Positions 1-49,867 of a stretch of DNA of 49,867 bases are shown one piece after another. The notes below the pieces were generated by a model, which saw only the letters and a program-made list of their open reading frames with translations, was not told where the DNA came from and did no database searches. The position numbers were made by a program, and so were the translations under genes. Source of the stretch: a virus. Each line of letters starts with the position of its first letter. The stretch's first letter is position 1. The stretch is from positions 1 to 49,867 of IMG/VR virus record IMGVR_UViG_3300025769_010522. One strand, 5' to 3'.

Positions 1-382
1 GTTGTGGATGATTTCTATAACCCCTATACCAATCTCTGCATGCTAACAGGTGGTGCTGGTAACAAACATGTTTCCAATTAAAGTTTTTAACATAATAGTC
101 TAAATTAGTGCCCCATTCCTGTGTAGAAATAAGTATTACTGTACTTTTCCAATCACGTAGAGTGTTAGCCCAATACCAAAGCCATTTGCTTCTTGACCAA
201 ACGGGTTCCTGGTCATATAATAACAGTACTACTTTTGGATATTCATGTACTGTATTAATTACGCAATGTTTTGGATCTTCACTCCCGTAGGGAAACTGGT
301 ATACTACAGCAGGATCTAAATGGCTGTATTGTGATAAGAACCAATCAGAAATAGTTGGATAGAAAGTCTCTAAATTATACAT
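1..382 (-). CDS. Glycosyltransferase-like protein, 3' end cut by window edge
   Basis: A minus-strand reading frame opens with ATG at 382-380 and stays open to the left edge for about 127 residues without a stop, so the C-terminus is missing. The N-terminus begins MYNLETFYP. A strand-like VVLLLYDQEPVW segment is followed by TVILISTQEW, an alternation also seen near the start of the 401-residue protein at 48416-49621 (KILFYYSEGDD, then NIIVVSANW). I read the two as related marine-phage glycosyltransferase-like proteins, but the part that carries the clearest family motif lies outside the window. Its start overlaps the start of the plus-strand gene at 381 by two bases, so the two genes are divergent with no intergenic space. 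No clear ribosome binding site is visible. Confidence 0.6.
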   Translation of the reverse strand, partial: MYNLETFYPTISDWFLSQYSHLDPAVVYQFPYGSEDPKHCVINTVHEYPKVVLLLYDQEPVWSRSKWLWYWANTLRDWKSTVILISTQEWGTNLDYYVKNFNWKHVCYQHHLLACRDWYRGYRNHPQ

Positions 383-2309
383 GTATGACGTTTTTTATAA
401 GGGAAAGCAACCAGGTGTTTTTGCACATGAGCAGCCTGCTGATAGTTTGCAAAGAGCTCAAAATTTAAGTAGGACTGAATACTTCTGGTACTTATCGGGT
501 GATAATGACTACAAAAATTTTAATTTTAGTTTCCAGCCTCCGTATTGGGAACACAATCATGTATTTGTCTGGCCCAGTCAATGGCAGCAGGATGGCCAAG
601 TTTATTTAGCATACAAATATGAACTAGGACCAACACATTACATGACAGATCAGAGTGTCGTTACTACTCGTTGCGACGTGGATATATTTGTTGTTGATAC
701 TAATAATAAAAATAAAATACTTAGTTTTAAAACTGTAAAATCAAAACATGATCATGCCCAGATGATTAGAGCAATGGGAAACTGGGCAAGCATAATAGAA
801 AAATGTTGTAACAAGAGTTCATGTGAATACATCTGGGTCGTGAGTAGCGATTATGACTACACAGATTTTGATTTCACTTGGTATCCAGATCCTAGCCAAA
901 GAACAATGTTTCATATCTTTGGAACTCCACACCAGAAGTGGGCAAATGTGTTTAGAGTACATAGAGAAGAATTCCTTAATCAGTGTGTTTGGCATTCAGA
1001 TATTAAACAATTTCCACTACTCAATTTCGTAAATTATCAGAAAGTAAAACTCTGGAGTGATAATCGTGAAATAGTATATGTAGACTTTGGTAATGGATAT
1101 AAGTTTACACCTGATCTAGATCATAAAACAACTAGATTTTTCAGTACCTGGTTAGAAACTCTGGGAAGAATATGCGAGCGTACAGATAGCGAGTATATAT
1201 GGGTTACGAGTAGCACTTGTGATTACACTAACTTTGATTTTGGCTGGGAACCGGAACCCTGGCAGAAGGATATGCTACATGTATTCCCTAGCTGTAATCA
1301 GCGTGAGGGTGATACATTTTTAGTCCCTGTGGAGCGTTTTAAGAGTCAACACAGTACCCTAAAAGTTTTAGGGTGGTTTGATACTATAAACTACGTAGAG
1401 GATGTTACAGTCCCTTATAGACCCTGGCCCACAGTTAATGCACTACATGAAGTTACACAGTCATATAGTTGGATATTGAATACAGACACTAAATCTTTGG
1501 ACTATGTTCCTAGTTTTTGGAAAAAACCCGATCTGCACGTCTTTACACAGAGCGGTAGCGTACTACTAGTGCCTAGGGACTGTAAACAGCATTTTTCTAC
1601 TCAATTCTATGACTACCCATACATATTGCGTCATAATGACTATAATATAGAAGAAAAACTACTAGATGTTGTGTATCTTAGTAATGGTGAAAAAAACGCC
1701 GATAAAAACTGGTTTCTACTCAAGTGTATGTGCCCTAGAGCCAAGCGCATAGATGGTGTAACGGGTAGAGCAGAAGCATATAAGGCCTGTGCAGAGATCA
1801 GTGAGACACCCTGGTTCTTTAACGTATTTGCTAAGTGTATTGTAGAACCTGACTTTAATTTTAACTGGCAACCAGATTGGCTGCAAGGCCCCAAGCATTG
1901 GATATTCCACAGTCGTAATCCTGTTAATGGATTAGAGTATGGACACATGGGTATTATTGCGTACCACAAACAAATGGTATTGGATGCTACTGAATGGGGG
2001 CTAGACTTTACGCTAAGTGCTAGACACGGAGTTGTTCCTGTAATAGCAAGTACAGCAGACTTTAACACCACGCCATATGAAACTTGGCGTACAGCCTTCC
2101 GCGAATGTGTAAAACTTACTCAACAGTCAGACATTGAAAGTCGTTATAGACTAGAGCAATGGACTACAGTTGGTAATGGAGAGAATGGTAAGTGGAGTGT
2201 ACGAGGTGCTGAGGATGCTGTCAAGTATGTTGAAGATGGAAATGATCTACAGCAAACTTTCGAGTGGGCTTTCCTCAAAGAATTCTTTGACAGCCATTAT
2301 AACAGCTAA
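381..2309 (+). CDS. Five-module repeat protein, possibly degenerate glycosyltransferase-like
   Basis: This 642-residue protein has no family I can name with certainty. It is built from about five diverged copies of a module of roughly 100 residues. Each copy has a tyrosine/tryptophan strand (EYIWV), a DYxxFxF element, a W/F-xP motif and an HVF strand. The core motifs fall near residues 33-65, 149-180, 271-302, 361-388 and 477-510. The fourth and fifth modules contain VVYLSNGEKNADKNW and CPRAKRIDGVTGRAEAYKA, a pattern I associate with marine-phage glycosyltransferase-like proteins. The place where a DxD metal site would be expected reads NVFAKCIVEP, so catalysis is doubtful. There is no signal peptide or membrane segment. 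It is one of only two plus-strand genes, its start overlaps the divergent gene, and its last 63 bases overlap the convergent aminotransferase gene. Confidence 0.75.
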   Translation: MYDVFYKGKQPGVFAHEQPADSLQRAQNLSRTEYFWYLSGDNDYKNFNFSFQPPYWEHNHVFVWPSQWQQDGQVYLAYKYELGPTHYMTDQSVVTTRCDVDIFVVDTNNKNKILSFKTVKSKHDHAQMIRAMGNWASIIEKCCNKSSCEYIWVVSSDYDYTDFDFTWYPDPSQRTMFHIFGTPHQKWANVFRVHREEFLNQCVWHSDIKQFPLLNFVNYQKVKLWSDNREIVYVDFGNGYKFTPDLDHKTTRFFSTWLETLGRICERTDSEYIWVTSSTCDYTNFDFGWEPEPWQKDMLHVFPSCNQREGDTFLVPVERFKSQHSTLKVLGWFDTINYVEDVTVPYRPWPTVNALHEVTQSYSWILNTDTKSLDYVPSFWKKPDLHVFTQSGSVLLVPRDCKQHFSTQFYDYPYILRHNDYNIEEKLLDVVYLSNGEKNADKNWFLLKCMCPRAKRIDGVTGRAEAYKACAEISETPWFFNVFAKCIVEPDFNFNWQPDWLQGPKHWIFHSRNPVNGLEYGHMGIIAYHKQMVLDATEWGLDFTLSARHGVVPVIASTADFNTTPYETWRTAFRECVKLTQQSDIESRYRLEQWTTVGNGENGKWSVRGAEDAVKYVEDGNDLQQTFEWAFLKEFFDSHYNS

Positions 2310-3239
2310 CAGTTCTTCATCAGTCATATAAGGATCACAGGGTAATTGTAGAAATCTTTTACAGTTTTTGGATGCCTGGTCAAATTCGTATATTGGATGT
2401 TCATAGGCACGTTTGGTCTCTATATGTTTGTGAGATAGGTATTTTTGTAGGTCAGCCCGCATAGTTGTTTCAATAATAAACTTGCTTATCTGTCCATCTA
2501 GTTGAGTGACACAATTTACAAGATGTCCTAAATGTGTGTAATAATCTCTAGCAATCTCCTGTCTACGCTCTTGCCAAAGAGGAAAGTAATCTAACTTAAC
2601 ACACATTTCAGCACACTCACGTTCACTCATTATGCTGTTGCCGCCCGTGTGTCCATTTACTATTTGATGTCTGCGTAAAAGTTTTACATTGTCTATAACA
2701 CGTTTGTCGTTGCTAACAACTGCACCGCCATTGCCAAAGTTAGGTAGACTTTTTGTAGGATCAAAACTATATGTTGCAATATTGGATTGAAGCCTTGCTC
2801 CAAAATGTTGAGCTCCATCTTCTATTACAAATAAGTTATCAGGTAGAGGTTCAGAGTTACCAAATAACCCAACCCATACAGCACAATCAACACTGTTTGG
2901 AATTAAATCCCAATTTAATAGAGCATTATTCTTTACATCTACCAAATAAGGTATGCATCCAGCTCTTAAAATAGAATTTTTAGTAGCAATAAAAGTTTGA
3001 GCAGGCATGCCAACAAGTCCTGTAGTGTTACTAGATACTAACGCATACAACAGAGCGTCGCTTCCACTTCCTACTACACATGCGTAGTTTGCTCCAGATA
3101 CTTTTGCTATTCTGCTTTCAAACTCCAGTGTATATTCACCCATCATGACACGACCTGATTTTAGAACCAGGTCGTTAGCTTTTATTAAAGCAGTATTTAA
3201 TTCTTTATTAAGTCTGTTTAGGTTGTGTAGGTGGATCAT
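2247..3239 (-). CDS. DegT/DnrJ/EryC1/StrS-type sugar aminotransferase
   Basis: A PLP-dependent aminotransferase of the family that converts keto-sugar nucleotides to amino sugars for surface glycans. Visible motifs are the N-terminal substrate/PLP loop GSGSDALLYAL (57-67), the cofactor aspartate in VIEDGAQHFGA (D141) and the PLP lysine in SFDPTKSLPNFGNGGAV (K163). At 330 residues it is shorter than the usual 360-400, mainly through a compact C-terminal part. The start codon lies 32 bases inside the upstream gene and the 3' end overlaps the convergent gene by 63 bases. A second, even shorter member of the family is at 23217-23822. Family membership is clear; the sugar substrate is unknown. Confidence 0.88.
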   Translation of the reverse strand: MIHLHNLNRLNKELNTALIKANDLVLKSGRVMMGEYTLEFESRIAKVSGANYACVVGSGSDALLYALVSSNTTGLVGMPAQTFIATKNSILRAGCIPYLVDVKNNALLNWDLIPNSVDCAVWVGLFGNSEPLPDNLFVIEDGAQHFGARLQSNIATYSFDPTKSLPNFGNGGAVVSNDKRVIDNVKLLRRHQIVNGHTGGNSIMSERECAEMCVKLDYFPLWQERRQEIARDYYTHLGHLVNCVTQLDGQISKFIIETTMRADLQKYLSHKHIETKRAYEHPIYEFDQASKNCKRFLQLPCDPYMTDEELLAVIMAVKEFFEESPLESLL

Positions 3240-3492
3240 CTGAATCTACCTTTTTGCTTTCTTTTTCTTTATTGTCTTTCTGGATTTGTTTCTGTAGTTT
3301 ATCCATCAGTTGCTCGTCTAAATCTTTTAAATTAATAGTTTCTGTTTCTAAAACATTTAATGCAGCTCGTCCTGAAATCTTTTTGGATCTTGCAAGTTGA
3401 GCAGCATGAATAACCAATTCCAACCTGTTAGTTTCATTTTCATACTTGGTTAATATCTTTTCAATATTAGCAAATGATTTATCGCCGCCCAT
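3208..3492 (-). CDS. Small charged protein, possibly RNA polymerase omega-like
   Basis: The first half of this 94-residue protein resembles the RNA polymerase omega subunit. NIEKILTKYENETNRLELV and the following AAQLAR match the bacterial omega pattern NRF(D/E)LVxxAAxxAR, and TETINLKDLDEQLMD matches its TxxxALREIxEGLI helix. The C-terminal 25 residues are a lysine/aspartate-rich tail. A phage omega could bind the beta' subunit of the host polymerase. The resemblance was judged by eye only, and a generic helical phage protein is the alternative. The gene starts at a base shared with the stop of the gene upstream (3492) and overlaps the aminotransferase gene downstream. Confidence 0.6.
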   Translation of the reverse strand: MGGDKSFANIEKILTKYENETNRLELVIHAAQLARSKKISGRAALNVLETETINLKDLDEQLMDKLQKQIQKDNKEKESKKVDSDDPPTQPKQT

Positions 3493-3761
3493 TATTTTCT
3501 CCTATGTTCTGCTTGCCAACGCAATACCCAAAGCATCATTTCTTCCGGGTCTTCAAATGTCATAACTGCATGTTTCTCATAGTTAGTAGTTAGCACTGTA
3601 AAGTACCAACCCCAACGACGGTTGCAATGTTCTGCTGCCCATTGCATGCTCTGGTAATTTACGCCATCACACTCTAGTGTAACCTGATGTTCGTATACTT
3701 TCGAGTAACCGCAACCCTGTGGGTATGAATGTGTAGGTACCCAGTTATGTTTTATGACCAT
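3492..3761 (-). CDS. Hypothetical protein
   Basis: An 89-residue protein rich in aromatic residues (HNWVPTHSYP, RRWGWYFTVL, MMLWVLRWQ) that I do not recognise. It has three cysteines, no signal peptide and no clear transmembrane helix. It is translationally linked to its neighbours: its ATG lies 10 bases inside thyX, and its stop overlaps the next start. That coupling supports it as a real gene expressed with thyX. Confidence 0.65.
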   Translation of the reverse strand: MVIKHNWVPTHSYPQGCGYSKVYEHQVTLECDGVNYQSMQWAAEHCNRRWGWYFTVLTTNYEKHAVMTFEDPEEMMLWVLRWQAEHRRK

Positions 3762-4432
3762 TCAAACATTTCGTCTGCAAGTGGGAACACATCTGCAATA
3801 ACCTTAGCACAAGCATGAGCAATCTCCATGTGTTCCTTTTGAGTACCATTATCACCACGTAGTTCAATATAGTGTACCCAACTACGTAGTGTGCCGTTCA
3901 TGTATAACCGAGAAACGGTCAGTCCTTCCGGGAGAACAGCACGAGCCTGTTCTTTTGCAATACCATTTTCAATAGCAAATTGATATGCTCTATTGGCATA
4001 TTCAATTACATCTCTCTGATACTCTTCCCAGTCAACAGCCAGCTGCTGATTATCGTTCTCGATACTGTTTTGACGATTTGTAGTATCCTGCAAACGTGCT
4101 TCACGAATAACAAACTCTAGATCCTTTGTGGGATCAGCATAGCGTTGGCTAAACTCCTGGAAACTGAAACTCCTGTGACGTAGGATCTGCCTTGCTATAT
4201 CACGAGTAGTTTCAATCTCCATACAAGCACTGACCATTTCTAGGGGACTCCAGTGCTTGTGTTTGATCAGATATTTAATGAGCTTTGCACTAGTCTCCAT
4301 GTTTAACTGTCCACTAGGGTTGCTGACTCTAGCACAGAACGCAATAAGGTCCTGCACATCTGCATCAGCAAGATCGTGTTCAGTTAAAAACTCTGGACTG
4401 GCTTGGCTAAAACTAACCAGGCTTACCTTCAT
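3752..4432 (-). CDS. thyX: FAD-dependent thymidylate synthase ThyX
   Basis: Makes dTMP from dUMP with methylenetetrahydrofolate, FAD and NADPH, supplying thymidine for phage DNA. The ThyX signature is intact as RHRSFSFQEFSQRY (residues 85-98; consensus RHRxxSxxxxSxRY). The C-terminal SWVHYIELRG block, which lines the dUMP site, is also present. Length (226) is normal for the family. The start is set by a TAATG overlap with the stop of the upstream gene. ThyX is common in marine T4-like phages, where it replaces the ThyA (Td) enzyme of T4. Confidence 0.96.
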   Translation of the reverse strand: MKVSLVSFSQASPEFLTEHDLADADVQDLIAFCARVSNPSGQLNMETSAKLIKYLIKHKHWSPLEMVSACMEIETTRDIARQILRHRSFSFQEFSQRYADPTKDLEFVIREARLQDTTNRQNSIENDNQQLAVDWEEYQRDVIEYANRAYQFAIENGIAKEQARAVLPEGLTVSRLYMNGTLRSWVHYIELRGDNGTQKEHMEIAHACAKVIADVFPLADEMFEWS

Positions 4433-5079
4433 TAGGCAGCAGCCTTCTTAGGACGACCGCGCTTCTTAGGAGCAGGTGCTGGAGCAACACTTGGATCAAG
4501 TGCAGTTGCTTCTTCAGTAAGACGTGCAACTTCTGCCTGTAGTCCTGCAATCTGTGACTCCATTTGTGCTGCCTGCTTCATCATGTCTGCGGCAATATCT
4601 GAATCAGTTAGTACACCTGCAGGTGCAGTTGCAGCATATGCTGTATCGCTTACAGTCTTTGCAGGATCTGCCATACCAGCCTGTGCATCAATCTCTGCCA
4701 TACGCTTGGCAGCATCTGCGCCTGATTCCACTTCCTTAATGATCTTGTTGATCTCATCAAGGCGTGCACCCTGCTGATTAGGAACTGGTGTCATAATAAC
4801 GTCCTGACACCGTACCTTCTTCATCCAGCGTTCGCGGTGAGCGGCTACTAGTAGATTGCGGCCGTCAGCACCAACATAACGTTGCATGGCTTCGCCTAAA
4901 TTGCTTGCAGTTTGTCCTGCGTTACTTTCAATACACTTCATAAGATCGTTATGATATGCTGATTGTAGCTGACCTGGATAGATTACCAAGCACATATGTT
5001 CCTCGTTGGGTACTTCTCTAAAGACAACAGCGACTCTTTGTTCACCATGTCTACCTACATGTTTAAGCATCTGAATCAC
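4432..5079 (-). CDS. Conserved phage protein with basic AT-hook-like tail
   Basis: A 215-residue protein in three visible parts. Residues 1-90 form an alpha/beta region (RVAVVFREVPNEEHMCLVIYP) with a helix ending in RERWMKKVRC. Residues 100-195 are long charged helices likely to form a coiled coil (MESQIAGLQAEVARLTEEA). The C-terminus is a Pro/Ala linker ending in KKRGRPKKAAA, a GRP-core AT-hook-like motif that often binds the minor groove of AT-rich DNA. I do not recognise the N-terminal domain. DNA association is an inference from the tail alone. Its stop shares one base with the thyX start, and its start overlaps the upstream gene by 17 bases. Confidence 0.72.
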   Translation of the reverse strand: MIQMLKHVGRHGEQRVAVVFREVPNEEHMCLVIYPGQLQSAYHNDLMKCIESNAGQTASNLGEAMQRYVGADGRNLLVAAHRERWMKKVRCQDVIMTPVPNQQGARLDEINKIIKEVESGADAAKRMAEIDAQAGMADPAKTVSDTAYAATAPAGVLTDSDIAADMMKQAAQMESQIAGLQAEVARLTEEATALDPSVAPAPAPKKRGRPKKAAA

Positions 5080-5395
5080 CTTCTTCGTTTTCTACTTTTT
5101 CAGCAGTATCTGAATCACCTTCTTCGTTTTCTACTTTTTCAGCATCATGTGCTACTGCATCTTCCTGAGTTTGATTAGCAATCACACCATTTTCTTTAAG
5201 GAATAGTACTAAATTATTATATAATTTACCTACTAATTCCATCTCATTAGTTTTAATGGCACCTCGATTACTCACTACTTCAAGAATATTAACCATTAAC
5301 GTAAGATCCTGAATGCTTAGGGTCTGCTGTTGTGGCTTAACTTCATGAACAGTGTTTTCTTCATTGGTCTCTTCAACTGGTTCTTCGATTGACAT
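5063..5395 (-). CDS. Small acidic conserved phage protein
   Basis: A 110-residue acidic protein. The central part (LSIQDLTLMVNILEVVSNRG to GKLYNNLVLFLKENG, residues 26-72) is a helical segment of a kind I associate with T4-like marine phages, with no known function. The first 20 residues and the last 35 are Glu/Asp/Asn-rich and probably disordered. The tail contains a perfect 13-residue duplication (AEKVENEEGDSD twice) encoded by a 39-bp tandem repeat. A strong AAAGGAG site sits 7-13 bases before the ATG. Confidence 0.75.
   Translation of the reverse strand: MSIEEPVEETNEENTVHEVKPQQQTLSIQDLTLMVNILEVVSNRGAIKTNEMELVGKLYNNLVLFLKENGVIANQTQEDAVAHDAEKVENEEGDSDTAEKVENEEGDSDA
5069..5144. repeat. 39-bp tandem duplication inside the acidic protein gene
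   Basis: Two identical 37-base copies (5069-5105 and 5108-5144) occur with a 39-base period, so the duplication is in frame and adds 13 residues to the disordered acidic tail. Identity of the copies suggests a recent slippage event. Copy number may vary between related phages. Confidence 0.9.
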
Positions 5396-5402
5396 ATAAA
5401 TA
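5395..5402 (+). promoter_or_regulatory. T4-type late promoter for the secreted protein gene
   Basis: An exact TATAAATA, the T4 late promoter box read by gp55-type late sigma factors, lies 38 bases before the plus-strand ATG at 5441. It is the only plausible promoter in this 45-bp gap for that isolated gene. The box also overlaps the start of the divergent gene ending at 5395. Confidence 0.6.
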
Positions 5403-5440
5403 TCTCCTTTAACTAAGTACTATTATATGGATTTATAATT

Positions 5441-5899
5441 ATGAAATCAACTTTTTTGTCTATATTAATTTCAATTATCTTGACTTCTTCAGTATGGGCG
5501 CAAGGTAATGATAAGAACGTGTTATATCAGGGCCTTAAAACTATTACGACCTGCCAGGCTACATTTAAAATAGCAGCATATTATGCAGGTATTTATTATA
5601 TGTTTAAAGAGAGTGTAGAAAATATGACCACTGATAGCTCTTTAATAGAAATGTTAAAAGAGGATTGGTTAGAAGCAGAGAAGATTTCAATTATGCTACA
5701 GCGATCGTTACAACCTTATATTTCCAATATAAATCAGGATGTAATTAGTTTATATAATGATATTTCTATGGGCCTGTTAATTAACGGATTAGATGCAAGT
5801 GACGATAAAGAACTAAGACAGCATGTTCAAAACTTATTTAGACTAAGTAAAGACTGCAAAACGCATATAGAAACTATTTCTGAATCACTAAAAAATTAA
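5441..5899 (+). CDS. Secreted or periplasmic helical protein of unknown function
   Basis: A 152-residue protein with a clear Sec signal peptide: a lysine at position 2, a hydrophobic stretch (FLSILISIILTSS) and a likely cleavage site after SVWA, near residue 20. The mature part is predicted mostly helical, with two cysteines (in TTCQAT and KDCKTH) that could pair in the periplasm. I recognise no family. It is a lone plus-strand gene behind an exact late promoter box, and it ends five bases from the convergent VWA gene. Late expression plus export would fit a role at the host envelope, such as lysis timing (compare the periplasmic antiholin RI of T4) or superinfection exclusion, but that is a guess. 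Confidence 0.8.
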   Translation: MKSTFLSILISIILTSSVWAQGNDKNVLYQGLKTITTCQATFKIAAYYAGIYYMFKESVENMTTDSSLIEMLKEDWLEAEKISIMLQRSLQPYISNINQDVISLYNDISMGLLINGLDASDDKELRQHVQNLFRLSKDCKTHIETISESLKN

Positions 5900-5904
5900 T
5901 TGGT

Positions 5905-7206
5905 TTAGGTTTTTGTACCCTCATAATAAGCCCAGTTGCCAAACGCTGGCTTAATAGTATCTGGGCCATGGATAATAAACACTGTGTCGCAGTAGAACTC
6001 ATCGCCCCATGAACCCATTGGGTACCCATCTGTAAACATCACAAAGCGATTGGGTTGAATATCTTCATGCTTCATGAAGTCCCAATTGCACATGAAGTCA
6101 GTACCACCTCCTCCCATAGGCTGATAGTTCATAATCTCGTCGAGATTATTGGCATCAAACTCAGCATAGTTATAAACCTTAGTATCAAAGCACCAAAGTT
6201 TAATTTTAAAGTCTGTGTACATGTTCATAATAGCCTTGAACTCGCTAAAGAAGTCACGTGCCTGGTGGTCACCAATTGAACCACTCATGTCCATGCCAAT
6301 AGCAATGTCAATAGTCTGCTCGGGGATCATACCAGGCAGCAGGAAGTCACTGCCCCAGCTCTTACGGCTACGACGCATAAAACTATAATCGCTCTTGATT
6401 GAGCTTTCAATGCTCATCGCAAGCAGGCTGCGCCAGTCCATCTTGGGCTCGGTAAGATCCTTAACAAGGCGAGCAACACCCCCAGGAAGGTTACCAGCAC
6501 CACCACCCAGCTTGGCGCTATTAATAAGAGCTTCCTTGATCTCATCACGGATCTTCTTGCGCTCTTCGTCAGAATAAGTGGGCTTACCCGAGCTCTTGAG
6601 GTTACCGTTCTCATCCTCTTCAGGCTTCCCACCAGAGCTGTTATCATCGTCGCTTTCAAGATGCTCGTCCAGTAACATATCAATAAGCTGATCCATGTCA
6701 ATCTTATCAGCGTTCTCATAGAGGTCATCATAGATTTCCTCCATGCTCATGTCGTAGTATTTCGAATCATGCAGAGCAGGCACGGTGGTAATAAGTGTAC
6801 CAATACCACTCTTAACAAGGTCACCGTTTACAGCATAGTCAGCTGCAATATTAGCAATCTGGGCGTTATGCTTGTTATCCTTACTACGCCCTAGATGCTC
6901 ATAAACATTGTGCAAAACCTCATGCCCGAAGAGAAACTCTACCTCTTTGGTCTTTAGCATGTTGATGAACTTGCTATTGTAATAGAAGTAACGACCGTCT
7001 GTAGCCGCTGTAGGGCACCAGTCGTCTGCATTAACCAGTGGTAACCGGGTTGCCATATTCCCAAACCATGGTGCCCTAATAAGCAAGCCTACTCGAGCTG
7101 TAGTGAGCTTCTCACGAGCCTCATAGTCCTCGCTAGGAACAGTCTCAAACCCTACTGGGATTTCTACGTTTTTCTTGTTTGCAGTGGTAGTAGGCATGCA
7201 GTTCAC
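5905..7206 (-). CDS. VWA-domain and metallopeptidase-like protein, partner of the AAA+ ATPase
   Basis: A 433-residue protein of the type annotated as predicted metal-dependent peptidase with a VWA-like domain. The N-terminal part has a zincin motif HEVLHNVYEH (95-104). Residues 180-215 form an acidic linker. The C-terminal VWA domain has the MIDAS residues DMSGS (306-310), GGGGTD (365-370) and FTDGYP (391-396). In bacteria such proteins pair with MoxR/CobS-type AAA+ ATPases to remodel or metallate target complexes, and the matching ATPase is at 7666-8778. The gene has its own sigma70-like promoter and GGAG site. Both genes of the pair are richer in GC and C-ending codons than their neighbours. 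The target of the pair is unknown. Confidence 0.88.
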   Translation of the reverse strand: MNCMPTTTANKKNVEIPVGFETVPSEDYEAREKLTTARVGLLIRAPWFGNMATRLPLVNADDWCPTAATDGRYFYYNSKFINMLKTKEVEFLFGHEVLHNVYEHLGRSKDNKHNAQIANIAADYAVNGDLVKSGIGTLITTVPALHDSKYYDMSMEEIYDDLYENADKIDMDQLIDMLLDEHLESDDDNSSGGKPEEDENGNLKSSGKPTYSDEERKKIRDEIKEALINSAKLGGGAGNLPGGVARLVKDLTEPKMDWRSLLAMSIESSIKSDYSFMRRSRKSWGSDFLLPGMIPEQTIDIAIGMDMSGSIGDHQARDFFSEFKAIMNMYTDFKIKLWCFDTKVYNYAEFDANNLDEIMNYQPMGGGGTDFMCNWDFMKHEDIQPNRFVMFTDGYPMGSWGDEFYCDTVFIIHGPDTIKPAFGNWAYYEGTKT

Positions 7207-7221
7207 TCCTTTTATATGTTT

Positions 7222-7249
7222 ATATTAACACACAAATAGTGTCTGTCAA
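7222..7249 (-). promoter_or_regulatory. Sigma70-like promoter with spacer dyad, for the VWA gene
   Basis: Minus-strand -35 TTGACA (7249-7244), a 16-base spacer and -10 TAATAT (7227-7222). The -35 is preceded by AAAACGG, shared with the ATPase promoter. The spacer holds a short inverted repeat, ACAC-N5-GTGT, a possible operator. The -35 overlaps the 3' end of the 92-residue gene upstream. Confidence 0.7.
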
Positions 7250-7524
7250 CCGTTTTTACCCATAAAAACTACTGGAAATTCAGCATATTTTGCCCTGCGT
7301 GTTTCGCTAGGTCCTCGACCATGACGCATCCCTACTGCGTAACCGTTTTCTAGTTCTACCCAGTAGTGCACATCTTTTTGTTCACCTGGCCAGCCGCTAT
7401 TGCTAGCATTACGAACTACTATCTTTTGGTCACCAAATTTGCGAGCAGGGATATTCCTATCCTCATATTTCTGCATCTTCCACCAAATTGCGAAGTCCTC
7501 AGAGAGAGTTAATTCTTGCATCAT
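7246..7524 (-). CDS. Hypothetical protein
   Basis: A 92-residue soluble protein between the AAA+ ATPase and VWA genes, with many aromatic and charged residues (DFAIWWKMQKYED, DVHYWVELENG, RHGRGPSETRR). I do not recognise it. Its position suggests co-transcription with the upstream ATPase. Its stop lies inside the -35 box of the VWA promoter. Confidence 0.65.
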   Translation of the reverse strand: MMQELTLSEDFAIWWKMQKYEDRNIPARKFGDQKIVVRNASNSGWPGEQKDVHYWVELENGYAVGMRHGRGPSETRRAKYAEFPVVFMGKNG

Positions 7525-7615
7525 CGTTATTCTTTGTTACCGTTTGATCGTATTGTGGAGGTCTTGTTAAGTTGGTATTGCCACATCCCAAGGTGCAATA
7601 CTTTTCCGACGTGCA

Positions 7616-7641
7616 CCCTGGTAGCCAGACTGCTACCAGGG
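7616..7641 (-). other. Perfect 10-bp hairpin downstream of the AAA+ ATPase gene
   Basis: CCCTGGTAGC (7616-7625) and GCTACCAGGG (7632-7641) form a perfect stem with a six-base loop, about 25 bases after the ATPase stop codon. No T-run follows on either strand, so it is not a standard intrinsic terminator. It may stabilise the 3' end of the ATPase transcript or uncouple it from the next gene. The rest of the 140-bp gap holds only a 19-codon frame. Confidence 0.6.
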
Positions 7642-7665
7642 TTACGAGGAGGAGCCACTTTACTA

Positions 7666-8778
7666 TTAGAATTCTGAAGCCTTAACAACATACTTGCCAA
7701 ACCGGTCAAAGAACTCCTTAAAGTGAGTAAGCTTGTTGGGTTGAAAGGGCAAGCTATAGTTGGCGATTGCTGTACGGGCACCCATAACAGTCATCTCCGT
7801 GGGGAAGAAATCCATCATGAACCGGAAGAAGTTGTCAGCCATCTCGTGCCACCGCTTACTGTCCTTCTTACCAAAGTCATCGTAGGCATTCTTGAGCTCG
7901 TAGCACATGCCAATAGTCAGGGCATACTGGGCGCTGATTTCCTTAATCTTGAGCTCCTTAACCTTACCAGCAAGGATATCCTTGGGGTGCGGCATGTCCT
8001 TGGCAACCTTACGGTGCGCCATGAACTTAATCGCAACACCCTCACCCACGCAACCGCTGACCAGGTCAGTAAGTTCGCTATCAGAGATCGTATCGTCCTC
8101 CAGGAAGCGGCTGACATAAGTCCAGCTACGCGGTGTAGCAAACGAGCGGCCGCTAGCGCGAGGATCAAAGTCCATGAGATCCTGCTTGGCGAAGCTGATA
8201 TAACCCACCACATCCTCGCTGATCTGGTTGTTAACAGCCCAGTTCAGCCAGCTTTCATAGTCCGCACGGACTTCAAGGTGGACGAAGCGGTTAGCCAGCG
8301 GAGTGGGCATACGGTAGGTAACGCCCTTGTCGCTCTCACGGTTACCTGCGGCAACAATCACCACATTCTCGGGCAACTTATAAGTGCCAATGCGACGGTT
8401 GAGGATCAGCTGGTAGGCAGCAGCCTGCACCGCAGGAGCAGCCGCGTTCATTTCATCCAGGAACAGGATGACAGTATCATACTCAGCAGCCATCTCTTCG
8501 CTGGGCAGATCCACTGGAGGTGCCCAGAGCATGTTATCCTGCTTCTTGCTAAGGAAGGGCATGCCACGCAGGTCTGTAGGCTCCATGAGCGCAACACGGA
8601 TATCTACCAGTGTAGCATTGCCCAGGATACCCTTGTTAGCAATACCAGCCATAAGCTCGCTCTTACCTACACCCGGAGGCCCCCAGAGGAAAACCGGAAG
8701 TTTATTGCGGAAAGCACGAACGATACGATTCTCGGCTTCTGCAAGAGTAACAGTACGGGCACTAACAATGTCTGCCAT
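7666..8778 (-). CDS. MoxR/CobS-type AAA+ ATPase
   Basis: A 370-residue AAA+ ATPase of the MoxR/CobS group (AAA_5-like). Walker A is GPPGVGKS (33-40) and Walker B is VILFLDEMNAA (103-113). A sensor region AAGNRESDKG is followed by PTPLANRFVHLEV, which carries the arginine finger. With the VWA protein at 5905-7206 it should form a ring ATPase/VWA adaptor pair that remodels some complex. Marine phage homologues are sometimes labelled cobS (cobaltochelatase). The adjacent metallopeptidase/VWA partner makes a chaperone-like pair more likely than cobalt chelation. GC content is visibly higher than in neighbouring genes (about 52% in one 60-base sample), and a long antisense frame on the plus strand is a by-product of this. 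Confidence 0.9.
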   Translation of the reverse strand: MADIVSARTVTLAEAENRIVRAFRNKLPVFLWGPPGVGKSELMAGIANKGILGNATLVDIRVALMEPTDLRGMPFLSKKQDNMLWAPPVDLPSEEMAAEYDTVILFLDEMNAAAPAVQAAAYQLILNRRIGTYKLPENVVIVAAGNRESDKGVTYRMPTPLANRFVHLEVRADYESWLNWAVNNQISEDVVGYISFAKQDLMDFDPRASGRSFATPRSWTYVSRFLEDDTISDSELTDLVSGCVGEGVAIKFMAHRKVAKDMPHPKDILAGKVKELKIKEISAQYALTIGMCYELKNAYDDFGKKDSKRWHEMADNFFRFMMDFFPTEMTVMGARTAIANYSLPFQPNKLTHFKEFFDRFGKYVVKASEF

Positions 8779-8806
8779 TTCTTTCTCCTTGTTTAACTAA
8801 TATCTA

Positions 8807-8834
8807 AACATAACACATTTGTGCTATGTGTCAA
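8807..8834 (-). promoter_or_regulatory. Sigma70-like promoter with spacer dyad, for the AAA+ ATPase
   Basis: Minus-strand -35 TTGACA (8834-8829), a 16-base spacer and a weak -10 TATGTT (8812-8807). AAAACGG precedes the -35, as at the VWA promoter. The -35 end and spacer form an inverted repeat ACACAT-N7-ATGTGT, a candidate operator. An AAGGAG site lies before the ATG at 8778. The rest of the gap (8835-8889) shows nothing else convincing. Confidence 0.65.
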
Positions 8835-8889
8835 CCGTTTTACATTGTTAAACGTAACCACATCACCCATGGAAAAAATAGACATCCTG

Positions 8890-9180
8890 TCAACCCAGTT
8901 CGCTTAACTGACCTACAGTGACTCTATCGTCTACGAACCCAGTGCCGTCGTGGCCCCAGTTCGTGTCAAACCATGAGAGCTCAACTGTATTGAACCGTGC
9001 GAGCTCTTCTTTAGCGGCAGCAAAAGCTTCTTCCATAGGAAGGGTCTCAGACCTCACTATCTTGGACTGCCCTTTTTGCACCATCCAAGTATTATCGTGG
9101 CCTTTTGCTACTGGGCCCTTAGCAATGTGAACTCTCCACTCTTTCGGCTCCCAAACTCGAAGGGTGTACATGATAGCCAT
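8890..9180 (-). CDS. Hypothetical protein
   Basis: A 96-residue protein starting MAIMYTLRVW. The frame is open a further 21 codons upstream, but that stretch encodes the duplicated promoter and ribosome-binding region (9186-9246), so I place the start at 9180, just after GGAGAG. Features include a basic WRVHIAKGPVAKGH segment and a helix EEAFAAAKEELARF. The family is unknown. Its leader is almost identical to that of the next gene, so the two are probably co-regulated. Confidence 0.7.
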   Translation of the reverse strand: MAIMYTLRVWEPKEWRVHIAKGPVAKGHDNTWMVQKGQSKIVRSETLPMEEAFAAAKEELARFNTVELSWFDTNWGHDGTGFVDDRVTVGQLSELG

Positions 9181-9185
9181 ATCTA

Positions 9186-9246
9186 CTCTCCTCATTTCCA
9201 ACTTATGTTTTATAATAGCACGACTACCCAGATAGTCAACCATTTT
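9186..9246 (-). promoter_or_regulatory. Duplicated promoter/leader, copy 1
   Basis: A 61-bp block, identical at 60 positions to 9523-9583. On the minus strand it holds -35 TTGACT (9239-9234), a 16-base spacer and -10 TATTAT (9217-9212), followed by a leader ending in GAGGAGAG, the ribosome binding site for the gene starting at 9180. An inverted repeat GACTA-N6-TAGTC begins in the -35 and runs through the spacer, a likely operator. Confidence 0.8.
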
Positions 9247-9252
9247 TTTATG

Positions 9253-9516
9253 CTATGCTTCCATAGAGGCCATGCCGTTTTGTTGCATACCTTGCTCTGT
9301 AAATTGCACCTCATAGCCAAGTGCTTTGCTAATTGCGGCCTCAAAGCCACTGTCTGTGTAGATCTCCCACGTTGTATCGTGTACTACGTCGATCATCTTG
9401 TAGTCCTCATCCTCGTGTACAGCGATGTCTGAGACTGTAACAGTTTGCGGACCCTCATAGTCCCAAATGCTGTCGCCTGCTAGTGTAACGGTGAACGGAA
9501 AAGTAATGTTTTGCAT
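9253..9516 (-). CDS. Hypothetical protein
   Basis: An 87-residue acidic protein with an alternating beta-rich N-terminus (NITFPFTVTLAGDSIWDYEG) and a helical C-terminus. The family is unknown. Its promoter and leader are the second copy of the 61-bp repeat, with GAGGAGAG a few bases before the ATG. Pairing of two unrelated small genes with the same duplicated promoter suggests a common expression time, probably early. Confidence 0.7.
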   Translation of the reverse strand: MQNITFPFTVTLAGDSIWDYEGPQTVTVSDIAVHEDEDYKMIDVVHDTTWEIYTDSGFEAAISKALGYEVQFTEQGMQQNGMASMEA

Positions 9517-9522
9517 AGTTTG

Positions 9523-9583
9523 CTCTCCTCATTTCCAACTTATGCTTTATAATAGCACGACTACCCAGATAGTCAACCATTTT
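9523..9583 (-). promoter_or_regulatory. Duplicated promoter/leader, copy 2
   Basis: The second copy of the 61-bp block, with one mismatch to 9186-9246. It has -35 TTGACT (9576-9571), a 16-base spacer and -10 TATTAT (9554-9549), plus the same GACTA-N6-TAGTC dyad and GAGGAGAG leader. It drives the gene starting at 9516. The copies are 337 bp apart and in the same orientation. Confidence 0.8.
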
Positions 9584-9630
9584 GGCTACAAAAAATGGTG
9601 TTTTAATAACCTATTGAAAAATAAGGAAAT

Positions 9631-9660
9631 AAAAATCGCAGATTTCTGCGGTTGTTTTTT
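9631..9660. terminator. Bidirectional intrinsic terminator
   Basis: A stem CGCAGA (9637-9642), a 2-base loop and TCTGCG (9645-9650) are followed on the plus strand by GTTGTTTTTT. On the minus strand they are followed by ATTTTTATTT. It would end the minus-strand transcription unit arriving from 12360-9688, insulating it from the duplicated promoter just beyond. Other than this and the promoter, the 9517-9687 gap holds nothing I can support. Confidence 0.75.
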
Positions 9661-9687
9661 CTTAGAATTTGCATACTATTGCTAAAT

Positions 9688-9999
9688 TTAGTGCCCTCTA
9701 CCAACGTAACTACTATTGTTTCTATACCAGCGATCCGAATCTTTGGTGTCAGTATAAAACATAATAAAACTACCCGCATCGCAATCATTGACAAATCTGA
9801 TATCAGCACCAGCACTAGTCCAACGTATACTCCAGTTGATGTCTTGTTTTCCGTAAAGATCAAGCATTATTTTTAGTAAGTTTTCTCTGATAGTTTTTGT
9901 TGTTAGATAACCAAAGTCATCAAACCATATATTAACTAAATAACGCCACTTGCTGTCATAAATTGACTTTATATAGTTAAGTTCAAATTTTGTATCCAT
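9688..9999 (-). CDS. Hypothetical protein
   Basis: A 103-residue protein that I do not recognise, with a helical middle (TIRENLLKIMLDLYG) flanked by aromatic beta-like segments (WRYLVNIWFDDFGYL, INWSIRWTSAGADIRF). It overlaps the upstream gene by 17 bases and is the last gene before the terminator at 9631-9660. A shifted frame at 9603-9863 is a shadow. Confidence 0.65.
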   Translation of the reverse strand: MDTKFELNYIKSIYDSKWRYLVNIWFDDFGYLTTKTIRENLLKIMLDLYGKQDINWSIRWTSAGADIRFVNDCDAGSFIMFYTDTKDSDRWYRNNSSYVGRGH

Positions 10000-10354
10000 C
10001 TAAGAACCTCTGAAAATCACCATGCAGCGTGGCCCAAAAATAAGTTTGCTCATCAAAGAGAGTTACAACAGGCCACCTTCCTATTCTAACATAATATGGC
10101 ACATTCAAATGTTTATCTAGATCTAATAGGAACTTATAGTTTACATCTATATGACTGTCTTTGTTCCATAATTGTAACTCATAGGTTTTGAGTTGCAGAT
10201 CCTCTACTAAACACTTATAACCTAAATCAGTAAGTCTAAGCCCGCCAGTCTCTCTTACATTTTTCCAAAAGAATACCATCTCGGTACCTTTGGGTATTCG
10301 AGTGTGTTCAGCGTTTTTTAAAAAAATATCTGTATATTGTTTCTTACTTGGCAT
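9983..10354 (-). CDS. Hypothetical protein
   Basis: A 123-residue basic protein (start MPSKKQYTDIF) with alternating charged and aromatic residues, including LRLTDLGYKCLVEDLQL and HLNVPYYVRIGRWPVV. The LTDLGYKCL segment could be part of a small helix-turn-helix-like fold, but this is weak. It overlaps both neighbours (17 and 11 bases), consistent with translational coupling. Confidence 0.65.
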   Translation of the reverse strand: MPSKKQYTDIFLKNAEHTRIPKGTEMVFFWKNVRETGGLRLTDLGYKCLVEDLQLKTYELQLWNKDSHIDVNYKFLLDLDKHLNVPYYVRIGRWPVVTLFDEQTYFWATLHGDFQRFLDGYKI

Positions 10355-10643
10355 CTTCTTTATAAACTATCTCGCCTGTACCTAGTAAGATAACAGTAAA
10401 GTCAGCAGTCTGAAACTGGTGATTTAGTTTTTTACAAAGATTTATAGCATGACCTGGATTACTAAAGTTAACCTTTTTGTACTTTGGACCAGGATAGTTT
10501 ATAAGTAGATTTCCGCTTTTTAGATTGATAGGACTATCTTGATAGAATACGCTCCATACACCTTCACTAGCAAGCACTTGCTCTACTTTATAGGATTCTT
10601 TATCTACTTTTTCTAACAGAACATTAGGCTTAGGTCTGCTCAT
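10344..10643 (-). CDS. Hypothetical protein
   Basis: A 99-residue basic protein (start MSRPKPNVLLEKVDKES) of unknown family, probably mixed alpha/beta. A near-late-promoter box GATAAATA lies about 30 bases upstream and is followed by a CAGGAAA ribosome-binding-like site, so a transcript may begin in the 10644-10698 gap. The 3' end overlaps the next gene by 11 bases. Confidence 0.65.
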   Translation of the reverse strand: MSRPKPNVLLEKVDKESYKVEQVLASEGVWSVFYQDSPINLKSGNLLINYPGPKYKKVNFSNPGHAINLCKKLNHQFQTADFTVILLGTGEIVYKEDAK

Positions 10644-10698
10644 TTGATTTTCCTGACTAATAACGTATTATTATTTATCAGAAAAATAGTACCATATT

Positions 10699-10914
10699 TT
10701 AAAAGTCTGGTGACTTGATTTCCACTGTGACCTCATTTCCTGCCCTTTCTTGTATCACTAGGGCCTGTAATTCAGTAATATATGTTAACAATCGCTTATA
10801 ATCGTTTACTAACTTAATAGAGTCAGCCTTACTAATAACCAATTGATCCGCTTTATTGTTAGTACACTTAGTAATAAAGGTGTCCAAGTTAATTAGAGAG
10901 GGTAGCCTTGCCAT
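10699..10914 (-). CDS. Small helical hypothetical protein
   Basis: A 71-residue protein (start MARLPSLINLDTFI), mostly helical (SIKLVNDYKRLLTYITELQALVI split over the centre), which could dimerise as a coiled coil. Its ATG shares a base with the stop of the upstream gene, a strong sign of a real gene. Function unknown. Confidence 0.65.
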   Translation of the reverse strand: MARLPSLINLDTFITKCTNNKADQLVISKADSIKLVNDYKRLLTYITELQALVIQERAGNEVTVEIKSPDF

Positions 10915-11375
10915 TAAGATTTTGCCTTAATCTGTTCTAGCATTTCCAATTTATCTTTGAATGGGCCTATGAATTCATTTCTACTCAGTGTGATTAGCTT
11001 GGGACAGTATGCTCTTACCCATCCATTGTCAAAGTGTATGCCATAGTAACCAGCACAATAAAAGCTCTGGCTTTTTTCAGTTTTAGTGTACAATGGTAGT
11101 TTACGCTTTAGATCAAAAATATCATTATATGGTTTAGTCTTACAAGGAAATCCATGTACATCAAACTCTTTAGATTTACTTTTATTTTCTAGCTGTTTAG
11201 ACTGTTCAAAGTTGATGTCCAGCTTTTCAAGCAAACTGTTTAGATCTGGATACCGTGCATTTTTATCCTGGACTGTTAGGACATATTCTTTGCCTAGTCG
11301 TAAGGTGCCTACCTTCTGACCATTACGTTCTATAATCCAGAACTTATTATTAACTATGGGTATTGCTTGTAGCAT
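10914..11375 (-). CDS. Hypothetical protein
   Basis: A 153-residue lysine-rich protein of unknown function, from the start MLQAIPIVNNKFWI. The frame is open 16 codons further (to 11423), but those codons lie deeper inside the RNase H gene and add only a repetitive Met/Gln stretch, so the ATG at 11375 is preferred. It still overlaps RNase H by 26 bases. No motif is recognised. Confidence 0.65.
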   Translation of the reverse strand: MLQAIPIVNNKFWIIERNGQKVGTLRLGKEYVLTVQDKNARYPDLNSLLEKLDINFEQSKQLENKSKSKEFDVHGFPCKTKPYNDIFDLKRKLPLYTKTEKSQSFYCAGYYGIHFDNGWVRAYCPKLITLSRNEFIGPFKDKLEMLEQIKAKS

Positions 11376-12360
11376 TGTATCCACTTTGTAACCACTCTGC
11401 ATATTTTGTAACATCTTCAGCAATCCTATTCAGTTCATATTTGCCGCAGAACTTGAGGAACTTAGCACCAACCATCTTGTTAGTTTTAGTATCCATTTGT
11501 TCACGGATTGTGTTATCAACAAAATCTTTAATCTCAGTAGGTTGAGCAGTAAGATCCACTAGTGTGCGATTACGCTCATAATCATCTAGTACACGATGTT
11601 CCTCACCGTTGTGATCTGTCCAACGCTGTAGCATCATATTATTCCAGTTGTAGCCTTTGCTAGCACGATCTTCAAATGCTTCCAGCAAACCAACCTTGTT
11701 CTTAGTGCCTTTTTTACGTACACCAGGATAAGCACTGAATACATTGTCAGTGCTATCACCACGCATACACTTTTCAAACAACAGCCACTCAGGATTAGGC
11801 ACTTCCTTAGGCTCGCCTGTCTTTTTGTCCTTTACAGGCTTACCGTAATCATCAAACACACCTTCAATAGTAATCATGTGATTTTGGATACCGTTGTATT
11901 GACGAACGTTCTCACTAACTAGCTGAACAAAGTCAGTATCACTGCTAACAATTACATGATTATCGTTAGGATGCATATCAATCCAACGTGCAATAATATC
12001 ATCTGCTTCTGCAACCTCGCATCGTAAGACACTGCAATTTGAACTATCTTTAAGGAATGTAGTAAGCTCGTCGTATGTTTCCCAGAACAGATTATCTTCT
12101 TCCTGCTCTGCTTCTGTAAGAGCTTCATACTTTACCTTACGGTTCTTTTTGTAAGGTTCATAATAGTCTTTACGCCAACTCCTGCCCTCGAGTGCAAATA
12201 CCACATGATCAGCTTCTGCTATACGCCATGCTTTGTTTACTGCGCTCATAGTTACATGCATAGCAAAACCCAAGCGGGTCCATTGATCTGCCGCTCGATG
12301 AGCTGCATGCCTTGCCCTAAAAAAAGTGTTTGCTGTATCTACTAGCAAATATGTAGTCAT
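11350..12360 (-). CDS. rnh: RNase H / 5'-3' exonuclease of the T4 Rnh type
   Basis: A FEN-family 5' nuclease that removes RNA primers and flaps from lagging-strand fragments. Acidic metal-binding motifs run in order: LLVDTAN (D8), a basic helix EGRSWRKDYYEPYKKNR (58-74), EVAEADD (115-121), SSDTDF (139-144) and MRGDSTDN (199-206). T4 RNase H has the same arrangement. It is 336 residues against about 305 in T4, the extra length lying after residue 150. The ATG overlaps the stop of the SGNH gene (ATGA). It acts with the polymerase and clamp found elsewhere in this window. Confidence 0.9.
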   Translation of the reverse strand: MTTYLLVDTANTFFRARHAAHRAADQWTRLGFAMHVTMSAVNKAWRIAEADHVVFALEGRSWRKDYYEPYKKNRKVKYEALTEAEQEEDNLFWETYDELTTFLKDSSNCSVLRCEVAEADDIIARWIDMHPNDNHVIVSSDTDFVQLVSENVRQYNGIQNHMITIEGVFDDYGKPVKDKKTGEPKEVPNPEWLLFEKCMRGDSTDNVFSAYPGVRKKGTKNKVGLLEAFEDRASKGYNWNNMMLQRWTDHNGEEHRVLDDYERNRTLVDLTAQPTEIKDFVDNTIREQMDTKTNKMVGAKFLKFCGKYELNRIAEDVTKYAEWLQSGYNATSNTHS

Positions 12361-13115
12361 TTTTTTACTCGCAAAGTTCTATTAATGTTAGCTGATCTAA
12401 CAGTTACTATACTACTACTGTTTGTCGTATCTGTCAACCTGTGTAATAAAAACTTTGCCCAGGCAATATGAGCATCTTTTCCGTAATGTGATACATCATC
12501 CTGTAATTTGTATCCCTGATTCTTACACCAGTTCCAATATGTTCCTTCCGATGAGTATGGATCCAAATAACAGCCATGCCAATCCAATTCAGGAACTTTG
12601 TGGAAGTGGGCGTAACTGTTAAAAAACAAGTGCTTAATATTTCTGGAGTCTAGGTGTTTGTGTAACTCATATATTTTATCGTGCCACTCTAATGACTTAC
12701 TGTAAATATTGTTGCGAGTTTGCTCAGTCACCCATTGTTTGTATTGTTCTTCAAGTTCTCTAGGAACCATATCAGTGCCACTGCCATTTACTTGGTAGTA
12801 GTTGTCATTGTACAGCCATTCCTCACGTTCCCATGTACTCCAGCCAATTACAACAATTAACTCACCGCCCAGTTTCTTATTGAGGAATTCGTTGGTTTTT
12901 CTAAGTATACGAGAGTTACTACTAGCACTTATTGCTTCGCAAAAAAATTCAGCATTCAATATTTTTGCTAGGACATAACCATAACTTAGTTGTAAACATT
13001 TAGGATGAGCTAGCTCTCCTAGATGACTATACTCAGGATCATCATTAGCAAAGCAATAATTTTTGTATGTTGCCGCACCAGCAGTGTGACTATCACCGTT
13101 TAGATATATTTTCAT
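12357..13115 (-). CDS. SGNH/GDSL-like hydrolase
   Basis: A 252-residue protein beginning MKIYLNGDSHTAG, where the GDSH block supplies the nucleophilic serine of the SGNH fold. A second block with conserved Asn follows (EAISASSNSRILR), then a C-terminal DVSHYGKDAHIAWAKF that fits the DxxH catalytic block. Such phage enzymes are thought to act on acyl or glycan esters; the substrate here is unknown. The frame continues 12 codons upstream from a GTG, but the ATG at 13115 overlaps the stop of the small membrane gene (ATGA) and puts GDSH at the usual place. Confidence 0.78.
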   Translation of the reverse strand: MKIYLNGDSHTAGAATYKNYCFANDDPEYSHLGELAHPKCLQLSYGYVLAKILNAEFFCEAISASSNSRILRKTNEFLNKKLGGELIVVIGWSTWEREEWLYNDNYYQVNGSGTDMVPRELEEQYKQWVTEQTRNNIYSKSLEWHDKIYELHKHLDSRNIKHLFFNSYAHFHKVPELDWHGCYLDPYSSEGTYWNWCKNQGYKLQDDVSHYGKDAHIAWAKFLLHRLTDTTNSSSIVTVRSANINRTLRVKK

Positions 13116-13288
13116 AGATTGTTTGCGTGTTTGAACACTCTCCACCAACACCAGTCAGTTAGAAGTGTAAGGATAACCAGTCCCATGGGACTTAATAGAG
13201 AACCAAAAATCATACCTGTTATAAGCCAACTCATGCCCATTGTATTGAGATAGTTCCTTGCTACTTGACGAGGTACAGCTCGGATCAT
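13112..13288 (-). CDS. Small single-pass membrane protein (58 residues)
   Basis: A short gene linked to both neighbours by ATGA overlaps (13285-13288 and 13112-13115). The protein starts MIRAVPRQVARNYLNTMG and has one hydrophobic helix (SWLITGMIFGSLLSPMGLVILTL split near a Gly/Pro hinge, residues 20-43), then an aromatic TDWCWWRVF segment and a basic end. The double overlap and protein-like sequence make it convincing despite its size. A role at the host membrane is likely but unspecified. Confidence 0.75.
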   Translation of the reverse strand: MIRAVPRQVARNYLNTMGMSWLITGMIFGSLLSPMGLVILTLLTDWCWWRVFKHANNL

Positions 13289-13653
13289 CTGTACTCAGTC
13301 CTGCCATCACCTAAGTCGTTACGAGTAACCATAGCTTGATCTTTTTCGTAGCTTTCCATAACTACGTGTCGGCATACATCCTGGAACCAACGATCTACCA
13401 TATCGTTTTCATTCTCGTCACGGTAACCTTTTTTCCAAAGTAGTTTAATAAAAGGTTCGTTCCAGTCTAATTCAAAAGCACCATTACCAGGATTTTCCTG
13501 ATCAACTTCTACACTAAGGACACTAACCCATGGTTCACCCTTTTCTGTAGCGATTTCCTTATCTGATTTCTTGGGTGCCCGTGGCTTAGGTTCCTCAACC
13601 CGTTTAGCTTTACCTAAACCCATAGCACGTTTTGCGTCGTCTAGTATTCCCAT
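13285..13653 (-). CDS. Conserved hypothetical protein
   Basis: A 122-residue protein with a basic, proline-rich N-terminus (residues 1-40, AKRVEEPKPRAPKKSDKE) that is probably disordered. A globular part follows with LSVEVDQENPGNGAFELDW and MVDRWFQDVCRHVVMESYE. I associate this pattern with T4-like marine phages but know no function. It overlaps the phosphatase gene upstream by 13 bases and the small membrane gene downstream by ATGA. Confidence 0.72.
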   Translation of the reverse strand: MGILDDAKRAMGLGKAKRVEEPKPRAPKKSDKEIATEKGEPWVSVLSVEVDQENPGNGAFELDWNEPFIKLLWKKGYRDENENDMVDRWFQDVCRHVVMESYEKDQAMVTRNDLGDGRTEYR

Positions 13654-14198
13654 TCTACGAAACCTCCAGTCTCTATTTCCCAGTCTACAACAGATTCCGG
13701 TGTATTTTTACCAAAAATTACACTTGCTGCTCTTATAGTATTTCCGTGACATACAAAAATAATTGGAACATTACTTTGTTCTATATTGTCCAAATAGTCT
13801 GCTACCCTTACTGAGGTTTGTTCGAGACTTTCGCCTTCAGGCGGTGCTGTTTTCCAACCTCTCCTTATGGCTAAATATTGTTCTTGACCCACACTTAGTT
13901 TATTTTGATTTTTATCGCAACCAGACCAAGTACCATAATCACGTTCCCTAAGCCTTGGATCAATTTTAACATCAACAAACCATGGAGTTAATTGAACGAT
14001 GATACTTGCTGTTTGTGCAGCTCTTTTTAAATCACTGCAATGGATGCTATCAACTGACTGATAACGATTAGCAAGTTCTTTAGCAGTTTTTGCTGCTTGG
14101 TTTATGCCTTTCTCTGTGAGTAGAGGATCATGCCAGCCTGTTGCTAAGTTTTTGGCATTATATTCTGACTCACCATGTCTAACCCAGATGGTTTTCAT
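13641..14198 (-). CDS. Histidine phosphatase superfamily protein
   Basis: A 185-residue enzyme of the phosphoglycerate mutase/acid phosphatase superfamily. The catalytic RHGE is at residues 7-10 (phospho-acceptor H8), in VRHGESEYNAKNLATGW. The acid/base region LRERDYG is near 83-89 and the second catalytic histidine in FVCHGNTIRAA (H151). Length and the GW...LTEKG motif resemble dPGM/CobC-like enzymes. In a phage it may dephosphorylate a sugar or nucleotide intermediate. Substrate unknown. Confidence 0.85.
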   Translation of the reverse strand: MKTIWVRHGESEYNAKNLATGWHDPLLTEKGINQAAKTAKELANRYQSVDSIHCSDLKRAAQTASIIVQLTPWFVDVKIDPRLRERDYGTWSGCDKNQNKLSVGQEQYLAIRRGWKTAPPEGESLEQTSVRVADYLDNIEQSNVPIIFVCHGNTIRAASVIFGKNTPESVVDWEIETGGFVEWEY

Positions 14199-14231
14199 AA
14201 AATGCCAGCCTTACGAAACTTTTCCTCAGGA

Positions 14232-15095
14232 TTAGGTTCCCCAGGCGTTGCCAAAGATGTCAACGTGGAGCCGTGGACTATATCTGTAGCCTTTTTGTAA
14301 GGCGAGCTCTGCGACTTGGCGGCCATTTTTGAAGTAACTGTCCGTCGTACCGCCGACTGGCATGAGGTAAACCGGCGCTTCAAGTCCTGCAGATCTATAT
14401 TCTGCAACAGCTCGATCAACTTCTGCCACGTCAACATCATCGCAAACAACGAACTTAAGATACAAGTGGCTGTTACGAAGACTAGCGTACTCAACAGCAA
14501 CATTAGGCTTGATAGCATCAACCCAAGTATGTCCACTAACCGATAGTTTAGGGGAACAAGAGAATGTAATGTGTACATGTTGATTATCTGTGAGGTACGA
14601 TCTGAGATCGTCAGACAAATTCTGTGTAGTATTAGTTTCGAATGTAACATTCTTTAGGTCCTTCATGCGTTCGTGTTTGAATAATTGTATATATGCTCGT
14701 TGCCAACCAAGCAAGGGTTCACCGCCTGTAATAACCAAATGGATATCCTGTCCATTGTCCAATGTCCAAGAACCTGTTGGTGTAAGTGCAAGCAGATCGT
14801 CTACTAGTTGATCAATATCAACATCATGCTGGAATCGTTTAAATGCGGGATGCCAGGCTGCATAACTATCGCATCCAACTGTTACAAGTGGTAGCTCATC
14901 AATGCTATTGTATTTGTCAATCTCATCTACAATTTTATTGATATGGGGCTCTGCTGTTTCGTTACTGTCTCTTGCAATGCCAAACTTAGGACATGTAAAG
15001 TTACAACCATACATGCGAAGGAAAACACTGGGCACACCTGTCCAGCGACCTTCTCCTTGAACTGAATAAAACGCTTCAGTGTATCTTACTTTCAT
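14232..15095 (-). CDS. queE: QueE-like radical SAM 7-carboxy-7-deazaguanine synthase
   Basis: Converts carboxytetrahydropterin (the QueD product) to 7-carboxy-7-deazaguanine (CDG). The N-terminus YTEAFYSVQGEGRWTG and FLRMYGCNFTC match QueE, and the radical SAM GGEP motif is present in VITGGEPLLG. The cluster cysteines are unusual: C31 and C35 are followed by the third probable ligand only at C75 (in VGCDSYAAW), in place of the compact CX3CX2C. I have seen the same GCDSY block in phage QueE-like proteins, so this is probably a phage subfamily. The 287-residue length is longer than bacterial QueE (about 220). It lies close to queD. A different radical SAM activity is possible but less likely. 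Confidence 0.82.
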   Translation of the reverse strand: MKVRYTEAFYSVQGEGRWTGVPSVFLRMYGCNFTCPKFGIARDSNETAEPHINKIVDEIDKYNSIDELPLVTVGCDSYAAWHPAFKRFQHDVDIDQLVDDLLALTPTGSWTLDNGQDIHLVITGGEPLLGWQRAYIQLFKHERMKDLKNVTFETNTTQNLSDDLRSYLTDNQHVHITFSCSPKLSVSGHTWVDAIKPNVAVEYASLRNSHLYLKFVVCDDVDVAEVDRAVAEYRSAGLEAPVYLMPVGGTTDSYFKNGRQVAELALQKGYRYSPRLHVDIFGNAWGT

Positions 15096-15104
15096 TATAA
15101 CCTC

Positions 15105-15320
15105 TTAGGTAATATTAACTTGTGATTTATGTGTCTTTAGCTCGGCAATCATCTTGTCCTTTGTAAGACGACGATCAAGTGTAACACCTGCATTTACAGC
15201 CCAGTCATCAATCTGCTTCTTGGTCATCTTCTTGAGCTCAGCTTCTGATACTGTTGCTATCTTAACAATGTCTTTAATACTGCCTGAGCCAGTTAACATG
15301 TTCCATAAACTTTTAAACAT
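15105..15320 (-). CDS. Small HeH/SAP-like helical protein
   Basis: A 71-residue protein starting MFKSLWNMLTG. I chose the ATG at 15320 because a GGAG lies six to nine bases before it and it overlaps the queD stop; the longer frame would extend 9 codons into queD. The C-terminal half (LKKMTKKQIDDWAVNAGV, then RLTKDKMIAEL) has the helix-extension-helix look of SAP/HeH-type nucleic-acid-binding motifs. Function unknown; its place between queD and queE suggests co-expression only. Confidence 0.65.
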   Translation of the reverse strand: MFKSLWNMLTGSGSIKDIVKIATVSEAELKKMTKKQIDDWAVNAGVTLDRRLTKDKMIAELKTHKSQVNIT

Positions 15321-15786
15321 CAAATTCTCCATCTTCTCTGTGACCAACTCGCATAGCCATATTCGAGTCAGTTTCTCTTACCTCAACCTTACAGCACCAT
15401 ACCCTGGTGCCAGGTTCCCAACTAGGTAAAAATATTGTGTTTACATACTCATACAAAAAGTCTGATAGACCCTCGCATCCAGTCTTTTCAACTTCTGTAA
15501 TCTTTGCTAGGCCTTTCTTGCCTAGTTCTAGTAGCGTGTCGCGGTCTGGATCATCCTGTGCTACTAGCAGAGTGTGATCAAACCAATCTTCTAAGCTGTC
15601 CTTTAGTGGACGTAATCCACCAAAGTCTACTACCCAGTTTCGAGCATCAAGGTCATCAGTTTCAAACTCGAAATGAAAACTCAGTGCATATCCGTGGATA
15701 AGATTACAATGTGAATCTGCTCGCCACTGTCTGTATGCAACGGGACCTAGGTGCCTATATGTTTTTGTACTAATATACTTTGCCAT
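15313..15786 (-). CDS. queD: QueD-like 6-carboxytetrahydropterin synthase
   Basis: A T-fold enzyme that turns dihydroneopterin triphosphate (from FolE) into 6-carboxytetrahydropterin. Motifs: SHCNLIHGYAL (25-35), WVVDFGGL, WFDHTLL and a C-terminal VEVRETDSNMA, in the order of QueD/PTPS. The zinc motif differs from the usual HGH: it reads H31-G-Y33, so one canonical histidine is a tyrosine. H26 just before C27 may substitute. The 157-residue length is slightly above the bacterial enzyme. It has its own promoter (15860-15888) and an AAGGAGT site. With folE at 22496 and queE downstream it makes a CDG branch. Confidence 0.86.
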   Translation of the reverse strand: MAKYISTKTYRHLGPVAYRQWRADSHCNLIHGYALSFHFEFETDDLDARNWVVDFGGLRPLKDSLEDWFDHTLLVAQDDPDRDTLLELGKKGLAKITEVEKTGCEGLSDFLYEYVNTIFLPSWEPGTRVWCCKVEVRETDSNMAMRVGHREDGEFDV

Positions 15787-15859
15787 GTTTATACTCCTTG
15801 GTTATGGAGTGTGCGGAATTTTTAGAGAGGGAACGAACACTAAGTCCTCTATGATTAAT

Positions 15860-15888
15860 ATTGTAGGGTATTTATAATTCAGAGTCAA
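15860..15888 (-). promoter_or_regulatory. Sigma70-like promoter for queD, with an embedded late box
   Basis: Minus-strand -35 TTGACT (15888-15883), a 17-base spacer and -10 TACAAT (15865-15860), the same -10 as the folE promoter. An exact TATAAATA lies within the spacer (15876-15869), so the region could also fire late. The queD start is about 75 bases downstream; nothing else is seen in the 15787-15859 leader except AAGGAGT. Confidence 0.7.
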
Positions 15889-16468
15889 CCTTTTTGTTCA
15901 TTCTAGCATTTAGAGCGTCTTCGCTAACTGCTTGAAACGCTAGAATTGTTCTCATCTCCTTACAACGTCGCTGCGGTCCTTTGCCTATATGGGCAATACT
16001 GCTATCAAACGTAATGAGCTTTCTGGGTTCATATTCGCTAGCTTCTACAATGCCATCCTTGTAGAGCGCTGTTTCGCCGCCCCAGTTCTGTTCCCATACC
16101 TTGTCTGTATAGAGCACACCGGTAATGCTTACATCAGGATGTGGCCAGTCTGTATGGATATCGCCATCAATACCAAATGTATTGCTGCTAGCCATAAACC
16201 TAACTAGTTTATAATTACTGGGACATAGCTTTAAAAATCTATCTTTTAGCTGTGATAACAGATTGGTCACTATCTCTTGATCTGGTTTGAACTCAAATGT
16301 CCCAATATTCCAAAAGTTTTGGAACCACATGGGATAGTTTGGTTGGATTGTATCGTCGCTTACCTGACCAAAACGCCAGCGTGGAGCATACAACACCAAT
16401 GCTTGTAACATGCCATGTTCTTCTTCAGTAATCCAGTCTTTGTGTGTTTCAAATAATGGTACGTGCAT
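15872..16468 (-). CDS. 2-oxoglutarate/Fe(II) oxygenase
   Basis: A 198-residue oxygenase of the prolyl-4-hydroxylase-like type. Using this ATG start, the iron ligands are in GDIHTDWPH (H105, D107) and SIAHIGKGP (H160), and the 2OG-binding arginine is in MRTILAF (R174). The start is at 16468, not at an upstream GTG, because that ATG overlaps the stop of the phosphoribosyltransferase gene and follows GGAGTGG. The family hydroxylates proteins or small molecules; the substrate is unknown. The window contains at least three distinct 2OG oxygenases. Its 3' end overlaps the queD promoter. Confidence 0.85.
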   Translation of the reverse strand: MHVPLFETHKDWITEEEHGMLQALVLYAPRWRFGQVSDDTIQPNYPMWFQNFWNIGTFEFKPDQEIVTNLLSQLKDRFLKLCPSNYKLVRFMASSNTFGIDGDIHTDWPHPDVSITGVLYTDKVWEQNWGGETALYKDGIVEASEYEPRKLITFDSSIAHIGKGPQRRCKEMRTILAFQAVSEDALNARMNKKVDSEL

Positions 16469-16980
16469 CACCACCACTCCTCATATGGGAAAACAACCCA
16501 TGTGTCTTCCTCTGCTTTGTTGATTTCAATACTAGCGTGATCAATCTCAAACTTACTGGATAGATTATTCACAATAGTAGCAAACCGAACATTGTTATGC
16601 CAAACTTTATCCCATCGGCGTTCATTTGGATGACAGCCTGCCGGCCAATCTTCTTTGATCCATTGGAATGTAGCACCAGTATCGTTAATATCGTCTAAGA
16701 TAAGAATTTTCTTATCTTCATATGTGCCGCCCATTTGAAAGATCCCAAATGCATCCTCTGCCATCCAATAGTTAGATTGTTGTTCATCGCCATCACGCAA
16801 ACGAACGTCCAGTGTGTGCATCTTAATACCAGTTAGATGACTCATCATTACAGCAGGAATTAATCCACCTCGTGTAATACCTACAATGTAATCGGGCCGC
16901 CAGTTGTCAGCATACATTGAGTTTACAATATCATGTACGCCTTTTTCAATATCTCGATTAGACAGATATAGTTTGTTCAT
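16468..16980 (-). CDS. Purine-type phosphoribosyltransferase
   Basis: A 170-residue type I phosphoribosyltransferase. The PRPP-binding motif is ILILDDINDTGAT (92-104). The N-terminal PDYIVGITRGGLIPAVMM loop, typical of hypoxanthine/xanthine-guanine enzymes, is at 29-46. It would salvage a purine base to its nucleotide, adding to the purine supply suggested by purT. The short hood domain does not allow the base to be named. It overlaps the upstream cupin gene by 23 bases and the downstream oxygenase by TGATG. Confidence 0.85.
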   Translation of the reverse strand: MNKLYLSNRDIEKGVHDIVNSMYADNWRPDYIVGITRGGLIPAVMMSHLTGIKMHTLDVRLRDGDEQQSNYWMAEDAFGIFQMGGTYEDKKILILDDINDTGATFQWIKEDWPAGCHPNERRWDKVWHNNVRFATIVNNLSSKFEIDHASIEINKAEEDTWVVFPYEEWW

Positions 16981-17395
16981 CTCTTACCTTCTGCTTTCGC
17001 CATTCAAAATACTTTTCATTGTGCATCCATTTACCGTTTACAATGAAACCCCACTCACGTAGTTTAGGACCAGGAAAAAATAGTGACCAAGCACATACTC
17101 CTGGTTCTAGTTCTACACGATGTAGACTCTTAGGACCGTTAACACGCATATGCCCTGGGCCACGCCAAAAGCGTCCTTTAGGAGTAGTCTCCCAATAACC
17201 TCCACGTAAGATTAGCGTGAAGTAGGGCCAAGGATGATCGTGTAGTTCGTCTGGATCACTTTGTAAAAACTTGTGTAAGAAGACGTTAAATGGAAACCAT
17301 TTACGATCTTTTAGGAACAGGTAATACCTTTCTAGATAGGGCTGTTGCCCAATGCGATCTAGTATAATTCTTTTTCTATTTTTGAAAATATTCAT
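16958..17395 (-). CDS. Cupin-like protein
   Basis: A 145-residue single-domain cupin-like protein. Metal-ligand-like motifs are HDHPWPYFTLILRGGYWE (H-x-H and a following E) and a later SLHRVELEPG supplying a third histidine, within a compact beta-barrel pattern. A basic aromatic N-terminus precedes it. Related phage proteins exist without a known substrate. It sits between the GNAT-like gene (ATGA overlap) and the phosphoribosyltransferase. Isomerase, dioxygenase and binding roles are all possible. Confidence 0.75.
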   Translation of the reverse strand: MNIFKNRKRIILDRIGQQPYLERYYLFLKDRKWFPFNVFLHKFLQSDPDELHDHPWPYFTLILRGGYWETTPKGRFWRGPGHMRVNGPKSLHRVELEPGVCAWSLFFPGPKLREWGFIVNGKWMHNEKYFEWRKQKVRDEQTISV

Positions 17396-17850
17396 AAACT
17401 GTATTCGTAGTTATCAGTTGCAGTATTGTTCTGCAAAGTAACTGCTCCATTGTTTAAGTGAAACCTACGTGCCATATCCGTTTTTGGACTTAGTGTAATA
17501 AGACGTTTGACTTTATGATTTGCACGACATTCGTCTAGCAAACGAAACACAATTTCTCTACCAGCACGTGGTGCACGACTCCAAACTGTATATGCTATAC
17601 AAATAGAACCGTGTTGATCTTCCTGACAAGCAGCCTGACTCATAAGGTCAAGTTCCTTTACAGTAGTTGGTACTTCATTAGTATAGGCAACGCAAATTGC
17701 TGCCTGATACTTACCGTCTGTTTCCAACACATAAACCCGACGGCCCGGGCCTAACCTAAAGTTAAGGTCAAGCTCGGGTCTCACGGGGTCGTGGTTGGTA
17801 TCAAACTGTAATGCTTCTATATTTTCATATGTCAGCGTAGTTAGATTCAA
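17392..17850 (-). CDS. GNAT-like acetyltransferase
   Basis: A 152-residue protein whose order of elements suggests a small GNAT fold: a central strand RVYVLETDGKYQAAICVAY, the region ICIAYTVWSRAPRAGREIVF that would hold the acetyl-CoA loop (RAPRAGRE in place of Q/RxxGxG/A), a strand VKRLITLSP, and a final RFHLNNGAVTLQ typical of the last GNAT motif. The acceptor is unknown. It is the first gene after the autotransporter protease and is separated from it by a 12-base gap. Confidence 0.6.
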   Translation of the reverse strand: MNLTTLTYENIEALQFDTNHDPVRPELDLNFRLGPGRRVYVLETDGKYQAAICVAYTNEVPTTVKELDLMSQAACQEDQHGSICIAYTVWSRAPRAGREIVFRLLDECRANHKVKRLITLSPKTDMARRFHLNNGAVTLQNNTATDNYEYSL

Positions 17851-17862
17851 TACCTTATCTCC

Positions 17863-20800
17863 TTAGAACTTCAAGTTCAATTTAACGCCTAGGTTAACTT
17901 CGTTGTTACCGTCGACGCCTGCAACATTGCTACGATGCTCTGCATAGCCAGCAAGTGCAACATTGTTTACATTATATTTTACAAACAAACCGGTATCATA
18001 TTCAATATTTTTCGTACTTGCATCAGCACTTCCTTCATTAAATAATACCTGTCCGTCAAGTGTACGTCCTACTGGAACCTTGTAGTTCATCTTACCGCTT
18101 GTAACTGTCATTGGCTGACTAAAGTTAGCGCCAACAGTCCACCCGTTAGTAAACTTGTAACCTGCACCGACACCCCAACTGTTACTTACTAGGGTGCTGT
18201 ACCCAGTTACTAGACTAAACTCCTTGGATGACTCAACGTCTGTCATGCCCAACTGGAAGTTACCAAACCCAAACCAGTTCTCATCAAACTTGTGATTGAG
18301 ACGCAAGCCTGCATAGTTTGTGGTGTGTGACTCACCAACTCCCATAAAGCCTTCCTGAACGTTGTTAAGGAACTTACCTGTCTCCTTAATCATACCAAGT
18401 GCGGCAGTAATAGTAGTTTCTTCGCTACTATGTACATCATACTCTGTACGCATGCCCCAGTCAGCGTTTGTTTTAGCATCTGGATCAAACTTAAATGATG
18501 TCCTAATACCAAACAAGTCACTAGTGGCTTCGCCTGCATTAGCAAGGTTCCAGTAACCGTCATAGTCTGCACCAAAACTTAGTGCTTCTGTTGACGATCC
18601 AGGACGAGTATCAATAGCCTGAGTGTTGTTTAGATTGATTGTAAAATCACGCTCAAAGCTATCAAGCACCGTAACATTACTTAGTGCCGCAAAAGCATCG
18701 CTACTAATATTACCAATGCCAGCACCACCACTTAATGTTTCAAGATTGGCAATCTCGCCATCAGTACGTCCACTGGTAGGAATACCAGTTGCACCTACAG
18801 GCTGTGTAGCCTTGTCCAAGTCCAGCATACCCTGTCCATGTGTGTGTTCAGCATAGCCAGGCAAGTCCTTGTCTGCCGTTACCAGCAACAGTTTAACCAG
18901 GTTCTCACCCTTCATGTGAGGCCACATCTGATGTACAATAGCAAGTGCACCAGTAACAACAGGTGCTGCCATACTAGTACCACTCATGTTAACACTAGTA
19001 CCGTCTTTATATGCACTCTGAATGTTATCGCCTGGTGCAAGAATATAGAAGTCACTTGCCTTGGCAGCATCTTTACAGAGATTGTTTGTAAAGTCCCAGG
19101 TAGCACAAACTGTACCAGCCTTGTTACTGTAACTAGCAATCTTATTGTTAGCAAGATCATATGAGCCAACGATTAGCATACGCCCGCCCATAATAAGGTT
19201 GCCATTAGAATCTGTAGCATGGGCCATCTGACCAGTACCCGATACATAATCCTTGCCAAAGTTACCAGCACTGTTCACAAGGATCTGTTCGCTACCTAAT
19301 GCAGTTGCCCACAACTTGGCTTCGTCTACAGCACCATTGTATCCATTCTCACCGTAGTACCAGTGATTACTATACTGGACACCAGTAGTACCTGTTGGAG
19401 TAAGACTTGCTCTAAATGCTGAGTCTTCACGTGAGTTAGCACTAACGTTAAACGCAACACTACCCAAATCACGTGCCCAGGCAGCGCCTGTTCGTGCACG
19501 TTGGAAACTGTAGCCAGTGCTATCAGTTACTTTAACTACTGCAACGTCTGCATCAAATGCAACACCGTGTGTACCGCTACCGTTCTTACGTCCAGCCGCA
19601 ATACCCAACACATGACTACCGTGACCAACGTTGTCATCCATAAACGTCGCATCATTTGTTAGAGTGTTGAACTCATGTTTAACTGCACCAGCAAGGTCTG
19701 AGTGATCCTTATCGTAACCAGTATCAGCAATAGTAATTAGACTGCCTTTACCAGTCCAACCACGGGAGTATGCAACGTCTGCGTTAATTGCCTGCTTGTA
19801 GTTCTGACCAGAAGTTCCATTGAACTCTGAAGTACGATAGCTTACAGGATTGCTGTTGAACCCTGCGGTACGTGTGCCCATGTCAGGATGATCGTCTGCA
19901 ATAGGTGTACTATCAGCAGGAGCATCCTCTGTTGTGGTGCTCATAACCTTAGTCCAACTATCTGTCACTACAGTATTTTCAGTACTAGTTTCAACTACAG
20001 TTTCACCGCGAATTAGTTTCTCAGTACCATCAGTCCAAATCTGTTTTGTCACAGGAGTTGTGTTTGTGGTAGTTGTAGTAACAATAGTAGCAGTGGTCGT
20101 GTAATAACGTGTTACAGTAGTAATTAATTTACCGTCTACAGTTTCACTAGTTGTCTTGTCTTCATAGGTTGTATCAAATACTGGATCAGCTTCTGTTACG
20201 TCTGTAATAACTTCGTTTGTAACGGTTTCACTCGCTACAACATGCTCTGTAGTACTTTCTACAGTTGCTTCACTTGTATTGACAACAACTTCATCTTCTG
20301 TACTACTAACCACTTCATCTGTAGCATCATGAGTAAATGAATGTCCATCTGTGTATGTGTACACACTAATCTTAGGATATGTTAGTGTAGTAGTGACAGG
20401 CGTAGTGCTTGTGGTTGTAGTAGTACGAATGGTGTTATGTACCTTACTACCATCTTCCTGCGTAGCAGTTTCAACACGATCCACATACTCATTTACTACA
20501 ACCGTTTCGCCACGAGTGACAGTTGTAGTTGGATCGTTTTGTTCTTCAACTGTATAGGCAATGTTCTGTGACATGTCCTGTGTAGTAACAATGTCAGCAG
20601 CTGAAAGTGTCTGTGTATAAGGTACTTCACGGATTTCACTACGTTCAGTTTTTGTGCTACCATCGCTGTAAACATATGTGGTTACATTTTGTAGTGTAAC
20701 CGTCCAACTACGATCATACTCCATCTTCTTTGTAGTTGTCTTTACCCAAGTAGCGGTACGTGTTAGATCAGAAATGCTAGAACCGCCAGTTACAGTCTGC

Positions 20801-21429
20801 TCGCCATCAACTACAATAGTTTCCTTAAGACGATCAGGACTGGTAGCAGCACTAGTTTTGTCTACCGTTACGCTACTGACGTTTGAACTAATTAGAGTAG
20901 GTACTACATTTTCAAAGATTTTTATCTTTTTACTATCAATAACACCATCAATCTTTTCTTTACTCTCAAGAAAAGCAAATGCTTCAGTGTCGTAGCCCTT
21001 ACCATTGGTAACGTCAACAATAACTGGACGTAGATCCTCTTTTAAAATTTTAACAACTGCTTCTGCACGACGAAAGTCCTCAGAACTCATTTTAACAGCA
21101 AGTAGTTTTGGATTATATTCTGCTTTATGTGCCTCCCAGCCGTTAATAACATCATCGATTCGAGATACAATGTTTTCAGCAGTGCGTTTATCTGCTTCTG
21201 TGGGATTTAAAATAGCACTAATAGTTGCTGATCCGGTTGCCTCATTTACGATTGCTTCCAGTGCAGAAATTTCGCCTGCAATAGCACCAAAGTTACTGTT
21301 TACAACAGGATTAAGTTCAGCCTTAACGGAATTGATAGCTTTAACAGGATTTGAACTGCCACCCTGACACGCTGTAAGCATTGTGGTGGCTAGCAATGCT
21401 CCTGCAATAGTTTTAAAATGAGTCATCAT
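17863..21429 (-). CDS. Lipoprotein subtilisin (S8) autotransporter protease
   Basis: A 1188-residue protein, very large for a phage gene of this sort. Residues 1-21 are a lipoprotein signal peptide with lipobox LTAC (C21, then Q). Residues 30-200 are helical. Residues 205-500 are a Thr/Val-rich region with three diverged copies of a module (TTTxxTTPV...YTDG) about 107 residues apart. The subtilisin domain (about 545-875) has D569 (TIADTGYD), H603 (VGHGSHV), N723 (SAGN) and S819 (SGTSMAAP). Residues 940-1188 form an alternating beta-rich autotransporter barrel ending in LKF. This matches the design of Neisseria NalP: a lipidated, surface-exposed serine protease. In a phage it could alter the infected cell's surface or block superinfection. 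It has its own promoter with a palindrome at the start site. Confidence 0.9.
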   Translation of the reverse strand: MMTHFKTIAGALLATTMLTACQGGSSNPVKAINSVKAELNPVVNSNFGAIAGEISALEAIVNEATGSATISAILNPTEADKRTAENIVSRIDDVINGWEAHKAEYNPKLLAVKMSSEDFRRAEAVVKILKEDLRPVIVDVTNGKGYDTEAFAFLESKEKIDGVIDSKKIKIFENVVPTLISSNVSSVTVDKTSAATSPDRLKETIVVDGEQTVTGGSSISDLTRTATWVKTTTKKMEYDRSWTVTLQNVTTYVYSDGSTKTERSEIREVPYTQTLSAADIVTTQDMSQNIAYTVEEQNDPTTTVTRGETVVVNEYVDRVETATQEDGSKVHNTIRTTTTTSTTPVTTTLTYPKISVYTYTDGHSFTHDATDEVVSSTEDEVVVNTSEATVESTTEHVVASETVTNEVITDVTEADPVFDTTYEDKTTSETVDGKLITTVTRYYTTTATIVTTTTTNTTPVTKQIWTDGTEKLIRGETVVETSTENTVVTDSWTKVMSTTTEDAPADSTPIADDHPDMGTRTAGFNSNPVSYRTSEFNGTSGQNYKQAINADVAYSRGWTGKGSLITIADTGYDKDHSDLAGAVKHEFNTLTNDATFMDDNVGHGSHVLGIAAGRKNGSGTHGVAFDADVAVVKVTDSTGYSFQRARTGAAWARDLGSVAFNVSANSREDSAFRASLTPTGTTGVQYSNHWYYGENGYNGAVDEAKLWATALGSEQILVNSAGNFGKDYVSGTGQMAHATDSNGNLIMGGRMLIVGSYDLANNKIASYSNKAGTVCATWDFTNNLCKDAAKASDFYILAPGDNIQSAYKDGTSVNMSGTSMAAPVVTGALAIVHQMWPHMKGENLVKLLLVTADKDLPGYAEHTHGQGMLDLDKATQPVGATGIPTSGRTDGEIANLETLSGGAGIGNISSDAFAALSNVTVLDSFERDFTINLNNTQAIDTRPGSSTEALSFGADYDGYWNLANAGEATSDLFGIRTSFKFDPDAKTNADWGMRTEYDVHSSEETTITAALGMIKETGKFLNNVQEGFMGVGESHTTNYAGLRLNHKFDENWFGFGNFQLGMTDVESSKEFSLVTGYSTLVSNSWGVGAGYKFTNGWTVGANFSQPMTVTSGKMNYKVPVGRTLDGQVLFNEGSADASTKNIEYDTGLFVKYNVNNVALAGYAEHRSNVAGVDGNNEVNLGVKLNLKF

Positions 21430-21446
21430 AGCCTCGTTTTTATCAT

Positions 21447-21506
21447 AAAAAAAGTATGTTCACCTTGAACATACTCTTATAATAACACGAAGTAAAGACT
21501 TGTCTA
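21447..21506 (-). promoter_or_regulatory. Promoter with palindrome or terminator at the start site, protease gene
   Basis: Minus-strand -35 TAGACA (21506-21501, preceded by AAAACGG), a 16-base spacer and -10 TATTAT (21484-21479). The expected start site lies at the edge of a perfect palindrome GTATGTTCA-N3-TGAACATAC (21474-21454), which is followed by seven T (21453-21447). The palindrome could be an operator, an attenuator, or the intrinsic terminator of the gene upstream; the T-run favours termination. Confidence 0.7.
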
Positions 21507-21516
21507 CCGTTTTTGA

Positions 21517-21798
21517 TTATTTGTTATATAAAAGATCCCACGCCTTATAATGCTTTTCAAGCTCTTTGTACTCTTCCCACTTATCTTTTAGTTCTGGATA
21601 CTTGTCAATAAGCATTGTACGTTCCTGTTGTTCTTGCCATGGATCATGTAATGTTATTGTACCTGTACTAATACTTGTCCAACTACCATTGTCATCAAAT
21701 GTGCTAGGATCAGCTATAGTAATTGTATTAGTATAGTCACCAAACTCTCGTTCTCTAATAGTTTTACCGCCGTCTGGGGATTCATATATTTTTGGCAT
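21517..21798 (-). CDS. Hypothetical protein
   Basis: A 93-residue protein with N-terminus MPKIYESPDGGKTIRERE and a charged helical C-terminus (YPELKDKWEEYKELEKHYKAW). I do not recognise it. It lies just beyond the strong terminator at 21811-21838, so it depends on read-through or a weak promoter I cannot see, and it precedes the protease promoter. An AGGATA site lies before the ATG. Confidence 0.6.
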   Translation of the reverse strand: MPKIYESPDGGKTIREREFGDYTNTITIADPSTFDDNGSWTSISTGTITLHDPWQEQQERTMLIDKYPELKDKWEEYKELEKHYKAWDLLYNK

Positions 21799-21810
21799 TA
21801 AGGTATCCTA

Positions 21811-21838
21811 AAAAAAGGGGGGGCACTAAGGCCCCCCA
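21811..21838 (-). terminator. Intrinsic terminator after the YhhQ gene
   Basis: On the minus strand GGGGGGC and GCCCCCCC flank a short loop and are followed by TTTTTTT (plus 21817-21810). This is a very GC-rich stem with a perfect U-run, 10 bases after the stop at 21848. It ends the folE-yhhQ transcript. Confidence 0.85.
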
Positions 21839-21847
21839 CAGCACGTA

Positions 21848-22471
21848 TTATAGACTACGTCCTAGCTTCTTCCGCAAATAGTTTAATAGGAAACCATATG
21901 CTGGTAGGAACACAATCAACCCTACAATAATCTTTGTGATTGTTTGGTTGAACGCAACAGCATGTACCCAAGGTGCTGGATAAAATGCTGTATAGAAGAA
22001 CGCATAAGTGTCTAGGATGTTTGCGACAATGGTTGAAAATGCTGGAGCAGCCCACCACATCTCTGTGAACTTCTCACGAATATACTGGAATACATAAACG
22101 TCTAGCATTGTACCAACGCCATATGCAACACCACTTGCTGCACCAATACGTAGTGCCTTCTCAACTGGTGCACCGCCGCCCCAAACAACCAAAATACTTA
22201 CAATGATTGCTGGGATGACTGCTAGGGCAACAACTGCCCTGCCTGCTTCCTTGCCCACCATACGGACGGTCAAGTCAGTGGCAACAACTACAATTGGAAA
22301 TGTAAATGCTGCAACTGCAAGTGGAAACTCACCAAAGAATGGCAAGTTAGCACCTGGGAACAGGTTAAACTTGAACTGCACCAAGTAATTTGAAAGTGCA
22401 ATTACGATTGTGTGCATGATAACAAGATTGGTAACCAACTTGCGATCTACACCTTCTAGTAACTTCATCAT
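21848..22471 (-). CDS. yhhQ: YhhQ-family queuosine-precursor transporter
   Basis: A 207-residue inner-membrane protein with about six hydrophobic helices. The family signature is visible in FTFPIVVVATDLTVRMVGKE (residues 57-76 region) and the later TIVANILDTYAFFYTAFY block. YhhQ (VUT/DUF165) proteins import preQ0 and preQ1. The gene lies directly downstream of folE, so its role is probably to supplement 7-deazaguanine precursors for DpdA-type DNA modification or tRNA queuosine. If the phage lacks QueC, uptake of preQ0 would bypass that step. A strong terminator follows. Confidence 0.88.
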   Translation of the reverse strand: MMKLLEGVDRKLVTNLVIMHTIVIALSNYLVQFKFNLFPGANLPFFGEFPLAVAAFTFPIVVVATDLTVRMVGKEAGRAVVALAVIPAIIVSILVVWGGGAPVEKALRIGAASGVAYGVGTMLDVYVFQYIREKFTEMWWAAPAFSTIVANILDTYAFFYTAFYPAPWVHAVAFNQTITKIIVGLIVFLPAYGFLLNYLRKKLGRSL

Positions 22472-22495
22472 AAAATTTTCTCCCTATTCTGAAGT

Positions 22496-23176
22496 TTAGT
22501 TGCCATGACCCTTCATGCTTAAACAGATGTTGTAAAACTCCTGCTTAACACTTGGGTCTGTGAGAAAACCACCACACATAACTGCGGTAGTCATATCGCT
22601 CTCATGTTCCCGAACACCACGGGCCGTCATGCAATGGTGCTCGGCTTTAACTACCACAGCGATATGCTCTGTCTTTGCATATTCTTTTAGTACTTCTGCA
22701 ATCTGTGTAGTCATTTCTTCCTGAATCTGTGGGCGTTCAGCGATATGGTGAATGATGCGATTGAACTTACTAAGTCCAATTACTTCATCTTCTGGGATAA
22801 TTCCTACCCAGCAGTTGCCCACGATGTTTTGGAAGTGGTGAGCACAGGTACTACGGATACTAATAGGGCCGCTGGTATACATGCTCTTGTAACCCATATT
22901 AGGAAATGCCGTAACCCGTGGCATTGGATGATAACGTCCGCCAAATGTTTCATTTACGAACATCTTAGCAACACGCTTTGCTGTTTCTTGTGTATTGTGA
23001 TCGTTCACTGTATCAATGACTAGAGCGTCCAAAACTTCTTGGAATCGTTCTTCCACTTCTTGCTGTAGTAGTTCTAGTTCGCCATCCTGAATAAAATCAC
23101 TGATGTTGTCATTGCTATGAAAACGCTTGTTAGTTGCCTGCATGCGCTCTCGGATTATTTCGGAAGTCTTTCTCAT
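22496..23176 (-). CDS. folE: GTP cyclohydrolase I
   Basis: Opens GTP to dihydroneopterin triphosphate, the first step to folate and to 7-deazaguanines. Zinc ligands are visible in STCAHHFQNIVG (C111, H114) and AEHHCMTARGVRE (C182), with the active-site histidine pair and the VIGLSKFNRI helix between. The final HESDMTTAVMCG block is also typical. The 226-residue length is normal. It is transcribed from its own TTGACT-N17-TACAAT promoter with yhhQ downstream. QueD and QueE in this window would use its product. Confidence 0.95.
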   Translation of the reverse strand: MRKTSEIIRERMQATNKRFHSNDNISDFIQDGELELLQQEVEERFQEVLDALVIDTVNDHNTQETAKRVAKMFVNETFGGRYHPMPRVTAFPNMGYKSMYTSGPISIRSTCAHHFQNIVGNCWVGIIPEDEVIGLSKFNRIIHHIAERPQIQEEMTTQIAEVLKEYAKTEHIAVVVKAEHHCMTARGVREHESDMTTAVMCGGFLTDPSVKQEFYNICLSMKGHGN

Positions 23177-23201
23177 GTACTGTGTTCCTTTGTAGTTTTA
23201 A

Positions 23202-23230
23202 ATTGTAAGATATAAATTAAGATAAGTCAA
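23202..23230 (-). promoter_or_regulatory. Sigma70-like promoter for folE
   Basis: Minus-strand -35 TTGACT (23230-23225), a 17-base spacer and -10 TACAAT (23207-23202), followed by an AAAGGAA site before the ATG at 23176. The -35 and -10 are identical to those of queD, so the two may be expressed together. Confidence 0.78.
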
Positions 23231-23822
23231 CTTTTATTTTACTACAATCTGGATAGGTTTTAAGTTGGCTTTGTTTGTTGGGTAAGTTTTCTGGATGTAG
23301 CATCATATCTATACCCTTTGCTGCATCTTCTAGTCGCATGTTATAGTGGAATCCCAGCCACCAATAAGTTTGATTCTCCCAAGGAGAAGTATCTAGCGTT
23401 CTGCCATCATAGGCCATTCTTCGTAAGATATTATAATCACTTCTGCTATCAAGTAGAATAGCACCACCATGACCAATAGCCAACCGCTTGTCCCAACCGA
23501 AACTTAGGCACTGCATACGACCGCTTATATACATATTCTCGTCGAATGCTCTAGCACTATCCCAGATATTTGTAGGAGCAATACGATATTCATACTCCCA
23601 GTTATAATCCTTGTCCCAATATAACTCTAATCCCAACTTGTGCATTGTCATTGGGATACTAATGTAAGTATGACTTGGAAGTATGACTGGCCCGGTATAC
23701 TTCTGAAACCTCAAACATAATTCAATAGCATGTGTGCAACAATCTGTTAGTACAACGTGCGGCGCGCCAGTATATTCCCTTAGAACGCCTTCAAACTTAT
23801 CTAAAATATCGTAATTCATCAT
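23217..23822 (-). CDS. Short DegT/DnrJ-type aminotransferase
   Basis: A 201-residue protein that keeps only the PLP-binding large domain of the DegT/DnrJ/EryC1 family. Landmarks are the N-terminal [14 protein letters not shown] loop, PSHTYISIP, the cofactor aspartate in WDSARAFDE (D88) and the PLP lysine in [16 protein letters not shown] (K112). The C-terminal small domain (about 150 residues) is missing. The frame is clean and the gene tightly packed, so this looks like a compact form, not a decaying one. Whether it is active alone, or with the full-length paralogue at 2247, is unknown. It heads a sugar-modification run. Confidence 0.82.
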
Positions 23823-25048
23823 AAACCTGCATCAGTTGCAATATCTACAACACTAATTTTACCAGCTGCTTCTTTTGCAATTTTCAAACTAGGTGCAAGT
23901 ACAACTGCCATTCTACGATATGGCCTCGTTGTAGGCTTACCAAACACTCTTACATCAACGTCTGGTATTTTAAGTGCATCGTTAATACCGCTTATAATAA
24001 ACTCATGTGTAGTTTCATGTGCTAGGACAACGTGACTTGCGCCCGGACGTACCAGTTTAATTTCACCAATTGGTAATCCCAGTATAGCTCTTGCATGTAA
24101 GTCAAACTCACTTAGGTTTTGCGTAAACATGGTTACCATTCCAGTATCATGTGGGCGTGGACTCAGTTCGCTGAAGATAACCTCAGGACTATTGCCTTTG
24201 GTCTTAACAAAAAACTCTACACCAAATATACCAGCACCACCCAAATCATCTGTAATGATTTTTGCCATCTCCTGTGCGTGGGTCTCGATAATGTGTCCTG
24301 TAAAAGTTTCTTCTAGTGCAGGTTGCCAACTGTACTGATAATCTCCACGTTCTTGATAGTGACCAATTGGTGGACAAAATAGTGTAGGGCCCTCATGTTG
24401 CTTTACAGTTAGTAGTGTGATCTCTAGATCAAAATCAATAAACTCTTCTACAATTACACGCTGTCTATCACCACGCATACCTTCAACTGCATAGTTCCAA
24501 GCATTTTCAACTAGTTCTTCTTTGCTTTCCCATGCAGGTCCATAATGTTTTTGCCAATGTTCTGTATCTGACTGAAATTTAACAACGCTCTGACCTTTAC
24601 CACTAGAACTCATTACAGGCTTAACTACACAAGGCATTCCTATTCTATCTACGGCTAATTGAAGTTCCTCTAAATTATTTGCATATTCAAACTTTGCTGT
24701 ACGCAAACCAAGTTCAACTGCGCGATCCCTGATGCGATCTCGATTCATTGTTAGGTTAGTAGCTCTTGCTGTAGGAACAACAGTATAACCCTGTGCTTCC
24801 TTTTCCAGTAACACTTCTGTACGAATTGCTTCAACTTCAGGTACAATCAAGTCTGGTTTATAAAAATCAATAGTCTTGTTTAAATCATCATCATTTAGCA
24901 TGTCAAAAACTTCAAACTCATCAGCTACCTGCATTGCGGGCGCACCTATATAGCTATCACATGCTATAACATAACAACCTAAACGTTTTGCACTTATAGT
25001 AAACTCTTTACCTAACTCGCCGCTTCCCAATAGTAAAATACGCTTCAT
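23819..25048 (-). CDS. purT: Formate-dependent GAR transformylase PurT
   Basis: An ATP-grasp enzyme that formylates glycinamide ribonucleotide with formate and ATP, a folate-independent step of purine synthesis. The N-terminal [11 protein letters not shown] (5-15) and [11 protein letters not shown] are characteristic of PurT/PurK. The ATP-grasp core is seen in [19 protein letters not shown], the metal-binding block in [10 protein letters not shown] and [15 protein letters not shown]. Length 409 against about 392 in E. coli. Using PurT spares folate one-carbon units, which ThyX also needs. It overlaps both neighbours by a few bases. Confidence 0.95.
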
Positions 25049-25572
25049 TATTTGTGTCCTGTAATTTGTAGAGTATATCTCTTAGTTGTGCCTATATTAG
25101 CAGCCATGTGTTCTACGTCACCACGCCACCAATAATAATCTCCAGCTTTCCAACCCACCACTGGATTTTTTTCTATCTCGAAATAGTGACCGCTTTCCCA
25201 ATCTTGCAAGAATATTATTATACGCTCACATTGTTCTAATGTACAGTTAAAAAGTTCTCTATATCGTTTAAAGGTATCTCTATGGTTTGGTAATATTACG
25301 CCTGTTCCCATTTTGTAATAACTTGTACCAATGTCTTTAAGCGCAAACTCTGTTTCTGCCCAATGTATTATGACATTATTCCAACTTGGTTGTTGATTAC
25401 GCATGTCACACATAAACCCAGTAAAATGACTTTGTGGATGAACATACCCTTCTCTACGCCAACGTTCTATGTCTTTCCTGCTATTAAAAGACTCAAGACC
25501 ATATGACAAAGAACAATATTCGTCGTTCCAAAAGGGCTCGACGTGCCCTCTATGCCATTCTTGTGTTGCCAT
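25048..25572 (-). CDS. 2OG-Fe(II) oxygenase-like protein
   Basis: A 174-residue protein with the ligand order of the cupin-type 2OG oxygenases. Iron ligands are in [11 protein letters not shown] (H97, D99) and [11 protein letters not shown] (H155), with a 2OG-binding arginine in [10 protein letters not shown] (R165). The N-terminal third is rich in aromatic residues. Being between purT and the UDP-sugar dehydrogenase, it may modify a glycan or nucleotide precursor; substrate unknown. A TAATG junction joins it to purT, and its start overlaps the next gene's end by 23 bases. Confidence 0.75.
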
Positions 25573-26767
25573 AATGAATCACTTTATAACTAGTGTCGGA
25601 AAAACTGCGCCAAGGATCAACAATAACGCTGTCCTCATTAAGTTTGCAGTATAAGTCGTTAGATTGTTGATTGTTAATGTAGTTATAAGTAACACTCGGA
25701 TTGTGAGCAAGAAGTACAACTGCACTATAAGGACCAGGATCTGGATGTGTTAAAGGATCAACAATCATAGGATGAAATCCACGCTCGCTACAGTAATGTG
25801 CAACCAAACTACTATAGCTACCGTCTGTATAGGGGACATCTGGCTTGTACGCATAGCCGTGTATGAGTACAGGTAGTTCATGTTCCTTGGCAAGATCACA
25901 TAGGAAGTTTGCAAGATTACGTGCTTGTACTTCTCTACTGTTCATAATAGCATGGAACAGATCGTATTCTAAATTTAATTCCTTAGCCATATAGCGTAAT
26001 GCAATATTATCACGTGGATGACAAGGACCACCATCTCCCATTCCCGCTGTCATATACTTTGGGCCCATAATACGTTGGGTGCTGTTAGCAAGAGCATCTG
26101 TAACTACATCAACATTCATGTTACCCAGTTTCATTGCAACGTCTTGGATCATGTTAACAAGGCTGAGTTTTGCACTAATAAACGTGTTATAGAATATCTT
26201 AATACTTTCTGCTTCTTCCCATGTTCCTACACTATAGCGAGGATTGTTCTGCATAAGTTCTTTATAGAAGTTAATAAGCAGACTTGCATCACCTGTTTCA
26301 CTACCATCCTCTGTGCCGATAATAACCATTTCTGGATTAACCATATCCCATGCTACACTTCCCATAGCAATTAGATATGGGTTATAGATAAAACGTGCTT
26401 GTGTAATTAAAGGTGCAAGTTCTCTGCGAACAGTACCGGGAAGTACTGTGCTAATAAGAACTATAAGAGTATGTTCATTTGCATACTCGTTGACTTCCTT
26501 TAAGCACTGCTTTACTTGATCATAGTTAAAGTCCTGCGGCTCATAGTCCATACAAGGCATGCTACCATCATACTGTGGATGATGTGGTGTTTGAATAGCA
26601 ACAAAAACTAGATCTTTGTTTTGTACTGCATCTTTTACATCTGTGACTACTTTTATATTATCACTAGCACGGTCTTCAATATCAAACCCTGTAACTGAGT
26701 GTTTGACAGACATTGCTTCTGCACAAGGCAGACCTAGCTTTCCTAATCCAATAAATCCTACTTGCAT
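25550..26767 (-). CDS. UDP-glucose/GDP-mannose-type 6-dehydrogenase
   Basis: An NAD-dependent four-electron dehydrogenase that oxidises a nucleotide sugar to its uronic acid. Motifs: Rossmann GFIGLGKLGLP (4-14), the STVLPGT loop (106-112), the EEAESIKIFYNTF helix with K200 and N204, and the catalytic cysteine in DGGPCHPRDN (C259). Length 405 is normal. The acidic sugar would feed a glycan made by the adjacent epimerase and glycosyltransferase. The exact sugar nucleotide cannot be read from motifs. Confidence 0.9.
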   Translation of the reverse strand: MQVGFIGLGKLGLPCAEAMSVKHSVTGFDIEDRASDNIKVVTDVKDAVQNKDLVFVAIQTPHHPQYDGSMPCMDYEPQDFNYDQVKQCLKEVNEYANEHTLIVLISTVLPGTVRRELAPLITQARFIYNPYLIAMGSVAWDMVNPEMVIIGTEDGSETGDASLLINFYKELMQNNPRYSVGTWEEAESIKIFYNTFISAKLSLVNMIQDVAMKLGNMNVDVVTDALANSTQRIMGPKYMTAGMGDGGPCHPRDNIALRYMAKELNLEYDLFHAIMNSREVQARNLANFLCDLAKEHELPVLIHGYAYKPDVPYTDGSYSSLVAHYCSERGFHPMIVDPLTHPDPGPYSAVVLLAHNPSVTYNYINNQQSNDLYCKLNEDSVIVDPWRSFSDTSYKVIHYGNTRMA

Positions 26768-27585
26768 AGTAACGCCTTGATACCTTTTTCAACACTAATT
26801 TTAGGCTCGTATCCTAGATCAACTCTAGCCTTTTGTATGCTAAGAGCGCCACGTCTAGGATAGTCGTAGTCCCGTTGAATAATAGTGTAACTGCCTGTGC
26901 CAACCTGTGTGCAGATATATTCTGCAATAATATCTAGTGCGTGACTTTGACTGTAACTAACGTTATAGATTTGATTGCGGCTTTCCCGTTTAATCATCAA
27001 ACGTACGGCTTGAACAACGTCACTTACATTTGTAAAGTCTAAACAGTTATCATGTCCTTTTACTTCAATTACTCCACCTTCTTTAGCAGTACGAATAAAT
27101 GTAGGTAGCACACGATTAGGATCGTCGCCCTCTCCGTAGACTGCGGTAGGACGTACAATAGTCCAGTTATCGTGTAGCTCTTTAACTAGTCCTTCACCAA
27201 CTAGTTTTAGTCTGCCATATAAGTCAATAGGAGCAGGACTGTCGTATTCATATTTGTGTGTTAGATTGCTATCCCAATTACCGTACACCATACTACTACT
27301 AAAGTAGATAAAGTGACTGTTAGTAAACTTTGTTAGGCAGTTAATAAGTCCTGTTGTCATAGTATGAGTAGCTTCTACAGGACTACGCTTTACTGCTGCA
27401 AGATTAGGTTCTGCAGCAAGAAATACCACACAATCATAATCTGGACTAATGAGATTAAGATCGTTATGGTTGTTTACATTAGTACCAAACTTCTTATCAA
27501 TAACAACTACATTGTTATCTTGTTCTAGTTCACGTTCGAGATGCTTACCAATAAATCCAGCACCGCCTATAAGAAGTATATTCAT
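26758..27585 (-). CDS. NAD-dependent sugar epimerase/dehydratase
   Basis: A 275-residue extended short-chain dehydrogenase. The NAD loop is GGAGFIG (7-13), the catalytic serine lies in YFSSSMVYG (around 96-98) and the YxxxK pair in DLYGRLKLV (Y123, K127). It is a compact GalE/WcaG-like protein (usually 300-340 residues). It lies between the UDP-sugar dehydrogenase and a glycosyltransferase and overlaps both, so all three probably act on one nucleotide sugar. Epimerase versus dehydratase cannot be decided. Confidence 0.88.
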   Translation of the reverse strand: MNILLIGGAGFIGKHLERELEQDNNVVVIDKKFGTNVNNHNDLNLISPDYDCVVFLAAEPNLAAVKRSPVEATHTMTTGLINCLTKFTNSHFIYFSSSMVYGNWDSNLTHKYEYDSPAPIDLYGRLKLVGEGLVKELHDNWTIVRPTAVYGEGDDPNRVLPTFIRTAKEGGVIEVKGHDNCLDFTNVSDVVQAVRLMIKRESRNQIYNVSYSQSHALDIIAEYICTQVGTGSYTIIQRDYDYPRRGALSIQKARVDLGYEPKISVEKGIKALLCK

Positions 27586-28628
27586 CGATTCTTTATTGTA
27601 TTATAAAGTTGTTTTCCACTAAAGAAGTCATTAGATAACTTATTAGTTTGAGTAATCATAGCATTACGATATTTTTCGTAATTAATCATGTAATCGTGGA
27701 TTGTTTCAATAACACTAGATTTGTGTTCCTGATATTTATCCCAACTTTCTGTCCATTCACTAGGATACTTAAATTCATCGATAGCCATTTCACTGTAACT
27801 TAGACGATCGGGAATCATTGGAATGGTATCAACTAGCAAACCTTCATACCAACTGATACCTAGTGTTTCCTGTAGATTAGCACTAAACACTAACTTGGAT
27901 GTACCTAGTGCATTATGGTAATCATTTTTAGTATAGCCCTGCTCCATACACATAATCCATTCATACTCTGGCATACTTTCTGCAAGGTCACGGAATATCT
28001 CAGGCTGCTTTTCGGGTGCAATACGATGTGGGAAAAGAATAGTATTGGTCTTTTGCATATGCTTGTATGACAGCATTTGATCTACTTCATACTCCATAGG
28101 CCAGCCAACACGTTTTGTTTTTGCTGGATCTATCTTTAGACTTTCAGCAAACATATCAATATGAAACTGTGATGCATAGAAGTTGTTATCAAAGCATTCA
28201 TACATGCTCTGTTCGGCATGTCTGACCCAAGGCTTATCGCCTATAAGACGCCCGAGGAAATCAGCAGGATCATAACTGCCAGCATGCCATAGACCGCCAA
28301 TACGAATGTCAACCCCCAGTAGTTCAGCCATATAACGAAGTTGGATAACAGTAGGGTTCCAAGCATCTGTGTAAAGGAAATAGTCGCCGTTGTGTACTTG
28401 CCCTCGACAAAACATCTCAGCAATCTGTTCAAGTTGATTACTCTTATAAACATTTGTTCCTCCAAAGTTTAGGAACGCACCTGGAGTAGTAGCCTGAGGT
28501 ACATCGCCTCCGCTAATAACAACAACATCTTCATTAGTTGCGGCACGTAATTGTTTGGGTAGATGCGTTTTCCATTCACTGGTGTAACGTGTCTCAACTG
28601 CTTCTAAATCAACGAGAAATATAGTCAT
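27582..28628 (-). CDS. GT-B fold glycosyltransferase
   Basis: A 348-residue protein resembling GT1/GT4-type glycosyltransferases. The C-terminal domain contains ILFPHRIAPEKQPEIFRDLA, the start of the donor-binding half, and SANLQETLGISWYEGLLVD, a form of the E-x7-E motif region. A pattern like this occurs in phage-encoded GT-B enzymes acting on DNA bases or glycans. Position after the epimerase favours a glycan or surface target, but glucosylation of modified DNA should not be excluded in a phage with a DNA-modification gene set. Confidence 0.8.
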   Translation of the reverse strand: MTIFLVDLEAVETRYTSEWKTHLPKQLRAATNEDVVVISGGDVPQATTPGAFLNFGGTNVYKSNQLEQIAEMFCRGQVHNGDYFLYTDAWNPTVIQLRYMAELLGVDIRIGGLWHAGSYDPADFLGRLIGDKPWVRHAEQSMYECFDNNFYASQFHIDMFAESLKIDPAKTKRVGWPMEYEVDQMLSYKHMQKTNTILFPHRIAPEKQPEIFRDLAESMPEYEWIMCMEQGYTKNDYHNALGTSKLVFSANLQETLGISWYEGLLVDTIPMIPDRLSYSEMAIDEFKYPSEWTESWDKYQEHKSSVIETIHDYMINYEKYRNAMITQTNKLSNDFFSGKQLYNTIKNR

Positions 28629-28914
28629 GTGCGTTCTCCACTAGTGGTAATAACAGTGTATACTCTTGTTTGGCAAAACTCAACCTTACAGTTGGTATAC
28701 CAGCATTGTTTGTGAAGTTCCAGCCTCGTCCTTCCCAATACCAATCTCTGTTGTATTCTAGTCCATGTTTTCCTAGATGATTTGCTATAGCACACAGCGC
28801 ATCCACGGTAGTATAATCTGCGTTAAGAGCACCGCCCTCATGGTTCAAATGCGGAGGGCGGTTACTCCAACGTTCTACGTAAGGTTCAGCTATATATGGA
28901 AACCCACGCATCAA
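28609..28914 (-). CDS. Hypothetical protein
   Basis: A 101-residue protein with aromatic and glycine-rich segments (RDWYWEGRGWNFTNNAG). The helical segment VDALCAIANHLGKHGLEYN precedes a beta-like end (RLSFAKQEYTLLLPL). No family recognised. It overlaps the glycosyltransferase gene by 20 bases and the gene upstream by 4, so it is part of the same translational run. Confidence 0.65.
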   Translation of the reverse strand: MMRGFPYIAEPYVERWSNRPPHLNHEGGALNADYTTVDALCAIANHLGKHGLEYNRDWYWEGRGWNFTNNAGIPTVRLSFAKQEYTLLLPLVENAHDYISR

Positions 28915-29120
28915 TTACCAAAGATGTTACGTCCAAAAACTTTAGCATCCCTAATCCAGTTGTTACTAATACGTTTGCCTCCCTTAAAGGCGGCGTACTC
29001 GTTGTATGCTGGACTCTTGTTGTTATATAGGTCAGCCTCGTTATAAGGATGACCAAATACTGTGCAGAAACGCTTGTAATCGTCTAGATCGTCAAAAATC
29101 TTTTGCACGTCGTTTTTCAT
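28911..29120 (-). CDS. Small hypothetical protein
   Basis: A 69-residue protein, helical at the N-terminus (DVQKIFDDLDDYKRFC), then VFGHPYNEADLYNNKSPAYNE, with a basic end. Unknown family. Its start shares a base with the stop of the nuclease-like gene, and its stop overlaps the next start, supporting it as coding. Confidence 0.65.
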   Translation of the reverse strand: MKNDVQKIFDDLDDYKRFCTVFGHPYNEADLYNNKSPAYNEYAAFKGGKRISNNWIRDAKVFGRNIFGN

Positions 29121-29689
29121 TATACTACTTCCTTAAATAATTTGTTAAAGGTTGGTTGGCCTGCTAATGTTATTAAGTTTTTTACTTTTGATGCACGTAT
29201 TCTTAATTTAACACCAGTGGCTTTGCTTTCAGGTCTAGTCCATTCTAATATAAAATATTTAGATTTGGCACAGGTCCATTTACCGTACCCGGGATTGGTT
29301 CTGAAATCATCTGTTAATGCCTTCAAATCGTTTTCGATAATATCATGTATTAAACGTAAATCTACATAATGGGTTTTTCGTTTTACGTTATACTTATCAA
29401 ATTCATGCCACTGATGAGCACACCCTAGTTTATTAAGACAAACTTTACCATCTGTGTTGAGTAAATCGCGACTTTTGTATGTGCCAATGGTTATATCGTT
29501 ACTAGGTGTAAATGTCTTAATTTCTTCGCCAAACTGAGGCAAGTCTAAACCCTCAGCCCAGTTGGTCGTTATTCCGGCATCTTCGTAGGACTGCTGAACA
29601 GCTAAACCCCGGTCTCTACCTGAGAGTCCAACAAACTTTGATGTAGATCCGTCTAAAACTTTTGGCTGAGGATTTCTTATTTTCATCAT
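29120..29689 (-). CDS. Possible PD-(D/E)XK nuclease (MvaI/BcnI-like)
   Basis: A 189-residue protein in which GLDLPQFGEEIKTF (47-60) fits the D-x(n)-E-x-K active site of restriction-type nucleases: D49, E56, K58. It is preceded by a helix with E36 and followed by SNDITIGTYKSR, as in MvaI/BcnI-like enzymes. The C-terminus is basic (LRIRASKVKNL) and could bind DNA. The call rests on one motif and overall size. If right, a phage nuclease two genes from dpdA could cut unmodified host DNA. It overlaps its neighbours by 1-4 bases. Confidence 0.5.
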   Translation of the reverse strand: MMKIRNPQPKVLDGSTSKFVGLSGRDRGLAVQQSYEDAGITTNWAEGLDLPQFGEEIKTFTPSNDITIGTYKSRDLLNTDGKVCLNKLGCAHQWHEFDKYNVKRKTHYVDLRLIHDIIENDLKALTDDFRTNPGYGKWTCAKSKYFILEWTRPESKATGVKLRIRASKVKNLITLAGQPTFNKLFKEVV

Positions 29690-30141
29690 ACGTTCTTTGA
29701 GTATTGTGTTAGTGCGCCATTTTCGCCGTCTTCGGATACTTCAATCCAAACATCACGGCCTGGATAGCGATCCTGAATGGTTAGATAAAGGTCATCGGAA
29801 ATCATCTCACATGACTTAAAGTCTACATCAAGTTCGCCCTCGTAAAGTTTATTCATCCAACGCTTGAACTGGATAAACTCAATATCACGATCATCGTGGA
29901 ATACTTCAATCCAAACACGGAACTTGAAGATATGACGATGAGGATATTGTAAGAAACTTACATCATATTCATCGCCTGTTGCTAGTTTAGGATCATCAGC
30001 AGCCGCTGGATAGCGATGCATACCTTCCTTCTCAAACGTAACCCATACCATACGTGAGGCTTTGCGTACACGATCCTTTAGACCTTCTTCACGCATCCTA
30101 CGTAGAATGAACTCGTCGTGACTCTCTCTTGTTTCAGTCAT
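29686..30141 (-). CDS. T-fold (PTPS/QueD-like) protein of unknown activity
   Basis: A 151-residue protein that I read as a divergent member of the 6-pyruvoyltetrahydropterin synthase/QueD fold. It keeps three histidines at the zinc-ligand positions: H42 in KEGMHRYPA, and H68 and H70 in YPHRHIFKF (equivalent to HGHNY). These are followed by RDIEFIQFKRWM (cf. MVMDFxxLK) and a C-terminal DLYLTIQDRYP...VWIEVSEDGE (cf. ENLARYI...VYETPNN). It differs from the clear QueD at 15313, so the two are not recent duplicates. It lies two genes from dpdA and may serve the 7-deazaguanine pathway or have another pterin-like substrate. The QueF-type active site is not evident. Confidence 0.6.
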   Translation of the reverse strand: MTETRESHDEFILRRMREEGLKDRVRKASRMVWVTFEKEGMHRYPAAADDPKLATGDEYDVSFLQYPHRHIFKFRVWIEVFHDDRDIEFIQFKRWMNKLYEGELDVDFKSCEMISDDLYLTIQDRYPGRDVWIEVSEDGENGALTQYSKNV

Positions 30142-30295
30142 TGTTGTCTCTGTTCTTTACATGATTGTCAATAAAATCTCTGGGAATACCAGGATTGAGA
30201 TATTCTAATTCATCTGCAGAATATGTTTCGGGCATAGGAATACCATACTTCTTCATTTGAGAATATGCCCACTCTGTGTACTGTTTTCTATTCAC
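30134..30295 (-). CDS. Small protein, GTG start (53 residues)
   Basis: A short frame fills the gap between the T-fold gene and the DUF465-like gene. It starts with GTG at 30295, preceded by CAGGGGA and overlapping the stop of the gene upstream. It ends with a TGA inside the start of the T-fold gene. The protein (RKQYTEWAYSQMKKYGIPMP, then ADELEYLNPGIPRDF) looks like real coding sequence. Function unknown. Confidence 0.6.
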   Translation of the reverse strand: MNRKQYTEWAYSQMKKYGIPMPETYSADELEYLNPGIPRDFIDNHVKNRDNND

Positions 30296-30470
30296 TTTTG
30301 TTTTTCCCCTGATTCAGTGCGTCTTTAACTTGAAGTTTCTTTTTCTTCAACTCTGAAAGTTTATTACTAATATCTGAATCTTGTGGAAATTGTGTGTGTT
30401 CTTTTTCTAGTTTCTCAACACTAGCATGAAGCCTATTGTGTTGTTCAGTGAGCCTATCAATTTCTTTCAT
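30288..30470 (-). CDS. Small coiled-coil protein, DUF465/YdcH-like
   Basis: A 60-residue helical hairpin protein. The pattern DRLTEQHNRLHASVEKLEKE followed by LSELKKKKLQVKDAL is the hallmark of the DUF465 (YdcH/SlyX-like) family, whose cellular role is not established. Length matches the family. It starts immediately after the dpdA gene ends, one base apart. Confidence 0.72.
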   Translation of the reverse strand: MKEIDRLTEQHNRLHASVEKLEKEHTQFPQDSDISNKLSELKKKKLQVKDALNQGKNKSE

Positions 30471-31931
30471 CTAAACCTCTTGAAAAAGATCATAGTATTT
30501 TGTATTAGAGTTTATAGCACGTTTACCGGTATAACCTCGAGTACCTACTACTTCCATCCAAAGTCTACTGTACTCATCTACTAATTCTAAAGCCTTATCT
30601 GAATCCGCGCAACCGATAATTTCATTAATTACGTCACGCATTAGTACACGATCAAAGTCTTCTTGTACTAGCATGCTAGGAACAATGCCCTTATCGTAAC
30701 GTCTATTACTTTCCTGACAAGCGTGAATGTGTAGAGCCACGCTGTGAGCCATGAGTAGGAAGTATGTAAAACTATCCCAACTTGTGCGGCCTTCTTTACC
30801 AATCTTATTTAGGTCACCAGGACCATAAGCACAAATATCTGCTGCTGTAAGTCCCTTACTAATTACAGTTTCATCAAACTTATGATAACAGCCTTCACGT
30901 ATAAATGCTTGTCCAAACGGAGTTGTATCAGTATGCAAGTTCCTATCGTCAAAGCATTTCATCATACGATAACTCCAACGCTTGCGATCTTCCATAGTTA
31001 GTTCACAGTATACTTGTCCATTTGCTACTGCAAGGAAAGGACTTGCACAATCATAACTAATTGTAAAGTCTTCATTATAGTTTTTACGAATCGCACGTTG
31101 AACATCTGTTAGTAGACACGCCCATTCTAGTTTACTAGTACCTAGTACGTGCATCCAATCGTGTAGTCCCTTTTCAAGTAAGCCATCACGCATTAGAGTA
31201 ACTATACGCTTTAGAATAAGGTGCACATCACTTACGTTTTGTCCACCCATTGCCCAACCATTAAAGTGATTCTCATACTGTTTTGGATCACAGTATTTCT
31301 TCATACGGTTGTACCAATCATCTGCCTCTGTATGATTCTCACCCTGTAGTGTGTTTAGGAAACGACATTCCCCCTTGCGATTACGTATCCAATATTCGTT
31401 ATTGATTTCAGTTGCTGAACACGCATCTTCATAGCTGTGAATACCAGTGCGATCTCTGGCTTCCTGACTACTACGCTGTAGCCAACTGGGAACGTCAAGT
31501 GTCATGCCATAATCCATATAGGCATCCATCCACTTTAGAACAGCATCACGTTTGGCGTGAGCTCGTGGACAGTTGGGATCCTTCCAGTCTGCTTCCCATA
31601 CGCCCTTACCAATCTGATAGCCACCACTATCACCAACAATAAAACTTGTGCTACGATCACGTTCACGTATCATTGCTTCTTTAGGCAGATGTTTGTTAGT
31701 GTCTAAGTCTACATGTCCTGAACTATACAGACTCCACTTGTAGTTAAACAGACCATCATTGCTTAACCAGTTACCACTCTCTAAACCGTTAGTAAAGTGA
31801 CTGGGAATACGTGCTGGATCAACATAGTTTTCATACCGCTGTCTACCCACAAACGTAGCATAGAAACTACTGATCGCCGGTAGAAATACTGCGTAATCAT
31901 TTTGCTGTTGTGTAAAGTTGCTATCCATCAT
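30471..31931 (-). CDS. dpdA: DpdA-like DNA guanine transglycosylase
   Basis: A 486-residue tRNA-guanine-transglycosylase-like enzyme of the kind that swaps guanine for a 7-deazaguanine base in DNA. TGT motifs are in order: IVGDSGGYQIGKG (D101, general acid/base), TLDVPSW (141-150 region), NGWAMGGQ (224-231, cf. GGLAVGE), HVLGTSK (261-267) and YDCASPFLAVANG (nucleophile D294; cf. DCVxPTRxARNG). The TGT zinc cluster CxCxxC is not obvious. With folE, queD, queE and yhhQ in the window this implies a 7-deazaguanine-modified phage genome, as known for other DpdA phages, which protects against host restriction. tRNA modification is the alternative. Confidence 0.85.
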   Translation of the reverse strand: MMDSNFTQQQNDYAVFLPAISSFYATFVGRQRYENYVDPARIPSHFTNGLESGNWLSNDGLFNYKWSLYSSGHVDLDTNKHLPKEAMIRERDRSTSFIVGDSGGYQIGKGVWEADWKDPNCPRAHAKRDAVLKWMDAYMDYGMTLDVPSWLQRSSQEARDRTGIHSYEDACSATEINNEYWIRNRKGECRFLNTLQGENHTEADDWYNRMKKYCDPKQYENHFNGWAMGGQNVSDVHLILKRIVTLMRDGLLEKGLHDWMHVLGTSKLEWACLLTDVQRAIRKNYNEDFTISYDCASPFLAVANGQVYCELTMEDRKRWSYRMMKCFDDRNLHTDTTPFGQAFIREGCYHKFDETVISKGLTAADICAYGPGDLNKIGKEGRTSWDSFTYFLLMAHSVALHIHACQESNRRYDKGIVPSMLVQEDFDRVLMRDVINEIIGCADSDKALELVDEYSRLWMEVVGTRGYTGKRAINSNTKYYDLFQEV

Positions 31932-32556
31932 ATTTTACTCTTTTGACTTTATTTAGAAGATCATAATCCTGACTGTAAAAATTTTCAATAGCGAGTTTAA
32001 GATCTTTATTGCTACCAATGATTTCTCTTAACTTGTGGTTAATAGCAAGTTTATTATCGTCATTGTCTTTAGGATTTGCTGGATCTTTCCATGTTCCACA
32101 GTCTGTTTGACCGCCCATTGCTCTAACCCATTCCTGAAGATTATAATAGAACCGTTGAGCAGGTTGGCTTGATCCTAGAAATATGTGTTCACTATTCCTT
32201 AAATCTGGAATAAAAAGATGTTGTTGTGTAGTGTGCCCGTCATAGACTGGATTACGTGCTAGTATCCGTAAAAATGTGGGATTATCAAGCAATGATAATA
32301 CGGAAGGTTCTTCAATAAAACATTCAGCAAACCCACTGATAAATCTTTCTAACGGATTTCGTAATATAAAGAATTTGCGTATGTTACTTCTAAGCAACCC
32401 ATCATGACTGTTCGGATGTGGCACACGCCATCCATTGTCCTGTAAAACTTTCTGTACAAAACTACTTCCATTCTTTGGAATATTAATCCATATACAGTCC
32501 AGATTTGGATTTAGCAGTATTCTAATATTAGGAAGAATGTTGTAATCAAAGGACAT
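31921..32556 (-). CDS. Sulfotransferase-like protein
   Basis: A 211-residue protein with both PAPS-binding signatures of the sulfotransferase 2-like family: the 5'-phosphosulfate loop in NIPKNGSSFVQKVL (25-38) and the 3'-phosphate motif in FFILRNPLERFISGF (62-76). It would transfer sulfate to a carbohydrate. It lies between dpdA and the clamp gene, overlapping dpdA by 11 bases. The substrate may be the glycan made by the sugar cassette at 23217-28628, but this is a guess. Confidence 0.82.
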   Translation of the reverse strand: MSFDYNILPNIRILLNPNLDCIWINIPKNGSSFVQKVLQDNGWRVPHPNSHDGLLRSNIRKFFILRNPLERFISGFAECFIEEPSVLSLLDNPTFLRILARNPVYDGHTTQQHLFIPDLRNSEHIFLGSSQPAQRFYYNLQEWVRAMGGQTDCGTWKDPANPKDNDDNKLAINHKLREIIGSNKDLKLAIENFYSQDYDLLNKVKRVKYDG

Positions 32557-33288
32557 TTATTTTGTTTGTGCTGGAAGTAGATAGTTATATACGCCTAGTC
32601 CACTGTCAACACTGATCTGGCTAACACCGTCATCAGAGATTGAATATCTCAGGTCACCACCTAGGCTAAGGATCTTTGATACTGCCTCAACTGGCCAAGC
32701 CCACCCCTTGCTTACTTTACCACCAACGTCTGGCTGGAACACAAACTCGCCTGCGTGTGTGCTAGCATCACCAAATGCAAACTTTAGATCCTTGCCTTCT
32801 GTGCGAGCAATAAAAGTTGTTTCTCCGCTATTTGCACTGATCATCATCTTAAGACGTTGAATACTGGCTACGGTGGGTTCAAATTCTACACCCCAGTTAA
32901 CCGTTTTCATTGTAACGCTCTTGAGCTTGTCATTAACAACTTCACTTGCCATAAAACGATAGTCATTCTGGAAGTCGCCAGTCGCGTTTTCAAAGTGGAT
33001 ACCAACCGGTACTGTTTGTCCGTTTCGCTCTTGGGTATTAATACTAATCTTCTCATTTTCTGCGTATTCAGGAATACGTAGGATAACATTTAATGTAGTA
33101 AGATTGGGCATACCAAATGTACCCATAAACTCTGGTACAGGCTTATGAAATTCGCCTTTGAGTATAACTGTACGATCCTCAGCAATACCTTCAATATTTG
33201 TTGTATCCTCTGTTCCTGTGATCTTAACCAGATCAATGAAACCTAGGCTGTGCGTATGCTGCACAACGTCAAGTAAATAATCTTTCAT
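32557..33288 (-). CDS. 45: Sliding clamp (gp45-type)
   Basis: A 243-residue protein related to the phage gp45 trimeric clamp, which tethers DNA polymerase and couples replication to late transcription. It is beta-rich, with blocks I know from cyanophage clamps: VILKGEFHKPVPEFMGTFGM, YRFMASEVVNDKLKSVTMK, and a C-terminal ISVDSGLGVYNYLLPA. Length is close to T4 gp45 (228). It has the best sigma70-like promoter in the window (TTGACT-N17-TATAAT). The polymerase is nearby at 34538-37213; the clamp loader is not in the window. Confidence 0.85.
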   Translation of the reverse strand: MKDYLLDVVQHTHSLGFIDLVKITGTEDTTNIEGIAEDRTVILKGEFHKPVPEFMGTFGMPNLTTLNVILRIPEYAENEKISINTQERNGQTVPVGIHFENATGDFQNDYRFMASEVVNDKLKSVTMKTVNWGVEFEPTVASIQRLKMMISANSGETTFIARTEGKDLKFAFGDASTHAGEFVFQPDVGGKVSKGWAWPVEAVSKILSLGGDLRYSISDDGVSQISVDSGLGVYNYLLPAQTK

Positions 33289-33319
33289 AGATTGTTCCTT
33301 ATGTTATAGTTGATAGTTA

Positions 33320-33348
33320 ATTATATGATTATTTAGATTCTGAGTCAA
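33320..33348 (-). promoter_or_regulatory. Strong sigma70-like promoter for the clamp gene
   Basis: Minus-strand -35 TTGACT (33348-33343), a 17-base spacer and a perfect -10 TATAAT (33325-33320), then an AAGGAA site before the ATG at 33288. It overlaps the 3' end of the small frame at 33329-33502. Confidence 0.85.
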
Positions 33349-33502
33349 TATTCTTTTGGATATATTCACAAACCATATAGCTTATTGTATTGCCGCCGCC
33401 TTGCATTTCTAATTTAGAATTCGGGAAGGTATCTTGATTATTCCTGCAATTAGAAATCCATTCTTCTTCAGTGAACAGACGATATTTCTCTATCCATTTG
33501 AT
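33329..33502 (-). pseudogene. Small frame without a start codon, probably frameshifted gene
   Basis: A 57-codon open frame directly follows, in phase, the stop of the methyltransferase-like gene. Its product reads like a real protein (KWIEKYRLFTEEEWISNC, then KLEMQGGGNTISYMVCEYI) but the frame has no ATG, GTG or TTG near its beginning. An ATG at 33509 in another frame (ATG AGT AAA TCA A) would join it if one more A were present in the run at 33497-33499. Either a one-base deletion (mutation or sequencing error) or unusual initiation is possible. Confidence 0.5.
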
Positions 33503-34522
33503 TTACTCATCATTTAGTTTTCGTACGATGCTTATATCTGGTACACTTCGTTTTATACTAGCCATACTTCCTGGTTTTTTTACAACCATTATAGTATGAG
33601 CTCCGTTATTAAATTCAATGTTTTTCACAAAATCAAAACCCAAACCATACAGCATACCTTTTACCAGGGACTCTGTTTGGTATGCTCTAAAGCCACCGCA
33701 AAACTCGAGACCAGGTTTGAGTTCACAGTTATTATATGTGAAAAAGAACTTGCCGCCCGGTACCAGTTTGTTATAGATTATTATAGCTTCGTCCTTAAAT
33801 GGATCTAGGGGGTAATATTCATATTTACTAAAACAGAATATATTCCATAAACCATTATTAGGAAGATCATTCAGATCCAAATACTTTCTTACACGTCGTT
33901 CTGCATAAAATGCATTATGCTTTTCTGTAATTGATTTTGTAGTATAATCAAGTAGTTCCTGTTTACCCACTATATAGAGAGGCTCATTTGCAACAAGGCT
34001 AGATGTGAACCCCCCGTCAGTTGGATTTATATCTGCTGCTGATAATTGCCAACCGCTACTTTCTTGACCCAAAGTAAGTAGATAGTCTTTTACATTACTG
34101 CTTAACTCTGAGCGTCTTTCTATTAAATCTTCCGCGGTGGATTTCAAATGAAATTCAAATTCCAAATAGTCTTTTTGAAGGAATATAATTTCAAATTCTC
34201 TTATCCTATTTTCAATATATTTTTTGTGTTCCTTCAACTTTACCTGATAATTGCTGATGCTTTGTTGCAGATTGTCAATACTATCTAACAAATTATCATG
34301 TGAACTGGTATTAAGGAAATGTCTTTTTTGATGAACAATCTGGTTTTTGATATGCTCGGCTGACTCATCAATATTAATATTATATCTTTCTATACGTCTC
34401 TTTATTTCATATAAGCGAACAAACGAATCTAATAAATCTTTTATGTCGCGGATGTCAGCAACTGCACGTTTATCAGTCTCTCGTTCTAGGAAGTCTATAT
34501 GAGTAGCATCCATCATAAACAT
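33503..34522 (-). CDS. Coiled-coil protein with methyltransferase-like C-terminus
   Basis: A 339-residue protein. Residues 1-150 are long charged helices (coiled coil). The C-terminal half resembles a class I SAM methyltransferase: ANEPLYIVGKQELLDYTTKS is the first strand and loop, NIFCFSKYEYYPLDP the central strand and post-strand loop, KLVPGGKFFFTYNNCE the later LxPGGxxxxT motif. The usual GxGxG is absent, so activity is uncertain. I recall similar proteins in T4-like marine phages. The first ATG overlaps the last base of a TATAAATA late box, so translation probably starts at the third or fourth codon (34516 or 34513). Confidence 0.7.
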   Translation of the reverse strand: MFMMDATHIDFLERETDKRAVADIRDIKDLLDSFVRLYEIKRRIERYNINIDESAEHIKNQIVHQKRHFLNTSSHDNLLDSIDNLQQSISNYQVKLKEHKKYIENRIREFEIIFLQKDYLEFEFHLKSTAEDLIERRSELSSNVKDYLLTLGQESSGWQLSAADINPTDGGFTSSLVANEPLYIVGKQELLDYTTKSITEKHNAFYAERRVRKYLDLNDLPNNGLWNIFCFSKYEYYPLDPFKDEAIIIYNKLVPGGKFFFTYNNCELKPGLEFCGGFRAYQTESLVKGMLYGLGFDFVKNIEFNNGAHTIMVVKKPGSMASIKRSVPDISIVRKLNDE

Positions 34523-34529
34523 ATTTATA
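34522..34529 (-). promoter_or_regulatory. T4-type late promoter box
   Basis: An exact TATAAATA on the minus strand (34529-34522), ending at the first ATG of the coiled-coil/methyltransferase-like gene. Transcription starting 6-8 bases later would leave almost no leader, so this gene may be read from an essentially leaderless late mRNA. Confidence 0.5.
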
Positions 34530-34537
34530 TACGTATA

Positions 34538-37213
34538 TTACTCAAATGTAAATAAACTTTCAAACGTGCTATGTATTTGTGTCTTTTGTGTTAAGTTCCA
34601 GCCAAGCTCTCCCAACAAGTTATCTAGCTTTTGATCTACAATAGTTGCTTCCATTTCCTTATGATTAAACGGAAGTTCTTTAAACCAGTTAGGTAGGTTT
34701 AGTTCGTCCACTGGATAGCCAACGCTGGTGTAACCCATGGGATTGTCTTTGAGTTTGCATACAATGGTCTTCATACCGTCCACAATATTCATGCTGTAGT
34801 TGTCGCCATGCATTTTCTTTAGACGGTTCCAGTTAATAGCGGCCCTGACGTGTCCGGGCATGTTTGCTTTGCCCTTGTATACTTCTTTGCCGTCTTCTTT
34901 GCCCCACTCTAGGTTAGTAAACTTGGTTAGGTTGTTAACACGCTTGGGTGTGCCCTTTTCCCAGCCTGGGAGATTAGCAAAATCACGTTTGAATTCTAGA
35001 ATACGTTCCACGGCATGTTCGGACCCCTTGCCATCCAGTACTTCTTCAAGTAGCTCACTCATAAAGTCCTGCATAACCTTAGGTGTATCACTACGCTTGA
35101 GATCCAGTCCCATAGCCTTTACTTTGCCAGGCTTGCCATCTTTGTCTGTACGATAACCTTCCTGATCATACACTAGTACTGCATAACGCTTCTTTGTAAT
35201 AAAGATGCCGCGGCTGCCAATGATTTCTCTGCCGGCAGCAATGATCTCGCCATTTTTACGCGGACAGTGGAAGTCTTTTTCCATGAATGCTGGAAATGTA
35301 GTGTTCACTTCATCTGCAATGGTATCGTATAATGCTACACATTCATCCTTGCCCCAGCGCATTTCGCCACGCTCAACTTGCTCACGGACTACTGGCCAAG
35401 CACTAAAATATACAGAGTCAGTGTCACCATATATGATTGTGTCACCCACGTGATCATACTTGCCAGTTAGCAGCTCATTAGTCTTTGCACTCATATGCTT
35501 TGCAATACATCTGCCTGTGAGTGTAGTGGACTGTCCAATACGACGGTCAAAGAAACGACAGTATGGATTAAGAATAGCGCCATACAAACTGTTAAGGTTA
35601 ATCTTCTTAACTAGCTGCCGCTTGTCCCAGAACGCACGTTCCTCGCCAGTTGCTTCACGCATTTTCGCTTGCAGTTCTTTACGTTCAGCATACCAGCGTT
35701 CTAGCAGTGCTGGGATTACACCCTTTTTCTCGTATGTAAAGATTGTACCATTGGCAGTAAGTATCCAGGGATTATTACTGTCAAAGATTAAACGCCAAAC
35801 TTCAGCAGCACTAAGAGTATCCGATCCGCCGGTTTCCCAATCAATAGTAATTTCCGTTCCACGCTCGCCAGCCATTACTGCCTGATACTCTAGCGTACCA
35901 AACATGTTTTCCCAACTACCAGCGAATGAAGCACCATCTTCAGCTATACGTCTGCCTAACTCATTGTCTGTCATTATTGGACGTAGTTGGCCCACGATAG
36001 TTTCTGGTGCCATGTTAAGAGCACGAATTGCACTAGGATATAGACTGTTTAAGTCAATTGAACCAATCCATTCGTGAATACCTTTTTTAGGATCTGCAAC
36101 ATATGCACCTGCTGCTGTATGCTTTTCACCTGCGTCCTTTTTATTGGGAACAATCAAACCCTGTTCATGTGCTTCGTTAATAATTGCCTGTTCTGTAACA
36201 GCAACCGCGCCCATTGTAGTAGGAAGTAAAACAGTGTTAGCGTGAGCAAGCTCGTTACTAAGATCAATAAACTTTAGTTTGGTATCCAGCTTATACAGGA
36301 GCATGGTGTCCTGTCTGTTATAGTCAATAAATGTATAAAAGTCCTGGTTGTAAAGCTGGTCTAGCGTACCCTCATAGGCAACTTTGCGCTCACCTAACTC
36401 ATACTCACCAATAGCATCCAAACTATAACTATGCATTTCATGGTATGTATATTTGCGATACAACTGCATATAGTCTAAGTGCTGTCTGCCAATTAGATCA
36501 TAAGTAAACTCTTCCTTGCCGAAACGTTCAAAAGTACGCTTTCTAGGATACTGTCCCCATAAACAGAACTTGCGTGTGTCATCCTTACTCAACACACGAG
36601 TTATACGATTAACAGTGTAGGGAATATCATATCCCTCTGAGTTCCAACCGCTGAGTATGTCTGCATCTTCTATTAGATCCAGAAATGCCTCCAGCATGTC
36701 TGTTTCTCTTTGGAACAGTACTGTATTTTCAAAGTCACGCACAAGATCCTGTGCACTTTCCATACTCAAACTCTTAGGTGGAACAGCAAGAGTGATTAGC
36801 TTGTTTTGCCAATCCAAATACATACTGATACTTGTAATAGCATTAAATGGATCATCAGTATTACTGTAACCACGAACAGGATCAAAGTCCACCTCAATAT
36901 CAAAGAAGCATGTCTGTAGTTTAGGTGCGTCAATGCCTATATAGTGTTCACTTAAACAGCGAAATACTGGATTGATATCGCTTTCCCATAGACCATGTTT
37001 GCCATGAATCTTTAGTTCTCTCTGGAACTCCTTACCATTACGTGTACTGAAACGGCTTACAGGGTTTCCGTAGATTGTACGGAACTTACCTCGAGCATCA
37101 CTGTAATAGAACACGTAGTTAGCAGGGAACTCTCTGTATTCCCTACGCCCTTCCACACGTTCTACAACGTTGATCCTGTCGTGTTCTCTATCAAAATATG
37201 CGTCTATGTACAT
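34538..37213 (-). CDS. 43: Family B DNA polymerase (gp43-type)
   Basis: The phage replicative polymerase with 3'-5' proofreading, 891 residues (T4 gp43 is 898). Exonuclease motifs: FFDIEVDFD (D105, E107), WNSEGYDIP (190-198) and DYNRQDTML (297-305). Polymerase motifs: A, DLNSLYPS (387-394); B, KKINLNSLYGA (536-546); C, YGDTDSVYF (595-603). The C-terminus ends TFESLFTFE, consistent with a clamp-binding tail. All catalytic aspartates are present. Its start overlaps the stop of a small membrane protein gene (TAATG), and it is followed by the methyltransferase-like gene and the clamp. Confidence 0.98.
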   Translation of the reverse strand: MYIDAYFDREHDRINVVERVEGRREYREFPANYVFYYSDARGKFRTIYGNPVSRFSTRNGKEFQRELKIHGKHGLWESDINPVFRCLSEHYIGIDAPKLQTCFFDIEVDFDPVRGYSNTDDPFNAITSISMYLDWQNKLITLAVPPKSLSMESAQDLVRDFENTVLFQRETDMLEAFLDLIEDADILSGWNSEGYDIPYTVNRITRVLSKDDTRKFCLWGQYPRKRTFERFGKEEFTYDLIGRQHLDYMQLYRKYTYHEMHSYSLDAIGEYELGERKVAYEGTLDQLYNQDFYTFIDYNRQDTMLLYKLDTKLKFIDLSNELAHANTVLLPTTMGAVAVTEQAIINEAHEQGLIVPNKKDAGEKHTAAGAYVADPKKGIHEWIGSIDLNSLYPSAIRALNMAPETIVGQLRPIMTDNELGRRIAEDGASFAGSWENMFGTLEYQAVMAGERGTEITIDWETGGSDTLSAAEVWRLIFDSNNPWILTANGTIFTYEKKGVIPALLERWYAERKELQAKMREATGEERAFWDKRQLVKKINLNSLYGAILNPYCRFFDRRIGQSTTLTGRCIAKHMSAKTNELLTGKYDHVGDTIIYGDTDSVYFSAWPVVREQVERGEMRWGKDECVALYDTIADEVNTTFPAFMEKDFHCPRKNGEIIAAGREIIGSRGIFITKKRYAVLVYDQEGYRTDKDGKPGKVKAMGLDLKRSDTPKVMQDFMSELLEEVLDGKGSEHAVERILEFKRDFANLPGWEKGTPKRVNNLTKFTNLEWGKEDGKEVYKGKANMPGHVRAAINWNRLKKMHGDNYSMNIVDGMKTIVCKLKDNPMGYTSVGYPVDELNLPNWFKELPFNHKEMEATIVDQKLDNLLGELGWNLTQKTQIHSTFESLFTFE

Positions 37214-37437
37214 TACTTAAAAAACAATCCTATCACATATATTAGCGTAATTACTACATTGAGAACAACCAAAGATTGCTCTTTCCACAGCCAACCTGCA
37301 ATGGCCCATAAACTATTTCCTATTATAAATGCAAAAATATAAAAGGGATAGAAATTGAACGCAGCAAGTGTTGCTGCAATCAACAAGCCCGCCGTGCCTA
37401 ACCAGGCAAGCCATTGATGGGGTTTGCGTACTGTCAC
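37213..37437 (-). CDS. Small membrane protein
   Basis: A 74-residue hydrophobic protein with about three membrane segments (LAWLGTAGLLIAATLAA, FYIFAFIIGNSLWAIAGWLW, VVLNVVITLIYVIGLFF). The start is a GTG overlapping the stop of the DsbA-like gene, and its stop shares a base with the polymerase start. I know no function; similar small membrane proteins occur in marine T4-like phages. Confidence 0.72.
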   Translation of the reverse strand: MTVRKPHQWLAWLGTAGLLIAATLAAFNFYPFYIFAFIIGNSLWAIAGWLWKEQSLVVLNVVITLIYVIGLFFK

Positions 37438-37700
37438 TGTAGTTTGCCAACTGTGGCTAGAATGTTTTCCAGTTCTGCTAGGTCTTCACTATGGCGTGCA
37501 AAGTCGGCCTTGTATGCTGTTTTAATTGCTTTTTTAAGTACTGCTGGCTTAATCTGCATTTCTTCTGCAATAGCCTTTACTGTGTCATCTAGGCCGCCAT
37601 TAAGGTCGTCCACTTCCTGCAGGACTGAAAGACCCTCGTTAATTAGTTGTGTTAGTTTAGCTTTTTCTTCTGGATTGAATACGCGATCACCGTTACTCAT
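37434..37700 (-). CDS. dsbA: DsbA-like dsDNA-binding late transcription protein
   Basis: An 88-residue helical protein starting MSNGDRVFNPEEKAK. I recall the pattern EGLSVLQEVDDLNGGLDDTVKA and IKPAVLKKAIKTAYKADF from marine-phage proteins annotated as T4 DsbA, a small dsDNA-binding protein that aids late transcription. Length equals T4 DsbA (89). A longer frame adds seven residues, but the AAGGAG ribosome binding site lies inside that extension, so 37700 is the start. It has its own TTGACA-N17-TACACT promoter. Confidence 0.7.
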   Translation of the reverse strand: MSNGDRVFNPEEKAKLTQLINEGLSVLQEVDDLNGGLDDTVKAIAEEMQIKPAVLKKAIKTAYKADFARHSEDLAELENILATVGKLQ

Positions 37701-37720
37701 TGAGTTCTCCTTATGATTCA

Positions 37721-37749
37721 AGTGTACTATGGGACCGTGCGAATGTCAA
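37721..37749 (-). promoter_or_regulatory. Sigma70-like promoter for the dsbA-like gene
   Basis: Minus-strand -35 TTGACA (37749-37744, preceded by GG as in other promoters here), a 17-base spacer and -10 TACACT (37726-37721), then AAGGAG before the ATG at 37700. It probably also serves the membrane protein and DNA polymerase genes downstream. Confidence 0.75.
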
Positions 37750-37756
37750 CCTATAC

Positions 37757-38242
37757 TTATTTTGGGTACAACTTTTGATGAGGAAAGTCATACATCTTTA
37801 GGTCTCCACCCGAGTCGGGGTTTAAACCTTTCTGTTCTTTCTGTTTTTTATTGTTCTTTAAGAATTCACCAATCTGAGGCGTTCCAGATTTGCCACGTTC
37901 TTTTGCTTTATTAAGTGTATCTTCATTGTCTTTTGTATAAGGAAATCTATATAGGCTGTCCTTGCCCTTTACAATAGCCCATAATGTGATATACGTTTGA
38001 TCATCTACTTTATCCACTGTATGATATTTGTATACAAACTTTTCAGGTTTGGCATAGTAAGGTTTACCAATAAATCCTAAGTTAGTTACAAAACTTAAAT
38101 AGATAGCTACAAATACTATTGGAACGATTAAAAACTTCGTTTTTTTGCTTATTGTTAATAGTGGAATAAGACAGACTAGTCCTGCAAAACTCCAGATCAT
38201 TGCTAGTTGTATCATACTCAGATTAAAGTCAAACATTACCAT
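37757..38242 (-). CDS. Membrane protein, third member of the ExbB/ExbD-like cassette
   Basis: A 161-residue protein with two N-terminal membrane helices (MIWSFAGLVCLIPLLTI and FLIVPIVFVAIYLSFVT), then a soluble basic region with YITLWAIVKGKDSLYRFPYT and a lysine-rich disordered tail. Family unknown. It overlaps the ExbD-like gene by 7 bases, and together with the ExbB-like gene they form a compact three-gene unit. I suspect it is a dedicated accessory of the channel. Confidence 0.72.
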   Translation of the reverse strand: MVMFDFNLSMIQLAMIWSFAGLVCLIPLLTISKKTKFLIVPIVFVAIYLSFVTNLGFIGKPYYAKPEKFVYKYHTVDKVDDQTYITLWAIVKGKDSLYRFPYTKDNEDTLNKAKERGKSGTPQIGEFLKNNKKQKEQKGLNPDSGGDLKMYDFPHQKLYPK

Positions 38243-38859
38243 TCTTTCCGTAAGTTAGTATCACTATAAATTATATGAGTATTGCTATCCTCAACGTCCA
38301 CTGATTTATCATCAAATATTTCTATTCTATAGACTGGTATCTCTTGCCCAGTTTTAGTTAGCGTAACTGTTTTAGTTGATATTGATACGAATGGATTTAC
38401 TGATATAAATTCTACAGTAACATCAATAGGGTCTGAAGTTTGTGAACCACCATTGCTAAACCAATGTAAACTTACATAAAAGACTCTAGGGTCCCTTGAA
38501 CGTATACTTACCGCTTCTCTATTAATCTGTCGTATCTTCTCTTTACCATCCTTATCAATAAACCTATCATTACTAATACCCATATCATCTCTTTCTAGAT
38601 GGATAAGAGCATGGTCTTTACGTCTAAAACTTATAATGTTATTCTGGTCATCCATTACCCATGTATCTATATCATAAGTACTAGTATCATCCCATGTTAC
38701 CAATACAATATATTCCGCCTTTGGATCTACACTTGCTTTTTTCGCTACTGGATTTATTAGAATAAAAGCCAGAATAAACATGAATGTAAAACCTACTAAC
38801 AGGTTAAACAATAAGTCAATAAAGCCGAAGCCAGATTTATATCTTGGTTTGTTCGCCAT
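38236..38859 (-). CDS. ExbD/TolR/MotB-like membrane protein with periplasmic beta domain
   Basis: A 207-residue protein with one N-terminal membrane helix. The segment GFIDLLFNLLVGFTFMFILA (12-31) aligns with the ExbD/TolR helix, keeping the proton-carrying aspartate (D15). The periplasmic part differs from ExbD: it is beta-rich, with VTWDDTSTYDIDTWVMDDQ and LIHLERDDMG, resembling the DUF2135-type fold with acidic calcium-like loops. It overlaps the ExbB-like gene by 23 bases. In bacteria such pairs convert proton flow into work across the periplasm. What this phage version moves is unknown. Confidence 0.78.
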   Translation of the reverse strand: MANKPRYKSGFGFIDLLFNLLVGFTFMFILAFILINPVAKKASVDPKAEYIVLVTWDDTSTYDIDTWVMDDQNNIISFRRKDHALIHLERDDMGISNDRFIDKDGKEKIRQINREAVSIRSRDPRVFYVSLHWFSNGGSQTSDPIDVTVEFISVNPFVSISTKTVTLTKTGQEIPVYRIEIFDDKSVDVEDSNTHIIYSDTNLRKEW

Positions 38860-39319
38860 TGTCCCAGCTATTCTCTAAAATAACCATTTGCAGTTTTGTT
38901 AGTATGCTGCAAATCAATCCAATAAGAGTTGTGCTGAGTGCAGTGCTCATTCCCACTGCCATGTCCGCAATAGCTTCCTGGACATTTACAACATTCTTAA
39001 CATCTAAGCCACTGAAAGTTGTATTAAGCATTAGTAGAAATCCTGCTACAGTGCCAATCATACCTAAAGTAATCATAGCTTCACTACCAAACCATACGTA
39101 GTTGCTATAGTTTTGTATTTCCTTACTATTAACCTTACTAATATAGCCAGTTAAGCCAGTAGTCACAATAAAGACAACAATGATTGCTATGCTTATTTTT
39201 GTTATATCAGCATACCATAATGCTTCCCACCAACCCAATTTCCAGGCTATGAGTGCACCAAAAAAGGTTATAGTGAGTTGTATCCACCACTTCAGAAATG
39301 GAATATTTTGTGTTAGCAT
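38837..39319 (-). CDS. MotA/TolQ/ExbB-like proton channel subunit
   Basis: A 160-residue inner-membrane protein with about four hydrophobic segments. The region EAMITLGMIGTVAGFLLML followed by IADMAVGMSTALSTTLIGL is the ExbB/TolQ signature (LGLLGTVxGxM ... I..AL.TTxxGLxVAI), which lines the proton path with the partner aspartate. The frame extends 17 codons into the upstream gene, but ATG at 39319 follows a GAGAG site and gives the expected topology. It lies upstream of the ExbD-like gene, in the usual B-D order. Confidence 0.82.
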   Translation of the reverse strand: MLTQNIPFLKWWIQLTITFFGALIAWKLGWWEALWYADITKISIAIIVVFIVTTGLTGYISKVNSKEIQNYSNYVWFGSEAMITLGMIGTVAGFLLMLNTTFSGLDVKNVVNVQEAIADMAVGMSTALSTTLIGLICSILTKLQMVILENSWDNGEQTKI

Positions 39320-39335
39320 TACATTTACTCTCGTA

Positions 39336-39665
39336 CTATACTTTTGATAACCAAGATTTAAATGAATCAAGAGCTACTTGTGGTTTGACATAGGGACTAA
39401 GTTTAAGTGATTCCACTTCACTATAAAATTCTTGAGGGTAAAACTTATTATTGTATTCAAATCCATCTTCACGTTCTAGCTTATATACGCTATAATCTGA
39501 CTTTGTATTATCATCATAGTCATGGTCTAGTGAGCCGAGAGCATAGACTTCGCCGTTCTTTTCAACTTTAGTAACTAGTCTAAAGTCTCTACCAGCGACA
39601 TATTGAAAATCGCTGTTAGTGCGTTCGAGCATAGTAATTGTATTTCTAATATCTTGTGCGTTCAT
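39336..39665 (-). CDS. Hypothetical protein
   Basis: A 109-residue protein (start MNAQDIRNTITMLE) with charged, aromatic sequence and no recognised domain. The open frame runs 49 codons further upstream, but that part is the antisense-like overlap with the cupin gene and is rich in His/Cys without structure, so I use ATG 39665. A near-late box GATAAATA lies 11 bases before it. It precedes the ExbB-like gene by 16 bases and may be co-transcribed with it. Confidence 0.68.
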   Translation of the reverse strand: MNAQDIRNTITMLERTNSDFQYVAGRDFRLVTKVEKNGEVYALGSLDHDYDDNTKSDYSVYKLEREDGFEYNNKFYPQEFYSEVESLKLSPYVKPQVALDSFKSWLSKV

Positions 39666-39679
39666 AACAGTGTATTTAT

Positions 39680-39943
39680 CTAACGCTCTACAATCTCTAC
39701 AACAAGGTCGGTTGTTCCCTTTAGTATGCGATGATATGTGTTTTTGGGTATAGCAAGAGTATCGCCAGGCTGTAGAATTATGGGTAAATCGTTGTCCATT
39801 TGAAAACGCCAACCATTACCCTCTAATATTTCTACATATCTGTCAGTATGATCTCTATGCCAAACAAGTTCACTTTCATTACAGTCTACACTAAAAGTTC
39901 GTGTAATTGTATTACTACTGCGAATTTCAGTATATGGTTTCAT
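39680..39943 (-). CDS. Small cupin-fold protein
   Basis: An 87-residue single cupin domain. Motif 1 is WHRDHTDRYVEILEGNGW (two histidines and a glutamate), then PGDTLAIPKNTYHRI gives motif 2 with the last histidine. Such minimal cupins bind a metal and a sugar or small acid. It overlaps the 2OG oxygenase gene upstream by four bases (ATGA), so the two may act in one pathway. Substrate unknown. Confidence 0.82.
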   Translation of the reverse strand: MKPYTEIRSSNTITRTFSVDCNESELVWHRDHTDRYVEILEGNGWRFQMDNDLPIILQPGDTLAIPKNTYHRILKGTTDLVVEIVER

Positions 39944-40872
39944 AACAATGTTCTTTTATGTAAAAAATCAAATAGCGTAAGAGGAGAATCGACAATAGGG
40001 TTTTCATTTATACAACTTGGTAAAGATTCATCAGTCACATCAAAATTAGGATTATAATGAAAAGGAAAAGAATACCTATCTGTTTCTGGAATTGTAACAC
40101 GATGTACTGCTGCTTTGCAAAGACCGTTAGACCAACGATGTAAGAAATCACCTGTAAAAACTAAAATACTATTTTCTTTATAACCTACAGGTTGCCAAGA
40201 ATTTTCCACTAAAATCTCTAAGCCTGGCACACTTGATAATGGTAAAATAGTAATAAAATCTAAATCACTATGCTCAGCTAACCCATATTGATTTTCTAAG
40301 GTTGAATATGGAGGATAATATTTACAGTAGAAAATCCAATAAGGATCAGTGAATAAATTATTGAAATAGTTATATTCTAAGTTTAGTGCTCTTGCATATA
40401 GCGGAAGTAGTTTATTTGCAACACTGCTCATTGCATTAATATATGATCTTGTAGCACTTTCAAATCCGTCAACAATATCGTCTTTGGGTAAAAGCATGTA
40501 ATCATCTATAGTTTTACCAACTGATTCCAACCTTCTATTTTCATACTGCAATAATTTATGATTATTAGAAAAAAAATGATCTGGCACTATTCTAAGGTTT
40601 TGCATATGACTATTGCCAGGTATAAATCTTGTGGATCCAGTAGATTCTAAATAACCTATGCATAAATTTTTTTGCTCTGGACTACAACTAAAAAACTCTT
40701 TAGCTTTTGATTCAATAGTCTTTATTATTTTAGTATCGATATTATGATTGTTTACAGAAAAAAATCCGTACTCAATCAGTATTTCTCTAAGTAAGTTCGC
40801 CTGAGATTCAGCATATACACTATCACTAGAAAAAGATTGTCCGATATCAATCGTCGGGATATTAAACGGCAT
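39940..40872 (-). CDS. Isopenicillin N synthase-like 2OG-Fe(II) oxygenase
   Basis: A 310-residue oxygenase of the IPNS/flavonol synthase family, unusual in a phage. The N-terminal IPTIDIGQSF and LIEYGFFSVNNHNI are the DIOX_N signature. The iron ligands are AEHSDLDFITIL (H201, D203) and AAVHRV (H257), and the cosubstrate arginine is in DRYSFPF (R266, S268). GDFLHRWSNG is the typical preceding loop. All catalytic residues are present. Codon use is AT-rich like its neighbours. The substrate cannot be predicted. It is coupled to a small cupin downstream. Confidence 0.9.
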   Translation of the reverse strand: MPFNIPTIDIGQSFSSDSVYAESQANLLREILIEYGFFSVNNHNIDTKIIKTIESKAKEFFSCSPEQKNLCIGYLESTGSTRFIPGNSHMQNLRIVPDHFFSNNHKLLQYENRRLESVGKTIDDYMLLPKDDIVDGFESATRSYINAMSSVANKLLPLYARALNLEYNYFNNLFTDPYWIFYCKYYPPYSTLENQYGLAEHSDLDFITILPLSSVPGLEILVENSWQPVGYKENSILVFTGDFLHRWSNGLCKAAVHRVTIPETDRYSFPFHYNPNFDVTDESLPSCINENPIVDSPLTLFDFLHKRTLL

Positions 40873-40919
40873 AGTTCTCCCATCATATAGTTTAAAAAAT
40901 ACTTATAATTAAAAAGTGT

Positions 40920-41657
40920 TTACCACCACTGGCCGCCTTTGACACCAAGAGCTTTATATCGTGGTGTGCGGCATGCCCAGTAACCTGCTTTCATCTTGTC
41001 GTTCTTTTGTTTACACTTGTGACGTGCTACAAATGAACGAACTCTGTCCCTATCGCCACTCTTTACGCTTAGTCCTGATGTATCGCCCCAACTGATCTTC
41101 TTAACACGACCAGTCTTTGGATTCTTTACATATACATAGAACTTTTTAGGACCGCCACGTTTGGGTGAATTCAGTTTAACTTTGCGTCCTTGATACTCTG
41201 CTTCGTCAAGCTCTACTTCTTCGTCTAGTCCACGTTTTTTCTTATTGACATAATAGTTACTACCTTTGCCATATCCATGACGCCATGCCATTGAGCGTAG
41301 GTCATCATCGCTCTTGTCTTTGTATCTTTCAGCAAAATCTTCGTCACTCATTTCAGCATTGCGTTGTTTGCTTTTTATAACACTGGCTGGCATTCCTTCA
41401 GCAAGGTCTTCTATAGGAACATCAAGAGGAACACGCTCGCCCTCTACCATAATACATTCACCGATGTCTGTATCAAGTAACTCCTGATCCTGCCAATCTA
41501 GGTCAAGACTTTCACGCATCTTACGCACACGAGTATAAAACTCTGTAAATGCTTCACTACCAGGACGGAACATGCATTCACTAAAAGGAATGCCACGAGC
41601 AATATGTTCCTTAATTGCTTCTTCAACTGGATTTCTTTTTAGATCACTTGCTTTCAT
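40920..41657 (-). CDS. Conserved phage protein with basic C-terminal domain
   Basis: A 245-residue protein. The N-terminus (MKASDLKRNPVEEAIKEH) is a helical leader, then an acidic middle. The C-terminal domain (about 155-245) reads KKFYVYVKNPKTGRVKKISWGD, GLSVKSGDRDRVRSF and HKCKQKNDKMKAGYWACR. I associate this module with T4-like marine phages, where it occurs in late proteins of unknown function. The paired cysteines might bind metal. It shares a four-base overlap with the next upstream gene and closes the late cluster at 40920-44696. Confidence 0.75.
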   Translation of the reverse strand: MKASDLKRNPVEEAIKEHIARGIPFSECMFRPGSEAFTEFYTRVRKMRESLDLDWQDQELLDTDIGECIMVEGERVPLDVPIEDLAEGMPASVIKSKQRNAEMSDEDFAERYKDKSDDDLRSMAWRHGYGKGSNYYVNKKKRGLDEEVELDEAEYQGRKVKLNSPKRGGPKKFYVYVKNPKTGRVKKISWGDTSGLSVKSGDRDRVRSFVARHKCKQKNDKMKAGYWACRTPRYKALGVKGGQWW

Positions 41658-41911
41658 TTTGTTCTCACATTCTTGGCTTTACCGCGTCTGTTCTTTTTGG
41701 GATCTTCTCTACGCTTTCTACTTGCTGCTGTAGCACGTTTCTTTTTGCCTAGTGCATGTGCTTTACTTTGTGGTAAACACTTGGGCTTGCCTTCACTGTC
41801 ACTATCCCTAGCACAGTCGCCACGAATTTTACCATCAGGACCGAAACGAACCCATTTGTCCTTAAACCACTTGCGTAGATCTTCGTTGGTTGTAAACTCG
41901 TGGACCCGCAT
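41654..41911 (-). CDS. Small basic DUF5872-like phage protein
   Basis: An 85-residue, strongly basic protein. WFKDKWVRFGPDGKIRGDC, then GKPKCLPQSKAHALGKKKRA, matches a conserved small phage family that I recall as DUF5872. The tail is Arg/Lys-rich (RRKRREDPKK-like) and probably binds nucleic acid. The N-terminus MRVHEFTT resembles those of neighbouring proteins. It overlaps the genes on both sides by one and four bases. Confidence 0.75.
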   Translation of the reverse strand: MRVHEFTTNEDLRKWFKDKWVRFGPDGKIRGDCARDSDSEGKPKCLPQSKAHALGKKKRATAASRKRREDPKKNRRGKAKNVRTK

Positions 41912-42102
41912 TACTTTTTACTCTTATTGCCCCAGTTAGCTGCGCCAACCTTGCGACACTTTACAAGTGCACCGCTAGCATATGCGCTTGGCCAAACTTT
42001 GTAACGTGATTTTACTTTATGATAGCAGGCATCCTTTTCGCCAGCTGCTTCATCAAACTCAGCCTCAGTAATTGCTTTTGAAATAAATTCTGAGGAACGC
42101 AT
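41911..42102 (-). CDS. Small basic phage protein with CTS-like N-terminus
   Basis: A 63-residue protein. The first part MRSSEFISKAITEAEFDEA resembles the capsid-targeting leader of T4 internal proteins (MKTYQEFIAEA), with ITE as a possible prohead protease site. The basic remainder (CYHKVKSRYKVWPSAYASGA, then KCRKVGAANWG) is a conserved module of small phage proteins. This fits a DNA-binding internal head protein, but no direct evidence of packaging is available. Confidence 0.72.
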   Translation of the reverse strand: MRSSEFISKAITEAEFDEAAGEKDACYHKVKSRYKVWPSAYASGALVKCRKVGAANWGNKSKK

Positions 42103-42107
42103 AATAA

Positions 42108-42716
42108 TTAGTCATCTTCCCTTGGTGGGTTGCTATACATGTGTGCTTCTTCTAGAGCTTCCATAGCTTCAATTAGTTTTTGATGTGCATCTGCAATCCA
42201 TGCAGCGTCACCGCCTTCACGGTCTACCATTTTACTAAGCACTGCACCTTCTGCTGTAACTTTCATAAGACGGCCCATCATATTAAACATCTTTTGAAAA
42301 CTATCATCGATTGCTGTTGCAGAACTTGTGGCTTCTTTAACTGCGCTATCAACTGTGGTTAGATCATTACCCTGTGCTACTTCACTCTTCATAAAGTCAC
42401 GATATCGACTAGCAATATCACCTAGCACATCTTCGTTAGCTTTGTCTTCAGCTACAGATTCCTTCTTGGCTTTCTTGTCAGCGGCAGCCTTCTTCATGGA
42501 TTCTTCTTTATCGCCATCGCCATCTAAATCAATATAGTCTGGCTTTGCTGCTTCTTCAAGTTCATTAAACACCTTGAGAATACTGGCTGTCTCACGAGTG
42601 CCTACTACTGCTTCTTCAACTGGCTTGTATACTTCTTCACCGGTTACTGATACTTGATCTTCATCAGCACTAATAGCATTGAGCTTTTTTACTAGGTCTG
42701 CGAATGAATTGCTCAT
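42108..42716 (-). CDS. Acidic helical phage protein with EF-hand-like loop
   Basis: A 202-residue acidic protein. DYIDLDGDGDKEES (about 59-72) looks like a calcium-binding DxDxDG loop. The Lys/Glu/Ala-rich helix after it (KKAAADKKAKKESVAEDKAN) and helical C-terminus recall scaffold or prohead core proteins. Family not recognised. It lies between two small genes of the late cluster, overlapping the upstream gene by four bases. Confidence 0.7.
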   Translation of the reverse strand: MSNSFADLVKKLNAISADEDQVSVTGEEVYKPVEEAVVGTRETASILKVFNELEEAAKPDYIDLDGDGDKEESMKKAAADKKAKKESVAEDKANEDVLGDIASRYRDFMKSEVAQGNDLTTVDSAVKEATSSATAIDDSFQKMFNMMGRLMKVTAEGAVLSKMVDREGGDAAWIADAHQKLIEAMEALEEAHMYSNPPREDD

Positions 42717-43105
42717 CTCTTACTCCAATCTGAATACTTTGTTTTGAGTTTGCGGGTCTCTTGAACTGGCTCTGCAGACTCAAGTGCATCTAATGCATCT
42801 GCTGGCATCGCTTCCTGATTGTCAGAATTCATTCCGCTCATCTCATACTCTAGATGATGCTTAACACTGCCAATGTAATCTGCTGCCTTGGTAATCTTAG
42901 CTTGTACCCAACCCTCTAAGCCCTGTTCCTCGCTTACGTTTCGTAGCATGTCATGAAGCTCAATAGCATATTTTCCTATCCTATATAGATCTGCACGGGC
43001 CATTTGCACTTCATGATCTGTCTCACAACGATCAGCCATGTCACCTAGGTGACCTTCTGCAATCTGTTGTAGTTTTTTATAAGTATTTGCTATGTCGTTA
43101 CTCAT
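42713..43105 (-). CDS. Conserved helical phage protein
   Basis: A 130-residue helical protein. The core MARADLYRIGKYAIELHDML, then GLEGWVQAKITKAADYIG and SVKHHLEYEM is a pattern I associate with T4-like marine phages, with no function known. The last third is acidic and probably disordered. It has the best-placed late promoter in the window (TATAAATA 27 bases before the ATG, with AGGA between), so late expression is likely. Confidence 0.75.
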   Translation of the reverse strand: MSNDIANTYKKLQQIAEGHLGDMADRCETDHEVQMARADLYRIGKYAIELHDMLRNVSEEQGLEGWVQAKITKAADYIGSVKHHLEYEMSGMNSDNQEAMPADALDALESAEPVQETRKLKTKYSDWSKR

Positions 43106-43132
43106 GATATCTTCCTAAATAAAATAATATAG

Positions 43133-43140
43133 TATTTATA
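43133..43140 (-). promoter_or_regulatory. T4-type late promoter box
   Basis: An exact TATAAATA on the minus strand (43140-43133) in the only gap of the late cluster, 27 bases before the ATG at 43105 and with an AGGA site between. It probably serves the genes from 43105 down to 40920. Confidence 0.75.
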
Positions 43141-43350
43141 CTATAATGTGGCCAGTGGCTTTTTTGAATTACGTTTAATTACTTCGCCACCAAATAAACT
43201 TACATCACCATCTAATGCATTATCTGTAGGTTTTTGCATCTTTGGTTTTTTCTTACTGCGAGCAACTGCTGGATTCACTACTACAGCAACATTTCCGCTT
43301 GTGGTAGCACCAGCACTTGCTGTTTCTTTAATAAATTCATTCGCTCTCAT
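43141..43350 (-). CDS. Small phage protein with CTS-like N-terminus
   Basis: A 69-residue protein. MRANEFIKETASAGATTSGN has the MxxxEFI leader seen in T4 internal head proteins, followed by a Gly/Ala/Thr stretch and a basic end (RSKKKPKMQKP). Similar small proteins occur in marine phages. The leader suggests capsid targeting, with FIKE as a possible cleavage site. It overlaps the gene upstream by 14 bases. Confidence 0.7.
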   Translation of the reverse strand: MRANEFIKETASAGATTSGNVAVVVNPAVARSKKKPKMQKPTDNALDGDVSLFGGEVIKRNSKKPLATL

Positions 43351-43573
43351 TGGTCAATCTCACATTGTCGTATGTAAATGTAACACCTGGTGTAACGCTC
43401 TCAACTTGTATATCTGCTGTTTCACTATCAATAAATCCTGTAAAGTTATAGTGACTGAACTGGTTATTGGGTATAACGAAGTCACGTTCAGTCATTAGTT
43501 CACCATTTACAAATACTCTGTACGCTGGTGTATTTGTGTAATCACTACATTTAATATCAAAGTTCAATTTCAT
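43337..43573 (-). CDS. Small beta-rich conserved phage protein
   Basis: A 78-residue protein predicted all-beta: MKLNFDIKCSDYTNTPAYRV, FVNGELMTERDFVIP, then ADIQVESVTPGVTFTYDNV. I recall this pattern from T4-like marine phages; it looks like a small beta-sandwich that could bind a glycan or decorate the virion. It overlaps both neighbours by 4-14 bases. Confidence 0.72.
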   Translation of the reverse strand: MKLNFDIKCSDYTNTPAYRVFVNGELMTERDFVIPNNQFSHYNFTGFIDSETADIQVESVTPGVTFTYDNVRLTNESE

Positions 43574-43896
43574 TTGCTGTCTCTCATGTTAAAAGCAAAA
43601 CTTACCTGACGTGCTAGTTGTACTCCGCGGGCACGTTCGTCCTTGCGTGAGCTCTTTTTCATTTTGTTTGCCTTAGCACGTAATTGTTTTAGTTCTGTTC
43701 TGCTTAGTTCTTCTCCTGCTCCTTTACCTAGATACTGCGCTGCCTTGCGTTTTAAACTGCCCGGGCGACTACCTGGTTTAGGTTTCCCTGTAAAATCCTC
43801 AACAAGTTGTTCAAGTTCTTTAATACATAGTTTAAGTTGTTCATCATACACTTTCTCCTCTGTTAAATTAAGTTGTGGATTTATTAGGGTCTTCAT
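43570..43896 (-). CDS. Small basic phage protein
   Basis: A 108-residue protein with a helical acidic N-terminal half (YDEQLKLCIKELEQLVED) and a strongly basic C-terminal half (GSLKRKAAQYLGKG, LRAKANKMKKSSRKDERA). The family is unknown; the basic half could bind nucleic acid. An AGGGAGAA site precedes the ATG. It overlaps the gene downstream by four bases. Confidence 0.7.
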   Translation of the reverse strand: MKTLINPQLNLTEEKVYDEQLKLCIKELEQLVEDFTGKPKPGSRPGSLKRKAAQYLGKGAGEELSRTELKQLRAKANKMKKSSRKDERARGVQLARQVSFAFNMRDSK

Positions 43897-43922
43897 CTTA
43901 GTTCTCCCTATTGATGATTACT

Positions 43923-44696
43923 TTATATTTGTGGTGTTTCTAAGTCATTCGCATAATTTTCTAGATAAGCCACGTAGTTTACCATGCTGTGATCTGAGAA
44001 GTTATCAATCTGTCCCTTCTTAATACCAAACCACATGCCCCGGAATCTGTCCTTTGTCCTTTGCCATCCTGTTGGAGCACGTACATTACCCCAAGTGTTC
44101 AAATAGTGTTCCTCGCCATGGTGTACGTAAAACATGATTGCTAGTGGCACACGAGTAACAATATCGTTATTGTTCACCCAACGATGGTGTGTAACTTTTA
44201 AACTGTTAACATATTTACGCCATCCAACTCTTGGGCTTCCATATGTATATAGCTCTTCTACAACTGGGATACCTTCGTACAAGTGACAGCGGCTAGCCAT
44301 AATAGTTGCCATTGCTGCACCCAAACTGTGTCCGCAGAACCATAGTTTTTGTTTTGCTTTTTTAATGTCTTCTAGTATCATAGGCCAAAGTTCATCTACT
44401 TCAACCTTAAAACCTTTGTGCACTCTACTTACTGTTTCAGCTATAACTGGTAGTGCACGTAGATCTGCTTTGATGTCATTGAATTCAGTAGGCTGTGTAC
44501 CTCTGCATGCAATAACACAATCGTCTTTGTTTTGGAAACGATAGGCTTGTGCACCATTCCTATCATAAAATTTTGTTGTTGTGAATCCTAAGACTTTGGC
44601 TGCTGCTCGTGCACCCTTTTCATCTAAGTATGCAATCTTTGCTAATTGTGCAAAAAGCAAACTGCGCTCTTTGAATTCCATAGTGGTAATTGACAT
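43923..44696 (-). CDS. Class 3 lipase
   Basis: A 257-residue alpha/beta hydrolase of the lipase class 3 family. The triad is visible: nucleophile S124 in FCGHSLGAAMA, aspartate D178 in NNNDIVTRVP and histidine H236 in DNFSDHSMVNY. CVIACRGTQ is the conserved strand before the nucleophile region. No signal peptide is present, so the enzyme acts in the cytoplasm, from the virion, or after lysis. Position in the late cluster, just after the polyprotein gene, suggests a structural or lysis role on membrane lipids. Confidence 0.92.
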   Translation of the reverse strand: MSITTMEFKERSLLFAQLAKIAYLDEKGARAAAKVLGFTTTKFYDRNGAQAYRFQNKDDCVIACRGTQPTEFNDIKADLRALPVIAETVSRVHKGFKVEVDELWPMILEDIKKAKQKLWFCGHSLGAAMATIMASRCHLYEGIPVVEELYTYGSPRVGWRKYVNSLKVTHHRWVNNNDIVTRVPLAIMFYVHHGEEHYLNTWGNVRAPTGWQRTKDRFRGMWFGIKKGQIDNFSDHSMVNYVAYLENYANDLETPQI

Positions 44697-44697
44697 G

Positions 44698-47292
44698 TCA
44701 TTCCTCCCCGCCTGCTCCTACCATTTTGACTTTTTTCTTGCTCTTCCTAACTTTAAGTGGACGGTGTGGCGCAATAACTACTGTCATACCACTGCTCAAT
44801 GGTATGCCGATGCTGCCTTTTTCATTTAACTGTCCTTCTGTTAGTCCAAGATTGAATAGTGTATTGGGATCTGAATTCTTTCTTGCTTTAGCGTGTAGCT
44901 CTTTGGGCTTACCACTACCCAAACCTAGCTTCTTAACGTTTGCATACTCGCTACCAATTGGTGCGTCTTTGGTTGCGTTTTGTTTAGTAATACGCCCAAC
45001 ACCTGCTTCGTTTATGGATTCGTCTTTTACTTTCCACTTGTCTACTAGATAGTTTACTAGATCTTTGTGTGTAAGCATACGATTTTGTCGCATGAACTTT
45101 AGAATCTTAACCGCATCTTCTCGGTCTAAATTGCCAGGCTTTCTAGCATTGCTAAGTTCATTTCCTAGTCCGTGGTCATCGCCATCGTTATGATAATAGC
45201 GGAAACCTCTTACCAAGTCTTTGGCTTTTTTACCTAGATCAGCGTCAGTTTTGCCAAATATAACTTCGAGCCAGGGTAATAACCAGCGTGATCCGCTACC
45301 ACCTGTACGAAACGTTTCTGGGCCACTTAGTTCACTTTTCATTTGCGCTACACTGACTGCTTTGGCAGTATTTTGTAGTCTCCACGCAGATTCATCTTTA
45401 TACAAGTAAGTTGGTATACCCAGTGTTTTTGCTCGTATTAGAAACTGTCTGGTCTTAGCACTAGCAAATGGATTTTGTTCTTTTAATAAAACATGTATAC
45501 TTGTAACAGGGTCTATGGGCATAGTAGGATCTTTGCTGAATATACGATCCTCTGCTTCTTTGTTACGTCCAGCAATAGAGAACCCAGCCCAATAGTCCAC
45601 TGGTTTAACTGGATAACGATCACTAAACCAGCGCCCATTCAGTACAAACATTACTGCTGAATCACCAACTCTGCTGTGGTATTCGCCACCTTTGCTGCGG
45701 GCAGTGCTTAGAAAAAAGTTATGACCTTTGGGATTGATATCCTGTTCAACGCTACCTGCTACGCTGCTTAACTGAAACTCACCGGATTTTAAAATGTTCA
45801 ATGCTGGGCCAATTGTGGTATAGTGATAGACTATATCAGTGGCACGTTCATTTAGTTGAGATTCGCCTACATGCTTGAAGTATTCAATCTGTCTTAGACG
45901 TTCTTTAGCCTGTTTTTTACTTGGATAAGTGCCCATGCGCTTACCCTTTTTACTGTAAACAGTATACTGACTACCAGTCTTACGTATTGTTTCTGCTACT
46001 TCGCTTTCACTGTGGATCTCGGGCTGATCTTTTGTGCCACCGATTACTTTCCACTTTATACCCAAGCGTGATAGATCCTTGGTTAGTTTATCTAACATCT
46101 CCTCACTGGGAGGAACAATAACCATATCAGTTTCGCTTTGTCCATATTCATGTGGATCTTCTTGTCCTAGATTTGGATAGTGTTGACCAATCTTATACCA
46201 GTCAAGCTCACCGGGAGTGTCTATTACCACAGCTCTTTGTGGCATAGTCAACAAGTCTTTTTGGTAGCCTTTGGGATCTGGCTCTACATAAGGTCCTTCA
46301 ATATCTTCTATTCTATCATAATAGTCAGGAATTTCTGCTACATGATCCATTGCTATCTCTAAGGCTACATCAAAGTTTTTAGTATGTTCTGATTCTTTGG
46401 CAAGACCCTTTTTTAGTTGATCAACAACCTGTTGCAGTGATATATTATGTTTTTTAGCAATTTCAGGAATACTTGGTGTATATACGCTGGAAAGATCAGA
46501 GGACGTTGCATCTTCGTTTACGCCTTTGTTCTTTTTGCGGCCAGCACAGTGAGCACGTTGGCTAAATCCTTTTGGATTGTTACAGTTTATGCTACGCTTA
46601 TACTTTTCGCTCCAGGCTTCAACTACTACACCAAAGGCTTTCTTAACGTCCTCTGTAATGGGTTTAACTTCATCTAAACTTTTTAGCATTGTAGCAACTT
46701 CAATGATACGTGCAAGACTCTCCATCATACCCAATCCATTACGAACATCTCTATACATTGCCTGAGCAAGTTTGGGATCGGGTGTACCACTCTTAAACGA
46801 TTCAAAGTCGCCACTTGCTGCGGCGGCTCTCATTTTACTAGCACTCATACCTTCAGCACCTTCTGCATCAGGATCTCTGGCGCCAGCACTGACAACCTTT
46901 ATATTGTCAAAGTTATATGCTACATTGCCTTCTTTATCAGGCTGACCATTGTATGTTGAAAGTAGTTTTTGGAAGTCGTCCACACGGTCGCTACCAGCAA
47001 CATATATTAGGTTGCTGTAGCCCATGTCTGAAATTTTACTAAACGCTTGAATAGCAGTGCGTACTTCAGGATCACCCACAGTTACATTAGGGAAGAATGC
47101 CTTGGCATATCCTGCTTTTTGTTCAAAACTTAGGGGATCTGTCTTGGGTTTTTGACTATGACTTAGAAAGATATACGGATCACCAGGCAAACTAGCTATT
47201 TTATCAGCTAATTTTGCATGACCGATAGTAGGAGGATTCATCCTACCAAAAGCTATTACTGCTGTTTTACCTTCTGCCTCATAGATTTTCAT
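44698..47292 (-). CDS. Fused nucleotidyltransferase and ADP-ribosyltransferase-like late polyprotein
   Basis: An 864-residue multidomain protein starting MKIYEAEGKTAVIAFG; the frame extends 26 codons further, but that part is a hydrophobic read of the overlap region. Domain 1 (1-165) is a cytidylyltransferase-fold enzyme with PTIGH (21-25) and MSASKMR (149-155), like NMN adenylyltransferase. Basic linkers follow (KYKRSINCNNPKGFSQ, TVYSKKGKRMGTYPSKKQA). Domain 2 (about 484-640) looks like an ADP-ribosyltransferase: VYHYTTIGPALNILKSG, FFLSTARSK and KEAEDRIF (E579/E581). Four short sites, GVNE (260), QLNE (482), SINE (762) and QLNE (824), sit between parts and fit the (L/I)xE rule of prohead proteases. 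It may be made late, packaged and cut, as T4 Alt is. Confidence 0.75.
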   Translation of the reverse strand: MKIYEAEGKTAVIAFGRMNPPTIGHAKLADKIASLPGDPYIFLSHSQKPKTDPLSFEQKAGYAKAFFPNVTVGDPEVRTAIQAFSKISDMGYSNLIYVAGSDRVDDFQKLLSTYNGQPDKEGNVAYNFDNIKVVSAGARDPDAEGAEGMSASKMRAAAASGDFESFKSGTPDPKLAQAMYRDVRNGLGMMESLARIIEVATMLKSLDEVKPITEDVKKAFGVVVEAWSEKYKRSINCNNPKGFSQRAHCAGRKKNKGVNEDATSSDLSSVYTPSIPEIAKKHNISLQQVVDQLKKGLAKESEHTKNFDVALEIAMDHVAEIPDYYDRIEDIEGPYVEPDPKGYQKDLLTMPQRAVVIDTPGELDWYKIGQHYPNLGQEDPHEYGQSETDMVIVPPSEEMLDKLTKDLSRLGIKWKVIGGTKDQPEIHSESEVAETIRKTGSQYTVYSKKGKRMGTYPSKKQAKERLRQIEYFKHVGESQLNERATDIVYHYTTIGPALNILKSGEFQLSSVAGSVEQDINPKGHNFFLSTARSKGGEYHSRVGDSAVMFVLNGRWFSDRYPVKPVDYWAGFSIAGRNKEAEDRIFSKDPTMPIDPVTSIHVLLKEQNPFASAKTRQFLIRAKTLGIPTYLYKDESAWRLQNTAKAVSVAQMKSELSGPETFRTGGSGSRWLLPWLEVIFGKTDADLGKKAKDLVRGFRYYHNDGDDHGLGNELSNARKPGNLDREDAVKILKFMRQNRMLTHKDLVNYLVDKWKVKDESINEAGVGRITKQNATKDAPIGSEYANVKKLGLGSGKPKELHAKARKNSDPNTLFNLGLTEGQLNEKGSIGIPLSSGMTVVIAPHRPLKVRKSKKKVKMVGAGGEE

Positions 47293-47296
47293 ACAG

Positions 47297-47304
47297 TATT
47301 TATA
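47297..47304 (-). promoter_or_regulatory. T4-type late promoter box
   Basis: An exact TATAAATA on the minus strand (47304-47297), only four bases before the ATG at 47292 of the polyprotein gene. Transcripts from it would be leaderless or nearly so; otherwise the gene is read from an upstream start. It overlaps the end of the gene at 47300-47758. Confidence 0.5.
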
Positions 47305-47758
47305 GATTTTCGAGTAGCCATAAGTAAACAGGAATAAACATAGGTAAGCGCCATACGCCTTTATTTCCAAAGTTAATACACTCTGTTTGAATCTTATTGT
47401 CTACCCATATCTCTGATTCATCTACGTAGAATGTAGATTTAGTATAAAAACTGTGTTCTAGTTGTATTTCATCAATAGCTATTTGAACTATACTTAGTTC
47501 TCCAACATTAATTGGTATTCCTGTACTTTTGTCTACAATTAGTTTATCAGTAGGATTACCTTCAAAATCAATGAAAAGGTCAAAATCGCCCTCTTCAATA
47601 TCGGCATTGAACTTAACTAATTTATCGCCTTCAATTTTTCCCTGCCAATAGACATTTTCAACAAATGGATCATGTGTAATGATTCCAATCTTTACATCAG
47701 GGTATCCATCTGGACCTGCTCCACATTTTAAATTCAATAAAAATTCAATATTTTCCAT
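47300..47758 (-). CDS. Hypothetical beta-rich protein
   Basis: A 152-residue acidic protein, mostly beta-strand in character (ENIEFLLNLKCG, KIGIITHDPFVENVYWQG, DFDLFIDFEGNP, ELSIVQIAIDEIQLEH). It ends in VWRLPMFIPVYLWLLENL. No signal peptide. The architecture recalls small carbohydrate-binding or virion decoration modules, but I recognise no family. It overlaps the glycosyltransferase gene upstream by 14 bases. Confidence 0.7.
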   Translation of the reverse strand: MENIEFLLNLKCGAGPDGYPDVKIGIITHDPFVENVYWQGKIEGDKLVKFNADIEEGDFDLFIDFEGNPTDKLIVDKSTGIPINVGELSIVQIAIDEIQLEHSFYTKSTFYVDESEIWVDNKIQTECINFGNKGVWRLPMFIPVYLWLLENL

Positions 47759-48416
47759 ATAGATCCTCTAATAATGCAGTATCACCGGGGAAACGCCAGT
47801 AACCGGTGTGTGTCAAGTTAATAGTTTTATCTAACCAAATTTTAAATCCAGCACGTCTTACACTATGGCAAAAACTGTAATCTTCTGTAAGATATTGTCC
47901 GCCTTCTACTGTACAATTAAAAAAGTCGTATTGGTTAGCATTTGTTTCCGCATCTAAACCAATATCGTCATGGTATTTAGCTGCACCTTCTTCAATAAGC
48001 CGTTCAAATACATTACGCCTAATAAGCATAAAGCCTGTACCTGCACTGTCTACTTCTACTAGATCGCCGTCATGCTCTCCATCTTTAGTAACGTTTACCA
48101 CATACTTCGCAGGCATTGTCTTTTGAGGATAAGCGCCTACTACAATATCTTTTTGAAGACTCACTAGTTTTACAACGTCAACAGGGTTCCAACCGATATC
48201 AGCATCCACAAACATTAGGTGTGTGCAATCACCTTTGAGAAACTTTGCTGCACAACTGTTACGTCCTCTGTTGATATTACTTTCATTGCTTAGTGTGTCA
48301 ACTGTAAACGCAAGATTGTGTTGCATCGCCATTATAGTCCACTGCAAATAACTTTGAAAACAGACTTCGTTGATCTGTCCCCCGTAGCATGGTGTTGCAA
48401 AGTGTATTGAGGTCAT
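47745..48416 (-). CDS. GT-A type glycosyltransferase
   Basis: A 223-residue glycosyltransferase of the GT2-like kind. The N-terminus SIHFATPCYGG, the segment SNINRGRNSCAAKFL and the metal-binding DAD in LMFVDADIGWNP (71-73) mark the donor site. TGFMLIRRNVFERL and TEDYSFCHSVRRAG belong to the acceptor half (a form of the ED-Y motif). It overlaps both neighbours and is coupled to a second glycosyltransferase-like gene upstream. Target unknown: host surface, virion protein or DNA. Confidence 0.85.
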   Translation of the reverse strand: MTSIHFATPCYGGQINEVCFQSYLQWTIMAMQHNLAFTVDTLSNESNINRGRNSCAAKFLKGDCTHLMFVDADIGWNPVDVVKLVSLQKDIVVGAYPQKTMPAKYVVNVTKDGEHDGDLVEVDSAGTGFMLIRRNVFERLIEEGAAKYHDDIGLDAETNANQYDFFNCTVEGGQYLTEDYSFCHSVRRAGFKIWLDKTINLTHTGYWRFPGDTALLEDLYGKY

Positions 48417-49621
48417 TAGTATTCCAACTGTGCTAATAGGTTTTTTATTCTACTGACTTTTGGTCTTAGAAAGTGTTGCTGATTATGCATTAAAGCTTTT
48501 GCCATTAGATGCTGTAAATTAATATGTTCCTGATCGTTTCTTTGATCTAAACTGTAGCTAGCTTCAATTACTGCATGCATTCTATCAATGTCATCAGTAA
48601 TATTGTCATATTTTTCATCTAGTACCTGATCAAAAGTTTGATACCCCAAATGTTTGAGTAATTTAAGAGTATCCGGTGGGCCAAGTATAATAAATGGTTG
48701 TAAGTTAAGTATAGGCTTAAATGTCTTTTCTGTCAAGAAAACAGTTTTCTGATTGAAGTGTGTTTCCACTACAATGTTCCAATAACTTTCGTTAAAGAAC
48801 CTCCTATTTATTAACTTATGATTGTTATGGTCGGAATCTAATAAGTCATCACACTTATATGGTAGATGTAATTCAAAACTAGATATCACCTGTAACAGCT
48901 CATCATCAAGTCTAGACCAATATTTAATATCATCCTCTTCAATGAATGGAGTTTCGTAATTATAATTATTATAGCTAAACTGACTATGATTATTAAGGCC
49001 TAGGCGCACAAAGTAACTTGCAAAGATCTTTCGCCATATTTTGTCAGCTCTTATTAGGCAAGTACTCTTATAGTGTCTAGGGCTAAAATTAATTTCTTTC
49101 ACCCAGTCACTGTCTTTTTTCATCAGGTTTATATATCTATAGTATAATTCATCATCAGGAAAATAAAAGAAATTTCTTTCGTCAGAAGATAACCAATTTG
49201 CAGAAACTACTATAATATTATTATTATCAATATTATGCAGACTGGCTAGTCTATTAATATGGTCTTTAATTTCAATATTAACATCGTCGCCTTCACTGTA
49301 ATAAAATAATATTTTGAAATCACCACGCTGTAGTTTAGCAAGACTGTCTGGTGACATATAGCTGAAGTAGTCTAACGTACTATCCCAGAAATTTAAATTG
49401 ACTGGATAATATGCTGGCGCTTGCCAGATATCAGACACAAGGCTAAGTTTATATTCAACTTTATCAAAAGAACAATATTTTAAGAATCTGAATTCATAAC
49501 TATAAGGTGGTTGAACACACAGGTCCCACCATTCTTTACTGTTCGGAACAATATCTGTCCTAGAAATCAGATTGGGTATGACCCCCCACTGATTTTTACG
49601 ATCAAACAACCATGTAATCAT
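48416..49621 (-). CDS. Glycosyltransferase-like protein
   Basis: A 401-residue AT-rich gene. The protein has an N-terminal half with FKILFYYSEGDD and IIVVSANW strands. A C-terminal half carries VVETHFNQKTVFLTEKTFKP, then LQPFIILGPPDTLKLLKHLG, a signature I associate with phage and bacterial glycosyltransferases related to the fucosyltransferase-like GT-B group (TEKxxxPI motif). Its partner is the GT-A enzyme downstream (start and stop share a base). The edge-truncated gene at 1-382 may be a relative. Confidence 0.72.
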   Translation of the reverse strand: MITWLFDRKNQWGVIPNLISRTDIVPNSKEWWDLCVQPPYSYEFRFLKYCSFDKVEYKLSLVSDIWQAPAYYPVNLNFWDSTLDYFSYMSPDSLAKLQRGDFKILFYYSEGDDVNIEIKDHINRLASLHNIDNNNIIVVSANWLSSDERNFFYFPDDELYYRYINLMKKDSDWVKEINFSPRHYKSTCLIRADKIWRKIFASYFVRLGLNNHSQFSYNNYNYETPFIEEDDIKYWSRLDDELLQVISSFELHLPYKCDDLLDSDHNNHKLINRRFFNESYWNIVVETHFNQKTVFLTEKTFKPILNLQPFIILGPPDTLKLLKHLGYQTFDQVLDEKYDNITDDIDRMHAVIEASYSLDQRNDQEHINLQHLMAKALMHNQQHFLRPKVSRIKNLLAQLEY

Positions 49622-49628
49622 TAGCTAC

Positions 49629-49867
49629 TTATTGGTTGCCGCTGACCTCTAGTTCAAAATCCTGGAAAAATTTAGATATACTTTCGAAAATCTTTTCAGC
49701 ATCAGTATCACTAATGTCAGTGGTTGCGGGGAACTCCATAGTATGACCCTGCTCGGTTTCATAAACTACTGCTTCTACTAAATTTGAATCTTCACTTAAT
49801 ACCATATAATCAGCTATACTTTCAGTTACAATTAAACTGACTAAACGTTCATCACGTTCATTAAGTT
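49629..49867 (-). CDS. Hypothetical protein, 5' end cut by window edge
   Basis: A minus-strand frame open from the right edge to a TAA at 49631-49629, giving the last 78 residues of an acidic protein (LNERDERLVSLIVTESIADY, FPATTDISDTDAEKIFESIS). I do not recognise it with confidence. It ends 7 bases before the start of the glycosyltransferase-like gene, so it is likely in the same transcript. Confidence 0.65.
   Translation of the reverse strand, partial: LNERDERLVSLIVTESIADYMVLSEDSNLVEAVVYETEQGHTMEFPATTDISDTDAEKIFESISKFFQDFELEVSGNQ

What the first reader, a model, noticed from the sequence alone, without database searches (positions are those of the whole stretch)
44698..47292. Nucleotidyltransferase fused to an ART-like domain in a self-tagged late polyprotein
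Seen: an N-terminal cytidylyltransferase domain with PTIGH and an SxSKMR motif, a central ART-like region (VYHYTT, FFLSTARS, KEAEDRIF), and four short (L/I/V)NE sites placed between the parts. Known: NMN adenylyltransferase makes NAD+, ADP-ribosyltransferases consume it, T4 injects the ADP-ribosyltransferase Alt from its head, and the T4 prohead protease cuts after (L/I)xE. Inference: the phage packages one polyprotein that is cut into an NAD+-making and an NAD+-using enzyme plus linkers, then injects them to modify host proteins. A toxin-like or NAD+-restoring counter-defence role is an alternative.
Basis: partly seen in the sequence, partly recalled or inferred. Interest (0 to 1): 0.82.

Follow-up and report, generated by a model that had tools for sequence, protein, structure and literature searches.

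The report
Phage head-cargo polyprotein carrying ADP-ribosyltransferase
A T4-like virus of bacteria seems to load its head with one long protein built from swappable enzymes, including a nucleotide-handling enzyme and an NAD-using enzyme of the kind that attaches ADP-ribose, with likely cutting sites for a phage head protease between them, so that the pieces could be injected with the DNA and act at the very start of infection.

Summary
Observation confirmed: minus-strand gene, 864 aa, all quoted motifs and four (V/L/I)NE sites present. Interpretation partly supported. (1) Nucleotidyltransferase: confident model; PPAT/CoaD ranks first, NadD close behind, so NMNAT is unproven. Homologues are in published cyanophage virion proteomes. 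(2) The ART-like part has an ART-superfamily fold (pLDDT 88.5; Foldseek ranks 1-7 all DarT, though TM-scores are low; VIA Z 8.6-9.8 DarT, 10.6 yeast Tpt1). H490, S529, R532, E579 and E581 are invariant in two alignments of 35 and 33. It matches neither Alt nor any curated family searched. (3) Sites: in 37 of 37 distinct ART copies from viral contigs an [LIM]xE ends four residues before the first strand, whether the ART is internal or follows a leader resembling T4 IPIII's capsid-targeting sequence (MRATEFIAE|G vs MKTYQEFIAE|A). The nucleotidyltransferase leader has [LIV]xE in 41 of 41. (4) Relatives swap modules (another nucleotidyltransferase, Cu/Zn SOD, GNAT). Most likely a capsid-targeted effector polyprotein, cut by the gp21-type protease and injected. 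A nucleic-acid target is suggested by fold only. Cleavage, injection and activity are untested. New variant of a known kind (Alt-type and polyvalent injected effectors).

The parts
47297..47304 (-). TATAAATA box 4 nt before the ATG, candidate T4-type late promoter
   Evidence: the same box at the same distance (12 nt from box start to ATG) in the related loci L033, L036 and L060. 3 of 76 upstream regions tested hold it within 80 nt (0.7 expected in shuffles), plus the window. On contig G001 the octamer is not enriched (7 seen, rough expectation 17). That TATAAATA is the T4 late-promoter consensus is recalled.
47278..47292 (-). Leader peptide MKIYE (1-5), candidate capsid-targeting leader ending in an IxE site
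   Evidence: E5 is an invariant column; [LIV]xE in the stretch before the first strand in 41 of 41 aligned sequences, window included (most often ..LFE|A).
46723..47277 (-). Nucleotidyltransferase domain (about 6-190)
   Evidence: phrog_3041 2.7e-49, phrog_395 8.6e-36; Pfam CTP_transf_like 18.1 bits, below its cut-off of 21; AF2 pLDDT 87.5; PPAT/NadD fold.
46513..46722 (-). Linker (191-260) with further [LI]xE sites (196, 206, 212), the KYKRSINCNNPKGFSQRAHC motif, and VNE 258-260
   Evidence: Motif matched in 17 phage records, all of Synechococcus or Prochlorococcus phages. VNE at the same place in L033 in front of a different module; absent in L002/L003.
46297..46464 (-). DUF5661 (277-332)
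   Evidence: Pfam 47.6 bits, cut-off 27.
45862..46002 (-). Short module ..RLRQIEYFKH (about 431-477), shared with the C-terminus of the gp57B protein of RB43-like phages (annotated anti-CBASS in one)
   Evidence: phrog_3684 6e-7, phrog_2859 1.2e-6; tblastn 42.6-44.7% identity, E 4e-3 to 7e-3 (sequences). Weak.
45847..45855 (-). LNE 480-482, candidate cleavage site in front of the ART
   Evidence: [LIM]xE at this place in 37 of 37 distinct ART copies.
45364..45846 (-). ADP-ribosyltransferase domain (483-643); invariant H490, S529, R532, E579, E581, R583
45007..45363 (-). Helical C-terminal part of the ART unit (644-762), ending in INE 760-762
   Evidence: AF2 model; conserved with the ART in most relatives; not reached by the solved-structure matches; missing in some short named-phage members.
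44701..45006 (-). C-terminal tail (763-864) with LNE 822-824
   Evidence: Similar tail in L033, L060 and L002, whose inner modules differ; the last site reads LNE (window), LNE, LTE, LDE. No match in the phages collection at E<=1.
40920..41657 (-). Neighbouring gene whose product is homologous to the C-terminal part of the Melnitz nucleotidyltransferase polyprotein
   Evidence: 58.8% identity over 102 aa and 36.6% over 82 aa.

Best explanation
The gene encodes a late, capsid-targeted effector polyprotein of a T4-like phage. The N-terminal leader, perhaps helped by scaffold-type modules, carries it into the prohead core. The gp21-type prohead protease then cuts after L/I-x-E (leader, linker, 482, 762, 824), freeing a HIGH-superfamily nucleotidyltransferase, a DUF5661-containing fragment and a compact 280-residue ART unit. 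The fragments stay with the DNA, are ejected into the cell, and the ART uses NAD+ to ADP-ribosylate a host target at the onset of infection, by fold somewhat more likely nucleic acid than protein. Shown here: the modules, the conserved site positions, leader resemblance to T4 internal proteins, module swapping, the predicted ART and nucleotidyltransferase folds, and a gp21-type protease in 8 related records. Taken from print: virion presence of homologous nucleotidyltransferases. Inferred: late synthesis, cleavage, injection, enzyme activity, target.
For: 37 of 37 distinct ART copies (51 loci) have [LIM]xE (22 L, 14 I, 1 M) at the same offset from the domain, with a variable middle residue. 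Stand-alone versions start MRATEFIAE|G or MKAVEFIAE|S, where T4 IPII/IPIII start MKTYQEFIAE|A. The unit between sites 482 and 762 has the same extent as stand-alone relatives of 38-51% identity. Nucleotidyltransferase leader [LIV]xE in 41 of 41. Homologous nucleotidyltransferases (36.0 and 39.8% identity) with leaders MRFRQFIIE|A and MKSFLQFLKE|A were detected in virions of S-SZBM1 and S-SCSM1. Slickus01 has nine adjacent genes whose leaders all hold an [LI]xE, five of this ART family and one Pfam ART-PolyVal. Fold. Peptidase_S77: 8 of 21 records.
Against: No cleavage or activity data. The window's own 108-kb contig shows no S77 protease, and of the 9 records only 1 does; the 8 positives are 4 of 17 ART-bearing and 4 of 4 nucleotidyltransferase records (most records are fragments). 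8 of 17 ART proteins read from 9 named phages lack an LxE leader (Lu11 x3, HRDY3, JA29 x2, Sen-NF x2). [LI]xE inside folded domains is depleted, but some control motifs are depleted as strongly, so that is no evidence. The 37 copies are homologous, so not independent. Foldseek TM-scores to DarT are low (0.29-0.36 by query length, rmsd 6.4-7.6 A). Published detections of the nucleotidyltransferase rest on few peptides (3 in S-CREM2) and their authors allow carry-over.
Confidence: 0.68

Rival explanations
1. The nucleotidyltransferase and the ART form a working pair: the former is an NMN/NaMN adenylyltransferase that makes NAD+ for the ART or restores NAD+ depleted by host defence.
For: A nucleotidyltransferase and this ART share one polyprotein in 17 of 51 loci (10 of 37 distinct ART segments): 15 loci with the window's type and 2 (L113, L153) with a different one, read with 32.7 Pfam bits. 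NadD folds score close to PPAT. Published authors call the cyanophage homologue NMNAT.
Against: PPAT ranks first in Foldseek and VIA; the window family has T-x-G-H, as the PPAT printed does. No NAPRTase/NadV in 20 of 20 records. 0 of 79 other nucleotidyltransferase loci (59 distinct proteins, 5 of them cut by a contig end; the best 80 of 582 hits) carry this ART, so the nucleotidyltransferase has a job without it.
Confidence: 0.22
2. The ART modifies host proteins, Alt-style (RNA polymerase or translation factors).
For: T4 Alt is the head-packaged precedent; polyvalent-protein ARTs are thought to act on proteins.
Against: No phrog_802/Alt match (T4 Alt itself 871 bits); active-site pattern H...S..R...ExE rather than Alt's R-S-E; Foldseek's only credible PDB hits are DarT.
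Confidence: 0.35
3. The LxE sites are scaffold-removal sites: the polyprotein is mainly a prohead core component and its enzymes are remnants.
For: T4 core proteins are cut into several fragments after L/I-x-E; DUF5661 also occurs in a DUF2213-annotated protein near the terminase gene of a Vibrio phage.
Against: Putative catalytic residues are invariant across diverged ARTs; many ARTs are stand-alone with only a leader; one relative carries a complete Sod_Cu domain.
Confidence: 0.1

Closest known systems
T4 Alt and internal proteins (capsid-targeting sequence, gp21 cleavage)
   Same: Leader ending in L/I-x-E, head-packaging logic, an ART among the cargo
   Different: Several enzymes in one chain with sites between them; the ART is a different family by sequence (H...S..R...ExE, DarT/Tpt1-like fold)
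Polyvalent proteins of phages and conjugative elements (PMC5512222, passages; PMC9503650, passages and sections 13 and 27)
   Same: Multi-domain, predicted to be injected, ART among the commonest domains, recombining effectors
   Different: Here T4-like leaders and LxE-bounded modules with an N-terminal nucleotidyltransferase. In the parts read, neither paper describes this fusion or LxE sites; 'prohead protease' occurs once in the first (passage not shown) and 'prohead' not at all in the second
DarT (DNA ADP-ribosyltransferase of DarTG)
   Same: Nearest Foldseek matches; a Glu at the start of a late strand and an Arg after strand 2 are conserved
   Different: No curated-profile match in 35 of 35 members; no Macro or NADAR gene found in 16 of 16 records, fragments included; on the phage side and apparently packaged; DNA activity unknown; residue equivalence not tested
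Cyanophage virion-associated 'cytidylyltransferase/NMNAT' (S-SZBM1, S-SCSM1; also reported for S-CREM2 and S-CBWM1, sequences not seen)
   Same: Homologous nucleotidyltransferase with an LxE leader, detected in virions
   Different: No ART module seen by eye in the two sequences (no search run; the S-SCSM1 one was cut at the end of the fetched stretch)

Membership tests
ART superfamily | ART fold | tested here: met
   Predicted model pLDDT 88.5; DarT E 7.1e-5 and prob 1.00, TM 0.34/0.46; VIA Z 9.8 DarT (144 aligned, 3.8 A), 10.6 yeast Tpt1 (111 aligned, 2.5 A), CC0527 7.7, other Tpt1 6.0-7.7, other ART toxins 5.6 or less
ART superfamily | Strand-1 His and a Glu at the start of a late strand | tested here: met
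   H490 in model strand 7-12, E581 starts strand 101-106; both invariant in 33 of 33
ART superfamily | NAD+ use | not testable with these tools
   needs protein
DarT | Match to a curated DarT profile (Pfam-A, PADLOC-DB) | tested here: not met
   No DarT among the matches of 35 members at E<=10 (only scattered chance hits). That these libraries hold a DarT model is recalled. Hence not filed as DarT
DarT | Paired Macro (DarG) or NADAR antitoxin | tested here: inconclusive
   Macro 0 of 16, NADAR 0 of 16 records, most of them fragments
DarT | DNA base ADP-ribosylation | not testable with these tools
   needs protein
T4 Alt family | Sequence match to phrog_802 | tested here: not met
   Not among the families (E<=1); T4 Alt itself scores 871 bits
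ART-PolyVal (PF18760) | Pfam match | tested here: not met
   None for the window protein and not listed for 35 members, E<=10; a neighbour in the Slickus01 array does match, 44.1 bits
gp21-type prohead protease substrate | L/I-x-E at module edges | tested here: met
   rule from PMC9026906 section 9. The V-x-E site 258-260 does not fit the L/I rule
gp21-type prohead protease substrate | Protease in the same genome | tested here: inconclusive
   None in the window or its 108-kb contig (1 of 9 records positive); 8 of 21, including all six records of 150 kb or more
gp21-type prohead protease substrate | Observed cleavage | not testable with these tools
   needs virion or co-expression data
HIGH nucleotidyltransferase superfamily | Fold and (H/T)xGH ... 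SxSKxR motifs | tested here: met
   but the window's Pfam score is 18.1, below the cut-off of 21. Naming of the motifs is recalled
NMN adenylyltransferase | NMN specificity | tested here: inconclusive
   PPAT Z 14.9, NadD Z 13.3

The most novel reading that the evidence does not exclude
Phages have turned a DarT-type nucleic-acid ADP-ribosyltransferase into head cargo. Freed from a polyprotein by the phage's own capsid protease and injected, possibly with an enzyme that supplies its cofactor, it marks host DNA or RNA at the very start of infection, which is the reverse of bacterial DarTG defence.
Probability: 0.25. Interest if true: 0.87.

Novelty: new variant of a known kind. Interest (0 to 1): 0.68.

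Why it matters
It links three observations that stood apart: the 'NMNAT/cytidylyltransferase' seen in several cyanophage virion proteomes, unnamed ART-fold proteins of jumbo and T4-like phages, and T4 capsid-targeting leaders. The leader and LxE rule offers a way to read likely injected cargo straight from sequence, and puts 'hypothetical' phage proteins (GNAT, SOD, several ARTs) forward as candidate early effectors. The 280-residue ART unit is compact, confidently modelled and directly assayable.

Tried and rejected
Sequence-profile searches of the PDB gave nothing useful for the ART or the window's nucleotidyltransferase family (S-layer and Hsp70 chance hits only). Fewer [LI]xE inside folded domains than in shuffles looked like avoidance, but some control motifs were depleted as strongly ([VF]xE in the ART, [LI]xR in both), so it was dropped. 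TATAAATA is not enriched on the contig; only its fixed distance in four related loci is of interest. Alignment A1 was too diverged to scan with. ART in cellular genomes: 14 pattern matches, none a relative; the patterns were strict, so inconclusive. The second ART-like module of L091/L101/L105 matched no library and was not folded, so it is only noted. No DarT sequence was to hand, so equivalence with DarT R51/R52 and E160/E152 was not tested. The first regular expression for the site missed 7 loci and misread one, and a second had a wrong spacing; the corrected one leaves the tripeptide free and covers all 51.

Literature: searches listed no paper whose title or abstract start describes this fusion or ART family; most subscription papers and preprints are not in that library.
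Full report
WHAT IS THERE. The gene runs on the minus strand from ATG 47292 to the stop at 44698 and encodes 864 aa. All quoted motifs and the four [LIV]NE sites are present. The window looks like a fragment of a T4-like phage: its DNA polymerase matches phrog_262 at 3.9e-195. A 108-kb public contig carries the same virus (99.85% over 49 kb) and adds very long ORFs, up to 4,444 aa, which I take for tail genes (not searched).

MODULES. 1-5 leader; about 6-190 nucleotidyltransferase (phrog_3041, 2.7e-49); a linker with KYKRSINCNNPKGFSQRAHC; DUF5661 at 277-332 (47.6 bits); a short RLRQIEYFKH module; the ART unit 483-762; a tail 763-864. The ART region of the window has no Pfam match (E<=10), no NCBIfam match and no PADLOC match.

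THE ART IS SUPPORTED AS A FOLD. An alignment of 35 sequences, window included, gave an AlphaFold2 model of mean pLDDT 88.5 and pTM 0.82. Foldseek against the PDB returns DarT at ranks 1-7 (E 7.1e-5 to 3.4e-3, prob 1.00) and then noise; TM-scores are low (0.29-0.36 by query length) and rmsd high (6.4-7.6 A). VIA gives yeast Tpt1 Z 10.6 (111 aligned, 2.5 A), DarT 8.6-9.8 (139-144 aligned, 3.7-4.1 A), then CC0527 and other Tpt1 at 6.0-7.7 and other ARTs at 5.6 or less. Only model residues 1-162 are covered by these matches; the helical rest is conserved but not identified. H490, S529, R532, E579, E581, D582 and R583 are invariant in 35 of 35. In a second alignment of 33 (16 shared with the first, 17 from named phages) H490, S529, R532, E579, E581 and R583 stay invariant. 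E581 sits at the start of a late strand, where ARTs keep their catalytic Glu (recalled). DarT's essential residues include an Arg at 51/52 and a Glu at 160/152 (PMC11543638, passages); equivalence is plausible, not tested. Among viral models the best matches are uncharacterised phage proteins; weaker ones (E 2.5e-3, 5e-3) come from a baculovirus and an iridovirus, groups in which a DarT-related ART family is reported (PMC9503650, section 27); whether they belong to it was not tested.

THE NUCLEOTIDYLTRANSFERASE. Model pLDDT 87.5. The best matches are PPAT/CoaD (Foldseek 3.4e-7; Z 14.9), with NadD behind (5.6e-5; Z 13.3). The TxGH motif is PPAT-like, but the substrate cannot be called. Homologues (36.0 and 39.8% identity) are in the virion proteomes of S-SZBM1 and S-SCSM1 (PMC9146016 and PMC9602691, passages; GenBank notes). 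S-CREM2 and S-CBWM1 are reported too (PMC10665884, passages; sequences not seen). Peptide numbers are small (3 in S-CREM2) and authors allow carry-over.

THE CUTTING SITES. gp21 cuts after L/I-x-E (PMC9026906, section 9), and only the first ten residues of IPIII are needed for targeting (passages). In 37 of 37 distinct ART copies from 51 viral loci the tripeptide that ends four residues before the first-strand motif is [LIM]xE: 22 LxE, 14 IxE, 1 MKE. The base rate of [LIVM]xE near that distance is 2.7% with two offsets allowed, but the copies are homologous and so not independent. The same position is internal in some proteins and the end of a short leader in others. Those leaders (MRATEFIAE, MKAVEFIAE, MRAIQFITE) resemble T4 IPII/IPIII MKTYQEFIAE. 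The nucleotidyltransferase leader has [LIV]xE in 41 of 41. The unit 483-762 has the extent of stand-alone relatives; some named-phage members have the ART core only. In 17 ART proteins read from 9 of the 33 records, 9 have the site; Lu11 and HRDY3 share another leader (LAVA or LALA), JA29 and Sen-NF have none. Alishewanella phage Slickus01 has nine adjacent genes whose leaders all hold an [LI]xE; five are this ART family and one is Pfam ART-PolyVal. The T4-type prohead protease is found in 8 of 21 records (4 of 17 with the ART, 4 of 4 chosen for the nucleotidyltransferase; all six of 150 kb or more), but in only 1 of 9 records of an earlier call, the window's fragmentary contig being negative.

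SWAPPING. L002/L003 keep the window's middle and tail but have a different nucleotidyltransferase in the same slot and a Cu/Zn superoxide dismutase (154.7 bits) before the ART. L033 keeps the nucleotidyltransferase and the tail but has other modules between. Elsewhere the ART sits with GNAT or DUF5661 domains, and with ParB-like stretches below Pfam's cut-off. A nucleotidyltransferase precedes the ART in 17 of 51 loci (15 by profile; L113 and L153), that is 10 of 37 distinct ART segments, while 0 of 79 other nucleotidyltransferase loci (the best of a capped list) carries this ART. The pairing recurs, but the nucleotidyltransferase is used more widely. In Melnitz the nucleotidyltransferase is fused to a module that in the window is the separate gene 40920-41657.

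LATE EXPRESSION. TATAAATA lies 4 nt before the ATG, and at the same distance in L033, L036 and L060; the octamer is not enriched overall. Suggestive only.

HOW IT PROBABLY WORKS. Shown: modules, site conservation, leader resemblance, predicted folds, swapping. From print: virion presence of homologous nucleotidyltransferases; the T4 precedent. Inferred: late synthesis, entry into the prohead core, cleavage into fragments, ejection with DNA, NAD+-dependent ADP-ribosylation. The target is open; fold points to nucleic acid, precedent to protein. No Macro or NADAR partner was found (0 of 16 records each) and no NadV (0 of 20); most of these records are fragments.

WHAT IS KNOWN. Head-packaged and polyvalent ARTs are an established idea (PMC5512222, passages; PMC9503650, passages and sections 13 and 27). 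What I did not find described, in the searches listed under Tried and rejected, is this ART family (outside the curated libraries searched), its fusion with nucleotidyltransferases, and the L/I-x-E-bounded, swappable layout tied to T4-type leaders. Hence: new variant of a known kind.

Noticed in passing
L003 (polyprotein 5772-9191), residues 542-674: Complete Cu/Zn superoxide dismutase domain (Sod_Cu, 154.7 bits) inside a candidate head-cargo polyprotein.
   Followed up: partly
L018 3863-10465 (Alishewanella phage Slickus01): Nine adjacent leader-bearing genes, five of this ART family plus one ART-PolyVal: an apparent array of head-packaged effectors, all annotated as hypothetical.
   Followed up: partly
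L028 75-4873 (Pseudomonas phage Lu11): Six genes in this stretch share a leader of the form (M/V)KI(Q/M)LA(V/L/T)A; three are this ART family and one resembles ART-PolyVal (22.9 bits, cut-off 31.2). Suggests another capsid leader and protease specificity.
   Followed up: no
L022/L023 1021-1644 (RB43-like gp57B, annotated anti-CBASS in Citrof4): The C-terminal tail of this protein resembles the window's 431-477 module, and it starts MKSF(I/L)EVAK; it may also be head-associated.
   Followed up: no
L091, L101, L105: The same nucleotidyltransferase family fused to a different, glycine-rich possible ART (VFYRGEG...GRGVYLTW, or close to it); no library match for L091 and L105, not folded.
   Followed up: no
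L149 3011-4663: Just after the ART unit an LNE is followed by LYHGTSQKENMLEIVRNGL, possibly a second ART in tandem.
   Followed up: no
L060 3989-6595: Nucleotidyltransferase polyprotein holding a sigma-70 region 4 domain (38.7 bits, cut-off 24.1), a GNAT-like stretch (25.9, cut-off 27) and a ParB-like one (12.9, cut-off 26.3).
   Followed up: no
window 42713-43105 and 40920-41657: Neighbouring genes also hold L/I-x-E sites (QIAE|G; VELDE|A) and may be further prohead-core or cargo proteins.
   Followed up: partly
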